Of a stretch of 59,412 bases of DNA, positions 1-59,412 are shown in pieces. Under the pieces are notes generated by a model. The model saw only the letters and a program-made list of their open reading frames with translations, was not told the DNA's origin and searched no databases. The DNA comes from Chthonomonadia bacterium (lineage in GTDB: Bacteria; Armatimonadota; HRBIN16): contig JABUFA010000022.1 of assembly GCA_013314755.1 (NCBI GenBank), positions 1-59,412 of the forward strand. Reading direction: 5' to 3'. Position numbers and translations under genes: made by a program. Each line of letters opens with the position of its first letter. Position 1 is the stretch's first letter.

Positions 1-186
1 TGGGGTGGCTACGGCGGCTTCGGCGGCGGCTGGGGTGGCTACGGCGGCTTCAGCGGCGGCTGGGGCGGTGGCCTTGGCGGCTGGGGCGGCGGCTGGAACC
101 GCGGCGGCTGGGGCGGCGGCAACTGGGGCGGCGGCTTCGGCGGCGGCTGGGGCGGCGGCTTCGGCGGCCGGGGGCGAGGTTTCTAA
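1..186 (+). CDS. Glycine/tryptophan-rich repeat protein, C-terminal end (partial)
   Basis: Reading frame 1 gives an uninterrupted Gly-rich tail of about 61 residues built from repeats such as WGGYGGFGGGWGGYGGF and GGGWGGGF, ending in RGRGF and a TAA at 184-186. The start lies left of the window. The periodic Gly plus Trp/Tyr/Phe composition is typical of low-complexity surface, cell-wall or matrix proteins, but no family can be assigned. The other open frame across this stretch is Ala-rich and has no stop until 289, past the terminator, so it is taken as a shadow. Function unknown. Confidence 0.6.
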   Translation, partial: WGGYGGFGGGWGGYGGFSGGWGGGLGGWGGGWNRGGWGGGNWGGGFGGGWGGGFGGRGRGF

Positions 187-242
187 CTCCCCGTCCCATA
201 CGCAACGCCTGCCCTGTAACAAATATCCAGAACCCGAAAACA

Positions 243-275
243 AGGCACCGGACGCTGAGCCCGGTGCCTCTTTTG
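243..275. terminator. Bidirectional rho-independent terminator
   Basis: A perfect 9-bp stem (243-251 with 261-269, AGGCACCGG/CCGGTGCCT) has a 9-nt loop and is followed by TCTTTTGT on the plus strand and TTGTTTTC on the minus strand. It sits between the plus-strand Gly-rich gene and the 3' end of the minus-strand GH127 gene, so it can serve both. Confidence 0.8.
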
Positions 276-291
276 TCCCTTTACGCTGAAG

Positions 292-2751
292 CTATTCGCT
301 CACCCGCCATTCCAGAATGCCCCCGGAGAACCCTGCCCTGAGCTTTACCTCTATCCGAATGGCGGTTGTCTCAACGGGCGCGAACTCCACCCGGTTGAAG
401 ACGTCTTTACGGGTCTCATAGCTCTGGGTGGTCTGCACGGGATGCCATTGCTGACCGTCGAACCAGAGCACGCGCCACGATTCGGGGGTGCGACACTGCC
501 CACCGACCGGTTCGTCGTCAAACCAGTACACCTCACACCGCGACAGCCTGCGGGGCTTGTTGAAAACATACTGAACCCATTCGGTGCCTCCGGTGTGGTC
601 CCACCAGGTGAAGCGCGGGATGCTCAAATCCGCAGAGGAGGAGGGAACCAGACCGTCGTTCAACGCCAGCACTGTGTCCAGGTGCCAGCAATGCGAAGCC
701 TCTGCGTAGACGGCGCTCGCTTCACTCCAGACCTTTGCCTCTGCGCCCTCGCCAATCTGCGGAAAGGCAGATATTCTTAAGCGGGCACAGCCCATGGGGA
801 TGAGCGTTACCTCTTCCACCGGCTCGTCGGAGCGCACGGGCGAGTCCTGCACCTCCCCAACCAGACCGTTCGCCTCCATCTGCCATTGTGGGATACGCTT
901 GCCCCTTGCCTTCAGCAGGATAGGCGCATTTTCGGGAGTAAACGGTTGCGGAGCGAGCTTGCCTGGTTTCCTGACCACCTCAAAGGAGCGCTCGGGATTC
1001 CCCGCTTCCAACATCAGCCCATAGTTCCACGGTGTGGTGGGGAAGACCTCATAGGCGGGGAAGCGGTCGGTGCCGCCATAACGCACCCATCGCTCCCCGA
1101 TTAGCAGAGAGAACGCCAGCGGTCCCAGATACACCGACACGGTGTGCCGGTTTTTCTCCCACACCTTCACGCGCAGGGACGCCGGTAGGTTCAGCTGCAC
1201 CCGGTCGCCGTTTCGCCATTCGCGGTGGAGAATGATCCAGCCTTTCGCCGGGGAGGGCACTGCCTGCTGTCGCCCGTTGATTCGCACCGAAGGTTTCTCG
1301 CACCAGCCGGGCACGCGCAGAATCAGCGGGAAGCGCACGGGCTTCGGCGTGCTGATGGTCAACAGTACCTCCTCGCCGAAGGGATAGTCGGTCTCTTCGG
1401 TGATTTCCACCGTTGTGCCGTTACTTACCTTTGCCTTCACCCTGCTCGGAGCGTAGAATACCGCCGCCAGCCCGTTGCCTGCGGTTGCCATCCACAGATG
1501 CTCGGCAAAGTAGGGCCAGCCGAACGCCACGTTGTGCTGGCAACAGCGGTAGTCGTAGGGGTTGTACGAGAGCATATCGCCGCCGTTTTGCAGGAGAGGC
1601 GCCTTGCTTCGCCTGTCCAGCTGCACCATATTGGGCGCGGTAAGATAATGCAAGCCTTTCAGGTCGGGGGTCATCGCGGCGGGCAGGGAGTTGAACGCCA
1701 CCTCCTCACAGCGGTCTGCCCACTTCACCTCGCCGGTGATGCGCGTGAGCATTTCGTGGCTGTACATCATCTCCACCATGGAGCAGGTCTCCGCTGCCTG
1801 TCGGGGACCGGTGAACCCCGGTCGGGCGTTCTCGTCCGCGCCGAACATGCCTCCGGGAACCTGCCCGTAGATGCCCATCACGGTGTCGTACACGCGCTCT
1901 GTCGCCTTCAGGTAGCGGATATCCTGCGTCTGCTGGTAATACTGTGCGGGTTCGCGAAAGCCCTGGCAGATGTTCACGCCGTGCCATGTGGGGATATCGC
2001 CCGCCCAGTCGGCGGTGCGTTCATGCGTGACGCGCGCGGCATCCAGCAGCCAGCCTTCGCCCGTCTGGTTGTACAGCCAGTGAATAATGTCCAGGTTGTC
2101 CCCGCCGCGAATCTTCTGCCAGCTGCCCGGCAGGAACTTCTCTAAGGGTACTGTCATCTGCCAGCGGAAGTACCTGAGCATGAAAGGGATAACCCGTTTG
2201 TCGCCCGTTGCCTCGTAATGGGTGCGCAGGGCATAGAGGGCTATCATGTTGGGCCAGAGGTCCATCGCCTGCAGGTTGCTCTCGGGTCCGAAGTAGCCGT
2301 CCTCACGCTGGCTGGCGAGGATGGCGTCGATCCACCGTCGCGCCTCGGCGATGATACGTTCGTCGCCAAGCACGTAACCCAGCGAGGTGAACCCCTTGAG
2401 CCAGTAGGGAAGCTCCTCCCAGCCGTTTTCGCCGATGCCTTTCGGATTTGCCCACGCGCTGTTTTCAAAGCGGCACCAGGGGCTGATTTCGGTCAGGTGA
2501 CCGATGAAGCCATCCGCCATCAGCTCCAGCTGGTGACGCAGCCACCCCTCCGGGCGCACGGAACCCGTTGGCAGCTTGACTAAGGGACTGGGCAACAGCG
2601 GCGACCGGTTGCCCGCATAGTAGCGATTCGCTGGAGACGCAGGGGGTGTTGCCACTATTCTCATGGTCGTTGTCTCCGTGTTCGGTGTAGTCTGTGACAG
2701 CGTGGTCAGCGCACAACAGACCAGCGCCGTGATGCAAAGCCATTCCTTCAA
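292..2751 (-). CDS. GH127-type beta-L-arabinofuranosidase (DUF1680)
   Basis: Probable retaining beta-L-arabinofuranosidase of the DUF1680/GH127 family, which removes terminal beta-arabinofuranose from plant glycans. The 819-aa protein carries the zinc/cysteine site of the family: E321-T-C323 and the C403-C404 pair (YRCCQHN), matching the Glu, Cys, Cys, Cys cluster of characterised members. An (alpha/alpha)6 catalytic region covers roughly residues 55-470, followed by beta-rich domains; the last 120 residues look like a discoidin/CBM-type module. The start is a TTG that adds a signal-peptide-like stretch (CITALVCCALTTLS); ATG at 2664 with GGAGA upstream is the alternative and would remove it. 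It is the last gene of a five-gene minus-strand carbohydrate cluster. Family assignment is firm; substrate is inferred. Confidence 0.85.
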   Translation of the reverse strand: MKEWLCITALVCCALTTLSQTTPNTETTTMRIVATPPASPANRYYAGNRSPLLPSPLVKLPTGSVRPEGWLRHQLELMADGFIGHLTEISPWCRFENSAWANPKGIGENGWEELPYWLKGFTSLGYVLGDERIIAEARRWIDAILASQREDGYFGPESNLQAMDLWPNMIALYALRTHYEATGDKRVIPFMLRYFRWQMTVPLEKFLPGSWQKIRGGDNLDIIHWLYNQTGEGWLLDAARVTHERTADWAGDIPTWHGVNICQGFREPAQYYQQTQDIRYLKATERVYDTVMGIYGQVPGGMFGADENARPGFTGPRQAAETCSMVEMMYSHEMLTRITGEVKWADRCEEVAFNSLPAAMTPDLKGLHYLTAPNMVQLDRRSKAPLLQNGGDMLSYNPYDYRCCQHNVAFGWPYFAEHLWMATAGNGLAAVFYAPSRVKAKVSNGTTVEITEETDYPFGEEVLLTISTPKPVRFPLILRVPGWCEKPSVRINGRQQAVPSPAKGWIILHREWRNGDRVQLNLPASLRVKVWEKNRHTVSVYLGPLAFSLLIGERWVRYGGTDRFPAYEVFPTTPWNYGLMLEAGNPERSFEVVRKPGKLAPQPFTPENAPILLKARGKRIPQWQMEANGLVGEVQDSPVRSDEPVEEVTLIPMGCARLRISAFPQIGEGAEAKVWSEASAVYAEASHCWHLDTVLALNDGLVPSSSADLSIPRFTWWDHTGGTEWVQYVFNKPRRLSRCEVYWFDDEPVGGQCRTPESWRVLWFDGQQWHPVQTTQSYETRKDVFNRVEFAPVETTAIRIEVKLRAGFSGGILEWRVSE

Positions 2752-2757
2752 TCTGCC

Positions 2758-3915
2758 TCACCTTCCACAAAATGGGCATGTGCCCTGAATCGTAGCCATC
2801 TCATGCTGGTATTTCGCTCCCATCGCCTGCATATCCTGAATCGCTTCGCTGGGGTCGCCCAGGTGCCCGGCGAACCACAGTCCCGGCTTTCGGGCGCGTC
2901 CACGCAGGTACTGCAGGATGCTCGCGGCGGTAGCGATGGCGGTGAGAGCGTAGGGGTCGGGGTGATACAGTTGCACGCAGAGCCGCTGTCGTTCGCATCC
3001 GTTCCAGCCGCACGCCTCTAACCTGATGACCGCACCGTATGGGGGATTGGCGCACAGGCGCGTGCCCCAGTGCAGGAGGTATGCCAGCGGCTTGCGCGTC
3101 CAGCGGGGAGCTATCCTGCCTCCCAGAATCATCAACGGCATCACTATCCAGTCCACAAACCAGTTGAACCCCGCCACGTAAAACGCGGTTTCCCTGAGCG
3201 AGGGGAACATCTGCGGAAGAGCGCGCATCTCCTCCAGCATCATCGGCACGCAGGAGCGTAAACCGAATCCAAAGCCGAAGTCCGCCTGCCGCATCTCCGA
3301 TAGCCCCAATCCTGTTGCGCGATACCACTGCCCGTCGCGATACGCCATGCACTGAAAACGTGACAGCTCCTGCACGAACTCCTCCAGACTGCCTGTCAGC
3401 GGGAATCCGCCCTGGGGATTAATCACGCTGAAGACGTTTGCCGCTTCTACGCTGTCCAGCAGGCTTCCCGCATAGCGCACCAGCAGGGCAGGCAGACCGG
3501 GATGATACCCTGCGTCGGTAATGAAAGTACGCCCCGCTCTGCTGATGTCTTCCGCGAGGGCACGCAGTATTCTCAGTTTCCGGGGGGAGAACACGATGTC
3601 CAGGTAGTCGCAGTCTATGCGCAGGGCGGCGCGGGCGACGGTTTCGGCATGTCGCGCGACGGGGGCTGCGACCACCAGCAGGTCTACGCCCTCAAAGGCT
3701 TCCCAGAGGCTGTGTGCGCATGAGGCGTCGGCGTACACACCGCATACTCGCCCGCCTGCAAACTGCTGGTTCCATTCCTGTGCCGCTGCTCTGGCTTGTT
3801 GTGGATTGCGCCCCGCGATAATCAGGCGGGCGTCGGTGTGCTCCAGCAGGAGGCGTGCCAGCGACTTGCCGGTGTAACCGTATCCCCCCAAAATGCCTAT
3901 CCTTGGCGTATCCAT
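2758..3915 (-). CDS. Saccharopine dehydrogenase-like NAD(P)-binding protein
   Basis: The 385-aa protein opens with a Rossmann dinucleotide-binding motif, GILGGYGYTG, followed by an acidic/basic discriminator region near IIAGRN, as in the saccharopine dehydrogenase NADP-binding family. The middle and C-terminal parts fit the substrate-binding half of that fold. Such proteins act as oxidoreductases, but sequence alone does not give a substrate, and lysine metabolism should not be assumed. The gene lies 6 nt upstream of the GH127 gene and its 5' end overlaps the 3' end of the large hydrolase by 19 nt, so it is probably co-transcribed with sugar-degrading enzymes. A role in oxidising or reducing a released sugar is a guess from context. 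Confidence 0.7.
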   Translation of the reverse strand: MDTPRIGILGGYGYTGKSLARLLLEHTDARLIIAGRNPQQARAAAQEWNQQFAGGRVCGVYADASCAHSLWEAFEGVDLLVVAAPVARHAETVARAALRIDCDYLDIVFSPRKLRILRALAEDISRAGRTFITDAGYHPGLPALLVRYAGSLLDSVEAANVFSVINPQGGFPLTGSLEEFVQELSRFQCMAYRDGQWYRATGLGLSEMRQADFGFGFGLRSCVPMMLEEMRALPQMFPSLRETAFYVAGFNWFVDWIVMPLMILGGRIAPRWTRKPLAYLLHWGTRLCANPPYGAVIRLEACGWNGCERQRLCVQLYHPDPYALTAIATAASILQYLRGRARKPGLWFAGHLGDPSEAIQDMQAMGAKYQHEMATIQGTCPFCGR

Positions 3916-6900
3916 TGCACTCCCGTGCTGATGCTGGCAAGCGATTGAGTGTGCCGGGCCAGCTTCGTCCAGTCGCCTCTGCCGAAACCACCCTTACCTA
4001 TCAGCAAAGCCACCCAACCACCATCCAGCGTTATGGTTTCGTTCGGCTGAAGCACTCTTTTGACATTGTGCCACAGGTCGGGATGCTGTCCGCCGCCCTC
4101 GTCTTTCCAGAAGATGCACTGCCACTTTTGGGCGTCCAGAGGCATCGCCCCGTAGAACAACTCCACCTGGGGATGGCTCCACGCCGCGGCGTTTAAATAG
4201 TAATTAGGCACACCTGCAGGTTCATCCTGCCTGCCGTCGCCGACAAGCTGGCTCTGCGCGTAGTGGTACACCGCTTCCACACGCAGGGGCTTCGCGCCGA
4301 GATTCTGCAGGCGACGAAGTCGTGCCAGCAACAACCCCTCGTGTATCTCCATCTCCCACTCCACGCGATAGCTCTGGGGGCGAACTGCCTGTGGGGCATA
4401 GACGCCGGTCTGCTGGTCCACCTCTGTAATCGCCGAGCCATCGCGATGCACCAGCCACCCGCGCAGATAGTAGCCGAACGGCGTGTTCACCACCTGCACC
4501 GCTTCGTACCGATTGGGCGGAACCCACTGCATCTGCGGCAGGCTCTGCTGTACCAACACCGTGTAGCTGCCGATGCGCTGCTGGTCCCACCAGATGGTGT
4601 GGATGGGGGCACGCTCGTTGCCGAACTGCAGGTCAAAGGCGCGCGCTTTCAGGCGAAAGTCAGGAGGGATTGCCCCGGTCTGTGCAATGCGTGAAGTGCG
4701 CTCCGGGGCGAAGGTTACCAGTGCGCTCCATCGCTTGCCCGGCGCCAGCGCCTGCAACCATATCCACACACGCTGTTGATGCACGGATTCAACCGAGAAT
4801 CGCGCCGGTTTGCCGTCCATCCCAATTACCTGCCACCTGCCCTTTCGCCGAGTCAGCGGATGCTCGGGCAGGTCCACACCAAACCAGCCAGTAAACGGCG
4901 CATCGCCCCGATTCAGCAGGTCAACCTGCCATGCCAGCGCTGTATCGGCGGGCACTCGCCACCGGCGTCGGGTGAACACCGGCGGTTTGGGTTCGGGCGG
5001 TTGCGGACTGCGCGTCCAGAACTGGGCGGACTGGTTGTGCATTTCGTATGCTTTCGCCTGCAGGGTGGTTGCCATCTGGGTCAGTTCGCGGTACGGCTCG
5101 CCCTGCTCGTTCACCAGCCCATAATTGCTGTCTTCGGGGAAGGTGGAGCTGATACCCAGCGCAGGCTCGTCCACCCACATGAAGAAGTTGGAACCCACCA
5201 TAAACGGCAGGCGCGTCAGGGCGGACAGGAAGATGCGGAAGCACTCCGCACGCTGTTGCTGGGTGTCCACTCTCATGCCTGCGCCGTGTTTGCACGGCAG
5301 ACCGCTGTCCAGCGCAGGGAAGCTCCATTCGGTAATCATCAGCGGGCGTTTGCTCTGCTGGTGGTATTCGCGCAGTCGCTCTTCCCAGTCCAGCACCCGT
5401 TTGGAACGCAGGTCAATGCGCGGATAGGTATTGATGGTGATGACGTCGCAGTATTTGCCCGCGATGTCCAGCACGGGCGGAGCCTCTCCGGCGAACCGAC
5501 AGCCCATTACCAGATGGTTGGGGTCGTGCCGTCGAATCGCTTCGGCGCAGACTCGGAAGTACCGCTCGGCGGCAAGGCGGGTGAAGGCGATGCCGTCCTG
5601 CTGTGCCTGTTCGGTCTGGATGGCGGGCGGCTGGTCGTCGGTGGCAATCTGTTCGAAGTCACGGATGCGGGCGTTCCACGCGCGATTGAATCGGTCTACG
5701 TCGCCGCCGTATCGTTCCTTGAGCAGTTCCGCCATCGCCACACGCGCGGGATGGTTGGGCGGGCGTTTTAGCGCCTCAATCGCCAGCCCCCACTGTTTGT
5801 AATCCTTGCCGAACCACTCCAGCTCGTTGTCCAGAAAGTAGCCAATCACCCACGGGTTATCGCGCAGGGGGGCACAACGCTGATAGGCAATCCAGTCGCA
5901 CCACTGTTCCCAACGCGGCGAGAAGACGTTGGGAAACCCCGTCCAGTTCACCTGTTTCACGAGGTCGTCAATGGCGGCGAAGCCCTGCCCCATGCCCAGG
6001 ATGTTCTGGATGAAGGGCAAGCCCCTGTAGCGCAGGTATTCCGAGTGGTTTGCCGCGAGGATGTTGAAGTTCCACGCTTTCAGTCGCTCTGCGGTCTCCC
6101 GCGCCCATGCCTCTTCTGAGCCGTGCCTGCGCTTCATGTTCTCATGGTATGGCGCATAGCCCAGCTTCTCGCACCAGTGGACGTAGTAGCTGGTATGGTC
6201 GGTGCCGAGCGCGAAGAAGAGGTGTCCTTCGGGGTCGATGAACCACCACACCCCGTCCACACGCTTCACCTGGAAGAAACCAGTGCCCTGCTCCACCTTT
6301 TTGCCGCGATGTGAAACGCTGTAACGTGGTGGAGGCGGAACCGTAGCGGCAGGAGGTTGTGCGGCTACTCGCGAAACCACCTCCGTCTGTGAGAAGGTGG
6401 CATCAAAGGCGTTGCAGGTCAAACCGAGATAGCCCGTTCGCACCGATTTCGGATTATCCAGAAGCCATCGGGTGCGCCAGCAGAGAGTGTTTTCGGCGTC
6501 GTACACCTCGCCGCGTACCGACTGTTCATTCCACACCAGTCGCAGGCGATAGGGGGTCTCAAACTGCCACGTCCAGCCCGGTCGGTTGAAGCTGGCGCTT
6601 TCGTCCACGCTCAGGCGCGTTTCGGGCTGGTGACCAGCCAGCCAGACGCCGTTGAACATCTCGTGCAGTTCCACCGTATGCTGGCGATTCAGGTTATCGG
6701 GGGCTTCCACCAGGTTCAGCCGCCAGCTGTTGCGGTCGTCCTGCCAGAGGGTAATGCCCGCTGTTTTCCAGAAGGTGGGATTTTGCACCGCGCGATGGAC
6801 CACAACGGTAGCCCGGAATTCACCCGCCTGCGAGAAGCTGTCCTTCAGCAGTAACACACCCTGCGGCATCTCCGCCCGGATAACGCCATCGGGCTGAACC

Positions 6901-6941
6901 GTCCACCCAAACGGAACGATTTGCCACTCCTGTTCCGCCAT
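3897..6941 (-). CDS. Large clan GH-A glycoside hydrolase (agarase/beta-galactosidase-like)
   Basis: A 1014-aa multidomain protein. Residues 1-195 form a beta-sandwich, LamG/concanavalin-like. A TIM-barrel begins near FIDPEGHLFFALGTD (residues 235-248) and contains the two expected clan GH-A glutamates: E373 in YFLDNELEWFG (acid/base) and E538 in MITEWSF (nucleophile). After about residue 660 come beta-rich accessory domains. The barrel resembles GH50/GH42-type enzymes, but the exact family is not certain. No signal peptide is visible at the chosen ATG, which has a good GGGAGG site 7 nt upstream. The 3' end overlaps the reductase gene. Likely attacks beta-linked galactose- or arabinose-containing polysaccharide; substrate unknown. 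Confidence 0.7.
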   Translation of the reverse strand: MAEQEWQIVPFGWTVQPDGVIRAEMPQGVLLLKDSFSQAGEFRATVVVHRAVQNPTFWKTAGITLWQDDRNSWRLNLVEAPDNLNRQHTVELHEMFNGVWLAGHQPETRLSVDESASFNRPGWTWQFETPYRLRLVWNEQSVRGEVYDAENTLCWRTRWLLDNPKSVRTGYLGLTCNAFDATFSQTEVVSRVAAQPPAATVPPPPRYSVSHRGKKVEQGTGFFQVKRVDGVWWFIDPEGHLFFALGTDHTSYYVHWCEKLGYAPYHENMKRRHGSEEAWARETAERLKAWNFNILAANHSEYLRYRGLPFIQNILGMGQGFAAIDDLVKQVNWTGFPNVFSPRWEQWCDWIAYQRCAPLRDNPWVIGYFLDNELEWFGKDYKQWGLAIEALKRPPNHPARVAMAELLKERYGGDVDRFNRAWNARIRDFEQIATDDQPPAIQTEQAQQDGIAFTRLAAERYFRVCAEAIRRHDPNHLVMGCRFAGEAPPVLDIAGKYCDVITINTYPRIDLRSKRVLDWEERLREYHQQSKRPLMITEWSFPALDSGLPCKHGAGMRVDTQQQRAECFRIFLSALTRLPFMVGSNFFMWVDEPALGISSTFPEDSNYGLVNEQGEPYRELTQMATTLQAKAYEMHNQSAQFWTRSPQPPEPKPPVFTRRRWRVPADTALAWQVDLLNRGDAPFTGWFGVDLPEHPLTRRKGRWQVIGMDGKPARFSVESVHQQRVWIWLQALAPGKRWSALVTFAPERTSRIAQTGAIPPDFRLKARAFDLQFGNERAPIHTIWWDQQRIGSYTVLVQQSLPQMQWVPPNRYEAVQVVNTPFGYYLRGWLVHRDGSAITEVDQQTGVYAPQAVRPQSYRVEWEMEIHEGLLLARLRRLQNLGAKPLRVEAVYHYAQSQLVGDGRQDEPAGVPNYYLNAAAWSHPQVELFYGAMPLDAQKWQCIFWKDEGGGQHPDLWHNVKRVLQPNETITLDGGWVALLIGKGGFGRGDWTKLARHTQSLASISTGVQWIRQG

Positions 6942-6986
6942 GCTACCGCCTCCCTTTGTCCGTTCTTGAAACAGATTTTCTGCAGG

Positions 6987-7004
6987 TAGAGGTTAAACCC
7001 TCTA
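6987..7004 (-). other. Small stem-loop at the end of the CE15-like gene
   Basis: TAGAGG (6987-6992) and CCTCTA (6999-7004) form a 6-bp stem that overlaps the stop codon of the esterase gene. There is no T-tract on the minus strand, so it is at most a weak pause or mRNA-end structure between two genes 60 nt apart. Confidence 0.25.
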
Positions 7005-8111
7005 TGGCGCACGCCAACTGTAAATCGGCTTCAGGTTAGGAAACGCCAGTTGATTGAAAGCGCGGGCAGGCGGCTTGCCCAGCAGGTGCCAGTCGGCAAA
7101 GTCCAGCATCGCCTGCCAGTCGGCAAGGGTATGGGCATGTTCTCCTTCGCGGAACCAGATGCCGATGCGCTCTTCCGCCTTCAGGAACCGATACACCTCT
7201 CGCGCGGCAAGGTAGGTCATCTGCGTGCCTTCGGGGTTCGCCCACAGGTCGCCCAGCGCTTCGGTGCTGACCAATGCCCGCGGAGCCACCAGAGCCTTCA
7301 CGATATGCTGGTCAAAGGGCAGTCGGTCCACTCTACCGACGAATTGTTGAAAGCGCGGATGGAACCAGTAGGGGAACACGTCCAGGATGTTCTTGATGGT
7401 CTCGCTGTTAGGTCCCTGGTGGCGATAACAGCCTGCGCCTCCGCAGCCCGAGTTGTTGGGGGCGGTCAGCGCGATACGCTCGTCGGTTGCCCCTGCCAGC
7501 AGGACAGTTTTGCCCCCGCGCGAGTGCCCGGTGATGGCAATGCGTTTGGCGTCAATGTCCGGCTGAGTCTGCAGGTAGTCCACCACGCGGTGGTACGCCC
7601 ACGCCCACGCCGACAGCCTTCCGCCCTCGTAGTCGGGATAAGCCTCGTAGATGCCTTTACGCTCTGCGCTGTCGGGGGCGACCTGCGTACGGTCAAACAC
7701 CGCCAGCGCGTATCCCCGGCGAATCACTTCCTGCACGATTTCGGGTTTCAGCTCGCCCCAGCACAGGTCGCCGTTCACCACAACAGGTAGCTTGCCGCGC
7801 CGCCTCGGGCGAAAGAGGGTCAGGCGCATCTCAATGGGGACGGGCGTCAGGATGCGAAGGCGCAGTTCGGTGCGCTGGGCGGAGATGTCGCCGAGTTCTG
7901 TTTGCTCCGTCTGCTGGGTTTCTACGCCTCGCGGCTGGGGAGGCAGTTCGCCGTACTCGTAGCACAGCACCTGTGCCAGCCAGTGCCTGCGAAGTGTGCT
8001 CCATTCTCGCCGGTCGCGGATACGTTTCCCGTCCGGGCGCAGGAACGGGTCGGGCAGTTCCGGCTGGGAGGGGAGCTCCTCCGCGCTTTTCCACGAAACT
8101 TTCTCCTGCAT
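7002..8111 (-). CDS. CE15-like glucuronoyl esterase / alpha-beta hydrolase
   Basis: A 369-aa alpha/beta hydrolase with the nucleophile elbow GHSRGGK (Ser197), which matches the G-x-S-R-x-G-K pattern of CE15 glucuronoyl esterases. The segment after it (APNNSGCGGAGCYR) and the late histidine in GEHAHT (H325 or H327) fit the catalytic His region. CE15 enzymes split ester links between lignin alcohols and the 4-O-methyl-glucuronic acid side chains of xylan. A strong Shine-Dalgarno (GAGGAGGAG) precedes the ATG. No signal peptide is visible. It sits 12 nt downstream of the DUF4838 gene, whose N-terminal fold resembles that of alpha-glucuronidases, which supports glucuronoxylan as a target. The family call is good; the substrate is inferred. 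Confidence 0.7.
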   Translation of the reverse strand: MQEKVSWKSAEELPSQPELPDPFLRPDGKRIRDRREWSTLRRHWLAQVLCYEYGELPPQPRGVETQQTEQTELGDISAQRTELRLRILTPVPIEMRLTLFRPRRRGKLPVVVNGDLCWGELKPEIVQEVIRRGYALAVFDRTQVAPDSAERKGIYEAYPDYEGGRLSAWAWAYHRVVDYLQTQPDIDAKRIAITGHSRGGKTVLLAGATDERIALTAPNNSGCGGAGCYRHQGPNSETIKNILDVFPYWFHPRFQQFVGRVDRLPFDQHIVKALVAPRALVSTEALGDLWANPEGTQMTYLAAREVYRFLKAEERIGIWFREGEHAHTLADWQAMLDFADWHLLGKPPARAFNQLAFPNLKPIYSWRAP

Positions 8112-8123
8112 TCTACTCCTCCT

Positions 8124-10517
8124 CTATCTGTCAGCGGTTTTTGCTCGATACAGGAACGGGCGTCGGAACATGCCACCGTAGTGGTGGGGATTGTGGATGC
8201 GCAGGGCAATTGTGTTCTTGCCGGGCTTCAGCTTCCCTGTCAGGTCCACATCCCACTCAAACCGGTAATCGTTAAGCCACCACAGAGGCTTGTAATCCGA
8301 ACGATGGGCGACTAACTCGCCGTTTACATACAGCCAGCATTCGTTGAACAGCCCGGGAAACATCAGGTGAATGTTGCCCTCCGTCTCCTGCTGGCTCAGG
8401 TTGATTTCGGTGCGATACCATCCGTAGCCGGTGTAGCTCTGGCGGTCGGGATGGCGGATGCCCTGCGCCTGCAGGTAAAGGTCGGCGCGAGCCGTTTCCC
8501 ATGTGTCTGGCGGATAGTCCTTCCGAGTCTTCAGCGTATACTGCTTGCCCTTCTCGCGCCAATACGTGAGGTCTATCGGGCAGTCGTAGTATCTGCGCTC
8601 CACGCCCACATTCTGCGGGTCACGCATGAACGCCCACTCCAGTGGCAATTTTTTGACCAGCGTGCCCTTTGTGCCGTCCGTCAGCGCGTGCAATTCTCGA
8701 TAGTGCTGAACCTCGCCGGGCCACCAGGCGTAGCCGTTCTCGCCAATCCGCTTATAAGTGGTAAAGATACCGCTCATGCTGGTCAACTGCTCGCGTGCGT
8801 TCAGCCCTGCCTCGCCGTAGCGCACTGCCGCGGCGTAGTTCCCTTTCGTCGCCGCCTCCTCCACCATCGCCATGTAGTTTCTGAGTACTTCGTAACTCAA
8901 CCGCGTGAAGCGCATCCGCTCCAGATACAGGCGTTCGTTGCGCGTCAGGGACGGTTTGCGCTCCAGAGTCCTCGCTATCCTCTCGGCTTCAGCAAGCTTT
9001 TTGCCCAGCAGGCGCACCAGGTCTTTCGTGTAGATGGCGGGCGCGATGAAGTGCTCGTGTTCGGTCACGATGCTCTGTTCCCACGCCCGAAAAATCGCCC
9101 CCCAGTATTCCGACATCGGTTTCGCCATCGGTCCGTAGAAGGCGGGATAGAACTCCTCCAGCAACCTGTCCACATCCTCATCCGGGTTCCACATCAGCCG
9201 AGCGCGGATATACAGATTGATGAAGATGGTAGCAAAGGCGGATCGGCTTTCGGTGCTGATGCCCAGGATGCCCGCGCGGCGGTAGTGATGGATGTCCTGC
9301 CGGATGGAGGCGATGGACGGGTTGGGAATGTCGCGCCACACCAGCATTCCCTGGTCGTAGTCGTAAATCACCAGTCGCCCCTGCATCACCTTTGCCCAGC
9401 GATACATCATGTCGCGATACTCCTGGCGCGGCGGCGATTCGGGGTTGTCCATGCCGTGAATGGGGTCAATATCTATTGGTGCCAGATACGCCACCAGCGG
9501 CTCCTTCGCCACAATATCCCGCACGGGCGGAAGGGTCATGTTGCTGTATGCCAGAAAACCGATTTTGGCGTTGCTGTTGGGATACTCCTGCATCAGGATG
9601 TCCGCCACTGTGTTGTACAGCTCCATAAAGGCGTCGGTCAGGGATGGGGTCAGGAAGTATTTGTCCCACTGCAGGGACATCAGCTCTTTGTCTTTGGGCG
9701 AGTCGGAGGTGTAGATACCATCTTCCATGCCCAGCGAGATGCGTTTGCCCGCTGCGAAGTCGGCTTCTATCTTGGCGGCAACGTGCTCGGCGGTGCGCCG
9801 TTCCGAGATGGGTATCTTGAAAATGTCTCCGTCTGGCGCAAGGTCTTTGGTGTACTGCCCAAGCGCATGACCGCTCGGCACCGTTTCATGGTTCATCATG
9901 TTCAGACGCATGAATTCGTCTCTGCCCGTGGTATCACCCAGCCAGGACACCCAGTAGTGCCTGATTTCGAAGGGCGAGCCATAGGCGTAATCTATCTGCC
10001 CCAGCGTCAGGCGGTCGTACTCGGGCACGCACTCGCCGAACTCGGTGGGCATGTAGAACCGGCATCCCCACCGACGTAGCAGCTCTGCCACCGCGAAGGC
10101 GTGTGAGTCCTCGTTACTGCCAGCCAGGTAGATGCGATTGCCTTCTGTCCTGAGCACAATGGCGTCGGCACGCAGGACGGGGTTCTTCTTTTTGACGCGG
10201 TTCAGTGCTTCCTGAAGGGCGGGTTTTTCGGACAGAGCTAGCTTACCAATCACGAACAGGGGGATGTCCTTGCGGTTCAGGCTGTTTTTCACCTCCTGTT
10301 CGTCGCGCACAATCTTTGGCTTTGCGCCGGTCATCTTGTAGATGTATGTGGCGAGGTCTCGCGCGGCGATGTTCTCCATCTCGCTGGCGTCGGGCGCAAC
10401 AAGGATTCGGGCTTCGGTTTTTCCGTTCTGTACGATAACCATCTCCTCTGCCCCATGTGCACAGGCGATGATGGCGACGGGTAACAGCGCTGTCAGCAAA
10501 ACGGTAAGGAAGTGCAT
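8124..10517 (-). CDS. Secreted DUF4838 protein, alpha-glucuronidase-like
   Basis: A 797-aa protein with a clear signal peptide (FLTVLLTALLPVAIIACAHG), so exported. Residues about 28-140 resemble the GH67 alpha-glucuronidase N-terminal sandwich (EARILVAPDASEMENIAARDL), residues about 150-480 form the DUF4838 barrel-like domain, and the C-terminal 140 residues resemble a jelly-roll sugar-binding domain of the GH2 type (YGWYRTEINL). DUF4838 has no firmly established activity; the mixed architecture suggests a glycan-processing enzyme. It is the first gene of the five-gene carbohydrate cluster and has a GAGGGAGAGG site upstream. Confidence is high for the domain call, low for the reaction. Confidence 0.75.
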   Translation of the reverse strand: MHFLTVLLTALLPVAIIACAHGAEEMVIVQNGKTEARILVAPDASEMENIAARDLATYIYKMTGAKPKIVRDEQEVKNSLNRKDIPLFVIGKLALSEKPALQEALNRVKKKNPVLRADAIVLRTEGNRIYLAGSNEDSHAFAVAELLRRWGCRFYMPTEFGECVPEYDRLTLGQIDYAYGSPFEIRHYWVSWLGDTTGRDEFMRLNMMNHETVPSGHALGQYTKDLAPDGDIFKIPISERRTAEHVAAKIEADFAAGKRISLGMEDGIYTSDSPKDKELMSLQWDKYFLTPSLTDAFMELYNTVADILMQEYPNSNAKIGFLAYSNMTLPPVRDIVAKEPLVAYLAPIDIDPIHGMDNPESPPRQEYRDMMYRWAKVMQGRLVIYDYDQGMLVWRDIPNPSIASIRQDIHHYRRAGILGISTESRSAFATIFINLYIRARLMWNPDEDVDRLLEEFYPAFYGPMAKPMSEYWGAIFRAWEQSIVTEHEHFIAPAIYTKDLVRLLGKKLAEAERIARTLERKPSLTRNERLYLERMRFTRLSYEVLRNYMAMVEEAATKGNYAAAVRYGEAGLNAREQLTSMSGIFTTYKRIGENGYAWWPGEVQHYRELHALTDGTKGTLVKKLPLEWAFMRDPQNVGVERRYYDCPIDLTYWREKGKQYTLKTRKDYPPDTWETARADLYLQAQGIRHPDRQSYTGYGWYRTEINLSQQETEGNIHLMFPGLFNECWLYVNGELVAHRSDYKPLWWLNDYRFEWDVDLTGKLKPGKNTIALRIHNPHHYGGMFRRPFLYRAKTADR

Positions 10518-10582
10518 TCACGCCCTCTCCCTCATCTGTTCCACCTTCAGGTTACGCTGTGTTTGCCGTGCACTCCTGTCGG

Positions 10583-12022
10583 TTACAGCAGTTTATCAGG
10601 ACCGATGAGCGAGAGGTTGTGCGGCTGTTCCCGTGCGAGAGCAAGGAGAGGTTCGGTAAATCCGCCCACTGAGAAGATAGCGTAAACGGGCTGTATGCCT
10701 TCCGTCAGGCGTCTGGCGAGGAGGGTTTTTGCCTGCAGTTCACTGAGTACCTCCATGCCCACGGGGCGTTCTGCGCTCCACTTGCACTCGGCGAACAGGC
10801 GCGAGCCGTTCGACATATCCGCTACGATGTCGATCTCCACCCTGCCGTCCCGGCTCCAGAAGCGGCCTGCCTGTAAAATCTCTGCACCGAACACCTGTCG
10901 GGCGCGATTTTGCAACCACTGGAGGCAGATTTCCTCAAAGACTTCTCCCATGTACACGGACAGGTAGGGCTGAATGCGGCGGTGATAGATGTCTAAAGGG
11001 TCGGAGAACTCCAGCGCACTTCGGTTGGGGTGGATGAACCGATAGTAAAAGCGCAGGAAGGGGTCTGCCACGCGGTACAGGGAGCGACGGGTGCTTCGCT
11101 CGCCAAAGGGGTGTTCCTCGCGGAGCCAGCCCAGCTGCTTGAGCTGCTGGAGATAGTGGTTGAGAGAGCCTCCCGTGCCCGTTCGCTGTTGGATCTGGTT
11201 ATACTGGGTTTCCCCACGTGCCACCGCAGCGAGCACTGCATTATAGGGAGCAGGTTCGCGGATTTGCTCGGTTCCCAGCAGGTAATTTACCTCGTGCTCC
11301 AGAGGGCTGGCGCGGCGCATCAGCAGGTTAACCACCGCCTCGTCCATCGGCAGGTTAGTGTCCACTAGAGCGTGATAGCGCGGCGTGCCTCCCAGTATGC
11401 CGTACATGGTCAGTTTCTCCCACAGCCCGTAATGGGGACTGCTGGCATAGAAAAGAGCCACCTCATCGTAGCGAAACGGGTGAATTTGGATGATTCCGGC
11501 GGTGAACCTGCCGAACAGAGGTGAGCCTTCTCCTCCTAAAGCACGCATCGCCGACAGACTCGAACCGCACAGGATGACCATCACCCGCGAGTGAACACCT
11601 TCGCGGTCCCACCATGCCTGCAAGATGGAAGGAAGCTCCGGCGACTGGTGCACGAGGTAGGGAAACTCGTCCAGGATGAGCACAAATCGCCTAGGGTCCT
11701 GCCAGTGCCGTGTGACGAAGCGCAGCAGAGCATTCCAAGATACGGCAATCTCCGCCGGTTCAGCGCCGGTATTCGGTATAGCCTGAAGCAGCTGTTCTGC
11801 CAGCATGAGCCGCTGGCTCAGGGCACTGGTCTGCTCGGCAAGGTAGTAACAGGCGGGTTTGCCATCGCCGGTGGTCACGAGTCGCTGGAGAAGATAGGTC
11901 TTTCCCAGCCGTCGGCGTCCATAAACCATTGCCATCTGCCCGCCTTTTGCCGGGTGCGCCCACGCTCTTTCCAATGCTTGCAGTTCCGCTTCTCTGTTGT
12001 AAAACGGTTCCGGCTTGAACAT
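10583..12022 (-). CDS. AAA ATPase of the archaeal-ATPase/DUF234 family
   Basis: A 479-aa ATP-binding protein. Walker A is GRRRLGKT (35-42) and Walker B is FVLILDEF (about 113-120). Residues about 240-330 form a winged-helix-like region, and the C-terminal part holds a nuclease-like DUF234 domain with a D...ExK pattern (VEIDIVAD...FAECKW). This architecture is common in archaea and many bacteria; its function is unknown, though a DNA-linked or mobile-element-like role is often suggested. The gene stands alone with its own consensus promoter, which overlaps a 15-bp tandem repeat array. The 3' end is 65 nt upstream of the DUF4838 gene, so read-through into the sugar cluster is possible. Confidence 0.8.
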   Translation of the reverse strand: MFKPEPFYNREAELQALERAWAHPAKGGQMAMVYGRRRLGKTYLLQRLVTTGDGKPACYYLAEQTSALSQRLMLAEQLLQAIPNTGAEPAEIAVSWNALLRFVTRHWQDPRRFVLILDEFPYLVHQSPELPSILQAWWDREGVHSRVMVILCGSSLSAMRALGGEGSPLFGRFTAGIIQIHPFRYDEVALFYASSPHYGLWEKLTMYGILGGTPRYHALVDTNLPMDEAVVNLLMRRASPLEHEVNYLLGTEQIREPAPYNAVLAAVARGETQYNQIQQRTGTGGSLNHYLQQLKQLGWLREEHPFGERSTRRSLYRVADPFLRFYYRFIHPNRSALEFSDPLDIYHRRIQPYLSVYMGEVFEEICLQWLQNRARQVFGAEILQAGRFWSRDGRVEIDIVADMSNGSRLFAECKWSAERPVGMEVLSELQAKTLLARRLTEGIQPVYAIFSVGGFTEPLLALAREQPHNLSLIGPDKLL

Positions 12023-12038
12023 ACGCTTTATCAGTGTG

Positions 12039-12098
12039 TTTAAGTAAAGTATATTTAACTAAAACGTGCTTAACTAAAGTATACTTGAGTAATATAAA
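12039..12098. repeat. Four imperfect 15-bp tandem repeats in the ATPase promoter
   Basis: Four head-to-tail 15-nt units (12039-12053, 12054-12068, 12069-12083, 12084-12098) share the pattern TTTAACTAAAGTATA on the plus strand. They cover the -10 box, part of the spacer and the untranslated leader of the ATPase gene. The fourth unit is the most diverged. The arrangement suggests a multi-site operator or iteron-like binding array. Confidence 0.75.
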
Positions 12099-12106
12099 AA
12101 TGTCAA
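12078..12106 (-). promoter_or_regulatory. Sigma70 promoter of the ATPase gene
   Basis: On the minus strand TTGACA (12106-12101) is followed by a 17-nt spacer and TATACT (12083-12078), close to the bacterial consensus. Transcription would start near 12071, about 50 nt before the ATG at 12022, with the tandem repeats spanning the start site. Confidence 0.75.
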
Positions 12107-12157
12107 TCTCTGAAGCCGAGTTCAGAACACGATCTGAAGCATCACAAGGGAGAGTGT

Positions 12158-12270
12158 GTCCTTGCGACTGGAAGCCGCAGGCAACACTGGGCAAAGCCTG
12201 CTGACGCAGGTTCCAGCCTCCGCAGGAGGCTTGGTCATGGGTAGCCCGCAACTTTCAGTTGCAGGGATGC
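12158..12270. repeat. Two copies of a dispersed intergenic palindrome
   Basis: The intergenic stretch 12107-12293 holds two copies of a dispersed element also present near 24100 and 28900-29090. One is at 12158-12185 (CTTGCGACTGGAAGCCGCAG) and an inverted copy at 12241-12270 (GCAACTTTCAGTTGC). A GC-rich segment between them (GCAGGTTCCAGCCTCCGCA) also recurs near 24130. The rest of the gap shows no gene. Confidence 0.65.
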
Positions 12271-12293
12271 TTTTTTGAGATAACTTTGCCCGA

Positions 12294-13298
12294 TTATGTC
12301 CCCTGATACAGTTCTGGACAGGGGTTTCCGTTCTCGTCGTACCAGCCGTATCGCTCGCGCATTTCCAGTATCAGCAGATAGCGCTCCAAGGGCAAGCCTT
12401 TGAAAGCCACGTTGGTGGTGCAGTAGACGTATCCGCCTCCCGGCATCCCGTGACGCAGTACGTACTTGCAGTTTTCGATAATCTGCTCTTCCGTGCCCGT
12501 TTGCAGGAGACTGCACTGCACCCCGCCCAGCAGACAGAGCCGGTCGCCAGCGAGTTTTTTAATCATGGCGATGTCCATCTGCTTTGCCTGGCTGTCGATA
12601 GAGTGCAGTCCGTGCGGTTCCGCCTCCAGAATCTGGTCAAGAACGGGCATGATGTTGCCGTCGGTATGCTTGATGACGTACAGCCCCATCGCCTTATAGC
12701 CTGCTACCAGCTCCTTCAGGTAGGGCGTGATGAACTGGCGGAACATGCGAGGCGACAGGAACGGTCCGTCGTTAAAGGCGTAGTCCGCACACAGCGCGAA
12801 GCCGTCGATACCATACTCCTCACGCAGACGTTTGCCGCGCTCTAACGCCCACGCCACGTTTCGTCTGGCGATGTCGTGCATCTCGTCGGGTCGCTCGAAG
12901 AAGGCGGCGGCAACCTCTTCCATGTCGCTTCCCGAGGGGATGGCAAAGGTAGCATCGCCGTGCGCGATGAGCAGATATTTGTCGCCCACCAGACTGCGGA
13001 TGTGGCGGATGGTCTGCCCCAGCGCGTCATCATCGGGCGCGTGCACAATCATGATGATGCTGTAGTCCAGCCGTTCGGCGACCTCGATATACAGCTCGGC
13101 GTTTTCGCGAAGCATACGGTCGCGCTCGGAAGATGTGGCGCGCTGAAATTCATGAGCATGGTGGTACTCTTTGCCAAGCAGTTCCTGGGTAAGCTGAAAT
13201 TCCAGCTCAAAGGTAGGCACTTTGCTGTTGGGGCGTGGCGGTTTGCGTTCCAGCGCCCAGATAGCCTGTTCCTTCGGTGTCAGGGTGTCGGATGCCAT
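12294..13298 (-). CDS. Uroporphyrinogen decarboxylase-family protein (UroD-like methyltransferase)
   Basis: A 334-aa protein of the UroD/MtaA superfamily. It shows the conserved barrel pattern with ALCADYAFNDGPFLSPRMF and VIKHTDGNIMPVLDQ, the latter typical of the corrinoid-methyltransferase-like branch rather than true HemE. Members outside HemE often transfer methyl groups to or from corrinoid proteins or have unknown small-molecule roles; they are frequent in polysaccharide-degrading bacteria next to glycoside hydrolases. No heme-biosynthesis genes adjoin it. A GGAGAG site lies 11 nt before the ATG, and a possible 37-aa ORF ends 36 nt upstream. True heme function is unlikely; specific activity unknown. 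Confidence 0.75.
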   Translation of the reverse strand: MASDTLTPKEQAIWALERKPPRPNSKVPTFELEFQLTQELLGKEYHHAHEFQRATSSERDRMLRENAELYIEVAERLDYSIIMIVHAPDDDALGQTIRHIRSLVGDKYLLIAHGDATFAIPSGSDMEEVAAAFFERPDEMHDIARRNVAWALERGKRLREEYGIDGFALCADYAFNDGPFLSPRMFRQFITPYLKELVAGYKAMGLYVIKHTDGNIMPVLDQILEAEPHGLHSIDSQAKQMDIAMIKKLAGDRLCLLGGVQCSLLQTGTEEQIIENCKYVLRHGMPGGGYVYCTTNVAFKGLPLERYLLILEMRERYGWYDENGNPCPELYQGT

Positions 13299-13334
13299 GG
13301 TCGCTGCACACTCTCCTATCGGCGTTACTCACCA

Positions 13335-13448
13335 TTACACCCTGAGAAGCACATTCTCCTGCACTCTGAAGGGAATGTCCGGCATCGCCGGGTCAAACAA
13401 TCGCTGAAGAACCTCCTTCGACTGAATCTGCTTCAGACGCTCTTTCAT
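13335..13448 (-). CDS. Possible small protein (37 aa) upstream of the UroD-like gene
   Basis: An ATG at 13448-13446 opens a 37-codon frame (MKERLKQIQSKEVLQRLF then DPAMPDIPFRVQENVLLRV) ending in TAA at 13335-13337. The composition is protein-like, with an amphipathic basic helix followed by a Pro-rich turn. GGAGG lies about 16 nt before the ATG, farther than ideal. It precedes the UroD-like gene by 36 nt on the same strand and could be a co-transcribed small protein, a leader peptide or the remnant of a larger gene. No family is recognised. Confidence 0.35.
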   Translation of the reverse strand: MKERLKQIQSKEVLQRLFDPAMPDIPFRVQENVLLRV

Positions 13449-13569
13449 CTAGGGATTCAGGGATCCTCCTATCCATTGGCTCTATCGTGGCATGCCTGCT
13501 CCAGCAGGAGTTGATAGCCAAAACCGCAAAGCATACTAACACTGACGACGGCAAAAGGGAGGCTTGTGG

Positions 13570-14988
13570 ATGCGGAGGAGAACAGGGTTAGCACTACTTC
13601 TACTCCTTTACTTCACCACCATTGCCCTCGCAGACCTGAAAGGCGATATCGACAGGCTTCTGCAACACCCCGCCCTCGCTCACAGCGTCACCGGTATTCT
13701 GGTGGTCTCGCTGAAGGATGGCAGGACGCTTTACGAGCAGAACGCGGATGTGATGCTTATCCCCGCATCCAACCAGAAACTGCTAACCTCTGCCGCTGCC
13801 CTGCACCGGCTGGGCGCGGACTACCGCTTCATCACACGCCTGTGGATGACCGGGGAGATAGACGCACAGGGCGTACTGCGCGGTGACCTTATCCTGCAGG
13901 GCGGCGGCGACCCGACCCTTCTCCTCAAAGACATTGAGACGATGGCGGAGGCGGTGGCAAAAGCTGGCATCCGCCGTATTGAGGGCTATCTGCTGTACGA
14001 TGAGAGTCTTTTTGACGGTATCCGCCGCGGCTGGGACTGGGCGTGGGACGATGAGCCATACTACTACTCGCCGTGCCTGAGCGCAATTTGCGTGGAGCGT
14101 AACGCGGTAACGGTGTTCGTGTCGCCCGGTGAGAAGGTCGGTGACCCGCCGCGCATCCGCCTCTTCCCGCCGACCGAGTATCTGCTGGTGCGCAACGAGG
14201 CGATGACCTCTCCCGCCGGCACACCCTCTACCATCCTCATCACCCGGGAGCACGCGCGGAACATCGCTATCGTGCGTGGGCAGATACCTCTTGACGCCCG
14301 TGCCGACTCAGCACGGCAGGCTCTGTCCGTGGAAGAGCCTCCCCAGTATGCGCTTTGCCTGTTGAGGGAAGCACTGCAAAAGCGCGGCATTACCACCCGT
14401 TACCGAACCGCCCTGCCTGACCGCGTTCCACAAAGCGCACGGCTGGTTCACACTCATACCTCCCCTCCCCTGCGCGAGATACTGCCTTTGCTGAACAAGC
14501 CCAGCGATAACCTGATTGCGGAGTGCCTGATGCGCACACTGGGCGCAACCGTTCATCGCGAAGGAAGCGCAGAGGCGGGAGAGCGGGTGATGCTGGACTT
14601 TTTGAAGCAGGCGGGGCTGAACCTCTCCGCGCTGAACATTGTGGACGGCTCGGGGCTATCGCGACGCAATCAGGTTTCGGCACGCAATCTGGTCACGCTG
14701 TTGCGCTACATGGCGTCGCATCCGCAGGCAAAGGTGTTTATCGATTCTCTTCCTGTGGCGGGAGTGGATGGCACGCTACGCGCTCGCATGGTGAACACTC
14801 CGGTGCAGGGTAAAGCTCGCGCCAAGACGGGCAGTCTGGGCAGAGTGAGCACGCTGTCGGGATACCTTACCACACAGGCGGGCGAGGAGCTGGTTTTCGC
14901 CATCCTGATGAACAACTACAACGGTTCGAGCACAGAGGCACGGCGCATTCAGGACAGCATCCTCCTGCGTCTGGCGCAGGGCGAGTGA
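13570..14988 (+). CDS. dacB: D-alanyl-D-alanine carboxypeptidase/endopeptidase (PBP4, S13 family)
   Basis: A penicillin-binding protein of class C (S13) that trims or opens peptidoglycan cross-links outside the membrane. It starts with a signal sequence (TGLALLLLLYFTTIALA) and carries all three active-site motifs: SxxK (ASNQK, Ser67-Lys70), SxN (KPSDN) and KTG (AKTGSLG). The long insertion between the first two motifs is usual for this family, and 472 aa is a normal length. ATG at 13570 is preferred over the TTG at 13564, since GGGAGG lies 7 nt before the ATG but almost touches the TTG. The gene seems monocistronic; a palindromic repeat follows it. Confidence 0.9.
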   Translation: MRRRTGLALLLLLYFTTIALADLKGDIDRLLQHPALAHSVTGILVVSLKDGRTLYEQNADVMLIPASNQKLLTSAAALHRLGADYRFITRLWMTGEIDAQGVLRGDLILQGGGDPTLLLKDIETMAEAVAKAGIRRIEGYLLYDESLFDGIRRGWDWAWDDEPYYYSPCLSAICVERNAVTVFVSPGEKVGDPPRIRLFPPTEYLLVRNEAMTSPAGTPSTILITREHARNIAIVRGQIPLDARADSARQALSVEEPPQYALCLLREALQKRGITTRYRTALPDRVPQSARLVHTHTSPPLREILPLLNKPSDNLIAECLMRTLGATVHREGSAEAGERVMLDFLKQAGLNLSALNIVDGSGLSRRNQVSARNLVTLLRYMASHPQAKVFIDSLPVAGVDGTLRARMVNTPVQGKARAKTGSLGRVSTLSGYLTTQAGEELVFAILMNNYNGSSTEARRIQDSILLRLAQGE

Positions 14989-15015
14989 GGCGGGGTATAC
15001 TGGAGGAGAAGACAA

Positions 15016-15094
15016 CCTAACCCCCTGGCCCCCTTCCCTGCGAGGGAAGGGGAACCTCTCTCCCCGCGTCGGGGAGAGGATGGGAGAGGGGTTA
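15016..15094. repeat. Palindromic intergenic repeat cassette (double hairpin)
   Basis: Two adjacent near-perfect stems: CCCTTCCCT (15031-15039) with AGGGAAGGG (15043-15051), and CTCTCCCC (15058-15065) with GGGGAGAG (15071-15078), flanked by CCTAACCCCCTGG and GGGAGAGGGGTTA. Elements of this CCCCTGG/GGGAGAGG type are common in many genomes next to DUF559 genes, as here. It could also end dacB transcription. Confidence 0.7.
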
Positions 15095-15131
15095 TACATA
15101 GAAGAAGAATAGGAAAGGGGTAAACATTTTT

Positions 15132-15530
15132 ATGAAACGCTTGGAAATGAAGCCAATTGTTATAGGACAGCATATCTCGCAGGAAAAGAAAGAACTTGCT
15201 CAAAAATTGCGACACAACATGACACCCGTCGAAAGACGGCTCTGGCAGTGCCTCCGGGCGAACAAACTCAATGGGTACCATTTCCGTCGCCAACAAGTTA
15301 TAGGCGGCTTTATTGTAGATTTTTACTGCCATACCCTACGACTGGCTGTGGAAGTAGATGGTGAGATTCACGATGCTTCCTATGATGCAGACAGAGACAG
15401 ACTGCTTGCTGAATATGGTATCAGTGTACTGCGCTTCACAAACCGGCAAGTTTTCGGAGATATCGAGGGCGTGCTGAGTGCCATTCTGCGGTACGCAGAG
15501 TCGTATTTGGCACGCACAGATCAACCTTAA
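15132..15530 (+). CDS. DUF559 endonuclease-like protein
   Basis: A 132-aa protein of the DUF559 family, which has a Vsr/restriction-endonuclease-like fold. The N-terminal half has the family signature (AQKLRHNMTPVERRLWQCLR, ending in FRRQQVIGGFIVDFYC), and the predicted catalytic half contains VEVDGEIHD and LRFTNRQVF. Function is not established; these genes often travel with palindromic repeat cassettes like the one just upstream (15016-15094), suggesting a mobile or repeat-associated nuclease. Base use is more AT-rich than the neighbours. ATG at 15132 is preceded by AGGAAAGGGG at some distance; ATG at 15147 is an alternative. Confidence 0.8.
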   Translation: MKRLEMKPIVIGQHISQEKKELAQKLRHNMTPVERRLWQCLRANKLNGYHFRRQQVIGGFIVDFYCHTLRLAVEVDGEIHDASYDADRDRLLAEYGISVLRFTNRQVFGDIEGVLSAILRYAESYLARTDQP

Positions 15531-15553
15531 CAATCACTGAGAGAGAACGAACC

Positions 15554-16336
15554 ATGCATGTTCAGTTACTTTTTCCCACCAAAGAGATAGCCGAAGAGTA
15601 CTATCGGCAGTTGGTCTACCTTGCCTGTCGCACCTGCTACAGCGAGCAGAAGCCGGAGGAAATCTGGCAGCGTATTCGGGACGGGAAAGTGCGGGACGAG
15701 AAGATGGAGCAGCTCATTACCAAGGTGGTGCAATCGGGGCATCACTCCACCATTGAGCACATCGTCTTCTCGTTCAGCATCTCCGGTGTGTCGAGGACGC
15801 TCACCCATCAGTTAGTTAGACATCGGATCGGTGTGGCGTTTGACCAGCAGTCCCAGCGTTACGTGCAGTTCAAAAACACCGAGGACATCTTCGTAGAGCC
15901 CGATACTATCAGGGAAAACCCCGAAGCGCACGCGGTGTTTGAGGAGATCCGAAAGAAGAGCGCAGAAGCCTACGAAAAGCTCATAGAACTCGGAGTACCG
16001 GCGGAAGATGCACGGTTCCTGTTTCCTCAAGCGGTCACCACTAACCTCATCATGACCGTGAACCTGAGAGAGTTGATACACATTTGCGGGCTGAGGCTGT
16101 GCACCTTAGCGCAGTGGGAAATCCGCAGGCTCTTCAAGAAGGTGCGCAAAGAGGTGATGGCGGTCAGCCCATTCTTTGGAAGGATGCTCGTCCCCCACTG
16201 TGTGCACGAAGGCTTCTGCAACGAGCTGAACAACATGGACTGGCATTGTAAGATCAGACCTCCGCTACACATAGCACAGGAGGTGTTCGAGAAATGGCGA
16301 AAGGGCGAGCTGGTGGAGCGCGAGAAGTCAGAGTGA
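15554..16336 (+). CDS. thyX: Flavin-dependent thymidylate synthase ThyX
   Basis: Makes dTMP from dUMP using FAD, NADPH and methylene-tetrahydrofolate. The ThyX motif RHRx7S is exact: R89-H90-R91-IGVAFDQQ-S100, followed by QRY. Upstream helices (HHSTIEHIVFSFSI) and the C-terminal dUMP-binding region (MTVNLRELIHICGLRLC) fit the family, and 260 aa is normal. Its presence suggests the organism may lack ThyA, as is usual, but the window cannot show that. The gene is 23 nt after the DUF559 gene and 65 nt before the methyltransferase gene. Confidence 0.93.
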   Translation: MHVQLLFPTKEIAEEYYRQLVYLACRTCYSEQKPEEIWQRIRDGKVRDEKMEQLITKVVQSGHHSTIEHIVFSFSISGVSRTLTHQLVRHRIGVAFDQQSQRYVQFKNTEDIFVEPDTIRENPEAHAVFEEIRKKSAEAYEKLIELGVPAEDARFLFPQAVTTNLIMTVNLRELIHICGLRLCTLAQWEIRRLFKKVRKEVMAVSPFFGRMLVPHCVHEGFCNELNNMDWHCKIRPPLHIAQEVFEKWRKGELVEREKSE

Positions 16337-16365
16337 GGGCGTTCGTTCGCAAAAAGCTATCCCAA

Positions 16366-16381
16366 AAGGGGATGTCCCCTT
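16366..16381. other. Small hairpin after thyX
   Basis: AAGGGG (16366-16371) and CCCCTT (16376-16381) form a 6-bp stem with a 4-nt loop in the thyX-methyltransferase gap. There is no clear T-tract, so a terminator role is uncertain. Confidence 0.3.
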
Positions 16382-16401
16382 AGGTTACCCCGCTGACGAC
16401 G

Positions 16402-17628
16402 ATGAACACAGTCTACTTCGCCGACAGCCGAAACATGGCAGAGGTAACCGATGAGAGCGTCCATCTGGTGGTGACCTCACCACCGTACTGGCACATTAAG
16501 GACTACCGCGCGGAGGGGCAGATCGGCTACGGACAGAGCCTGCACGAATATCTCTATGACCTCTCCCGCGTGTGGCGCGAGTGTTACCGCGTGCTGAAGC
16601 CCGGGCGCAGGCTGTGCATCAATATCGGTGACCAGTTCGCGCGGGGCGTGGAATACGGACGGTACAAGGTTGTTCCCCTGCACGCTGAAATAGTTGCACA
16701 GTGCGAAACTCTCGGCTTCGATTACATGGGCGCGATTATCTGGCAGAAGAAAACTACCGTGAAGCCCACGGGCGGCGCGGTGGTCATGGGGTCCTTTCCC
16801 TATCCACCCAACGGCGTCGTGGAACTGGATTACGAATTTGTCCTGCTGTTTCGCAAACCCGGCAAAAGCCCACCCGTGCCCCCGGAGGTCAAGCAAGCCT
16901 CCCGGCTGACTCGCGACGAGTGGAAAGAGTACTTTACCGGGCACTGGATCTTCGGCGGGAAGCGTCAGACCGAACACGAAGCGATGTTTCCCGATGAATT
17001 GCCCCGAAGGCTTATCCGCATGTTCACCTTCGTGGGCGAGACGGTGCTTGACCCCTTCCTGGGCAGCGGTACGACTGTGAAGGTTGCCATCGCACTGAAC
17101 AGAAGCGCCATCGGCTACGAGATTCAGCGCGCATTCGAGCCGGTCATCAGACAGAAACTGGAAGAAAACGCTCCGGTGAGTTTTCTGTATCGGGAAGTGA
17201 CCTTAGAGCCGGTCTATCCTCCCGCAGGATACGCGCCGCACGTGCAGGAGATGAAGCCTGCGGGTGCCTTTACTCCACCAGACGATATGGTAAGCCGGGT
17301 GGTTGCGATTGTGGATGAGCATACCCTGCAGATGGAAGACGGCTCTCAGGTGCGCCTGCTGGGTATTACCGTACCGGCGGAGGGACGCGAAAAGGCGATA
17401 GACTACCTTCATCGTTACGTGCTGGGTAAAAGAGTCGTCATTAAGGACAGAACAGTTCAGGCGCAGAATGGTGCGCCGGTGCTTGCCTATGTTTACCTGG
17501 CGAACCGCCTGTTCGTCAACCGCAAGATGATAGAGATGGGGCTGGCAAAGGCGGACCGCACGGCAAGCCATTGCTGGCAGGAGAGGTTCATCCGGGCAGA
17601 ACGGAGCGTCGCCGACAAACCCCTCTGA
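16402..17628 (+). CDS. DNA methyltransferase (beta class) fused to a degenerate SNase-like domain
   Basis: Residues 1-260 form an amino-methyltransferase of the beta order: motif IV TSPPYW (25-30) comes before the AdoMet motif LDPFLGSGTT (216-225). TSPPY favours N4-cytosine, but N6-adenine is not excluded. Residues about 297-387 look like a staphylococcal-nuclease OB-fold (VSRVVAIVDEHTLQMEDGSQ; VRLLGITVPAEGREKAIDYL; ends MIEMGLAKAD). The nuclease domain keeps the first catalytic arginine (R318) but lacks the calcium aspartate (RLLGIT for RLLLVD) and the second arginine (NGAPVLAY for the usual YGRxLAY). It is therefore probably a non-cleaving nucleic-acid-binding domain. No restriction gene adjoins it, so it is an orphan methylase. 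Confidence 0.8.
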   Translation: MNTVYFADSRNMAEVTDESVHLVVTSPPYWHIKDYRAEGQIGYGQSLHEYLYDLSRVWRECYRVLKPGRRLCINIGDQFARGVEYGRYKVVPLHAEIVAQCETLGFDYMGAIIWQKKTTVKPTGGAVVMGSFPYPPNGVVELDYEFVLLFRKPGKSPPVPPEVKQASRLTRDEWKEYFTGHWIFGGKRQTEHEAMFPDELPRRLIRMFTFVGETVLDPFLGSGTTVKVAIALNRSAIGYEIQRAFEPVIRQKLEENAPVSFLYREVTLEPVYPPAGYAPHVQEMKPAGAFTPPDDMVSRVVAIVDEHTLQMEDGSQVRLLGITVPAEGREKAIDYLHRYVLGKRVVIKDRTVQAQNGAPVLAYVYLANRLFVNRKMIEMGLAKADRTASHCWQERFIRAERSVADKPL

Positions 17629-17661
17629 CCGGACCCGAAAAACAGACGGGGTGAATCGCCC

Positions 17662-18939
17662 ATGGAGGTCCCGCGAGGTCTCAAAACCGGCTGTCTTGGC
17701 GCATTGGCGGCGGCGGTTTTAGCCGTTGTGCTTTTTGTGCGGTGGTGGACGGCGCCCATTGACATTCCCCGTCCTCAGCGTCCGCCCGAACCCGCCGACA
17801 ATGCCTACGAGGTATACCGCTCGCTGGCAGCGTACACCGCGCAGATGTCCCGCACCGACCCGTGGCTCTCGTATGCGGAGCGCGGTGTGTTCCCGACGCG
17901 CTTTGAGGTACGTACCAACCTGCCTGAACTGCACCGTTACCTTCTGCAGAAGATGGCTCCTGTTCGTGAGGAGTACCGTCGCTACCTGCACAAGCCCTGC
18001 ACGGTGATTGTGGAGTACAGCCCGGACTGGCAGATCCCGGAGATTGTGGAGTTTCGTCGCTGGGCGAACGTGGAGGCACTGGACATCGCCCTCGCGGCGC
18101 AGGAAGGGGACTTCGACCGGGCAATAGATAACTATCGTACGGTGCTCCTGCTTTCCGAGCAGATACGCCGACAGGGGCTGATAATCAACTATCTCGTGGG
18201 GTTGAACATGCAGGAAGCGGTAAACAGGCAGATGGCGCGCATCCTCCACCTCTTGCCCGCCCGAGCGTGCGACAGGCTGGTGCGTGCAGTTCGGGAGTGG
18301 GAGGGGAAACGGGTTCCTGTGACCGAGGTGCTGGAATCGGAGCGGAGCGCGTATCTGACCAACCTGCATAACCTGTACGAGGGCAAGTATTCCATGCGCC
18401 GCCTGCTGTCGGGGTGGAGCCCGACTGTTCGCTGGAATCCGCGATGGCTGAACCTGCGCCAGGCAGCACGCGAGGGCGAAGCCTACTATCGGCAGTTGGA
18501 AAAAGAGTGGCGAAAGCCTATCGTCCAGCAGAAACCTGTGCCTCCTCCTGAGCATCGGATTTTCTCCCTGCTGGGCTCTGTCGTGGAGTTTGTCCCCAGT
18601 AAATCTGCTTGGAACACGGCTCGGACTCGTTTGCTCGCCTGCGCGGCGGCGGTGCGTGCCTATCGGCTGAAGAATGGCACCTATCCCTCTACCCTGCAGG
18701 AGGCAGGTGTAGCCGACCTGAACAACGACCCCTTTACAGGCGAACAGTTTGTGTATAAACCTGCCGAAGGTGGTTTTCTGCTGTACAGTGTGGGCGAAGA
18801 TGGCAGGGACGATGGAGGATGGCGTGCGCCAGAGAACGTGACCAAAACGGGTGGAGACGTTGCACTCATACCCTACCGGGGAAGACCTCTTACTCAGGGC
18901 GGGAGGCGGGAACGAGGAGAACCTGTTTTGCTACACTAA
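17662..18939 (+). CDS. Membrane-anchored protein with a type II secretion G-like C-terminal tail
   Basis: A 425-aa protein of unknown function. One N-terminal membrane segment (GALAAAVLAVVLFVRWW) is followed by a large, probably extracytoplasmic, helical domain (about 40-310). The last 100 residues resemble the pseudopilin tail of the GspG type: AYRLKNGTYPSTLQEAG, DPFTGEQFVYK, FLLYSVGEDGRDDGG. That tail also appears in many non-pilin proteins of this kind of bacterium. There is no prepilin peptidase site at the N terminus, so it is not itself a pseudopilin. Start ATG is preceded by GGGGTG. Possibly co-transcribed with the methyltransferase 33 nt upstream. Confidence 0.6.
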   Translation: MEVPRGLKTGCLGALAAAVLAVVLFVRWWTAPIDIPRPQRPPEPADNAYEVYRSLAAYTAQMSRTDPWLSYAERGVFPTRFEVRTNLPELHRYLLQKMAPVREEYRRYLHKPCTVIVEYSPDWQIPEIVEFRRWANVEALDIALAAQEGDFDRAIDNYRTVLLLSEQIRRQGLIINYLVGLNMQEAVNRQMARILHLLPARACDRLVRAVREWEGKRVPVTEVLESERSAYLTNLHNLYEGKYSMRRLLSGWSPTVRWNPRWLNLRQAAREGEAYYRQLEKEWRKPIVQQKPVPPPEHRIFSLLGSVVEFVPSKSAWNTARTRLLACAAAVRAYRLKNGTYPSTLQEAGVADLNNDPFTGEQFVYKPAEGGFLLYSVGEDGRDDGGWRAPENVTKTGGDVALIPYRGRPLTQGGRRERGEPVLLH

Positions 18940-18965
18940 AAATGAATTTGATAAAAAGGCTGACC

Positions 18966-18995
18966 TTGCGGAATAGAGCCGTTTTGTGGTATACT
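18966..18995 (+). promoter_or_regulatory. Sigma70 promoter of the hox operon
   Basis: TTGCGG (18966-18971), an 18-nt spacer ending in TGTGG, and TATACT (18990-18995) form a plausible promoter. Transcription would start near 19002, giving a leader of about 195 nt before hoxE. Confidence 0.6.
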
Positions 18996-19026
18996 CAAAC
19001 TGATAAATATAATATATCAAAATGTT

Positions 19027-19134
19027 GAGATTCAGCACCACCTGTGGTGCTGAGCAGGGGTTACGCAGGGGAGAGAATCTCACGGCGAAGGTGCCGCTGA
19101 ACATAGATGGTGCTCGGTGGCGAGTGCGTTTTTT
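19027..19134 (+). promoter_or_regulatory. Structured leader with terminator/antiterminator (candidate attenuator) of the hox operon
   Basis: The leader can fold into an outer helix GAGATTC (19027-19033)/GAATCTC (19075-19081), an inner 9-bp hairpin TCAGCACCA (19032-19040)/TGGTGCTGA (19045-19053), a small CGGC/GCCG hairpin (19083-19096), and a terminator-like hairpin (19110-19116 with 19121-19127) followed by GTTTTTT. AGCACCA at 19034-19040 can also pair with a second TGGTGCT at 19108-19114, which would break the terminator stem. This is the layout of a transcription attenuator or riboswitch. No known class is recognised; ligand or protein partner unknown. Confidence 0.5.
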
Positions 19135-19197
19135 GCCAATATCCCCTTGTTGCCCCTCAACAGCCAAAACTACGAACAGACGGAGGGAGCGCGGAAC

Positions 19198-19698
19198 ATG
19201 CATTTCACGAAACCATCTCCGCCTTCGGACGACAAGCGGTGGCGCATTGTTGAAGCCACTATGCGTCGACACGGGTACGACTCGCACGCGCTGATAGAGA
19301 CTCTGCACTCGGTTCAGCAGACGTTCGGCTACCTGGACACGGAGGCGTTGCGATACGTGGCAAAGTCACTGCGTGTGCCCCTGAGCAAGGTGTACGGAGC
19401 GGCCACGTTCTACCACTTCTTCACGCTGAAACCGCAGGGCGAACATACCTGCGTAGTATGTATGGGCACGGCGTGCTACATCAAGGGCGCGCCCAACATT
19501 GTGGCAGCGGTTTCGGAAAAGTATCAGGTAAAGCCCGGCGAGACTACCGCCGATGGAAAACTCTCCTTGCTGACCGCCCGGTGCCTGGGGTCATGTGGGC
19601 TGGCGCCGGCAGTGGTATTTGACGGAGAGGTAGCAGGCAAAGTGACGCCCGAGGAGGCGCTGGAACGGATAGGGAGGTGGATGAACCATGACTCCTGA
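19198..19698 (+). CDS. hoxE: Bidirectional [NiFe]-hydrogenase diaphorase subunit HoxE
   Basis: A 166-aa NuoE-like subunit with a thioredoxin-like [2Fe-2S] fold that passes electrons inside the NAD-reducing hydrogenase. The four cluster cysteines are visible in [10 protein letters not shown] and [11 protein letters not shown]. The N-terminal helical part ([17 protein letters not shown]) is typical of HoxE/NuoE. The ATG at 19198 is preferred over an upstream in-frame codon at 19117 because GGAGGG precedes it and the family starts here. First gene of hoxEFUYH; its 3' end overlaps hoxF by 11 nt. Expression is likely controlled through the structured leader upstream. Confidence 0.93.
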
Positions 19699-21331
19699 AG
19701 AACTGCGCAAGCTGGCGTCGTCGCAGGAGGAGGCTCGCCCCGAGCCAAAGCACCGGATTAAGATATGTGTGGCGGCGGGCTGTTTGTCCGCACGCAGTGA
19801 CCAGGTGCTTCAGGCACTGCAGGACGAAATCGCCCGGCGCGGGCTGACCGACGAATGTGAGGTCAAAGGCGTCGGTTGTCTGGGGTTGTGTACGGCAGGA
19901 CCGCTGATGGTGGTGGAGCCTGAGGGTGTGATGTACGAAGGCGTCACCCCTGAAGACGCCAGCGACATTGTGAACAGCCTGGGCGGTAAACCAGTGGAGC
20001 GACTGCTGTGTCCTGCGGATTCGCCCTTCTTCCAGAAGCAGTACAAGATTGTCCTTGAAAACAGCGGGCTGATTGACCCCGAGAAGATAGAGGACTACAT
20101 CGCGCGCGATGGCTATACCGCGCTGGCTCGGGTGCTGGAAGAGATGACCCCGCAGGAGGTGATCGACGAGATTACCCGGAGCGGACTGCGCGGGCGCGGA
20201 GGCGCAGGCTATCCCACCGGCTTGAAGTGGAGCACCGTCGCCAAGGCGGGCGGCAGCCGCAAGTTCGTTATCTGCAACGCCGACGAAGGCGACCCGGGTG
20301 CGTTCATGGACCGCAGTGTGCTGGAGAGCGACCCGCATCGCGTGCTGGAAGGGATGGCGATAGCCGCTTACGCGGTAGGCGCGAGCCAGGGCTACCTCTA
20401 CGTGCGTGCCGAGTATCCGCTGGCGGTGAAACGCCTGCGCACGGCTATCCGACAGGCAGAGCGCCTGGGTCTGTTGGGCAACAATATCTGCGGCACCACC
20501 TTCAGCTTCCATGTGGACATACGTCTCGGAGCGGGCGCGTTCGTTTGCGGTGAGGAGACCGCCCTGATTGCCTCCATCGAGGGCAAGCGCGGTCAACCCC
20601 GTCCGCGTCCACCCTATCCTGCCGAGTACGGCTTGTGGGGCTATCCCACGCTGATTAACAACGTGGAGACCTTTGCCAACGTCGCCCCCATCATCCGCAA
20701 CGGCGGCGACTGGTTCGCCAGCATCGGCACCGAGAAGAGCAAGGGCACGAAGGTGTTCGCCCTGGCGGGGAGCGTCAAGAACACCGGACTGATCGAAGTG
20801 CCGATGGGCATCACCCTGCGCGAGATAATCTTTGAAATCGGCGGGGGCATCCCCGAAGGGCGCAGGTTCAAGGCGGTGCAGACGGGCGGACCCTCCGGCG
20901 GTTGCATTCCCGAACAGTATCTGGATATGCCGGTGGACTATGAGTCGCTGGCGAAGGTCGGTTCCATCATGGGCTCAGGAGGGATGATTGTGATGGACGA
21001 AACCTCCTGCATGGTGGACGTGGCGAAGTTCTTCATGGAGTTCTGTATGACCGAGTCGTGTGGGAAGTGTGTGCCGTGTCGCGTGGGCACAGCGCAGATG
21101 TACGACATCCTGCAGAAAATCACTACAGGTGAAGCCAGCATGGACGACCTTGCCCTGCTGGAAGACCTGTGCGACATGGTGAAGCACACCAGCCTGTGCG
21201 GACTGGGGCAAACCGCCCCGAACCCCGTGCTGAGCACCCTGCAGTACTTCCGCGAGGAGTACATCGCCCACATCGTGGACAAGCAGTGCCCGGCAGGGGT
21301 GTGTCAGATACATCGCAGGGAGGGACACTGA
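19688..21331 (+). CDS. hoxF: Hydrogenase diaphorase subunit HoxF (FMN/NAD-binding)
   Basis: A 547-aa NuoF-like subunit that carries FMN and binds NAD(H). The order is an N-terminal thioredoxin-like [2Fe-2S] domain (CVAAGC and CLGLC, residues about 20-110), the NAD/FMN core with [14 protein letters not shown] and [18 protein letters not shown], and a C-terminal [4Fe-4S] site ([12 protein letters not shown] plus a later Cys in [11 protein letters not shown]). This is the usual HoxF length and order. A strong GGGAGG site precedes the ATG inside the end of hoxE. The stop codon overlaps the start of hoxU (TGATG), indicating translational coupling. Works with HoxE and HoxU to exchange electrons between NAD(H) and the hydrogenase. 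Confidence 0.95.
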
Positions 21332-22050
21332 TGAACCAGCCAGTTCGCGTCAAAACGCTGAAGATAGATGACCGCGACGTCAGCGGTCGTGAAGATGAGA
21401 CCATCCTGGAGGTCGCCCGGCAAAACGGCATCTTCATCCCCACGCTGTGCCATCTGGAGGGACTGACCTCTATCGGCGCGTGTCGGTTGTGCCTGGTGGA
21501 GGTCAAGGGCGTATCGCGTCTGCTGCCCGCCTGCGTGACGCGCGTGGAAGAAGGGATGGAGGTGTACACCCAGTCCGAGCGACTGCAAAAATATCGCCGG
21601 ATGGTGCTGGAGCTGATTTTCTCGGAGCGCAATCACATCTGCTCGGTGTGCGTGGTGAACGGCAACTGCGAACTGCAGAGCATGGCGCAGACGCTGGGCA
21701 TGACCCACGTGAGCGTGCCTTACCGCTTCCCCCGGTTGCCTGTGGACGCCAGCCACGAGCGGTTCGTGGTTGACCACAACCGGTGCATCCTGTGTACGCG
21801 CTGTGTGCGCGTGTGCGACGAAATCGAGGGCGCGCATACGTGGGACGTTATGGGGCGCGGTATTGACAGCCGCGTGATCACCGACCTGAACCAGCCCTGG
21901 GGCGAGTCCGAAACCTGCACCAGCTGCGGCAAGTGCGTGAGCGTCTGCCCCACCGGTGCGCTGTTCGAGAAGGGCAAGCCTGTGACCGAGCGCCTGAAGA
22001 GGCGGCAGTCGCTGTCCTATCTGGCGATGATGCGGGAGGGACGACGATGA
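21331..22050 (+). CDS. hoxU: Hydrogenase diaphorase subunit HoxU (Fe-S electron relay)
   Basis: A 239-aa subunit like the N-terminal part of NuoG. It holds a plant-type [2Fe-2S] site ([15 protein letters not shown] plus a later Cys), the His/Cys-ligated cluster region ([13 protein letters not shown]), and two ferredoxin-type [4Fe-4S] motifs ([11 protein letters not shown] and [12 protein letters not shown]). It wires the FMN subunit to the hydrogenase module. The ATG at 21331 overlaps the hoxF stop; the frame is open further upstream, but the family and the coupling fix this start. The 3' end overlaps hoxY by 4 nt (ATGA). Confidence 0.94.
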
Positions 22051-22580
22051 ACAAGAAGCGCATAGCAACCGTCTGGCTGGACGGCTGTTCCGGCTGTCAC
22101 ATGTCCTTTCTGGACATGGACGAACGGCTGATCGAGCTGTTCCAGCAGGCGGATTTAGTATACAGTCCGCTGGTAGACCCCAAAGAGTTCCCGGAGAACG
22201 TGGACATCACCCTCGTGGAAGGGGCGGTGAGCAGTGAGGAGGACCTGCACAAGATTCAGATGGTGCGAGCGAACACGAAGATACTGGTCGCCTTTGGCGA
22301 CTGCGCAGTGACCGGCAACGTGCCCTCCATGCGCAACCCGTTCGGAGTGAACGCCGTTCTGCAGAGGGCGTATCTGGAGAACGTGACGCTCTACCCGCAG
22401 GTTCCTCGCGAGGTAATCCCCGCCCTGTGCGAGCGGGTGCGCCCCGTGCACGAGGTGGTGAAGGTGGACGTGTTCATTCCGGGCTGTCCGCCGTCAGCGG
22501 AGGCAATCTACCTCGCGCTCACCGACCTGCTGGCAGGTAGAATCCCCGACACCGCAAAGCTGACGCGGTTCGGAGCATAA
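22047..22580 (+). CDS. hoxY: [NiFe]-hydrogenase small subunit HoxY
   Basis: A 177-aa small subunit of the group 3d bidirectional hydrogenase, which carries the proximal [4Fe-4S] cluster. Cluster cysteines are visible in DGCSGCH (C14, C17), FGDCAVTG and IPGCPPSAE. It lacks the Tat signal and extra clusters of membrane uptake hydrogenases, so the complex is cytoplasmic. The ATG overlaps the hoxU stop. Only 12 nt separate it from hoxH. Confidence 0.94.
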
Positions 22581-22592
22581 GGAGGTGGCAGA

Positions 22593-24014
22593 ATGGCACA
22601 ACAGATTACCATAGACCCCATCACGCGCATCGAGGGACATGCCAAAATCACCATCCATCTGGATGAGCAGGGCATCGTGCGCGATGCGCGTTTACATATC
22701 ACCCAGTTTCGCGGCTTTGAGAAGCTGTGCGAAGGGCGGCGATTCAGCGAGATGCCGGCATTGACCGCGCGTATCTGCGGGATTTGCCCCGTCAGCCACC
22801 TCATCGCATCGGCAAAGGCGTGTGATGCCCTGCTGGCGGTGCGCATCCCGGAGACGGCGGAAAAGCTTCGGCGCATCTTCAACCTGGCGCAGATGGTGCA
22901 GTCGCACGCGCTGAGCTTTTTCCACCTCTCCTCGCCCGACTTCTTGCTGGGCATGGACGCCGACCCCGCCATCCGCAACATTGTGGGCGTCATTCAGGCG
23001 AACCCTCAGCTGGCGCGCGATGGCATCCGCCTGCGACAGTTCGGTCAGCAGATTATTGAATGGCTGGCGGGCAAACGCATCCATCCCTCGTGGGTGGTGC
23101 CGGGCGGCGTGGCACAGCCGCTTACCGCAGAGAAGCGCGAGCAGATGCTGGCAGGCATTCCCGAAGCGATAGACATCACCCAGCGTGCGCTGAAGTGGTT
23201 CAAGGGCATCCTGCGCCAGTTCAGCGAGGAGATACAGACCTTCGCCAACTTCCCCTCGCTGTTTCTGGGGCTGGTCACCGAAACGGGTGCGCTGGAGCAT
23301 TACGATGGAGTGCTTCGCGTGGTAGACTCCGCCGGCAACGTCATCGCCGATAAGATTGACCCGAACGACTATGAACAATACATCGGCGAGGCGGTGGAAC
23401 CCTGGACCTACCTGAAGTTCCCCTACTACAAACCCATCGGCTATCCGGAGGGCATCTATCGGGTGGGACCGCTGGCGCGGTTGAACCTGATAGACCGTTG
23501 CGGCACGCCGCTTGCCGATGAGGCTTGGGCGGAGTTCCGCACTCTGGAGCGCGGCGCCGTGCTCAGCTCGTTCCACTACCACTATGCCCGCCTGGTGGAG
23601 ATACTGTATGGCCTGGAGCGCATCCAGCAACTGCTGAACGAGCCCGACATCCTCGATACGCGTGTGCAGGCGGTCGCCGGTCCCAACCGCACCGAGGGAA
23701 TCGGCGTGGCGGAGGCGCCGCGCGGAACGCTGATCCACCACTATCGCATCGACAGGGACGGGCTTATCACCTGGGCGAACCTCATCATCGCGACAGGGCA
23801 CAATAACCTCGCGATGAACCGGGGCATCCTGCAGGCGGCGAAGCACTTCGTGAAGGGCGACAGGATCGAGGAAGGGATGCTGAACCGTGTGGAGGCGGTC
23901 GTCCGCTGTTTCGACCCCTGTCTGAGCTGCTCCACGCACGCCGTGGGGCAGATGCCCCTGCAGATACAGCTGCTCTCGCCTACCGGCGAGGTGCTGGACG
24001 AGGTGAGGCGATAG
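22593..24014 (+). CDS. hoxH: [NiFe]-hydrogenase large catalytic subunit HoxH
   Basis: A 473-aa catalytic subunit. The two Ni-binding motifs are complete: [10 protein letters not shown] near residue 62 and [10 protein letters not shown] near the C terminus. Beyond the last His is a tail of about 24 residues ([10 protein letters not shown]...), which in this family is removed by a specific protease once nickel is inserted; the gene just downstream encodes such a protease. The order EFUYH, the cytoplasmic small subunit and the diaphorase genes define a NAD(P)-linked group 3d enzyme. AAGGAGG precedes the ATG. The hyp maturation genes are not in the window. Confidence 0.95.
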
Positions 24015-24021
24015 CACTCCG

Positions 24022-24048
24022 GGAGAGGGCAGAACACCTGCCCTCTCC
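24022..24048 (+). terminator. Stem-loop terminator after hoxH
   Basis: A perfect 11-bp stem, GGAGAGGGCAG (24022-24032) with CTGCCCTCTCC (24038-24048), and a 5-nt loop begins 8 nt after the hoxH stop. No T-tract follows, so it may be a weak terminator or an mRNA 3'-end stabiliser that reduces expression of the protease gene. Confidence 0.55.
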
Positions 24049-24096
24049 TGCCACCCCAACATGCAGATTATATGTTCGCCTCCGATTCTTAATGTC

Positions 24097-24173
24097 TGCC
24101 CTTGCGATTGGGAGTCGCGGGCTACAAGCAGGTTAGCCTCCGCAAGCAGGATTTGCTGAAGCAAGCTTCGGCA
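24097..24173. repeat. Dispersed palindromic repeats between hoxH and the protease gene
   Basis: 24097-24126 is a copy of the dispersed element (TGCCCTTGCGATTGGGAGTC...), and 24154-24173 is a TGCTGAAGCaaGCTTCGGCA palindrome of the second type found at 28934-29011. Between them GCAGGTTAGCCTCCGCA matches the spacer segment at 12206-12225. Confidence 0.65.
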
Positions 24174-24298
24174 CTCCATAAAATCTGCTACTGGTAACTC
24201 TGCTCCTGCTGTGGGCGTCTAAACGGTGCGTTCTTGTTGATAAACATGTTCTGTCGCTGTAGATGTCCTGGCAGGTCAAAGAAGGGGAAGCCTTATCT

Positions 24299-24772
24299 AT
24301 GCAGGGTGCAGAGCACAGATCTCGCAGGGCGCACACGCTGGTTATCGGTTACGGCAACCCCCTTCGTGGGGATGATGGCTTCGGTATGGCGGTTGCGGAG
24401 CAGGTTAGTCGCCTGCTGGCGTCGGAGACGGTGGCGGTGATTGCCTGCCAGCAGCTCACGCCGGAGCTTGCCGAACCCATCAGCGCAGTGGATACAGTTG
24501 TTTTTGTGGATGTGCGAGTGGGCGAGCCGATAGGGTTGATAGAGTGTGAGAATCTCTCGCCGAATCCGTCTGCATCCTCGGTCACGCATTCTCTCGAGCC
24601 CGCAGGCTTGCTGGTGCTTGCGCGAGAGCTTTACGGCAGAGTTCCCCAGAACGCTTTCCTGCTAACCGTTCGAACAACCCACTTCCAGTATGGCGAACAA
24701 CTCTCGCCAGAGGTCGAGCGGGCGATTCCCGAAGCGGTGGAGCGTATCCGGCAGATACTGAGTGGCTACTGA
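24299..24772 (+). CDS. hoxW: Hydrogenase maturation protease HoxW
   Basis: A 157-aa nickel-dependent endopeptidase of the HycI/HyaD family, expected to cut the C-terminal tail of HoxH after nickel insertion. The family start motif is present (VIGYGNPLRGDDGFG), with the conserved Asp pair for nickel sensing, and a second acidic site in VVFVDVRVG plus the His region THSLEPAGLL. ATG at 24299 follows GAAGGGG at a suitable distance; the upstream in-frame ATG at 24263 has no such site and is the alternative. It is separated from hoxH by a stem-loop and repeats, so it may be expressed at a lower level. Its end overlaps the convergent MFS gene by 7 nt. Confidence 0.88.
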   Translation: MQGAEHRSRRAHTLVIGYGNPLRGDDGFGMAVAEQVSRLLASETVAVIACQQLTPELAEPISAVDTVVFVDVRVGEPIGLIECENLSPNPSASSVTHSLEPAGLLVLARELYGRVPQNAFLLTVRTTHFQYGEQLSPEVERAIPEAVERIRQILSGY

Positions 24773-25941
24773 GCAAGACGCTGGTTATGCCCGCGTGCCA
24801 GCAGGACAAAAACGACCATCGCGCAAAGCTGAGCTGCCACCGAGAAGGAGACCAGCGCCATGACCGAGCGGTCGTAAAGCCATCCCATCAGCGCACTGCC
24901 GGCAAACCAGGCGATGCCATATCCCGTATGGAACACCCCGAAACCTGTACCACGTCGTTCCGGTGAGACCAGTTTAGCAATCGCTGCCCGCATCACCGAC
25001 TCCTGTGCGCTCATGCCGATACCCCACAGGATGGCTCCGGCAACCGCACCGCCGAACCCGCCCAGAAACGCGAGTGGGGCAAACCCTGCGGAAATCAGCG
25101 ACGCCAGCGTCAGCGTGTGGAAACCGATTCGGTCAAACAGTCTGCCCAAAATCAGCGCACCGATGGCGTCCACGCCCATTGCCAGCGCGTAGAACAGCGC
25201 GATGTGTTGCGAAGAGACCACAGCCGTTTTGCCGAAGTGGTAGGCTATCAGAGGGAAGTCAGCATAACCTGCGGCAACCAGCCCAACCGCCCCCAGGTAC
25301 AGCCAGTAGGTGGAGGAGAACCCGCGCGTCTCCAGATGCACCACTTTCACTTCCAGGTCCTGGGGGCGTGGGAACTGCATCCGCGCCACAGTGAGCATTG
25401 CCAGCGCCAGCAGGGCGGGCGCCAGCAACACCGCGAACCCCAGCCGATAGTCACTGCGGTACGAGAGGGTGGCAAACACAATCAGCGGACCCAGCACCGC
25501 GCCTATCTGGTCCATCGCCTCGTGCAAACCAAATCCCCAGCCATGTCCTATCTGCCGAGTGGCGTGTGAGAGCATCGCATCGCGAGCGGGCGTGCGAATG
25601 GCTTTGCCCAGACGCTCTATCACAATCAGCATGGACGCAGTGACCCAGTGCCCAGTAAGAGCGAGCAGGGGAACCGCCAGCAGGTTCACCGTATAGCCGG
25701 TGAAGGTGAGTAGCCAGTAGCGGCGGGTGCGGTCGCTGAGATAGCCCGATGCCAGACGAAGCACATAGCCCACCAGCTCGCCCAGCCCCGATACGAAGCC
25801 CACAACAGCACCGCTTGCGCCCAGCGTCGCGAGGAATGGACCGGTGATACTGCGGGCGCCTTCGTAGGTCATGTCCGCGCACAGGCTCACCAGACCCAGC
25901 AGAACGACAAACAGCATGGAGCGCGAGAGTGTTTTCATCAC
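24766..25941 (-). CDS. MFS transporter
   Basis: A 391-aa polytopic protein of the major facilitator superfamily with about 12 predicted membrane segments. The loop 2-3 signature is seen as GYLSDRTRRYW, and RLFDRIG appears at the equivalent loop in the second half. No residue pattern reveals the substrate; nickel, sugar or drug transport cannot be told apart. It is the last gene of a five-gene minus-strand run (DUF6062, hypothetical, antiporter, USP, MFS), with a 73-nt gap to the USP gene. It converges on hoxW with a 7-nt overlap of 3' ends. Confidence 0.8.
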   Translation of the reverse strand: MMKTLSRSMLFVVLLGLVSLCADMTYEGARSITGPFLATLGASGAVVGFVSGLGELVGYVLRLASGYLSDRTRRYWLLTFTGYTVNLLAVPLLALTGHWVTASMLIVIERLGKAIRTPARDAMLSHATRQIGHGWGFGLHEAMDQIGAVLGPLIVFATLSYRSDYRLGFAVLLAPALLALAMLTVARMQFPRPQDLEVKVVHLETRGFSSTYWLYLGAVGLVAAGYADFPLIAYHFGKTAVVSSQHIALFYALAMGVDAIGALILGRLFDRIGFHTLTLASLISAGFAPLAFLGGFGGAVAGAILWGIGMSAQESVMRAAIAKLVSPERRGTGFGVFHTGYGIAWFAGSALMGWLYDRSVMALVSFSVAAQLCAMVVFVLLARGHNQRLAQ

Positions 25942-26014
25942 GCACAGCTCTCCTTGAACAGCCTGTCCTGACGGTATTTACTTCCTGCAAGGCGGACGCG
26001 TTTCCTGCGCCTGG

Positions 26015-26437
26015 CTACTTCGCCACCAGTACATGGCAGGGCACGTGGGTTACAATGGAAGACGCCGTGCTCCCGAACACGCGCTCGTGCAGGGTAGAGT
26101 GCCCCTGATGCCCAATGACCACCAGGTCTACCTGATGGTGCTTCACGAAGTCGACGATAGACCATACCTCGTGCCCGGCGACGATGTGTGTCTGCACGAG
26201 CACATCCGCCAGCTGCGCAGCAAGATGCACCTGCCGTTCCAGCTTGGCGAAGTAGGCATCACGCTGTTGTTTGACCTCGTCGTATTCGCCGATGGTGGAG
26301 GCGTATTTGGGCAGGTCCTCTTCCACCATAATCACGTGCAGTTCCGCCTCCAGCGCCTTTGCCAGTACAAGCCCGGCATTCAATGCACGCTCCGCCCCCT
26401 GCGAACCATCAAAACCAACGAGGATACGAGAATACAT
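26015..26437 (-). CDS. Universal stress protein (UspA family)
   Basis: A 140-aa single-domain Usp protein of the ATP-binding branch: the nucleotide motif G-x2-G-x9-G-S is present as GHQGHSTLHERVFGS. The N terminus (YSRILVGFDGSQGAERAL) is classic for the family. The start is the ATG at 26437 with GGGAGG upstream; longer in-frame extension lacks the family pattern. It follows the CPA2-type antiporter by 13 nt, and Usp proteins or domains commonly accompany such antiporters as regulators or sensors. Cytoplasmic. Confidence 0.92.
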   Translation of the reverse strand: MYSRILVGFDGSQGAERALNAGLVLAKALEAELHVIMVEEDLPKYASTIGEYDEVKQQRDAYFAKLERQVHLAAQLADVLVQTHIVAGHEVWSIVDFVKHHQVDLVVIGHQGHSTLHERVFGSTASSIVTHVPCHVLVAK

Positions 26438-26450
26438 ACTCAACCTCCCG

Positions 26451-27617
26451 TTACGATGACGATTGTTTGACCAGAGGCTGATGCAGGGTCGCTCTCGGCT
26501 CGGAAGGCATCGCTGGTCGAAAGAAGGTCTGAGCGACCACGGTCGGCACAATCGCACTGGCGATGATTACCGCCACCAGCATAGTATACTGCTGATGATT
26601 AATGAAGCCCTGCGAGAGCCCGAACAGCGAGACGATGATATCGAAGGTCAGTCCGGTCGCCATCAGCAGAGTAGTGTACATCGATTCGCGGTGGCAGATA
26701 CCCTGCAGCCGGCAAACAGGGTAAAGCACCACCATCTTCGTTAGCATCCTGCAGGTCAACAACAGCGTTATCCATCCCGAAGCCCGCCAGACAACGGGCA
26801 GCGACACATAGGTTCCTGCTTTCAGAAAGTAGAAGGGCGTGAACATGGTGAAGCTGAGCGTGCGGATGCGGTGTAACAGCCCGGGTACGCTGACCAGCAC
26901 GCCCGAAAGTGCCAGCCCCAGCAGGTATGCGCCCAGCACCGGTTCGCTTTTCGCCTGCACAGCCAGCGCACTCAACAACAGTAACATGCCGGCTACCAGC
27001 TTTATCTGCGGTTCACTGAGGTGCTCGCCGGTCCGCTGGAAGAACGCGCGTGCCAGATGAGGAACAGCCAGAAACGTTGCGATAATAGCGACGAGGAATA
27101 CCACCAGCCACCACGTGCCCCGTGCGGTCAGGATACCCAGGGCAAGCATTGCCAGCAGGTTCGCAAGAAAACACGCCACGATGATACGCTTGCCCAGCGG
27201 AGTGCGGTTCAAGCCCGTCTCTACCATCACCGTGTACACCACCGCAATGGAGGTCGGAGACATCGCGATGGCGGCGGTTATGCCTGCGTGCAGGTCCCAC
27301 CCCACGCCCCAGCGCACCAGCGCCAGCGTGCCCAGCAGAGAAGGCAGGAACGATGCCAGCGCGATGGAGAGCGCGGACTTTGCATACAGGCGCAGGGTTT
27401 GGGGCTCTATCTCCGCGCCCGCCAGAAAGGTCAGCAGGATGCCTCCCAATCCCGCCAAAAAGTTAATCCACTCGTTTGGCTGAAGGTGCAGCAGGTTGCC
27501 CCCTATCACGCCAAACAGAATCTCAATCAGCGCAACGCTCACTGCCAGCCGCACGGAAACGACCGAAGCCAGCAGTGCCAGGACTACCCACACAAACGCC
27601 GTCCACCACATGTTCAT
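26451..27617 (-). CDS. CPA2-type cation/proton antiporter (Kef/NhaP-like)
   Basis: A 388-aa membrane protein with about 11-12 transmembrane segments of the sodium/hydrogen exchanger superfamily. Conserved patches include GIGG-like IGGNLLHLQP, FLAGAEIEP and ITAAIAMSPTSIAVVY, the last corresponding to the ion-binding region. It lacks a C-terminal TrkA-N domain, so it is the core antiporter only; the adjacent Usp gene may take a regulatory part. The start overlaps the previous gene's end by 4 nt (ATGA). Ion specificity (potassium or sodium) cannot be read from the sequence. Confidence 0.82.
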   Translation of the reverse strand: MNMWWTAFVWVVLALLASVVSVRLAVSVALIEILFGVIGGNLLHLQPNEWINFLAGLGGILLTFLAGAEIEPQTLRLYAKSALSIALASFLPSLLGTLALVRWGVGWDLHAGITAAIAMSPTSIAVVYTVMVETGLNRTPLGKRIIVACFLANLLAMLALGILTARGTWWLVVFLVAIIATFLAVPHLARAFFQRTGEHLSEPQIKLVAGMLLLLSALAVQAKSEPVLGAYLLGLALSGVLVSVPGLLHRIRTLSFTMFTPFYFLKAGTYVSLPVVWRASGWITLLLTCRMLTKMVVLYPVCRLQGICHRESMYTTLLMATGLTFDIIVSLFGLSQGFINHQQYTMLVAVIIASAIVPTVVAQTFFRPAMPSEPRATLHQPLVKQSSS

Positions 27618-28090
27618 CGCTGATTATACTCCTGTCCTCTGCGTGGTATGAAACGCATCTGCACAACCTGTTGGGCACTTTGCAGTTCACGTTCAACGGC
27701 GTGTCGCAGCCGGTTAATCGCTTCACGTTCCTGTTCGCTCAGGGCACCGTATCGGCTTACTATCCGATCGGGGTCCATCTCGGGCAGGAGAGTATCGTGC
27801 AGGCTTCCCAGCAGAAGCCTCAGCCAGTAGTAGGTCACTTCAATCGGCTCGGGCTGGTCGTGTTGCTGGACGGTTTGCGGGGCGAGTTGACTCATCGCGT
27901 CGTGGTAGCTTTCCACCAGTCGTTCCAGTACCTCCTGAAGCATCTTCCACTGCGATGGCGGAAGAGGAGTAAGGCGCTGTCCGCCGCCAGATGGCGAGAT
28001 ACCCATCCATCCCGCCTGCGTCATGCGGCTGACTGTATCCTCCATCTGCACCAGCAGGGCGAACAGGTGTCGGCGGTGGCTATCGTTCAT
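27614..28090 (-). CDS. Conserved hypothetical protein, helical
   Basis: A 158-aa protein of unknown function, mainly alpha-helical, with no signal peptide or membrane segment. Helices cover about 5-30, 45-70, 85-105 and 115-145, and the central part is Gln/Leu-rich. It is translationally coupled at both ends: its start overlaps the DUF6062 gene by 11 nt and its end overlaps the antiporter by 4 nt. That makes it a real gene, perhaps a regulatory or assembly partner of one of the two. No family recognised. Confidence 0.65.
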   Translation of the reverse strand: MNDSHRRHLFALLVQMEDTVSRMTQAGWMGISPSGGGQRLTPLPPSQWKMLQEVLERLVESYHDAMSQLAPQTVQQHDQPEPIEVTYYWLRLLLGSLHDTLLPEMDPDRIVSRYGALSEQEREAINRLRHAVERELQSAQQVVQMRFIPRRGQEYNQR

Positions 28091-28712
28091 CGGATGCCTC
28101 CTCGGGCAGGGCAGTGCCGTACAGTTTGTGGAAGGCGCGCCTCCAGCTGCCTGTCTCCTCTCCCCACGGCACGTCCTTGAATCGGTAATCGTGCTTCTGA
28201 ATGACCTCTTGCAGTTGCAGACGCAGTGCCTGCCAGCGTGCCCGTTCGCACTCGATCAGCCATCCCTTTGTCTCGCGCCTGCAAACGCGCGCCACCATTT
28301 GCAGATGGGGTACGCACAGCCCCGCGCTCTGCTCGTAGCGTCCGCGCCATTCTGCGTCGTCCAGCAAACGCGCCAGCAGGTGGGCAAACTGCGCCATGTC
28401 CTGACCCTGCGCTTCGCAGAGCTGGCATCGCTGTGGGGCGTGTCGCTTTGTCGAGAACCACTGCTCAACATGCGCCAGCACGTCTTCGGCAAGTATCGCC
28501 AGCGGCAACACCTCCCCATGCCGAAGCATCCAGTCCGCATGGTAACTGCAGAAACCGCTCCCCTGGCGCAGGGAGGCTCGCCACTCGGGGTCGGCAAGGT
28601 GCTCACGAAGCAGTGTCTCCGTCCGCCGAAGCAGGTTTCGGTGCGCCAACCAGCACAGCGCACACTCGCCGTGCGACAACGCCTCTTCCAATGCCATCTC
28701 TGGCAGGTGCAT
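28080..28712 (-). CDS. DUF6062-like cysteine-rich protein
   Basis: A 210-aa soluble protein with two repeats of a Cys/His pattern: CALC near the N terminus with GFCSYHADWM, then CQLC with GLCVPHLQMV. This CxxC...GxCxxH layout fits the DUF6062 family and suggests a metal (zinc or Fe-S) site or redox pairs; the role is unknown. ATG at 28712 with GGAGGT just upstream is chosen since the family pattern begins there. The frame is open to another ATG at 28817, which would add 35 low-complexity residues and sits only about 20 nt after the likely transcription start. First gene of the minus-strand run that continues to the MFS gene. Confidence 0.7.
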   Translation of the reverse strand: MHLPEMALEEALSHGECALCWLAHRNLLRRTETLLREHLADPEWRASLRQGSGFCSYHADWMLRHGEVLPLAILAEDVLAHVEQWFSTKRHAPQRCQLCEAQGQDMAQFAHLLARLLDDAEWRGRYEQSAGLCVPHLQMVARVCRRETKGWLIECERARWQALRLQLQEVIQKHDYRFKDVPWGEETGSWRRAFHKLYGTALPEEASDER

Positions 28713-28844
28713 CGTTACCTCCATAAACGCAAAAATGGCTCGCTGTTCGCGTGAACAGGAGCCATCAGCCTCTTCTGGCGGTTCGCCCCTTGGATGAAAG
28801 GGCTGGCGGACCTCCATCGCCTTTTGTTCAATTGTTCCATCCGT

Positions 28845-28853
28845 ATTATACCA
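28845..28853 (-). promoter_or_regulatory. Extended -10 promoter for the DUF6062-to-MFS run
   Basis: On the minus strand TGGTATAAT gives an extended -10 element (TATAAT at 28850-28845). No convincing -35 hexamer is seen at 17 nt. Transcription would begin near 28838, giving a leader of about 125 nt to the ATG at 28712. Confidence 0.5.
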
Positions 28854-28888
28854 CAGTTATCTCCAGCAAGTTCCACCCCTCGTTGTGT

Positions 28889-29087
28889 GCTACTTCCAGT
28901 CGCAAGGGCACAATTGAAGAAAGGCATCCCTTCTGCTGAAGCATGGCTTCAGCAATCCATATCTGCGGCAACTAACCTGACCTCTTTGGAGTGCTGAAGC
29001 TCGCTTCAGCAGACCCTGCTTGCAGACCCTTAACCTGCTTCAGCAGGTTTCGCTTTGTGTAGCCTGCGATTTCCAATCGCAAGGGCA
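28889..29087. repeat. Cluster of dispersed palindromic repeats
   Basis: This intergenic stretch (28714-29210 has no gene) is packed with two palindrome types. Type 1: a part copy at 28889-28910 and a full copy at 29059-29087 (GCGATTTCCAATCGC core). Type 2: TGCTGAAGC/GCTTCAGCA at 28934-28954 and 28992-29011, and AACCTGCTTCAGCAGGTT at 29032-29049. The same families occur near 12160-12270 and 24097-24173. Confidence 0.7.
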
Positions 29088-29129
29088 GAGAGAAAGGGAG
29101 GAGAGACCTCGAAATCACTCACCAAAATC

Positions 29130-29158
29130 TTGACTCTCTCTTCTTTATCCAGTATAAT
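29130..29158 (+). promoter_or_regulatory. Consensus sigma70 promoter of ctaB
   Basis: TTGACT (29130-29135), a 17-nt spacer and TATAAT (29153-29158) make one of the best promoters in the window. Transcription would start near 29165, about 46 nt before the GTG start of ctaB. Confidence 0.85.
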
Positions 29159-29161
29159 TAG

Positions 29162-29183
29162 GTTTGATAATTTTTTCTCAAAC
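29162..29183. promoter_or_regulatory. Inverted repeat at the ctaB transcription start (candidate operator)
   Basis: GTTTGA (29162-29167) and TCAAAC (29178-29183) are inverted about an AT-rich 10-nt centre that contains a T6 run, right over the predicted start site. It may be an operator or a short leader hairpin. Half-sites resemble TTTTCAA/TTGAAAA at the act promoter. Confidence 0.4.
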
Positions 29184-29210
29184 TAAACGTAACGAAACGA
29201 GGCGAGGCGC

Positions 29211-30116
29211 GTGAAGGGCACAACCGCAGTCCCGCGCAATCTGATAACCCCACTGGGGCGAACCGCACTGCTCGACCTGGGCGCATACTGGCAGCTCAGC
29301 AAGCCGCGCGTTACCCTGTTAGTGTGGCTGTCGGCACTGGCGGCGATGTGGCTACCCGGCAAACCGTTTTCACCTGCCCAGTTTATCTGGCTGGCGGTGG
29401 GAGTATGGCTGGTAGTTGCATCTGCCAACGGGCTGAACGAGACCATTGAATGGCGCTACGATGCCCGCATGAAGCGCACCGCAGGTCGCCCCATCCCCAG
29501 CGGCAGGCTGTCGGTACGGGAGGCGGCAGTGGTGAGTACGCTGTGGGGAGTTGCCGGGGTGATGGTGCTGTGGTATCTGGTCAATCCGCTGACCAGCCTG
29601 CTTGGAGCCTTCGCCCTGCTGACCTACGCTCTGGTCTACACGCCGTCCAAACGGCTTAACGCCTGGTGCACGGTGATTGGCGCAGTGCCCGGCGCGATGC
29701 CGCCCGTCATGGGCTGGACGGCGGTCACCGGTCACCTGAGCTGGGAAGCGGTGTTCCTCTTCGCTATCCAGTTCCTGTGGCAGTTCCCGCACTTCTGGGC
29801 GATTGCGTGGAAGTATGGCGCGGAATATCGGCAGGCAGGCTTCCGAATGGTGCCCTTCGACGACGCGAGCGGTGTGCTGGTGGGCAGGGCGATGCTAGCG
29901 ATGTCGGTGTTACTGGTAGCGACGAGCGTCGTGCCCGCTGTGGTTGGATGGCGTTCGGTGCTCTACGCAGTGGGTGCGCTTCTGCTGGGCTGGTGGATGG
30001 TCTGGACGACAAAGGCTTTCGCTTGCCAACCGAGCAGCAAAACGTCAACGAGGGTGATACTGGCTTCTCTGGGCTATTTGCCTTTATGGTTCATCCTGTT
30101 CATACTGGTGCGCTGA
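29211..30116 (+). CDS. ctaB: Protoheme IX farnesyltransferase (heme O synthase)
   Basis: A 301-aa UbiA-family membrane enzyme with about nine membrane segments that adds a farnesyl group to heme B, making heme O for the caa3 oxidase encoded downstream. The first prenyl-binding region is seen as SANGLNETIEWRYDARMKRT followed by GRPIPSG, and the second as TYALVYTPSKR. In the first motif the usual leading Asp is replaced by Glu/Ile, while YDARM keeps the second Asp. The start is GTG with GAGGCGAGG upstream. First gene of a respiratory supercluster; no heme A synthase (CtaA) is in the window. Confidence 0.9.
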   Translation: MKGTTAVPRNLITPLGRTALLDLGAYWQLSKPRVTLLVWLSALAAMWLPGKPFSPAQFIWLAVGVWLVVASANGLNETIEWRYDARMKRTAGRPIPSGRLSVREAAVVSTLWGVAGVMVLWYLVNPLTSLLGAFALLTYALVYTPSKRLNAWCTVIGAVPGAMPPVMGWTAVTGHLSWEAVFLFAIQFLWQFPHFWAIAWKYGAEYRQAGFRMVPFDDASGVLVGRAMLAMSVLLVATSVVPAVVGWRSVLYAVGALLLGWWMVWTTKAFACQPSSKTSTRVILASLGYLPLWFILFILVR

Positions 30117-30135
30117 GGGACGGAGGAGAGACACG

Positions 30136-30786
30136 ATGAGCATCGCACGATGGACTATTCGCATCGCCAGCTGGGGTGTGCTGGTGATGGCAGTGTTGCT
30201 GTTGATAGTGAGCTATGTACACTCGCGGCGCGCGAAGCCCTTTACACCTGTATCTGCCTCTCTGCCGGTGCTTGGCGAAGTGCCTGACTTCACCCTTACA
30301 GCGCACACCGGTCAGCCCATCGCGCTGAACGACCTGCGGGGCAGGGTGTGGGTGGCAAACTTCTTCTTTACCACCTGCCGGAGCATCTGTCCCATCATGC
30401 AGGACAACGTGACCAAAGTGCAAACGGCTTTCGCGGACAACCCGGCGGTGCAGATTGTCTCGTTCACCGTTGACCCCGAGCACGATACCGTAACAGTGTT
30501 AAGCGAGTATGCGCGTGGAAAGGGCGCCATCCCCGGCAAGTGGCTGTTTGTGACCGGTGAGAAGAAAGCCATCTACCGGCTGGCACGCAAAGGCTTCAAA
30601 CTGGCTGCAGAAGATGTGCCCGAGCAGATAGAAGGCACGACCCATGATTTCGTCCACAGCGAAAAGCTGGTGCTGGTGGACTCGCAGGGGCGCATTCGCG
30701 GCTACTACAGCGGACTGGATATGGAGCAGGTCCAGCAGTTAATCAAAGATGCTCAGCAACTGTTGGTGGAAGAGGGGAGACGATGA
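30136..30786 (+). CDS. SCO1/SenC-type copper chaperone
   Basis: A 216-aa membrane-anchored thioredoxin-like protein that helps load the CuA site of cytochrome oxidase. One N-terminal membrane segment (GVLVMAVLLLIVSYVHS) is followed by the SCO domain with the copper motif CRSIC (FTTCRSICPIM) and the distant histidine in DFVHSEKLVLVD. All three copper ligands are present. Overlaps the DUF420 gene by 4 nt. A second SCO is encoded at 39332; two copies per oxidase cluster are common. Confidence 0.9.
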   Translation: MSIARWTIRIASWGVLVMAVLLLIVSYVHSRRAKPFTPVSASLPVLGEVPDFTLTAHTGQPIALNDLRGRVWVANFFFTTCRSICPIMQDNVTKVQTAFADNPAVQIVSFTVDPEHDTVTVLSEYARGKGAIPGKWLFVTGEKKAIYRLARKGFKLAAEDVPEQIEGTTHDFVHSEKLVLVDSQGRIRGYYSGLDMEQVQQLIKDAQQLLVEEGRR

Positions 30787-31217
30787 TCGAGTGGCTGCCT
30801 TCCTTCAACGCACTGATGAACCTGACCAGTTTTCTGCTGCTGCTGGCGGGCAGAGTATACATCGGGCGGGGCATGATAGCCAAACACCGCGCCAGCATGT
30901 TATCGGCTCTGGCCGCGTCGGTGCTGTTCCTCATCGGCTATCTGACATACCACGCTTACACGGGCACGACGCGCTTCATGGCGCCCTCTGTGCTGCGAAC
31001 GGTGTATCTGATGATACTGTTCACGCATACCGTGCTGGCGGCGGTCATCGTGCCTCTGGTGCTGGTCACGTTGTGGCGTGCGCTCAAAACACGCTTTGAA
31101 AAACACCGGGCAATCGCCCGCTGGACACTGCCCCTCTGGATGTATGTTTCTGCCACTGGCGTGGTTATCTACCTGATACTGTATGTGCTGTTTCCACAGT
31201 ATGCGCAGAGGGGTTGA
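30783..31217 (+). CDS. DUF420 membrane protein (cytochrome oxidase-associated)
   Basis: A 144-aa protein with four membrane segments of the DUF420 family, typically encoded with caa3/aa3 oxidases and implicated in their assembly (CtaM-like). Conserved histidines lie within or next to membrane segments (LIGYLTYHAY; FTHTVLAAVIV). The start overlaps the SCO stop (ATGA), so the two are coupled. Last gene of the first respiratory unit; the next unit has its own promoter. Confidence 0.85.
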   Translation: MIEWLPSFNALMNLTSFLLLLAGRVYIGRGMIAKHRASMLSALAASVLFLIGYLTYHAYTGTTRFMAPSVLRTVYLMILFTHTVLAAVIVPLVLVTLWRALKTRFEKHRAIARWTLPLWMYVSATGVVIYLILYVLFPQYAQRG

Positions 31218-31252
31218 GCGTTTCTTTGTGAAAATGGGAACGGTTTTTTGTG

Positions 31253-31277
31253 TTTTCAAGGCGTTTTCTATTGAAAA
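31253..31277. promoter_or_regulatory. Inverted repeat over the -35 box of the act promoter
   Basis: TTTTCAA (31253-31259) and TTGAAAA (31271-31277) are inverted with an 11-nt centre; the right arm is itself the -35 hexamer. The same arms recur at 31350-31365. A regulator bound here would block RNA polymerase. Confidence 0.45.
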
Positions 31278-31300
31278 ATATGAATAGGGTCGTGTATAAT
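31271..31300 (+). promoter_or_regulatory. Sigma70 promoter of the act/cta operon
   Basis: TTGAAA (31271-31276), an 18-nt spacer and TATAAT (31295-31300) lie upstream of actA. Transcription would start near 31307, with a leader of about 115 nt that includes a short AGCAA/TTGCT hairpin (31302-31316). Confidence 0.75.
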
Positions 31301-31349
31301 TAGCAACGAAAATTGCTCGGTAGACAGATTAGACGCTGTTATTTAGTGT

Positions 31350-31365
31350 TTTTCAATGTTGAAAA
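31350..31365. promoter_or_regulatory. Near-perfect inverted repeat in the actA leader
   Basis: TTTTCAATGTTGAAAA is a 7-bp inverted repeat with a 2-nt centre, about 45 nt after the transcription start. It shares both arms with the repeat at 31253-31277, which points to one DNA-binding regulator with two sites. Confidence 0.45.
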
Positions 31366-31422
31366 GGTCATTTCAGCCGCAAAGATGCTGTGATAAAAAG
31401 CACAAAAGAGAGGGGGCATCCG

Positions 31423-32079
31423 ATGCCACAGGTCTTTCATCGCAGTAGTAACACACTGGCGCGACTGAGTATTGTCACGGGCGCGGCATTGCTGGTGTCC
31501 AGCGTGCTGATTGGCTCCAATCTTAGCAGGTCGCCGTACGTCACGCAGGTGGGCGCTCCGGTGGACCAGCCTGTTCCCTTCAGCCACAAGCATCACGTGA
31601 AGGAACTGGGCATTGACTGTCGGTATTGCCACAGCACGGTGGAGACCTCAGCAGTCGCCAGCGTTCCTCCGACGCATACCTGTATGAGCTGCCACTCGCA
31701 GGTGTGGACGAACAGCCCCCTGCTGGAGCCTGTCCGACAGAGCTACCTCAACGGCACACCTATCCAGTGGAATAAGGTGTACGACCTGCCTGATTTCGTC
31801 TACTTCAACCATAGCATCCACGTCCAGAAGGGCATTGGCTGTAACACCTGTCACGGTCCCATCCATGAGATGAACATCACGTACAAGGCACAGCCGTTGA
31901 GCATGAGCTGGTGTCTGGACTGCCATCGCCAGCCCGAGAAGTATATCCGCCCCAAGGAAGAGGTCTTCAACTACAACTACCAGCCGCCCGCCAACCAGAT
32001 GGAACTGGGCAAGAAGCTGGTGCAAGAGTACCACGTCAAGAAGGAGCAGTTAACTAACTGCTCGATATGCCATCGCTAA
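31423..32079 (+). CDS. actA: Alternative complex III pentaheme cytochrome c ActA
   Basis: A 218-aa membrane-anchored multiheme cytochrome. One N-terminal membrane segment (IVTGAALLVSSVLIGS) is followed by exactly five CxxCH sites: CRYCH (66-70), CMSCH (87-91), CNTCH (140-144), CLDCH (164-168) and CSICH (213-217). It accepts electrons from the Fe-S subunit of the quinol:cytochrome c oxidoreductase. ATG at 31423, with GAGAGGGGG upstream, is preferred to the in-frame GTG at 31390. First gene of actABCDEF. Confidence 0.92.
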   Translation: MPQVFHRSSNTLARLSIVTGAALLVSSVLIGSNLSRSPYVTQVGAPVDQPVPFSHKHHVKELGIDCRYCHSTVETSAVASVPPTHTCMSCHSQVWTNSPLLEPVRQSYLNGTPIQWNKVYDLPDFVYFNHSIHVQKGIGCNTCHGPIHEMNITYKAQPLSMSWCLDCHRQPEKYIRPKEEVFNYNYQPPANQMELGKKLVQEYHVKKEQLTNCSICHR

Positions 32080-32099
32080 AGTGCAGGCTCAGGGTGAAA

Positions 32100-35000
32100 A
32101 TGGGAGACAAAAGACACCGACCGCTTAATCTGGAAGAGATACGCAAGCGACTTGCGCAGGCAAGAGGTGCGCAGTACTGGCGCAGTCTGGAGGAACTTGC
32201 CGATAGCGAGGAGTTCCAGCAAATACTGGAAAAGGAGTTCCCGCGTCAGTCCTCGCCGTTAGGAGCCTTTCTGCATCGCCGGCAATTTTTGAAGCTGATG
32301 GGAGCCTCGCTGGCGCTGGCGGGATTGACCTCGTGCCGTCCGCTTCCCATGCGCAAGATAGTGCCGCAGGTGCAGCAGCCCGAGGAGATGATTCCGGGCA
32401 GACCTCTCTACTTCGCTTCCGCCTTTCCGTTCGGCGGCTACGGGCGCGGCGTGCTGGTAGAAAGCCATGAGGGACGTCCCACCAAGATCGAAGGTAACGC
32501 AAAGCACCCCGCCAGCCCGGGCGCACAGGGAGTGCTCAACCCGCAGGCTCCTGCGCAGCTGAACCCCGACGGCACGCCCAAACATCTCGGCGCGACCGAT
32601 GCGTTCACACAGGCGTCTATCCTGACCCTGTATGACCCCGACCGCTCACAAAGCCCGATGTATCAGGGGCAGCTGAGCGCATGGACGGACTTCAACGCTG
32701 CGCTGACCGCGGAGATGGCAAAACAGGCGGCGGTGCGCGGCGCCGGTCTGCGCATCCTGACTGAAACCGTAACCTCGCCGACCCTCGCCGCGCTGATGGA
32801 AGAACTGCTGAAGAAGTTTCCGCAGGCGAAGTGGCATCAGTACGAGCCCGTCCATGCGGATAACGCCTACGAGGGCGCAAAGATTGCCTTCGGCGAGCCG
32901 GTGCACACGGTCTACCGCTTTGACCGCGCCGATGTGATACTCTCGCTGGACGCCGATTTCCTGTACGGCGCACCTGCCAGCGTGCGCTATGCCCACGACT
33001 ATGCTTCGCGGCGCAGGGTGCGCAGCGGCACAGCGGAGATGAACCGCCTGTACGTGGTGGAGAGCACACCAAGCGTTACCGGCTCGGCAGCAGACCATCG
33101 TTTGCCTCTGCGCCCCTCGCAGGTTCAGGCTTTTGCGCTTGCGCTGGCGCGTGCGCTGGGTGTGCCCGTGTCTGCCCCGCAGCTGCCCGCCGAACAGCAG
33201 AAGTGGGTGGATGCGGTTGCCCGTGACCTGCAAGCGCATCGTTCGCGCAGTGTGGTGGTTGCTGGCGAATCTCTGCCCCCGGCGATTCACGCACTCGTGC
33301 ACGCCATCAATCATGTGCTGGGTAACGTGGGGCAGACGGTACTTTACACCGCGCCGGTGGAAGCACAGCCCGTCAACCATACCCAATCCCTGCGCGAGCT
33401 GGTGCAGGACATGACCGCCGGCAAGGTAGAGGTGTTGATTATTCTCGGCGGCAACCCTGCGTACAACGCGCCTGCTGACCTGGAGTTTGCCCGCGTGCTG
33501 AAGGAGCTCACCCAGCGCAATGGTTTCACCGTGCACCTGAGCCTGTACGAGGACGAGACCTCCGCGCTGTGCCTGTGGCATATCCCCGAATCGCACTATC
33601 TGGAAGCATGGGGCGACGTGCGCGCGTTCGACGGCACGGTTTCCGTCATCCAGCCGCTCATTGAGCCGCTGTACCCCTCGCGCTCGGCGTACGAGATGGT
33701 GGATGCCCTGCTGGGGCGCCAGCGCACCGGCTACGACATCGTGCAGGCGTACTGGAGCAAACGTCTTGGAACCGCGAACTTCCAGAAGACCTGGCGCAGG
33801 ATATTGCATGATGGAGTGGTGCCGGGCACTGCCCTCCCGCCCAAGCCGGTAAAGATTCGCACCGAAGCGGTTGTCGCCGCCCAGAAGACGCCAGCCCCCG
33901 CGGAGGAACTGGAGGTTGTGTTCGTGCCCGACCCAACGGTGTGGGATGGGCGATTCGCCAACAACGGCTGGCTTCAGGAGCTGCCCAAACCGCTGACCCA
34001 TCTGACCTGGGATAACGCCATCTTCGTCAGTCCCGCCACTGCCCAGAGGCTGGGTTTGCAGATGGACACCGGCGGATTGGCGAACATGGTGGACGTGGTG
34101 GAATTGCGTCTGCGCGGCGAGAAGCTGCGGGCGCCCATCTGGATCATGCCCGGTCAGCCTGACGACTGCGTGACGCTTGCGCTGGGCTACGGGCGCACCC
34201 GGGCAGGCAGAGTGGGCACTGGCATCGGCTACAATGCCTACAAGGTGCGCTTCTCGGATGCGCTGTGGACGGCTTCGGGGGCGACGCTGGCGAAAACTGG
34301 CGACCGCTATCCGCTGGCAAGCACACAACAGCACCACAGCATGCAGGGGCGAGACCTGGTGCACGTGGGCACTCTGCAGGAGTTTCGCCAGAACCCCGAG
34401 CATCTGGTGAAAAAGCATTCTGCCGAAGGCGAACACCTCTCGTTGTATCCTGAGCATAAATGGGATGGCAACGCCTGGGCGATGGTGATAGATACCAGCC
34501 TGTGTATCGGCTGTAACGCCTGTGTGACTGCCTGCCAGGCGGAGAACAACATCCCGATTGTGGGCAAGGAGCAGGTGGCACGAGGGCGCGAGATGCACTG
34601 GATACGTATTGACCGCTACTACGAGGGCAATCTGGACAATCCTTCCACCCATCTGCTACCGGTGCCCTGTATGCAGTGTGAGAACGCGCCGTGCGAGCCT
34701 GTCTGTCCCGTGGGGGCAACCAACCACAGCGAAGAGGGCTTGAACCAGATGGTCTACAACCGCTGTGTGGGCACGCGCTACTGCTCCAACAACTGCCCCT
34801 ACAAGGTGCGACGCTTCAACTTCCTGAAGTACAACGACCCGAAGGAGCCTGTTCTGCAACTTCTCAGCAATCCGGACGTGACCGTTCGGGGGCGCGGTGT
34901 GATGGAGAAATGCACCTACTGTGTACAGCGCATCAACGCCGCGCGTATCGAAGCGAAGAAGCTGGGGCGCGAGGTGCAGGACGGTGAAGTGATTACCGCC

Positions 35001-35183
35001 TGTCAGGCAGCCTGCCCCACGCACGCCATCGTCTTCGGCAACATGAACAACCGAGAGAGCCTGGTAGCCCAGCTGAAACAGCAGCCGCACCACTACGGTC
35101 TGCTGGAAGAGCTGAACACCCGTCCGCGCACTACCTACCTTGCCAAGGTGCGCAATCCCAATCCTGAGCTGGAAGGGGCATAG
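32100..35183 (+). CDS. actB: Alternative complex III Fe-S/molybdopterin-like subunit ActB
   Basis: A 1027-aa fusion of a molybdopterin-oxidoreductase-like domain (no cofactor expected in this family) with a ferredoxin-like subunit. A twin-arginine signal (HRRQFLKLMGASLALAGL) lies about 80 residues in. The C-terminal third has four cluster motifs: CIGCNACVTACQAEN, CMQCENAPCEPVCPVGAT, CVGTRYCSNNCP, and CTYCVQRIN with a later CQAACPTH. ATG at 32100 is chosen since MGDKRHRPLNLEEIRKRL matches how ActB proteins begin; an ATG at 32067 overlaps actA and is the alternative. Sits on the outer face of the membrane, passing electrons from quinol to the cytochromes. Confidence 0.92.
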   Translation: MGDKRHRPLNLEEIRKRLAQARGAQYWRSLEELADSEEFQQILEKEFPRQSSPLGAFLHRRQFLKLMGASLALAGLTSCRPLPMRKIVPQVQQPEEMIPGRPLYFASAFPFGGYGRGVLVESHEGRPTKIEGNAKHPASPGAQGVLNPQAPAQLNPDGTPKHLGATDAFTQASILTLYDPDRSQSPMYQGQLSAWTDFNAALTAEMAKQAAVRGAGLRILTETVTSPTLAALMEELLKKFPQAKWHQYEPVHADNAYEGAKIAFGEPVHTVYRFDRADVILSLDADFLYGAPASVRYAHDYASRRRVRSGTAEMNRLYVVESTPSVTGSAADHRLPLRPSQVQAFALALARALGVPVSAPQLPAEQQKWVDAVARDLQAHRSRSVVVAGESLPPAIHALVHAINHVLGNVGQTVLYTAPVEAQPVNHTQSLRELVQDMTAGKVEVLIILGGNPAYNAPADLEFARVLKELTQRNGFTVHLSLYEDETSALCLWHIPESHYLEAWGDVRAFDGTVSVIQPLIEPLYPSRSAYEMVDALLGRQRTGYDIVQAYWSKRLGTANFQKTWRRILHDGVVPGTALPPKPVKIRTEAVVAAQKTPAPAEELEVVFVPDPTVWDGRFANNGWLQELPKPLTHLTWDNAIFVSPATAQRLGLQMDTGGLANMVDVVELRLRGEKLRAPIWIMPGQPDDCVTLALGYGRTRAGRVGTGIGYNAYKVRFSDALWTASGATLAKTGDRYPLASTQQHHSMQGRDLVHVGTLQEFRQNPEHLVKKHSAEGEHLSLYPEHKWDGNAWAMVIDTSLCIGCNACVTACQAENNIPIVGKEQVARGREMHWIRIDRYYEGNLDNPSTHLLPVPCMQCENAPCEPVCPVGATNHSEEGLNQMVYNRCVGTRYCSNNCPYKVRRFNFLKYNDPKEPVLQLLSNPDVTVRGRGVMEKCTYCVQRINAARIEAKKLGREVQDGEVITACQAACPTHAIVFGNMNNRESLVAQLKQQPHHYGLLEELNTRPRTTYLAKVRNPNPELEGA

Positions 35184-35186
35184 TGT

Positions 35187-36611
35187 ATGCAAGGGCAAAT
35201 TGTGAGAACCGAACCGGCGACTGAACTGATTGAAGGTCAGCACACGTACGAGACGGTCACGCACAAGATTGGCTCGGTGGTGCTGAGCTATCGGCATCCC
35301 AGAGCGTGGTATGTGGTGACCGCCATCGCCGCCTTCTTCGTGTTCGTGTTGATTACCTCCATCGCGTGGTTGTTACTGCGTGGCGTGGGCATCTGGGGCA
35401 TCAATCAGCCCGTCGGCTGGGGGTTCGCCATTATCAACTTCGTGTGGTGGATTGGTATCGGACATGCGGGCACGCTGATTTCGGCGATCCTGCTCCTGCT
35501 TCGCCAGCAGTGGCGCACCTCCATCAACCGCTTCGCCGAGGCGATGACCATCTTCGCCGTCATGTGCGCCGGCATGTTCCCGCTCCTGCACGTCGGGCGT
35601 CCGTGGGTGGCTTACTGGCTCCTGCCCATCCCCAACTGGACAGGAGCATGGCCCCAGTTCCGAAGCCCCCTCATCTGGGACGTGTTCGCGGTGACCACCT
35701 ATTTCACCGTGTCTCTGCTGTTCTGGTTTACCGGTCTTATTCCCGACCTGGCGACCCTGCGCGACCGCGCGAAGAACCGGCTGGCGCAGGTCATCTTCGG
35801 CGTACTGGCGATGGGATGGCGCAACTCCGCCAAACACTGGCATCGCTACGAATCGGCGTACCTGCTTCTGGCGGGACTGTCTACCCCGCTGGTGGTGTCG
35901 GTGCACAGCATCGTGAGCCTTGACTTCGCGGTGTCCCTTATCCCCGGCTGGCACACTACCATCTTTCCACCTTACTTCGTGGCGGGAGCTATCTACTCCG
36001 GCTTCGCGATGGTGCTGACGCTGGTCATCCCCATCCGTGCCCTGTATAAGATGCAGGACTTCCTGACCATGAAGCACCTGGACTGGATGGCGAAGATTAT
36101 GCTGGCGACAGGGCTGATCGTGTTCTACGGCTACATCATGGAGATATTCACCGCCCTGTACAGCGCAAACCAGTACGAGCAGTACCTGATTACCAACCGA
36201 TTCTTCGGTCCTTACGCGCCCTTCTTCTGGGCACTGCTGATATGTAACGGGCTAATCCCGCAGGTGCTGTGGTCGCCGAAGGTGCGGCAGAACGTGGTGC
36301 TCCTGTTCATCATCTCGCTCATCGTGAACGTGGGCATGTGGCTGGAGCGATTCGTGATAGTGGTAACCAGCCTGCATCGCGATTTCCTGCCCTCTTCCTG
36401 GGGCATGTATGTGCCCACCATCTGGGACTGGGGGCTGTATCTGGGAACCATCGGCTTCTTCACCTTTATGATGTTCCTGTTCGTGCGCTTCGTGCCGATG
36501 ATTTCCATCTTCGAGATGCGTGACCTGCTTCACCAGACGGACAGACATCATGCCGCACCGGCTACCGGCGCCGCGGTGACACCAGCCGCCAGCACGGAGG
36601 TGACGCCATGA
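35187..36611 (+). CDS. actC: Alternative complex III membrane subunit ActC (NrfD-like)
   Basis: A 474-aa NrfD/PsrC-like membrane protein with about ten transmembrane helices that forms the quinol-binding membrane part. Recognisable family stretches include [20 protein letters not shown] and [19 protein letters not shown]. The start follows actB by 3 nt and the end overlaps actD by 4 nt. Homologous to ActF. Confidence 0.92.
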
Positions 36612-37141
36612 ACGTTCCGCTGCACGGAATCATCGCAGAGTTCGAAAGCGCGGAAGACCTGCTTCACGCGGCAAAGCGTGCTCGAGAAGCTGGTTACACC
36701 CAGATGGACGCCTATAGCCCCTTCCCGATACACGGGCTATCCGAAGCGATTGGATTTGAGGACCATAAGGTGCCGTGGACGGTGTTCATCACGGGAGTAA
36801 TTGGCGCGATTGCTGGCTTCTCGCTCCAGTACTACATCTCGGTGGTGGACTATCCGCTCAACGTCGGAGGGCGACCGTTTCTGAGCTGGCCCTCCTTCAT
36901 TCCGGTGACCTTCGAGACCACCGTGCTGTTTGCTTCCTTCGGAGCGTTTATCGGCATGCTTGCGTTCAACGGGCTTCCCCAGCCGTATCACCCCATTTTC
37001 AACGCGCCGCGCTTCGAACGGGCATCACAGGACCGTTTCTTCCTGTGCATCGAGGCGAAGGACCCATTGTTTGACCGCACCAAAACGCGCCAGTTCCTGG
37101 AGAGCCTGGGGGCAAGGCTGGTCTCGGAGGTGGAGGAGTAG
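36608..37141 (+). CDS. actD: Alternative complex III subunit ActD (DUF3341)
   Basis: A 177-aa protein with two membrane helices (about 57-77 and 100-120) and a soluble N-terminal alpha/beta part beginning [20 protein letters not shown], typical of DUF3341/ActD. Conserved HPIFNAP and [10 protein letters not shown] follow. It stabilises the membrane part of the complex; no cofactor. Coupled to actC by an ATGA overlap and 4 nt before actE. Confidence 0.9.
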
Positions 37142-37145
37142 AGAC

Positions 37146-37763
37146 ATGAAACAGACACGGCGTCGTTTACTTGCCCTTATCATTGCAACGGCGGCGGTTA
37201 TGTCGCTGGCAGGCTGTCATACCGATATGTGGCACCAGCCCAAGCTGAAGGCACAGTCCGCGAACAACTTCTTCGCGGATGGCAAAACCGACCGCCCGCT
37301 GGTGACGAATAGCGTACCCGTCGGCTACCTGCGCGACAACGAAGCGTTTTACACCGGCAAAGTGGCGAACAAGCCGGTCGCGCAACTGCCTGTGCCGCTG
37401 ACCAGAGAACTGCTCCAGCGCGGACAGGAACGCTACAACGTTTTCTGCTCGCCCTGTCATGGTAAGGTCGGCGATGGGCAGGGCATGATTGCTCAGCGTG
37501 GGCTGGCTCTGCGCCGTCCGCCAGCAACGTTCCACACCGACCGCCTGCGCGGGATGCCCGTGGGCTACTTCTACGATGTGATTACCAACGGCTTCGGGGT
37601 AATGTACAGCTACGCTTCACGCATCCCACCCGAGGACCGCTGGGCAATCGCCGCCTATGTGCGCGTGTTGCAGCTGAGCCAGTATGCCAAGACCAACGAG
37701 CTGACACCTGAAGACCTGCGTAAACTGCAGGAGAGCACCACCAACACGGAGAGCAAGCCATGA
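37146..37763 (+). CDS. actE: Alternative complex III monoheme cytochrome c ActE (lipoprotein)
   Basis: A 205-aa exported monoheme cytochrome with a lipobox (MSLAGC), so lipid-anchored outside the membrane. One heme site CSPCH lies near residue 100 and a methionine ligand is available in RGMPVGYFYDVI. The ATG at 37146 follows GAGGAG at the end of actD; longer upstream extension in this frame is antisense-like noise. It hands electrons on to the oxidase. Overlaps actF by 4 nt. Confidence 0.92.
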   Translation: MKQTRRRLLALIIATAAVMSLAGCHTDMWHQPKLKAQSANNFFADGKTDRPLVTNSVPVGYLRDNEAFYTGKVANKPVAQLPVPLTRELLQRGQERYNVFCSPCHGKVGDGQGMIAQRGLALRRPPATFHTDRLRGMPVGYFYDVITNGFGVMYSYASRIPPEDRWAIAAYVRVLQLSQYAKTNELTPEDLRKLQESTTNTESKP

Positions 37764-38956
37764 ACCCGGTACAGGAGACCTATCAGCGATTTGCACGCCT
37801 GAGCCAGACCGCACTGGCGGTGGGTATCATCGCCCTGCTGGTCAGCGCCGCAGGGTTCGCTCTGGCGGGCAAAACGCAGTTCTTCCGCTCCTATCACTAC
37901 GCTTACATCGTGTGGATGTGCCTGACGCTGGGAACGTTTGGGTTGACGCTTCTGCACCATACGGTGCGGGGCAGCTGGGGACTGCCGATACTGCGCTTTC
38001 TGGAGGCGGGCGCAGCAACCCTGCCGCTGATGCTGGTGTTGTTTCTGCCGGTGGTAGCGGGAATGTCTGAACTCTACCCCTGGGCGCGTCCCGAGGTCGT
38101 GCAGGCGAACGAACACCTGCAGCACAAAACGGGCTACTTGAATGTGCCCTTCTTCATCGTGCGCAGCGCAGTGTATTTCGCGATATGGATTGCGCTGGCG
38201 ACGGTGTTGCGCCGCTCATCGCTGAAACAGGACGAAACGGGCGATGCCACGCTGCTGCAACAGCGCATGAACATTGGCGCGCCCGGACTGGTGCTGTTCG
38301 TGCTGACCGTTACCTTCGCCATGATAGACTGGGTGATGTCCTTAGAACCGTTGTGGCAGTCCAGCATTTACGGCGCGTGGTTTATCGTGGGACAGGGGCT
38401 GAGCGCGTTCGCCTTCAGCACGACGGTGCTGTTGATTGCAGCGCGTCACAAGCCGTTTGCGGACGTGGTGAACCCCAAGCTGACGCGCGACCTGGGCAAT
38501 CTGACCTTCGCCTTCGTGATTCTGTGGGCGTATACCTCTTTCTCGCAGTTCCTGATTATGTGGTCGGCGAACCTGCCGGAGGAAATCGTGTACTACGTGA
38601 AGCGCAATCAGGGGGGCTGGCAGTACATCAGCGCGGCTCTGACGGTACTGCAGTTTTTCCTGCCGTTCCTGCTATTGCTGTCCAGCCGGGTCAAGCGCTA
38701 CGCCGGTCTGCTGCTGAAGGTGATGGTGTTCATTCTGGTGATGCGGGCGGTGGACCTGTTCTGGATTATCCAGCCGGCGTTCGGGCTGGAGTCGCCCCGC
38801 GTGCATTGGCTGGACATTACCCTGCTGGCGGGGATAGGCGGCTTGTGGCTGTGGTGGTTTGCCCGGCACGTTTGCGCGGCGCCGCTTCTACCACGTCATG
38901 ACCCACGTTTACAGGAGGCTTGGCTGTATGAGCACAGCGCATCATCCGTTGCCTAA
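37760..38956 (+). CDS. actF: Alternative complex III membrane subunit ActF
   Basis: A 398-aa membrane protein with about ten helices, related to ActC but lacking the same quinone pocket residues in most members. Family stretches include YPWARPEVV, WVMSLEPLWQSSIYGAW and FSQFLIMWSANLPEE. The start overlaps actE by 4 nt; the end runs 29 nt into the next gene, which has its own AGGAGG. Confidence 0.9.
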   Translation: MNPVQETYQRFARLSQTALAVGIIALLVSAAGFALAGKTQFFRSYHYAYIVWMCLTLGTFGLTLLHHTVRGSWGLPILRFLEAGAATLPLMLVLFLPVVAGMSELYPWARPEVVQANEHLQHKTGYLNVPFFIVRSAVYFAIWIALATVLRRSSLKQDETGDATLLQQRMNIGAPGLVLFVLTVTFAMIDWVMSLEPLWQSSIYGAWFIVGQGLSAFAFSTTVLLIAARHKPFADVVNPKLTRDLGNLTFAFVILWAYTSFSQFLIMWSANLPEEIVYYVKRNQGGWQYISAALTVLQFFLPFLLLLSSRVKRYAGLLLKVMVFILVMRAVDLFWIIQPAFGLESPRVHWLDITLLAGIGGLWLWWFARHVCAAPLLPRHDPRLQEAWLYEHSASSVA

Positions 38957-39335
38957 GAAGAACGGACACGGCGGCGGCTACGAGAAGCAGGATATTGGCT
39001 TCCGCTTCGCGATGCTGTTCGTTTCGGCGTTGATTGTCTCGGTGGTGGTCGTGCTGATATTCCTCGTGTGGTTCTACCGCCTCGTAGCACCCGCACCGCC
39101 ACAGCAGGCAACCACAGCCAGACGGCTGCCTCCTGCGCCGGTCCTGCAGGCAAACCCGGCGGTGGACATGGAGAAGTTCCGACAGCGTGAAGAGCAGAAA
39201 GCCTCTTCATACGGGTGGGTAGACCAGCAGGCGGGCATCGCCAAAGTGCCAGTGCAGCGGGCAATAGAGATAGCCGCAGAACGCGGACTGCCCCAGTGGC
39301 AGGCACCCAAAGCCACACAGGAGAAGAAGCCATGA
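38928..39335 (+). CDS. Small single-pass membrane protein between act and cta genes
   Basis: A 135-aa protein with one membrane helix (FAMLFVSALIVSVVVVLIFL) and a short extracytoplasmic domain ending in the conserved-looking pattern SSYGWVDQQAGIAKVPVQRA. Similar small proteins with a YGWVD...G...P..RA motif are common in alternative complex III/caa3 clusters, next to SCO genes; their role (subunit or assembly) is not known. AGGAGG at 38912-38917 fixes the ATG at 38928, inside the end of actF. Overlaps the following SCO gene by 4 nt. It could correspond to the small ActG-like subunit, but similarity is not clear enough to name it. Confidence 0.75.
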   Translation: MSTAHHPLPKKNGHGGGYEKQDIGFRFAMLFVSALIVSVVVVLIFLVWFYRLVAPAPPQQATTARRLPPAPVLQANPAVDMEKFRQREEQKASSYGWVDQQAGIAKVPVQRAIEIAAERGLPQWQAPKATQEKKP

Positions 39336-40177
39336 GAACGAGGGTATCCCTGATCGGGTTAACGACCATATTCGCGCTGGTGCACCTTCCAGCGAGCGCC
39401 CAGTTCTGGCAGCAGCCAGACCGCGAGAAGATGTCGGGCGCGACCATCTCGCGCGAAATCACCATTGAGCAGAAGCTGAACGAACAGGTTCCGCTGAACC
39501 TGACCTTCCGCGACGAGACGGGTCGTGAGGTGCAGCTGAAGCAGTATTTCGGCAAGAAGCCCGTTCTGCTGACGCTGGTGTACTACGAGTGCCCGTCGCT
39601 GTGTGGGCTGGTTCTGCAGGGGCTTCTGAAAAGTCTTCGGGTGATTAACTACACGCCCGGCGACCAGTTTGAGATTGTGACGGTGAGCATCAACCCCAAA
39701 GAGACGCCCGAGCTTGCCGCCGCGAAGAAACAGAACTTTCTGAAGGAGTACGGCAGGCTGGACGCGGCGAAGGGATGGCACTTCCTCACCGGCGATGAGG
39801 CGCAGATCCGCCAGCTGGCGGACGCGGTGGGGTTCCGCTACGTATATGACCCCAAGTCGGGGCAGTACGCGCACGCCGCGGGAATCATGCTCCTGACGCC
39901 GGGCGGGAAGGTCGCCCGCTACTTCTACGGCATCGAGTACTCGCCACGAGACCTGCGTATGGGCATTATCGATGCGTCGCAGGGCAAAGTGGGTTCGCCG
40001 GTGGAGAAGGTTATCCTGTTCTGTTTCCAGTACGACCCCAGTACGGGCAAGTATAGCTTAGCCATTATTCGCGTCATCCAGCTTGCCAGCGTGTTGACCG
40101 TGCTGGCGCTGGGTGGTTTCATCTCCACGCAGATGTATCGTGAGAAGCGCAGGCACAAGAAGGAGGCAAAAGGATGA
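39332..40177 (+). CDS. SCO1/SenC family protein, second copy
   Basis: A 281-aa SCO protein with signal peptide (SLIGLTTIFALVHLPASAQF), thioredoxin-like domain with CPSLC (YYECPSLCGLV) and a C-terminal membrane helix (VIQLASVLTVLALGGFIS). The C-terminal helix sets it apart from the first SCO at 30136, which is anchored at its N terminus. The late histidine is found in YAHAAGIMLL. It probably matures the CuA centre of CtaC, encoded next with a 4-nt overlap. Confidence 0.88.
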   Translation: MRTRVSLIGLTTIFALVHLPASAQFWQQPDREKMSGATISREITIEQKLNEQVPLNLTFRDETGREVQLKQYFGKKPVLLTLVYYECPSLCGLVLQGLLKSLRVINYTPGDQFEIVTVSINPKETPELAAAKKQNFLKEYGRLDAAKGWHFLTGDEAQIRQLADAVGFRYVYDPKSGQYAHAAGIMLLTPGGKVARYFYGIEYSPRDLRMGIIDASQGKVGSPVEKVILFCFQYDPSTGKYSLAIIRVIQLASVLTVLALGGFISTQMYREKRRHKKEAKG

Positions 40178-41181
40178 GAGGAGTGCCTCTGATACCCGAA
40201 ACAGCCAGCACCTTCGCCCAGCAGTACGACCTGCTGTTCTGGTTCCTGACGGCAGTGACGGTGTTTTTCACCGTGCTGATTTTTGCGCTGGTGCTGTACT
40301 TTGCCTACAAATACCGGCGCGGCTCCAGCGCCAGCCGTGCAGGTGCTAAGGATACCGACCTCCGGCTGGAAATCGGCTGGTCGCTGATTCCGCTGACGGT
40401 GGGGCTGGTGGTCTTTGTGTGGTCGGCAAAGATGTATGCAGACGTGTACGGTCCGCCACCGGAGAACGCCCTGGAGATATTCGTCATTGGCAAGCAGTGG
40501 ATGTGGCATGTCCAGCATCCCAACGGCATCCGCGAAAACAACGAACTGCACGTCCCTGCGGGGCGACCGGTGAAGCTGACCATGATTTCGCAGGACGTGA
40601 TTCACAGCTTCTTCGTGCCGGCGTTTCGCATCAAGCGCGACGTTCTGCCCGGCAGGTACAACACGGTGTGGTTCACCCCCACCAAGCCCGGCAAGTACCA
40701 TCTGTTCTGCGCGGAGTACTGCGGCACCCAGCACTCGCGCATGATTGGCTGGGTGTACGTGCTGGAGCCTGCGGAGTACGAGAAATGGCTCGCCAGCGGT
40801 GGTGAAGCCCGACCGGGTGCTGTCGCCAGTGGTGCAGGCACAATGGCAGGGGTCTCCACGGCGTCGCTGGTGGAGGCGGGCAAGCAACTCTATACCCAGC
40901 TGCGCTGTAACGCCTGCCACGGCACTGCCGACGGACAGCGGGGTCCCACGCACTACGGGCTGTTCGGCAAGAAGGTGAAGCTGCGCGATGGGACGGTTGT
41001 CGTTGCCGATGAGCAGTACATCCGCGAGTCCATCCTTCGCCCGCTGGCAAAGGTCGTGGATGGTTATGAACCCATCATGCCCAGCTACGAAGGGTTGTTG
41101 AACGAAGAGCGCACCCTGCAGCTGGTTGCCTATATTAAATCGTTGAAGAAGCCTTCACAGGTTGCGGAGGTGAAGCCATGA
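40174..41181 (+). CDS. ctaC: Cytochrome c oxidase subunit II with fused cytochrome c (caa3)
   Basis: A 335-aa subunit II. Two N-terminal helices are followed by the cupredoxin domain with a full CuA site: H144 (DVIHSFFVP) and C179-A-E-Y-C183-GTQ-H187-SR-M190. A C-terminal cytochrome c domain with CNACH (245-249) makes this a caa3-type subunit that can take electrons directly from the alternative complex III cytochromes. Lacks a visible lipobox. Coupled by ATGA overlaps on both sides. Confidence 0.94.
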
Positions 41182-42851
41182 GCATGACTGTAGCCCGACC
41201 CGGCGAGGTGCGCCACAACTACCTGAACGCAGGCGATACTGTGCTGTCGTGGTTGCTCACCACCGACCACAAGCGTATCGCCATCCTGTATCTGGTGTCG
41301 GTGACCTTCTTCTTCATGGTCGGCGGGTTGCTCGCGGCGCTGATACGGTTGGAGCTTTTGACCCCGCAGGGCGACCTGATGACCTCCGAGAACTACAACC
41401 GGGTGTTTACCATGCATGGCGTGGTGATGATTTTCCTGTTCCTGATACCTGCCATCCCTGCCGTGCTGGGCAACTTCCTGGTGCCGCTGATGGTGGGGGC
41501 ACGCGACCTTGCCTTCCCCCGCCTCAACCTTGCCAGCTGGTATCTGTATATGGCTGGCGGGCTTATCGCCACGTGGGCGATGGTTCGGGGCGGTGTGGAT
41601 ACCGGCTGGACGTTTTACCCGCCATACAGCAGCTCGTACAGCACGTCGCAGGTGACGCTGACCATCATCGGCGCGTTCATTATCGGCTTCTCCTCCATCG
41701 CAACCGGGATTAACTTCATCGTCACCGTGCACAAGATGCGCGCGCCCGGCCTGACGTGGTTCCGTCTGCCGCTGTTTATATGGGCGCACTACGCAACCAG
41801 CGTCATCATCGTGCTGGGCACTCCAGTGGTCGCCATCACCCTGCTGCTGGTGGTGGTGGAGCGTGTGTTCCGGCTGGGCATCTTTGACCCCGCGTTGGGC
41901 GGCGACCCCATCCTGTTCCAACACCTGTTCTGGTTCTACTCGCACCCGGCGGTGTACATTATGATTCTGCCCGCGATGGGCGTCATCAGCGAGGTGGTGG
42001 CGTGCTTCTCGCGCAAGCGCGTGTTCGGATACCACTTCGTAGCGTTCTCCAGCATCGCCATCGCGGTCATCGGCTTCCTCGTGTGGGGACACCACATGTT
42101 CACCACCGGGCAATCGGTGTATGCGGGCATGGCGTTCTCCCTGCTGAGCTTTCTGGTCGCCGTTCCCTCCGCCGTGAAGGTGTTCAACTGGACGGCTACC
42201 ATGTACAAGGGCACGATTGACCTGCGTGCGCCGATGCTGTATGTAATGGGCTTCTTAGGGCTGTTCGTTATCGGAGGGCTGACCGGGCTGTTCCTGGCGT
42301 CGCTCGCTACGGACATTCACCTGCAGGATACCTACTTCGTGGTAGCACACTTCCACTACATCATGGTCGGTGGAACCATCTTCGGCTATCTGGCGGGATT
42401 GCACTTCTGGTGGCCCAAGATGACCGGGCGCATGTATCCAGAAGGCATCGCCAAACTCGCCGCGCTGATTATCTTCGCAGGCTTTAACCTGACCTTCCTG
42501 CCACAGTTTGTGCTGGGCTTCCTGGGGATGCCTCGCCGCTACCACTGGTATCCCGAAGAGTGGCAGATGCTTCACGTGATGTCTTCCGCAGGCGCGGCGC
42601 TTCTGGGGCTGGGCTACATCCTGCCGATGTTCTATCTGCTCTGGTCTCTGCGTAACGGCGCGTTAGCCGGTCCCAACCCGTGGGGCGCCACCGGTCTGGA
42701 GTGGAAGACCGACTCGCCGCCTATCACGCATAACTTTGAAGAGACACCTATCGTGACCGAAGAGCCTTACGCTTACGACAACCATCATCAGCATGAGGAG
42801 GTTGCCAGTGGTACAGGAACAGGCACCACAGAAACTCGGGATTCAGTTTGA
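41178..42851 (+). CDS. ctaD: Cytochrome c oxidase subunit I, A2 type
   Basis: A 557-aa heme-copper oxidase core subunit with about 12-13 helices. Heme and copper ligands are present: H80 (FTMHGVVM), H256 and Y260 (YSHPAVY), H305-H306 (WGHHMF), H391 and H393 (AHFHY). At the end of the D channel it has Y254-S255 instead of the usual Glu of GHPEVY; this YSHPAVY signature marks the A2 subfamily known from Rhodothermus and Thermus caa3 enzymes. It reduces oxygen and pumps protons. The ctaE start lies inside its last 44 nt. Confidence 0.95.
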
Positions 42852-43458
42852 GGACCTGCAACAGCAGAACGAGTCCTACATCGTGGGGATGTGGACGTTC
42901 CTGGTCACCGAAATCATGTTTTTCGGTGCGGTGTTCGCCACCTATCTGGTCTATCGCGTGGCGAATCAGGAAGCGTTCTGGGAGGCGCATCGCCATCTCA
43001 GCATCCCGTTAGGCTTCTTTAACACCTGCGTTCTGCTGACCAGCAGTCTGACCATGGCGCTGACGGTACACTATGCCCAGCGAGGGCTGCGCAAACAGCA
43101 GCTGCTATGGCTGTTCGTGACCATGGCGCTGGCAATGACGTTCCTGGTGGTCAAGGGTTTTGAGTACCACCATAAGTTCGTGGAGGGGCTGGTGCCCGGA
43201 CCGAACTTCCGCTTTGAGCCGGCGGAGTATTTCCGCGTGGCGCAGCTGTTCTTCAGCCTGTACTTTGCCATGACGGGACTGCACGCTCTGCACGTGGCGA
43301 TTGGCGTGCTGGTGATGGGTGTCCTGGCGATACTGATTGCCATCAGGCATCCCAGCGTGCAGGACTTTATCCCTGTGGAGCTGGTGGGGCTGTACTGGCA
43401 CTTCGTGGACATCGTGTGGATTTTCCTGTTCCCGCTACTGTATCTGATACCGAGGTGA
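42808..43458 (+). CDS. ctaE: Cytochrome c oxidase subunit III
   Basis: A 216-aa subunit III with about five helices (typical of caa3 enzymes, which often lack two of the seven). Conserved stretches: [39 protein letters not shown] and [21 protein letters not shown] at 42808, with AGGAGG six nt upstream, is preferred to the ATG at 42793, which would itself sit on the ribosome-binding site. Nested in the end of ctaD and ends in TGATG with the next gene. Confidence 0.92.
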
Positions 43459-43790
43459 TGAGCATGTCGGACGAACAGCATTCGCATGTGCATATCGTGC
43501 CCATTCGGGTATACCTGCTGGTATATGTTGCCCTGCTGGTACTGCTGGTGCTGACGGTAGGCGCGGCGTACCTGCCGGGGCATCATACCACGCTGAACAA
43601 CATCATCGCGCTGACCATCGCTATCGTGAAGGCGGTGCTGGTGGTGCTGTACTTCATGCACGTGCGCTACAGCACGCGCCTGACCTGGCTGTGGGCATCG
43701 GCGGGGTTCTTCTGGCTGGTGATTATGTTCATCCTCACGCTGGGCGACTACTTCACTCGCCACTGGGTTCCCGTTCAGGGCTGGGAGTAG
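43458..43790 (+). CDS. ctaF: Cytochrome c oxidase subunit IV
   Basis: A 110-aa protein with three membrane helices, typical of the small bacterial subunit IV. Conserved patterns: His-rich N terminus (DEQHSHVHIVP), NNIIALTIAIVKAVLVVLYF and MHVRYSTRLTWLW. The ATG at 43458 shares its A with the ctaE stop; ATG at 43464 is an alternative. Last gene of the respiratory supercluster, followed by a strong hairpin. Confidence 0.85.
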   Translation: MSMSDEQHSHVHIVPIRVYLLVYVALLVLLVLTVGAAYLPGHHTTLNNIIALTIAIVKAVLVVLYFMHVRYSTRLTWLWASAGFFWLVIMFILTLGDYFTRHWVPVQGWE

Positions 43791-43796
43791 CAGAGC

Positions 43797-43821
43797 AGGG
43801 GCAACCGCTGTGGTTGCCCCT
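43797..43821. terminator. Hairpin between convergent cta operon and pectate-lyase-fold gene
   Basis: A perfect 10-bp stem AGGGGCAACC (43797-43806)/GGTTGCCCCT (43812-43821) with a 5-nt loop starts 6 nt after the ctaF stop and 18 nt past the end of the opposite gene. There is no T-tract on either side, yet its place between convergent genes fits a shared terminator. Confidence 0.65.
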
Positions 43822-43838
43822 CTTCACAGATACATCCT

Positions 43839-45116
43839 CTACTGCGATGTGCCCACGTTCCCGCTTATCTGCACCGCCCCCGTGGAACGGTTGGTGATGC
43901 GCACCTCTCCGGTCATCACGTTATCGGTAATCACCGCGCGACGTACCCCTTCGCCGATTTCTACCTGCGGGCGGTTATCGCGGAACTCGCATCCGCGCAC
44001 CAGCACCGTGCCGCCGCGCGCCTGTATCGCCGAGCGTCCCTCCCGGTCCTTATCCCACTGCATGAAGGTGCAGTCCGAAAAGCCAACCGTTCCCGTGCCT
44101 TCAATGACCGCAATCTGCTTGTTCGGTCCCCAGTAGGCGCAGTTCACGAAACGCACCGTGCCCGAATGGCTCGGAGCCACACGCACCATCGTGGGGTCGC
44201 TTCCCCGGAAAGAGACGAACTCGCCGTTGGTGATGAGGATGCCCATCGGGGCGGTCTGATCTACCTGCACTGCCACCAGACAGTCGTCCGCGCCGATACC
44301 CAGGAAGTTGCCGTTGCACACGCCCGCCTTCGTCTGGATGAAGCGGTAGCCTATCCGGTAGCCGTAGCAGAAGGTGTTCAGCACATACTGCCAGTCACTG
44401 CGCCCGAAGATAAACGCCTCGCCGTTCTGCATCTGCCACTCAAACAGTTTTGGCTTCATGCTGAACCAGGGGTTGAAGTGCACGTTCTCAATGCGCCCGA
44501 TGTCGTATATCTGGTCCACCAGCACTCCCCGACGCAGGGGCTGACCGTGCACGTTGCGTATCAGGTGGCGTTCGTTCTGGGTGGCGTCAATGCCGTTGTA
44601 GGGGTTCAGCAGTTCCACGTCCAGCACGGCGGGGTTTTTGCCGCGCATGGCGATTGCCCAGGGATAGGGGATGGGCACGTCGTCGGTCTTCTGGTCGGGG
44701 TAGTATATCACCACGCCTTTCAGCGTGCTGTTGGTGTTCAGGGTGATGAATGGTGCGCCTTCCTCGCTACCTGCGCCCTCGGTCACCAGAAAGGTCGTGC
44801 CGTCGTCGGTGGGTTTGGGCAAACCCGCGTCCCGTATGCCGTTATGCGCCGGAACCGATTCCCACACTCCCTTCAGAGTCACGCCGTTGGGCACTACCAG
44901 GTGTCCCTTGAACAGATAGAGACCGCGCGGTGCGTACACCACTCCGCCTCCCGCTTTGCCCGCTTCGTCCAGCGCCCGCTGGAAGGCGGCGGTGTCGTCG
45001 GTTTTGCCGTCTCCTTTCGCGCCGAAGTCACGCACATTATAAACGTCGGTCTGTGCCATTGCCTCCAGTCCTCCTGTGAGTAACAGAAAGCCCACTGCTA
45101 CCACAAGCCACCTCAT
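43839..45116 (-). CDS. Secreted pectate-lyase-superfamily (right-handed beta-helix) protein
   Basis: A 425-aa exported protein with a signal peptide (WLVVAVGFLLLTGGLEAMAQ). The N-terminal signature YNVRDFGAKGDGKTDDTAAF is typical of the pectate-lyase-3/GH28-related beta-helix group, followed by VVYAPRGLYLFKG and repeats of helix rungs to the C terminus. Such proteins bind or cleave acidic polysaccharides, but catalytic residues cannot be picked with confidence. Start at 45116, with GGGGAGG upstream. Stand-alone gene, divergent from the sugar kinase. Confidence 0.8.
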   Translation of the reverse strand: MRWLVVAVGFLLLTGGLEAMAQTDVYNVRDFGAKGDGKTDDTAAFQRALDEAGKAGGGVVYAPRGLYLFKGHLVVPNGVTLKGVWESVPAHNGIRDAGLPKPTDDGTTFLVTEGAGSEEGAPFITLNTNSTLKGVVIYYPDQKTDDVPIPYPWAIAMRGKNPAVLDVELLNPYNGIDATQNERHLIRNVHGQPLRRGVLVDQIYDIGRIENVHFNPWFSMKPKLFEWQMQNGEAFIFGRSDWQYVLNTFCYGYRIGYRFIQTKAGVCNGNFLGIGADDCLVAVQVDQTAPMGILITNGEFVSFRGSDPTMVRVAPSHSGTVRFVNCAYWGPNKQIAVIEGTGTVGFSDCTFMQWDKDREGRSAIQARGGTVLVRGCEFRDNRPQVEIGEGVRRAVITDNVMTGEVRITNRSTGAVQISGNVGTSQ

Positions 45117-45191
45117 GCCACTACCTCCCCATGCGATGGTATGGGAACAGGTTCGATAAGGGGAGAGAGGTGTCCTGTTGGTGAGAGGCTC

Positions 45192-45220
45192 TTGCCCTTT
45201 TTCCTCGTTTGCACTAAGAT
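45192..45220 (+). promoter_or_regulatory. Possible promoter of the sugar kinase gene
   Basis: TTGCCC (45192-45197), a 17-nt spacer and TAAGAT (45215-45220) lie 31 nt before the ATG. Only a moderate match to consensus. Confidence 0.35.
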
Positions 45221-45250
45221 TAGATAGCGCACGGTTCAGGTTCATCGGCA

Positions 45251-46171
45251 ATGATTTCTCCGACGCTTCTGGCAATAGATGCAGGCGGAACGAAGACCGA
45301 CCTGCTGTGGGCACAGCCGGACGGGCGGGTGCTGGCGCGGGTGGAGGGACAGGGCATCAACATCGCCAGCAAGCCTCCCGCCCTGTGGCAGAGTGTGCTG
45401 GAAGGTCTGCTGGGCGACGCTGGGGTGGAGCACGATTCGGTCAGCGTGGTCTGCGCCGGGGTGGCGGGCTACACTCTGCCCGACCGCAGGGAGCTGTTCG
45501 AGCGTTTACTGCAACAGCTCCTGCCCCGCGCCCGCCTGATCCTGCTTCCCGACTATGCGATTGCGCTGGAGGGCGCCACCGGCGGTGCACCGGGCGTGCT
45601 GGTGATCGCGGGAACCGGTTCCATCGCCTGCGGGCGCGACCGGGAAGGGAGGTTGATGCGTGCCGGCGGATGGGGCTACCTGCTGGGCGACGAGGGCAGC
45701 GGCTTCTGGATAGGCAGGGAAGCCATCCGGGCAGTGCTCGCCGCAGAGGAAGGCTGGGGAGAAAGCACGCGCCTTCGCGAGGTACTGACGGAAGCCTTCG
45801 GCACGGGCGATACCGGCGAATGGTTAAGTGCCCTGTATCGCACGCAAAATCCACAGTCCCTGCTGGCGCAGATAGCGCCGCTGGTGAGCGACGCCGCCGA
45901 GGAGGGCGACGTTCAGGCAAAAAACATTCTCATCGCTGCAGGCGACCATCTGGCTGGGCTGGTGGTGCACCTGGCGCGACACCTGCACCTGCCCGAAGAT
46001 TTCCCTGTGTGCACGGTGGGAGGCGTCTGGAAGTCGCAGACGATACTGCTGAAGCGGTTCCGCGAGCGGTTGACCGAGCGACTTCCCCACTGGAAGGGTG
46101 AGGTGAAGCCGCCGCTTTACGCTCCGGTAGAGGGCGCCCTGCTGGTGGCACAACGCATGATGTGGGCGTAG
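45251..46171 (+). CDS. BadF/BadG/BcrA/BcrD-type kinase, probable N-acetylglucosamine kinase
   Basis: A 306-aa ASKHA-fold kinase. Phosphate-1 motif LAIDAGGTKTD, adenosine-side motif VIAGTGSIA and the hinge region GGWGYLLGDEGSGFWIG are all present, as in eukaryotic-type GlcNAc kinases of the BadF/BcrA family. It likely phosphorylates an amino sugar from cell-wall turnover or diet; the substrate is not proven. The TAG stop at 46169-46171 is directly followed by a remnant of an rhs core sequence on the other strand, so the locus has been a recombination point. No strong Shine-Dalgarno is visible. Confidence 0.8.
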   Translation: MISPTLLAIDAGGTKTDLLWAQPDGRVLARVEGQGINIASKPPALWQSVLEGLLGDAGVEHDSVSVVCAGVAGYTLPDRRELFERLLQQLLPRARLILLPDYAIALEGATGGAPGVLVIAGTGSIACGRDREGRLMRAGGWGYLLGDEGSGFWIGREAIRAVLAAEEGWGESTRLREVLTEAFGTGDTGEWLSALYRTQNPQSLLAQIAPLVSDAAEEGDVQAKNILIAAGDHLAGLVVHLARHLHLPEDFPVCTVGGVWKSQTILLKRFRERLTERLPHWKGEVKPPLYAPVEGALLVAQRMMWA

Positions 46172-46219
46172 GGTCTTTCTGCAGCCAGCGGGCGGTGCGG
46201 GGGGCATAGGTGCAGGCGA
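46171..46219 (-). pseudogene. Remnant of an Rhs core-domain end
   Basis: On the minus strand this piece encodes YAPRTARWLQKDP, matching YDPRTTRWLQKDP of the full Rhs protein; about 45 of the first 49 bases match 48821-48869 by eye. It begins exactly at the kinase stop codon and has lost everything on either side. It is a leftover of a third rhs tip cassette. Confidence 0.65.
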
Positions 46220-46311
46220 GACAGAGCCAAGCCAATCATCCAACTATGCCTTTATGAAAAACACTCCGTGTAGTCACTTCTCACGCTACAAGCAGGAGGC
46301 TCCCCAATATC

Positions 46312-46842
46312 CTACCTCTCTCCAAACTCCTCTTCCACCTCTCGCTGCACTTGTTCAAGCGAATATTGCTCCAATATCCAGTGATATACGCTGGAAAATC
46401 TTTCAACCTTTTCCAACTCTGAGCACAACTCATACACCCCTTCTTCGCCTGGACGCACTCCTACCTCAGTGTAGATATCCGTATCGGGTGCCAGCTGCCC
46501 TATCCGCCAATACCCTTCGCGCAACTCCGCAGGAGTTATCCGCGAAAAGTCGAGCCCGTCCGCACCACGCAACGGATCCTCTGTTCCTGCCAGCTCAATT
46601 CGGTCATACTGAACCGCTAATTCCTGCACATCTGCAGGGAGTTGGGCTAAAATCTGAGCATCCCGTGGTCCCGAAGACGGCACCAGCCGAAACACGCGCT
46701 CATCTCGCAACACCTGCAGCGCTTCCTCCCGCGCCTGTTCCACACTCAACTGCGCAATCCGCTGTTTTTGTGCCTGCCAGCGTTGCGACTCTACTCTATC
46801 CATCTGGAACATCTTCCATATCCGCTTGAACCAGCCAAGCAT
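46312..46842 (-). CDS. Putative immunity protein for the orphan Rhs toxin tip
   Basis: A 176-aa soluble, acidic-ended protein (ending EQVQREVEEEFGER) with no recognised family. ATG at 46842 follows GGAGTGAGGG; a GTG at 46851 overlaps the toxin stop and is the alternative. It directly follows the orphan Rhs toxin tip on the same strand, the usual toxin-then-immunity order. Size, solubility and position are the only grounds for calling it immunity. The short stretch 46220-46311 behind it shows nothing. Confidence 0.5.
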   Translation of the reverse strand: MLGWFKRIWKMFQMDRVESQRWQAQKQRIAQLSVEQAREEALQVLRDERVFRLVPSSGPRDAQILAQLPADVQELAVQYDRIELAGTEDPLRGADGLDFSRITPAELREGYWRIGQLAPDTDIYTEVGVRPGEEGVYELCSELEKVERFSSVYHWILEQYSLEQVQREVEEEFGER

Positions 46843-46847
46843 TGCCC

Positions 46848-47561
46848 TCACTCCTCACATCCCTGGACCGAATCTCTGTGCAGGTTGTTCAGGAAGCGTG
46901 CACTGATAGTATACCGATTTGTGTTGATTCGAAGAACCTGCTCCACACGCCGCAACCGCCGATGAGCACGCTTGTGCGCCTCTTTATCCAGCACCTGCAA
47001 GTTCCAACGACCGCTGTGAACCTTCGGTGGTAAACCCGCTGTCGGAAAGAGAGTGCGCTGTCCGCCGGGATGCCCCAGCAGGGGATTGACGTGATGCACA
47101 ATATGTTCACGATTGCCCATGCGCAAGGCTTTAACTATCGTCTTTGCTGCATTACGAGCCCTCTGGTAATTTCGCACCGCCATCCGGGTCAGTACTTTTG
47201 ACACACCTGCCAAACTGAGCTCCGCAACCAATTCAGTATATTCGCCGGCGCGATATGCCAGACACCCCTTATGAACAACCTCGTTCACCCCTAACTGTTC
47301 ACGAATCCAATCGGTAGCGCCGAAAGTGAGCGAGGCTCCCACACCTGCCCAGAAGTTTCCCATCGTATACAACCAATCCAGCCCCAACGGGTCAACGCCG
47401 TTGATGGGGTCATTCCCGCAATACCGATAGAGGTTCGGGTCGCCGGTAGAGACGTCTATGGGGTCTCTCTGCAGCCAGCGGGTGGTGCGGGGGTCATAGG
47501 CCCGGGCGCCAACGTGGTATAAGCCTACTGTAGCAATCCACTCATACCCATACGCGCCTCT
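46848..47561 (-). pseudogene. Orphan Rhs toxin tip: core end plus His-rich nuclease-like domain
   Basis: An open frame of about 237 codons with no start codon of its own. It begins right after the stop of the upstream immunity gene with an Rhs core end (GAYGYEWIATVGLYHVGARA, DPRTTRWLQRDP, NLYRYCGNDPINGVDPLGL), then a different tip. The tip contains REHIVHHVNPLLGHPGGQ, LFPTAGLPPKVHSGRWNL and DKEAHKRAHRRL, a His-rich pattern suggestive of an HNH-like nuclease. It is best read as a displaced, silent toxin cassette that could replace the current rhs tip by recombination through the shared core. A TTG at 47387 could start translation of the tip alone. Confidence 0.7.
47406..47558. repeat. Rhs core direct repeat, copy in the orphan tip
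   Basis: About 153 bp nearly identical to 48766-48918 (roughly ten differences by eye, with the last 60-70 bp identical). Similarity stops abruptly at 47558/48918. The pair is a ready substrate for homologous recombination. Confidence 0.85.
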
Positions 47562-48176
47562 TCAGGTAATCTTGAACCAATAATCAAGAACTCTCTCAGC
47601 GTAATCGAAGCTAGCCACTCTATAGTCACCATGGCGTAAAATGTTCCACTCCATTAGAAGTCGCCGGGCTGGTTCTATAGGCTCACGGGGAACGAACAGG
47701 TAGCTCTTGTCGTCGTCCCCAATGATTATTATCATCAACTGGATGCATCCGCTCTCATTCTCGAGAAATTGCACTGCCGCCTCCTTCACCTCGTCTGGCT
47801 CCACAGGCGATTCCGAAAAACACCCATAAAACACAAAAGAGCGACCATAATCGTCGACATCTACCTCTTGCAGCTCTTGAAGTAACCTTTGCTTCGTCTG
47901 CTCCGTTAAGAGAGTTATGGGGGTGGTGGCTGGCAAAAAGCTAAACTCGGGTCTCGCTTCCCGATCGCGCTTGCTTTGCCAATACCATGTCAATCCAGAA
48001 GTGAGCAACTGGTCGGGCACTTGATCCATTGGAACTGTATAGCCGAAGAGGTAGGCGGCATAGCACACAGCCCCTCGCTGTCGGGTGTAAAGGGTAATTT
48101 CCTTTTGGGGTAGCCCTCGCTGGTACTCACGCCAACGTTTCAGGCGTTCCGCGATCCGATGCCACCAACTACCCAT
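47562..48176 (-). CDS. Putative immunity protein of the full-length Rhs toxin
   Basis: A 204-aa soluble protein of unknown family that starts 13 nt after the rhs stop, with GGAGGGCGG upstream of its ATG. It has an N-terminal basic helix (WWHRIAERLKRWREYQRG) and a C-terminal alpha/beta part (GCIQLMIIIIGDDDKSYLFV). Position right behind the toxin tip gene is the basis for the immunity call. Its TGA is followed without a gap by the core piece of the orphan tip in the same frame, marking the cassette boundary. Confidence 0.55.
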   Translation of the reverse strand: MGSWWHRIAERLKRWREYQRGLPQKEITLYTRQRGAVCYAAYLFGYTVPMDQVPDQLLTSGLTWYWQSKRDREARPEFSFLPATTPITLLTEQTKQRLLQELQEVDVDDYGRSFVFYGCFSESPVEPDEVKEAAVQFLENESGCIQLMIIIIGDDDKSYLFVPREPIEPARRLLMEWNILRHGDYRVASFDYAERVLDYWFKIT

Positions 48177-48189
48177 CTTTCCGCCCTCC

Positions 48190-51100
48190 TCAAAAACGGC
48201 TGCCTACCCATTGTCCCAAAGCACTTCCTGCCATCCCTCCTATGGCTCCCCCTAACGTCGTTCCTATGCCAGGACCTAACAGTATGCTGCCTAAAGCAGC
48301 GCCTCCTACTGAACCAACCGCTCCTCCGATTGCTCCCCCTACAGCTCGGCATCTTTGTGCACGCGGGGCAGTGGCTACATCATAGATGCTTAATGCGAGC
48401 CCTGCCACCATGCTACCGCGCGCCAACTTAGATAATACTCGAACCTCACCCAAGCGTTGCGCCCAGTTCGGAAGTCTGTGATGGTCGTAACGGGTCAAGA
48501 AGCCAACATCAGCGTTCAAGTGAACACCATGTTCAAGGTGGTAATCAATATGGAAAGTGCGTTCCCATCCGAACCGCCTGGTAGGATTAGGACGTCCGAA
48601 ACGCACATGCCCTGTCCGAGTTGGCTTGTTTTGGTAACGCAGCGCGTATTCTAAACCGCCTCCGAAACCCAGTAGGCCGCCGCCAAACAGATTGGAAGGC
48701 ACATCCAGCCATAAGGGACAGTCAGGTACAATAGGCATCAGTCCTGTAGGGTCGGTATAGTTTATAGGGTCATTCCCACAGTACCGATACAGGTTCGGGT
48801 CGCCGGAAGAGGTGCCTATGGGGTCTTTCTGCAACCAGCGGGTGGTGCGGGGGTCATAGGCGCGGGCGCCAACGTGGTATAAGCCTACTGTAGCAATCCA
48901 CTCATACCCATACGCGCCGTTCCAGCGGAAGGGGTTGGGCGTGGAGCCTACCTGTTCAATGGGGTTGCCCCAGGCGTCGTAACTGTAGCGGTCGGTGATA
49001 TTGCCCTGATTGTCAAGGAGCAGGCGGACATGACCGCGCCCATCGAGGATATAATAGCGTGTACCTGCAGGGTTGCGCAAGTCGATTCGGGCAACAGGTC
49101 CCAGCACGCCCCACACATACATCGCACGCACCCCGTTCGTATCAGCCTCTGCAAGAAGCGTATCCCCGTCGTAGATGAGCGTCACTGCTCCCTCAGAGGT
49201 TTCCATCCACACACGTCGCCCAAGCGCATCATAAACCGCCTGATAGCCCTCGGTACCAGACACGACAACCAGGTTGTCAAACGGGTCATAAGCGTATCCA
49301 TTTACTACGCCATTCCAGTTAGCGGTCACACGATTTCCGTTTGCGTCATAGGTGAACGTCCAGTTGCGCGATGGCACGCCCACTAGGCGATTCTGGGCAT
49401 ACTGCCATGTAGTGCCGGTCCAACTCGTCAGGTTGCCGCCCGCGTCATAGGCGAAGGTGGCCGTTGCTCCATTCAATCGTTCATATTGCAGAGAGCCGTC
49501 AACGTTATATTCCCACTCCCAGACGCGATTTGACACGCCGCTGACCTGTTCGATTGCTTTGCCCAGGGTGCCATCGGTGTAATAGCCGCGGTCGGTGCCT
49601 CCTGCACCTCGATAATCGTATTGGGCGAACAAGTTTCCGTTGAAGGCGTGCTGTATCAATCCCACCGCCCCGACGGACTGACTGTCAACATAGCTGATCG
49701 TCGTCTGCAAAGTGTTATTGTTACCCACAGGGTATGTGGTCGGGGTCTTCACCCGTCCAGCTCCGTCGTATTCATAGTGCACCAGCGGTATACCATTGTA
49801 GGCGATATGGGTCAGGCGTCCTGCCGCATCATAGCCATACTGAAGACTACTGCCCCACGAAGCAGTCAGTGTTTCCACCTCGCCGCTGGGTAGATAGCTA
49901 TAGCCAAGTGCATAGGACACGGAGCCGATTGTCCCGCTTTCTTGCAAAAGGCGTCCAGTCGTCGACTCGTAGCTGAAAGTCAGGCTGGTGCCATTTGTAG
50001 ATGCACTGAGCAATCTGCCGGCAGCGTCATAGGTGTAGCTGCTGTAGGGAGTGCCGTTTACCTGTATTTGGGTCAATTCTCCTGTCGGACGGTAGCTGAA
50101 CTCTATCTGGGTGCCGTCCGATTTGGTCCAGCGTTTGACCCGCCCGCAGCAGGTGTAGTCAAAGCTTTCCGCGCTCAGCCCGTCCACCTGTAAGGTGCGC
50201 AGCTCGTCGCGATTGCCGTAGGTGTAGCTAACCCCAACCCCGTTGCCGCCTTGCACACGCGTGAGCCGACCGAAGTTATCGTAGGTAAGGCTGGCGTAGG
50301 TCTGCCCGTTGCCGAAGCGGATTGCCGACAACAGCCCGGCCGCGCCAAGAGCCGTTTGCTGATTGTAGAGGAAGTTCACAGTGCGCTGGCGCGCATCAGT
50401 CAGGCTGCTTAAAGCGATACCGCTCCAGTTGAGGCTGATGCTTGTGTTATCGCTGTAACGCACTTGCGTGGGCAAACCGAAATTGTTCAGCGTAACTTCT
50501 TGCCAAATAGAGGGTTGCCCTTCGCCGTTGGGATAGGCCTCCCAGCGCTTTGCCCGTCCGAAAATATCATAAGCAGTGATGCGTATTACCCTTCCCGTCG
50601 GGTCCCACAGTGCACTCACCTTGTTACGCCACTGGTGATCCGCTGCGTAGTAATTGTATATCCAGGGCAGGCGGCTTGGTTCCGAGAAAGAGAGGACACG
50701 CCCATCTGGCAGGTATTCGAAGCTCCATGTATGGTTTGCCCCATTTTTAATCGCGATGGGTAGTCCTGCCTCACTATATTGAAACTGCGTTTGTACGCCT
50801 GTAGGATCCGTTATGTTACTGACCAGGTTGGCTTCGCCAATCTGTGTATACCCGAATGACCATAGATTGCCGCCTCTATCTACATATTGAGTAACTTTGT
50901 TGGCATCGTCGGGCAAGTAGGCGTAGCTTTCCGTCCATGCGGGTTGCAAGTCACTGGCATTGCGGAAGTACTGAACCTGCACAACCCGACCTTCAGAATC
51001 GAAGATGTATACTGTGCGCTCATTGCCTGCATGGGATAAAGATGGGCAAACATACTCCGCTTTGGAAAACATGTCTTTGTCGTCATCGATATAGTAGGTC

Positions 51101-53070
51101 AGAGTGGACGAGGGTTTGCCCTGCGGCTGGATGGTAATCCTCAGTTTGCGAGGTTCACCGTTCATCCTTTCTACATATGTATACTGGTAGGATGTGGGGT
51201 TGAGCGACCCGATACGGTATGAGCCTAAACGAAGTCCGTTTTCAGGGGCGGTCTGATTATTCAGGGTGGCGTTGGTCCACGTCCATGACTCCTGCCAGAA
51301 GGGACCATACGGTGGCCCCCCGTATCCACCGCCTCCACTGCCCATGACGGTTAGAGAAGAGAAACCGTTGGTCGAGAAACTGACTCCACCCCATGAAATG
51401 GAGCTGCTGGACACCGAACCTATGTTGTTCCACGTCGACGAGTTGCCAAGCTGGTGGGAAACGGTACCGTATTGGAAGCGCAGCTTACTGCCAGATACTG
51501 AATCGGTCAACGTGACAGTGCCGGTAGCATCGCGCGTTACCGTAATCGCGTTGCCCAACGGGTCTGTGATGTTTGTGATGTAAGCCACCCGCGGCTGGTC
51601 CCGGGATGCGGAAAACTGGTAGAGCCAGTTACCCTTGGCATGCATTGCGCCGGGAGGTCCGCCCCGCAGGACAAAAGTGCCCGGAGATGGTTCTTCCAGC
51701 TTGCTGTAAACGCCTTTTGCACCACCATAGACAGGCACACCATTTTGTTGCCCTGTTTTCCAGAAGCGTAACGACAATCCGTTCGCGTCGTATACCACTA
51801 CTTCGCGCTGGCGAGGCCAAAGAGGTCCCTTTGCTGCGTTTGGGTCTCCAACACGCCCCCACAAAGGTACTAGCGGAACTGGAGAGTCTCGTTCCGGTTG
51901 TGCCAAAGCACTGCTGTCGTCCTGTCCTGTCGAGCGAATAACCACACAGATACGTTCCAAACCGAACCATCCGTCAGCATTCGCCAGGGGTTCTCCCATG
52001 TAATCGTCGATCTCCTTGGGGGCAGATGTTCGGGTATAACCGGTATGAGGAACGTCAACCGCAGCGAAGGGAATGCTATAGGCAGTTTGCCCTGTGACCG
52101 GGTGCAGGCGGCACAGGGCGGGGTCGCAGAACCAACCAGCTCCATCGACTAAACTGACCCCCATATCCAGAAGCACCACACTTCCCGCACGATAGATATC
52201 CACCATCCGCTGAAAGCTGGCAGAGGCATAACCCATGCGAGTGCCATGTGTGCGCGGTTGCGTCTCGGACGCGTAGTGCACGTCGTTAGGCGTCATTAAC
52301 ACCTCTTCCCATAGGGTAACAGGTATCTTAACCACTGCCACATAGCGCCCTGTCAGTTGCTCGTACTGGACGGGAACCTGCTTGAGAAACACGAAGTCGC
52401 TTGTTCGTGTATCGTTGGTTTGAGACGATGGCGCGCTGGCATACGCTTCTGCTAGCAGGTCGCCGGCAATCGCTACGGCTCCAGCATACACAGTGCCTCG
52501 TGGAGGGTTCCCGGAATTAGTCCACCCACTAGCGACCGCAGTTACCTTCAGCCGCGTGTAAACCGAGACCTGCGGCGGTGGGTCGCCTGCGCCCTGCCAT
52601 ACTAACTTGACGACACTTACTCCTGACCCATGAATGCTACCGTGGCTGGCATCATAGTAAACCGGGTGGTCGGTAGACTCAATCAGCGCATAAGATAAAC
52701 CAACGTTAGAATCAAACCGTTGTGTAAGCGTTTCCCACCCTCCAGAATGGTATTCCCGTCCTTGAGGCGAGTTGTAGGTGTCGATATGAACGCGATGCCA
52801 GCAGTCTCTATACGCGTATGGAGGGTTATAGTAATCAAGCCAAAACAGCGGAGGCCATCTAAGGGTGACATTTAAATGTCCGGGTACGAAGCCGGTCTCC
52901 GTTTCGAACCGATATTCGACACTCCATAGAGATGCCGGATTATACTGCGCGTGCACGGGGGAAAAGGAAAGCAGAATAACGAGAAACCAAAGAAGAAACC
53001 TGCAGATGTAACGGTCGCAGAGCGTCCCCTCTACCCCCCCCCTGTATTTGTGAGGGGAGTTACAAAGCAC
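48190..53070 (-). CDS. Exported Rhs/YD-repeat polymorphic toxin
   Basis: A 1626-aa protein read from the GTG at 53070. A Sec signal or anchor (FLLWFLVILLSFSPVHAQ) is followed by an N-terminal domain of about 500 residues, then many YD/Rhs repeats (e.g. YTYDAAGRLLSASTNG, YGYDAAGRLTHIAYNG) to about residue 1360, and the Rhs-associated core ending RWLQKDPIGTSSGDPNLYRY then DPINYTDPTGL. The variable tip (last 182 residues) holds a His/Asp-rich motif (HIDYHLEHGVHLNADVG) and a glycine-zipper end (GGAIGGAVGSVGGAALG). The tip is a putative toxin; activity unknown. The best ribosome site and ATG (53123) lie out of frame by one base because of a G9 tract at codons 10-13. Confidence 0.85.
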   Translation of the reverse strand: MLCNSPHKYRGGVEGTLCDRYICRFLLWFLVILLSFSPVHAQYNPASLWSVEYRFETETGFVPGHLNVTLRWPPLFWLDYYNPPYAYRDCWHRVHIDTYNSPQGREYHSGGWETLTQRFDSNVGLSYALIESTDHPVYYDASHGSIHGSGVSVVKLVWQGAGDPPPQVSVYTRLKVTAVASGWTNSGNPPRGTVYAGAVAIAGDLLAEAYASAPSSQTNDTRTSDFVFLKQVPVQYEQLTGRYVAVVKIPVTLWEEVLMTPNDVHYASETQPRTHGTRMGYASASFQRMVDIYRAGSVVLLDMGVSLVDGAGWFCDPALCRLHPVTGQTAYSIPFAAVDVPHTGYTRTSAPKEIDDYMGEPLANADGWFGLERICVVIRSTGQDDSSALAQPERDSPVPLVPLWGRVGDPNAAKGPLWPRQREVVVYDANGLSLRFWKTGQQNGVPVYGGAKGVYSKLEEPSPGTFVLRGGPPGAMHAKGNWLYQFSASRDQPRVAYITNITDPLGNAITVTRDATGTVTLTDSVSGSKLRFQYGTVSHQLGNSSTWNNIGSVSSSSISWGGVSFSTNGFSSLTVMGSGGGGYGGPPYGPFWQESWTWTNATLNNQTAPENGLRLGSYRIGSLNPTSYQYTYVERMNGEPRKLRITIQPQGKPSSTLTYYIDDDKDMFSKAEYVCPSLSHAGNERTVYIFDSEGRVVQVQYFRNASDLQPAWTESYAYLPDDANKVTQYVDRGGNLWSFGYTQIGEANLVSNITDPTGVQTQFQYSEAGLPIAIKNGANHTWSFEYLPDGRVLSFSEPSRLPWIYNYYAADHQWRNKVSALWDPTGRVIRITAYDIFGRAKRWEAYPNGEGQPSIWQEVTLNNFGLPTQVRYSDNTSISLNWSGIALSSLTDARQRTVNFLYNQQTALGAAGLLSAIRFGNGQTYASLTYDNFGRLTRVQGGNGVGVSYTYGNRDELRTLQVDGLSAESFDYTCCGRVKRWTKSDGTQIEFSYRPTGELTQIQVNGTPYSSYTYDAAGRLLSASTNGTSLTFSYESTTGRLLQESGTIGSVSYALGYSYLPSGEVETLTASWGSSLQYGYDAAGRLTHIAYNGIPLVHYEYDGAGRVKTPTTYPVGNNNTLQTTISYVDSQSVGAVGLIQHAFNGNLFAQYDYRGAGGTDRGYYTDGTLGKAIEQVSGVSNRVWEWEYNVDGSLQYERLNGATATFAYDAGGNLTSWTGTTWQYAQNRLVGVPSRNWTFTYDANGNRVTANWNGVVNGYAYDPFDNLVVVSGTEGYQAVYDALGRRVWMETSEGAVTLIYDGDTLLAEADTNGVRAMYVWGVLGPVARIDLRNPAGTRYYILDGRGHVRLLLDNQGNITDRYSYDAWGNPIEQVGSTPNPFRWNGAYGYEWIATVGLYHVGARAYDPRTTRWLQKDPIGTSSGDPNLYRYCGNDPINYTDPTGLMPIVPDCPLWLDVPSNLFGGGLLGFGGGLEYALRYQNKPTRTGHVRFGRPNPTRRFGWERTFHIDYHLEHGVHLNADVGFLTRYDHHRLPNWAQRLGEVRVLSKLARGSMVAGLALSIYDVATAPRAQRCRAVGGAIGGAVGSVGGAALGSILLGPGIGTTLGGAIGGMAGSALGQWVGSRF
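48766..48918. repeat. Rhs core direct repeat, copy in the full-length gene
   Basis: Partner of 47406-47558, at a constant offset of 1360 bp. It encodes the conserved end of the Rhs core just before the variable tip. Confidence 0.85.
53034..53042 (-). repeat. G9 homopolymer near the 5' end of rhs
   Basis: Nine consecutive G on the coding strand. From the ATG at 53123 the frame runs into a TAG straight after the tract; with ten (or seven) G it would continue into the Rhs frame. A contingency tract or a homopolymer sequencing error. Confidence 0.85.
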
Positions 53071-53120
53071 ATTTTCATAGATCCAGAGTCAATCCCACTT
53101 TTCGACGTAGTAGTAGCGTT

Positions 53121-53140
53121 CATGATGAACCCTCCTCTCC
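53121..53140 (-). promoter_or_regulatory. Strong ribosome-binding site and ATG upstream of rhs, out of frame
   Basis: GGAGAGGAGG (ending at 53131), a 7-nt spacer and ATG at 53123-53121 form the best translation start near rhs. It encodes MNATTTSKSGIDSGS and onward for 29-30 residues, then hits TAG after the G9 tract. The GTG at 53070 used for the long frame has no comparable site. Confidence 0.7.
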
Positions 53141-53253
53141 GGTCGCAGGGTTGGTGGAATTGTTCTCCAACCTTATATATGCAAGATTCGTACCATTCGA
53201 GGCGTTTTGGGGGGTTAAGGCGAGATTTTTTCAACAGATTTTGCTTGTACCGA

Positions 53254-54639
53254 TTAGCCGAACCGCTCCAGCAACAGCCGTTTGGCGCCTTCCTTGTCGT
53301 TGGGCGCGAGCCTGCCCTCAATCACCTCGTTTTGCAGGAAGGCTTTGCACTCACCCACCTGCTTGCCCGGCGGAATGCCGAGCAGTTGCATAATCTCGCG
53401 CCCGCTCAGAGGGCTATCCAGCGACTGAACGTCCTCCCGCGAGGTGAGAAGCTCAATTCGCGCCTCCAGCGCGTCGATATCTGCCTTCGGATAGGCGAGG
53501 TTACTCGCGGCAATATCTGCACGCACCAGGGTCAGCAATTCTTTCAGCAGACCGTCAGCGTCGCGGATGAGCCGGCGCACCGCCGCATCGCTCCACGAGT
53601 AGTCGTACTCGCCGGGGCGCATGTGCAACCGCACCAGCGTCACCACCTGCTCCACCACCTCGTTGCTGTAGCGCAGGCGACGCAGGATCTCTCCCGCCAT
53701 CTGCGCCCCCACGTTCTGGTGACCGTAGAAGTGCACCCTGCCTCCTTCATCCACCGTGCGGGTGACCGGTTTGCCCACGTCGTGCAGAAGAGTCGCCAGC
53801 CGCAGGGTCAGCGAGGCGTCCTCCGGCAGGTGCGAAAGCGCCACCAGCGTATGCTCCCACACGTCGTCCAGGTGGTATTCGTTCTGGGTGACGCCGTGCA
53901 TCTGCGCCAGCTCAGGGGCGAACTGTTCCAGCAAACCCGTTTCCAGCAGGAGGCGCAGTCCCTTCACCGCGTGGGGCGCCTGTAGCAGTTTGGTGAACTC
54001 ATCGCGGATGCGCTCCTTACTGATGATGGCGAGGCGATGGGCGGTTTTGCGGATGGCGTCGAAGGTGTTCGGCTCGATATCAAAGTCCAGCTGCGCGGCG
54101 AACCGTATCGCCCGCATCGCGCGAAGCGGGTCCTCTTCAAAGGTAACGGTCGGCTCCAGAGGGGTGCGCAACAGCCCTGCCTGCAGGTCGTTCAGCCCCA
54201 TGCCCGTCAGGTCCAGCAGGTCGCCGGTGTGCAGGTTGCGCATGAGCGTGTTCACAGTGAAGTCGCGGCGGAAGGCGTCCTCGCGCAGGGTGGCGGGCTG
54301 TACCTGCACCGGCTTGCGGCTGTCGGCGGAATAGCTCTCACGCCGGGCGGTGACCAGCTCGAACTGCACCCCGCGGATATGCACCATTGCCGTGCCGAAG
54401 CGCGGATAGGTGACCGGCAGGTGGTCGGTGACGCCCTGTGCGTGGAGCCAGTGCGCCAGCTCCAGCGCGTCCAGATCGGTCACAATGTCCACCTCCGGGC
54501 GGAGCGGACGCCCCAGAATCTGGTCGCGCACCACGCCGCCAACCAGGTAGAGATTCCCCTCCCACTTCGTGCCGCGCGTGATTTGGCGCACAACATCTAT
54601 CGCATCCAGTGCATGGCTCACATGTTCAGTGTACCACAA
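53254..54639 (-). CDS. CCA-adding tRNA nucleotidyltransferase / poly(A) polymerase family with HD domain
   Basis: A 461-aa class II nucleotidyltransferase. The head has LVGGVVRDQILGR (33-45) and the catalytic acidic motif EVDIVTD (49-55), with the later RRDFTVNTL motif B/C region. The C-terminal part includes an HD phosphohydrolase-like domain (TLLHDVGKP). It adds or repairs the 3' CCA of tRNA; the exact split between CCA- and A-adding cannot be told here. Starts at 54639 with the 3' end of the upstream esterase overlapping by 14 nt; a GTG at 54621 is another possible start. Confidence 0.88.
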   Translation of the reverse strand: MWYTEHVSHALDAIDVVRQITRGTKWEGNLYLVGGVVRDQILGRPLRPEVDIVTDLDALELAHWLHAQGVTDHLPVTYPRFGTAMVHIRGVQFELVTARRESYSADSRKPVQVQPATLREDAFRRDFTVNTLMRNLHTGDLLDLTGMGLNDLQAGLLRTPLEPTVTFEEDPLRAMRAIRFAAQLDFDIEPNTFDAIRKTAHRLAIISKERIRDEFTKLLQAPHAVKGLRLLLETGLLEQFAPELAQMHGVTQNEYHLDDVWEHTLVALSHLPEDASLTLRLATLLHDVGKPVTRTVDEGGRVHFYGHQNVGAQMAGEILRRLRYSNEVVEQVVTLVRLHMRPGEYDYSWSDAAVRRLIRDADGLLKELLTLVRADIAASNLAYPKADIDALEARIELLTSREDVQSLDSPLSGREIMQLLGIPPGKQVGECKAFLQNEVIEGRLAPNDKEGAKRLLLERFG

Positions 54640-57082
54640 CTATCTGCGTTTCTCCCCGACGAACTGTTACCGGGTAGCCGCGCCTCAACTCCTCGCCTGT
54701 TACCCGGCGTTCCCTGTGTCCGACGCGCACCCGGTAAACCCTGTCCGCCTGCACGGTGAACCACTCGGGGAACTCGTTCAGACGGGGATAGTTGGTCGGC
54801 AGGTTCAGGTGTTCGCGGTGGCGAGGGTGGTCAAAGAGCAGTATCCCCTGCCAGTCCGCGCCGGCGGAGAGGGCGATGGTCAGGCTATCGCCGTTGCGAA
54901 CCGCTCCCACCAGCAGGTCGGGACGCCACGGTCGGGGAATGACACCCTGCGTGAAGTACAGCCCCACCATCAGCGCGGTGCGGGCGTAGTTGCCGTCGCC
55001 GTACCAGCCTTCCACGATGCCATCCTCGCGCTGTTTGCCCAGAAACAGGGGCAGTTCCGCCTCTAACCAGCGGAAACCGCTGTCAATGGGCAGGCGGTTC
55101 AACAGGAGCAACGCCCCCTCGATGGCATCGGCGAAGGAATCTGCTCCCTCCCACAACAGGTATTGAGGCTGGTAGATGCGCTCTAAGGCGAGCCTCGCGG
55201 CGTCGGTGAAGGTCTCATCGCCGGTTGTCAGCCCGAAGGTGTAGACGCCGCTCAGCGCATAGCCCCAGGTGTCGGGCACGGCGGGGTTTCGCACCTCGGC
55301 GGTAGAAGCGGTGAGCAGTCCATACCACAAGCCATCGGCGTTACGAGCCTTCTGCAGGAGCCGGGAGAACATCTGCTGTAGCGGGCGCAGGTAGCGTCGC
55401 GCTTTAGGTGGGTTCGCTTCGCGCATCATCAGGTACAGCTCCGCCAGCCCGCCGATAATCTCGTTGCCGTGATCGTTCAGGCTCAGCACGTCGTTGATGG
55501 GTTTATGCTGGCTGAAGTCCCAGCGGTGTGCCGGCAGGCCGCCGTTGCGCGGGATGACCTCCAGGCAGTAGGCATCCCCGATGCGTTCCGCCCAGCGCAG
55601 GTAGCGTCCGTCGCGCGTCATGGCATACAGCCGGCTGAGCACCTGAAGCAGCTCGCCGTTCACTTCGGTATCGTCGGCGGGCAGGTTGCCGAACTCGGAG
55701 CGGATGGGAGCGTGCTCGAATATCGCTTCCACCAGCTCGGTCATGCGCTCGGTCCACCAGCCTCTGCCCATCACCTCCGTCATCGGCAGGAGACCGTCCT
55801 TGCAGTACTCCGCCGCACCGAACAGCAGGCGACGGATGTCACTATCGGGGTGAACGAAGGTGCGTTTCTCCATGTCATACCAGTCGGGCAGAACGCCGAG
55901 GCGGTTGGTTATCCTGCGCTCGCTGGTGAACGTACGCTGAATCTCGCTCTGACGTTCGGGGGCGAGGAAGTACGCTGTCAGGTACAGGAAAGGCGCAAGG
56001 TCGGCGGCGTTGTCGTTGGGCGCCCACACGCGCTGGTCGGTGCGTCGGGGAAGCAGGTCGGTCTGCCGGTCGCGGATTGCCCACCATCCGTCCAGCACGC
56101 CCATCGCCCGGCAGAAGGCGCGTCTGGCTATCTCGGCGCGACGCAGAGCCTCACGCCCGGCGTCACGCTCGCGGCGCCAGGGATATGCCTGTCCCAGCAC
56201 TTGCGGAAGCATTGCCCACCATCGGTTCCCCTGAAAGATGTGCCCGCCCGGATGGGTGTCCAGGTAGAAGTTCTGCTCTGCGCGGAAGACGCGATATGCC
56301 TGTGCAATTTCCGCGGCAGGTTGTCGGGCAATCTCTATGGGGAATCCGCCCGGAGCGCGCTCCCCTTCGCCCAGCTCGCAGATAAGCACGCGCGGCGCTA
56401 CACAGGCGAAGATGTCGGCAAAGTCAAAATGCTCTTCCAGCCCCGCGAAGTTCCAGCAGGGGCAGTGCCCGTTCTTCATGTTCTGCACGGTGGTTAGCCA
56501 GCCGCTACTGCAGGCGATTTTGACCCGTTCGTCCAGCGCGGCGATGTACATGGTGGTCTCGCCGCCAAGCGATAACCCGCAGACCCCGATGCGCCTCGCG
56601 TCCACCTGCGGGATGGTGCACAGGTAGTCCAGACAGCACAGGCAATCCCACACGCGCTCACCCATCAGCGACCATCCGCTGTGCTGAAGGTCGTGCGAGC
56701 CGATGTCGGGCGCCATCACCACATACCCCATCTCCGCCAACGCACGCCCGTACCAGTAGAGACCGACCCCTTTGACCACCTGTTCGCCTGTGCCCCCGTG
56801 TCCATGCAGGGCGAGTATCGCAGGCGCTTTGCCCGAAGGCTTCAGGGGCAGTGCCAGCCACGCATGGACGCGGCGGTCGGGCAAAGTTTGCAGGGTAACC
56901 TCCTGCACTACGTAACCGCCAGCAGGTTGCTCAAACCGATTCAGCACCTGCGGTTCTAAGGGCACGCGAGCAGGCTGACCGCCTCCCATCATCAGCTCAA
57001 ACAGTTTCTGGCGGCACCGTGCCTGCCACTGGCGAGCTTCGGACACTGTGCGCGCCACAAAGCACATCTGTCGGATGGTCAT
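54626..57082 (-). CDS. Alpha/beta hydrolase (acetyl-xylan-esterase-like) fused to an (alpha/alpha) toroid domain
   Basis: An 818-aa two-part protein. Residues about 40-320 form an alpha/beta hydrolase with the oxyanion-side motif LALHGHGGTG and the nucleophile elbow GLSLGG (Ser171); the His may be in DTHPGGHIF. Residues about 330-740 look like a six-hairpin toroid of the kind seen in GH88/GH105/GH127-like proteins (NDHGNEIIGGLAELYLMM, DTWGYALSGVYTFGL, DSFADAIEGALLLLNRLP), with a short beta-rich tail. No signal peptide. Such a fusion could deacylate and then cleave the same oligosaccharide. The link is inference; catalytic residues of the toroid are not identified. Possibly co-transcribed with the CCA enzyme gene. 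Confidence 0.7.
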   Translation of the reverse strand: MTIRQMCFVARTVSEARQWQARCRQKLFELMMGGGQPARVPLEPQVLNRFEQPAGGYVVQEVTLQTLPDRRVHAWLALPLKPSGKAPAILALHGHGGTGEQVVKGVGLYWYGRALAEMGYVVMAPDIGSHDLQHSGWSLMGERVWDCLCCLDYLCTIPQVDARRIGVCGLSLGGETTMYIAALDERVKIACSSGWLTTVQNMKNGHCPCWNFAGLEEHFDFADIFACVAPRVLICELGEGERAPGGFPIEIARQPAAEIAQAYRVFRAEQNFYLDTHPGGHIFQGNRWWAMLPQVLGQAYPWRRERDAGREALRRAEIARRAFCRAMGVLDGWWAIRDRQTDLLPRRTDQRVWAPNDNAADLAPFLYLTAYFLAPERQSEIQRTFTSERRITNRLGVLPDWYDMEKRTFVHPDSDIRRLLFGAAEYCKDGLLPMTEVMGRGWWTERMTELVEAIFEHAPIRSEFGNLPADDTEVNGELLQVLSRLYAMTRDGRYLRWAERIGDAYCLEVIPRNGGLPAHRWDFSQHKPINDVLSLNDHGNEIIGGLAELYLMMREANPPKARRYLRPLQQMFSRLLQKARNADGLWYGLLTASTAEVRNPAVPDTWGYALSGVYTFGLTTGDETFTDAARLALERIYQPQYLLWEGADSFADAIEGALLLLNRLPIDSGFRWLEAELPLFLGKQREDGIVEGWYGDGNYARTALMVGLYFTQGVIPRPWRPDLLVGAVRNGDSLTIALSAGADWQGILLFDHPRHREHLNLPTNYPRLNEFPEWFTVQADRVYRVRVGHRERRVTGEELRRGYPVTVRRGETQIVVVH

Positions 57083-57139
57083 AGAAGCACCTCCGGGCGT
57101 TTTGGGAAAGCAGTTCGCGCTGGTATGGGGAGGTTCCTG

Positions 57140-58225
57140 TTAGGCAGATTTCAGGAGGTTATCTATGGCGTCGTTCCACATCATTTTAACCGTCGCCGAC
57201 GCTTGCTCCAGTTGCTCTATCAGCACCTGCTGGAAAATCTCTCTTCCCCTGCTTCCCACCGTTGCGAGATTGTAGTAAACCCAGTCGCCGATACGGATAA
57301 ACCCCATCTCATGTCCCTGAGCGAATAGCAACCTGGCAAACTGCCTGGCTTCCTGAGTGGGTTCCTCTCTCACAAAGGCGAACAGATAATCGTGTTCATC
57401 TGTCAGCTTGTTGTGGAAAGTTGACTCAACGCGCTCCCTGTCTATCCGGCGCTCGGTTACCTCCAGAACCATACGCACAACGCCGTCCTTATCCAGAACG
57501 GTAACATCTCCGCCGACACCCGCGGCGCTGTCAGCGACGTTGATACCCTGCGACTGTATACTCCAGCCAAGCTCAAAGATGCGCGATATGCTTTCCAGCA
57601 GTGCACTGACCAGCAGTACCGGGATAGCTCCTCCGCTTCTCTGGCTCAGCAGGTGTTCCGTAATGAGCCGGTACTGTTCTAAACTGATGCGAGGCAAGCG
57701 CTTCACCTGTATCGTAGCCTCTCGTTCACGCAATTCGACGAATCGGTAGAGCAGATAGCGCAAGAGAGTTCGAACCTGTTCAGTATCTGCGTGCTCCAGC
57801 TCGGTGATGTAGTCCAGAAATGCATCGTATGCAGATTTGTCTTTAAGCCCTTGCCGGGTCTCTGGGACAAAGCGGATGTTTCGGCGGAATACCGCAAGGT
57901 AGGGACCACGTGAGCATGGGATACGCTTGCTGACCAAGAAGGGGTTCACCACTTTTTCATCAAGCGACCGTCCTGAAAAGGCGTTCTCGCCCTGGTTGGC
58001 GTAGGGTGACCTGATGTCGGCATCAGGAACCAGCAACCGCACCAGAGCACATCCGAGTAGCGCCTCGCGGTACGATTGGGTAGCTGTCTCAAAGAGCGCT
58101 CTTGTAATTTCCTGCACATGCACACTCACAGGCGGGGGTTGACCTGCTGCGTATGCCTCCTCCGCCCACCGAAACTCCTGTTCCAACAGCTCTTCGGCTT
58201 GCGCGTAGTTAATATTCTTTGCCAT
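57140..58225 (-). CDS. Type II restriction endonuclease, SacI-like
   Basis: A 361-aa protein that resembles the SacI restriction-endonuclease family. The nuclease core shows GGDVTVLDKDGVVRMVLEVTE: Asp240 and Glu255 match the GDVxV...VEV pattern of SacI, with Thr-Glu where a Lys is usual in PD-(D/E)xK enzymes. An N-terminal segment (DIRSPYANQGENAFSGRSL) also fits. It lies 18 nt downstream of an adenine methylase gene on the same strand, so the pair forms a restriction-modification system. Recognition sequence cannot be predicted safely. Lower GC than the flanking metabolic genes suggests transfer. Confidence 0.7.
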   Translation of the reverse strand: MAKNINYAQAEELLEQEFRWAEEAYAAGQPPPVSVHVQEITRALFETATQSYREALLGCALVRLLVPDADIRSPYANQGENAFSGRSLDEKVVNPFLVSKRIPCSRGPYLAVFRRNIRFVPETRQGLKDKSAYDAFLDYITELEHADTEQVRTLLRYLLYRFVELREREATIQVKRLPRISLEQYRLITEHLLSQRSGGAIPVLLVSALLESISRIFELGWSIQSQGINVADSAAGVGGDVTVLDKDGVVRMVLEVTERRIDRERVESTFHNKLTDEHDYLFAFVREEPTQEARQFARLLFAQGHEMGFIRIGDWVYYNLATVGSRGREIFQQVLIEQLEQASATVKMMWNDAIDNLLKSA

Positions 58226-58243
58226 GCTATTGTCTTTGTTTTC

Positions 58244-59158
58244 TCAACGTTCAATCTTGTAATTGACCCACAGGGCTTCCTGCCTTGGTTGCTTCACCGA
58301 ATGACAGGTTCTAATGGGAGCAAGGATGCATGTCCAGTCGCCGTAGAGCTCGTCCATCAAGGCACAGCGATAACCGGAGATAGCAACCTTCCCCTTGCAC
58401 TGGTGCAAGACTTGCGCCAGCTCGCGGTGTGCCTCTTCGTCCATCTCGAAACCGTAGGCACGCTTATCCCCTCTGGTTTCGGGCACATACGGTGGGTCAC
58501 AGTAAAACAGTGTGTTGGGTGAGTCGTAAAGACGAATAACCTCTATGGCAGGGCGATTCTCTATTTGAACCCGAAGCAATCTTTCGGCAATGTCAGCCAG
58601 CATTTCGACGCCACCCAGCCAGCGTGAAACAACCCCTGACATGCCTCGCCGCGAGGTGTTTTTGCAGTTAGCCCACCGTCCCAGTGTTGCCGTTTGCGCT
58701 AAGCCCGTACGCGCCTGACGTGCCCGCACGTAGAATCGCCGCGCCCTTTCGAGGTCGGTAATGTCCTCCTCTGGCGGCGAAACCGCCAGGTCGAACTCTT
58801 CCCGTGAAAACGGCGTCAGGGCAATGGCTTTAATCAGTTCGTCCGTCTGCTCTCTCAACACCCGGAAAAAGTTAACAACCTCACCGTCCAGGTCATTATA
58901 TGTTTCTACCGGAGAGGGTTCACGATTCAGTAGAACCGCTGCAGAGCCACCAAAAGGCTCGCAATAATGGTGGGCAGGAGGTAGCAGAGGTAGTAACCAG
59001 TCTAAGTGTGAGTACTTTCCTCCATACCAGCCAAAGGCAATGAGCTTTCGTCCATTCGTTCTACCGTTCCGTGAGACGAGAGGTGCAGGCTTGCGCCCGT
59101 GTTGTGGCGGGGCGACAAGGAAGTATTCGGGTTCTTCCGCCGGCTCAAACAGTCCCAT
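58244..59158 (-). CDS. DNA adenine methylase, Dam/D12 class
   Basis: A 304-aa N6-adenine methyltransferase of the alpha (D12) order. N-terminal FGWYGGKYS and AdoMet motif I EPFGGSAA (67-74) precede the catalytic motif IV CDPPYVPETRG (220-230). The middle holds the target-recognition region. It probably protects the site cut by the adjacent SacI-like endonuclease. The first 38 residues before KLIAFGWYGGK are longer than usual, so a later start is possible, though no better ribosome site was seen. The methylase precedes the nuclease in the transcript, which would allow protection first. Confidence 0.85.
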   Translation of the reverse strand: MGLFEPAEEPEYFLVAPPQHGRKPAPLVSRNGRTNGRKLIAFGWYGGKYSHLDWLLPLLPPAHHYCEPFGGSAAVLLNREPSPVETYNDLDGEVVNFFRVLREQTDELIKAIALTPFSREEFDLAVSPPEEDITDLERARRFYVRARQARTGLAQTATLGRWANCKNTSRRGMSGVVSRWLGGVEMLADIAERLLRVQIENRPAIEVIRLYDSPNTLFYCDPPYVPETRGDKRAYGFEMDEEAHRELAQVLHQCKGKVAISGYRCALMDELYGDWTCILAPIRTCHSVKQPRQEALWVNYKIER

Positions 59159-59273
59159 CGTGCCTCTCTCTGCCTCTTAGTGTCAGCATCATTCTGCGTG
59201 CCTGATGCAGATATATATTACCTTACTCGTGACCAACGGGCAACACGATGGATGACCTCACCAGTATTTTTCT

Positions 59274-59347
59274 GAGAAATCTTTCGTGTCTGTTACAGCA
59301 AGGGTTGGTTTGAAGGGTAGAAGGCTCGCCAACACGAAAAATATCTC
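59274..59347. repeat. Imperfect 16-bp inverted repeat with 42-nt loop
   Basis: GAGAAATCTTTCGTGT (59274-59289) and ACACGAAAAATATCTC (59332-59347) are inverted with two mismatches. The stretch 59159-59380 has no clear gene apart from this; the repeat lies 33 nt before the ATG of the edge gene and could be an operator or a leader hairpin. Confidence 0.4.
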
Positions 59348-59380
59348 CAGAACCACTCGGCATCCCACAGGAGGTAAGCC

Positions 59381-59412: not shown

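Follow-up and report, generated by a model that had tools for sequence, protein, structure and literature searches.

The window, a 59,412-nucleotide stretch of DNA from a Chthonomonadia bacterium, carries a hox operon on its forward strand at positions 19198 to 24772, with the gene order hoxE, hoxF, hoxU, hoxY, hoxH, and a gene for a hydrogenase maturation protease. The first ORF, hoxE (19198-19698, ATG at 19198), was recognized by the NCBIfam HoxE model with 257.8 bits (cut-off, 224); HoxU scored 413.8 bits against its NCBIfam cut-off of 333, the maturation protease matched its profile with 97 bits (cut-off, 47), and the Y and H subunits were recognized by Pfam. By these assignments the predicted product of the operon is an NAD-coupled bidirectional [NiFe] hydrogenase. 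The genus was sampled with ten genomes, eight of which contain hoxE: that of the window species and seven others, whose HoxE proteins share 87 to 91% identity with the one encoded in the window. The 260 bases 5' of hoxE contain a promoter and a leader, which is ∼200 nt long in the window species. A Shine-Dalgarno sequence, GGAGGG, is found at 19182-19187 (+ strand), and its GGAGG is kept, 13 to 16 nt 5' of the ATG, in all eight leaders. In each of the eight species, folding predicts partial to predominant pairing of this sequence, with probabilities of 0.44 to 0.77, and in several of them its partner is the run of Pro/Ser codons that opens hoxE (region 19182-19230 in the window).

A sigma70-type promoter is present 5' of hoxE at the place given in the original prediction (18966-18995, + strand), with the -35 sequence TTGCGG at 18966-18971, an 18-nt spacer, and the -10 sequence TATACT at 18990-18995; from its position, transcription is predicted to start near 19002. 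The motif is common to relatives: alignment revealed CTTGCRR-N17/18-TATA(C/G)T 5' of hoxE in five of those whose contig covers that region. The -10 sequence and an inverted copy of it form an operator-like dyad (18989-19018, assigned to neither strand), which is kept in seven leaders. The inverted copy reads AGTATATC in the relatives, where it lies 3' of the predicted start, and takes the degenerate form AATATATC at 19011-19018 in the window species. Initiation would probably be regulated separately at this promoter dyad, although protein binding to it is uncertain because the dyad spacing is 3 bp longer in relative G001. Similarity to the hoxE promoter region (TTGCA ... TGATATAGTG) was also seen upstream of another gene in the genus, which encodes a 4Fe-4S (HdrC-like) protein and is located at L129 in the window species' own genome (G000:C40:46976-47545) and at L119 in relative G002, with homologues at L124 to L132; the stretch upstream of the G002 gene reads TATACT-N15-AGTATATC. 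The shared motifs suggest that the HdrC-like operon and the hox operon may share a regulator.

The leader was found in all eight hoxE-bearing genomes of the genus, in one copy each and always directly 5' of hoxE. Covariance model searches, which took in 291 genomes, located it neither in the two genomes of the genus that do not have hoxE nor in any of the 281 genomes from elsewhere in the phylum; it was likewise absent at 76 hoxE loci outside the genus, and no copy preceded other genes or occurred in other genera among the 291 genomes. A single match in G138 (L118, E value of 0.016), whose neighbors resemble phosphodiesterase and malic enzyme genes, was rejected as a chance hit, given the 291 genomes searched and the failure of a second model to recover it. 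Past the dyad, the aligned relatives share a common order of elements: AGCACC ... GGTGCT comes first, a G-rich stretch lies between it and GGC ... GCC, and TGAACATAGA follows. Six of the eight leaders then have a T-run, after which a C-rich stretch leads to the ribosome binding site. The leader of the window species is predicted to be more stable than its dinucleotide shuffles (z score of -3.2, 0 of 200 shuffles; -4.0 for the core), and minimum free energy (MFE) z scores ranged from -2.7 to -4.7 in seven of the eight leaders, the cut-off G007 fragment giving -1.0. A reading of GTGCCGCTGAACATAGAT as the peptide VPLNID was discarded, no single frame being kept across the relatives.

The fold common to these leaders comprises two hairpins, P2 and P3, and a long-range helix, P1. 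Hairpin P2 (19033-19052, + strand) is formed by CAGCACCA and TGGTGCTG, which had already been proposed as an inner hairpin and are indeed present; four of its eight pairs carry two-sided changes. P1 was identified by RNAalifold on five relatives and joins a G-rich 5' strand (19056-19075, + strand) to a C-rich 3' strand (19140-19157, + strand); the two are complementary in all eight leaders, and they pair with a mean probability of 0.81 in the full window leader. P3 (19083-19096, + strand) has the sequence CGGC-GAAGGT-GCCG, with 95% of cells paired over the eight leaders and two-sided changes in two pairs. The helix 19056-19075/19140-19157 and the hairpin 19083-19096 were missing from the original prediction, and the conserved fold of P2, P1, and P3, as indicated by comparison of the relatives, is different from the one first proposed. 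The second strand of P1 lies downstream of the U-run and of the supposed terminator. We also put forward, as a proposal only, a helix P4, in which CATAGA (19102-19107, + strand) could pair with the U-run, with one U-U mismatch; six of the eight leaders contain CATAGA together with the U-run, and the other two have lost both. P4 is the best fold of its arm in the window species, G004, and G003, but not in G005, G001, G008, or G009. The window species itself is peculiar: its P2 contains neither the inner stem nor the UUUAG/UUGAG loop of the relatives, and when this species is folded alone, P3 competes with an alternative hairpin.

A first covariance model was built from the five relatives and the RNAalifold structure, with the window species left out. 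It matched the leader of the window species (19024-19159) with a score of 51.1 bits, and it scored two other unused leaders, the partial one of G007 and the divergent one of G008, at 43.8 to 48.3 bits and 31.5 bits, respectively; G008 was missed by this model in the whole-genome search and was found by the second model, which includes it. When counted on an alignment that had itself been fitted to the model, and hence with a bias towards the structure, 13 of 34 pairs in the eight leaders showed two-sided changes, compared with 6.6 in shuffles (0 of 500 reached 13) and 2 to 7 in slid structures; the covariation score was 0.274, versus at most 0.107 for slid structures. We also used a strand-swap control, in which helix strands were exchanged between species and the cognate pairings were ranked. 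The cognate pairing of the P2 arms ranked 1st of 5040. For the P1 strands it ranked 3804th of 40320, no significant preference, because the G-rich and C-rich strands are nearly constant and fit each other generically, except in G008, where both strands have changed together, the sole clear compensation in P1. Comparative evidence thus supports P2 strongly, P3 well, and P1 moderately.

These data bear on whether the leader acts as RNA at all, since the conserved letters might be DNA sites, namely promoter and operator, with any folding incidental. Both the promoter and the inverted copy of the -10 sequence are indeed conserved, and P1 alone has no significant cognate preference; the two-sided changes in P2 and P3, however, and the model matches in three leaders that played no part in model building argue against this explanation, which we consider scarcely credible. 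Covariation among the leaders of relatives had been named as a check on the candidate element, and the analysis found both conservation and covariation, leaving the element unrefuted. For the window leader and those of six relatives, no Rfam 15 family, Moco and fluoride included, scored close to its gathering threshold, and a survey of the open-access literature on hydrogenase leaders and riboswitch candidates found no description of such an RNA element before hoxE. The original prediction of a candidate new RNA element before hoxE is therefore supported, in that the element is conserved, covarying, and uncatalogued; on the evidence of sequence comparison, it is a conserved, uncatalogued, structured leader RNA, which probably serves to control the operon.

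The mechanism first proposed for the leader fared differently. All of the sequences it invoked are where they were reported to be, but the switch pairing, the outer helix, and the terminator are not kept in relatives. The outer helix, GAGATTC (19027-19033) with GAATCTC (19075-19081), is present in the window species and private to it. TGGTGCT occurs at 19045 and 19108 and AGCACCA at 19034, and pairing of the latter with the second TGGTGCT was expected to undo the terminator in a mutually exclusive switch. That second copy is not common to the relatives, and in a transcript extending only as far as the U-run the pairing has a negligible mean probability (∼1e-5) and lies 7.7 kcal/mol above the MFE, which argues against the switch. 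The proposed terminator, found by pattern scan at 19110-19134 (+ strand), consists of the hairpin GTGCTCG-GTGG-CGAGTGC (19110-19127), a G, and T6 (19129-19134). Hairpins no more than 2 bases from the U-run have energies of -8.2 kcal/mol in the window, -5.2 kcal/mol in G003, and -1.7 kcal/mol in G001; G004, G005, and G008 have no hairpin directly before the U-run, and G007 and G009 have no U-run. The hairpin and T6 are thus present in the window, but a good hairpin is found only there, and the U-run is missing in two of eight leaders. Over the whole window, terminator-like matches numbered 41, against ∼46 expected, which is the chance level. As a yardstick for a convincing terminator, we used the hairpin that follows the fluoride riboswitch in the window (RF01734, 28749-28830, minus strand, 42.6 bits), which has an energy of -18.2 kcal/mol and is followed by T5; the hox leader hairpin is weak beside it. 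The two leaders, which belong to one genome, are alike in being structured and in having a hairpin with a T-run after the structure, but the hox leader has neither an aptamer match nor a hairpin of that strength.

An attenuator of another kind, in which the hairpin and T6 end some transcripts and an upstream alternative fold is in control, rather than the TGGTGCT repeat, is consistent with several of these observations. The U-run is found in six of eight leaders, the window hairpin is followed by T6, and the fluoride riboswitch in the window also precedes a hairpin and T5. Furthermore, a window transcript that stops at the U-run, short of the C-rich strand, is predicted to fold unlike the full leader, with probabilities of 0.85 for the outer helix and 0.04 for P2, compared with ∼0 and 0.96, respectively, in the full leader, and the MFE structure of the window species contains a longer hairpin that replaces P3 and overlaps the terminator-like one. 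Five of the six relatives full enough to judge, however, do not place a good hairpin immediately 5' of the U-run, two leaders have no U-run, the window's terminator-like sites are not above chance, and P1 requires a strand downstream of the U-run. We therefore regard attenuation of this kind as rather unlikely. Like known terminator/antiterminator attenuators, the leader in the window species has a hairpin with T6 and alternative folds; it differs from them in that the relatives do not keep the hairpin along with the U-run, and in that the conserved long-range helix extends past the U-run. The terminator/antiterminator mechanism of the original prediction is not supported by the sequences of the relatives; a species-specific attenuator is conceivable in the window species, though it would not be what the genus has preserved. 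A leader-peptide attenuator was also considered and rejected: the window leader has no ORF with a ribosome site, and none is common to the relatives.

Covarying helices around two unpaired stretches, the UUUAG loop and CUGAACAUAGA, which are partly conserved but lost in some members, placed before one metabolic operon, would also be compatible with a new class of metabolite- or metal-binding riboswitch, whose aptamer would combine the loop of P2 with the junction of P1 and P3. Moco/Wco riboswitches are likewise structured RNAs found before hydrogenase genes, some of which are preceded by Wco examples (PMC9481103), but the hox leader in the window and six relatives matches no Rfam family. The P2 loop is absent in the window species; the letters of the would-be junction vary within one genus, two of the eight leaders have lost CAUAGA, and the element is limited to one operon and one genus. 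We give a new riboswitch class little chance of being correct. Nothing was found that ties the hox leader to a ligand. The leader might be an RNA sensor of a kind not described before, either a riboswitch or a protein-responsive leader, for nickel, redox state, or a cofactor, which would directly control the NAD-coupled [NiFe] hydrogenase operon and which in the window species would have become, by reshaping, bistable and equipped with a terminator; we consider this decidedly unlikely.

Control at the level of translation could arise if the C-rich strand paired with either the G-rich strand (on) or the Shine-Dalgarno sequence (off). Every one of the eight leaders has a C-rich strand complementary to its GGAGGAAG site, with duplex energies of -7.4 to -11.1 kcal/mol. 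When the G-rich strand was removed, however, pairing between the Shine-Dalgarno sequence and the C-rich strand reached a probability of at most 0.40 and was ∼0 in half of the species, and the cognate pairing of the two ranked 19843rd of 40320, no preference, which points to generic complementarity. A switch of this type has, in our estimation, very little chance of being correct.

The explanation that we tentatively prefer, one that is plausible but somewhat short of probable, is that the hox mRNA of the genus starts with a conserved, genus-specific, cis-acting structured leader whose selected function lies in the full-length mRNA, after initiation. Comparison of the relatives shows hairpin P2 and a second domain, which is closed by P1 and encloses P3 as well as a variable arm containing the U-run; in the read-through transcript, all of these lie 5' of the ribosome binding site. 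P1 can form only once RNA polymerase has passed the U-run, and since it needs a strand beyond that point, we infer that the selected function resides in the read-through mRNA rather than in premature termination. The leader would most likely act on mRNA stability or translation, and candidate roles include protection from decay, ribosome access, and protein binding. Counting against this explanation are the missing cognate preference of P1 and, in the window species, the loss of the inner part of P2 and the competition faced by P3.

A hox operon of the same type, hoxEFUYH, is found in Synechocystis PCC 6803, where the published account (PMC4264147) describes control at the promoter by LexA, AbrB1, and AbrB2, and a transcription start 168 bp before hoxE. 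The two operons also share a sigma70-like promoter with 18-bp spacing and a long leader; they differ in that the passages on control of the Synechocystis operon describe no structured RNA element (PMC4264147). In the literature that we found, hox operons are described as being under the control of transcription factors at the promoter. If the leader serves only to stabilize the mRNA, it would be a modest addition to known structured leaders. The eight natural variants make the element directly testable, and an RNA element with compensated helices in every hoxE-bearing genome of the genus would represent a layer of hydrogenase control not described in that literature.
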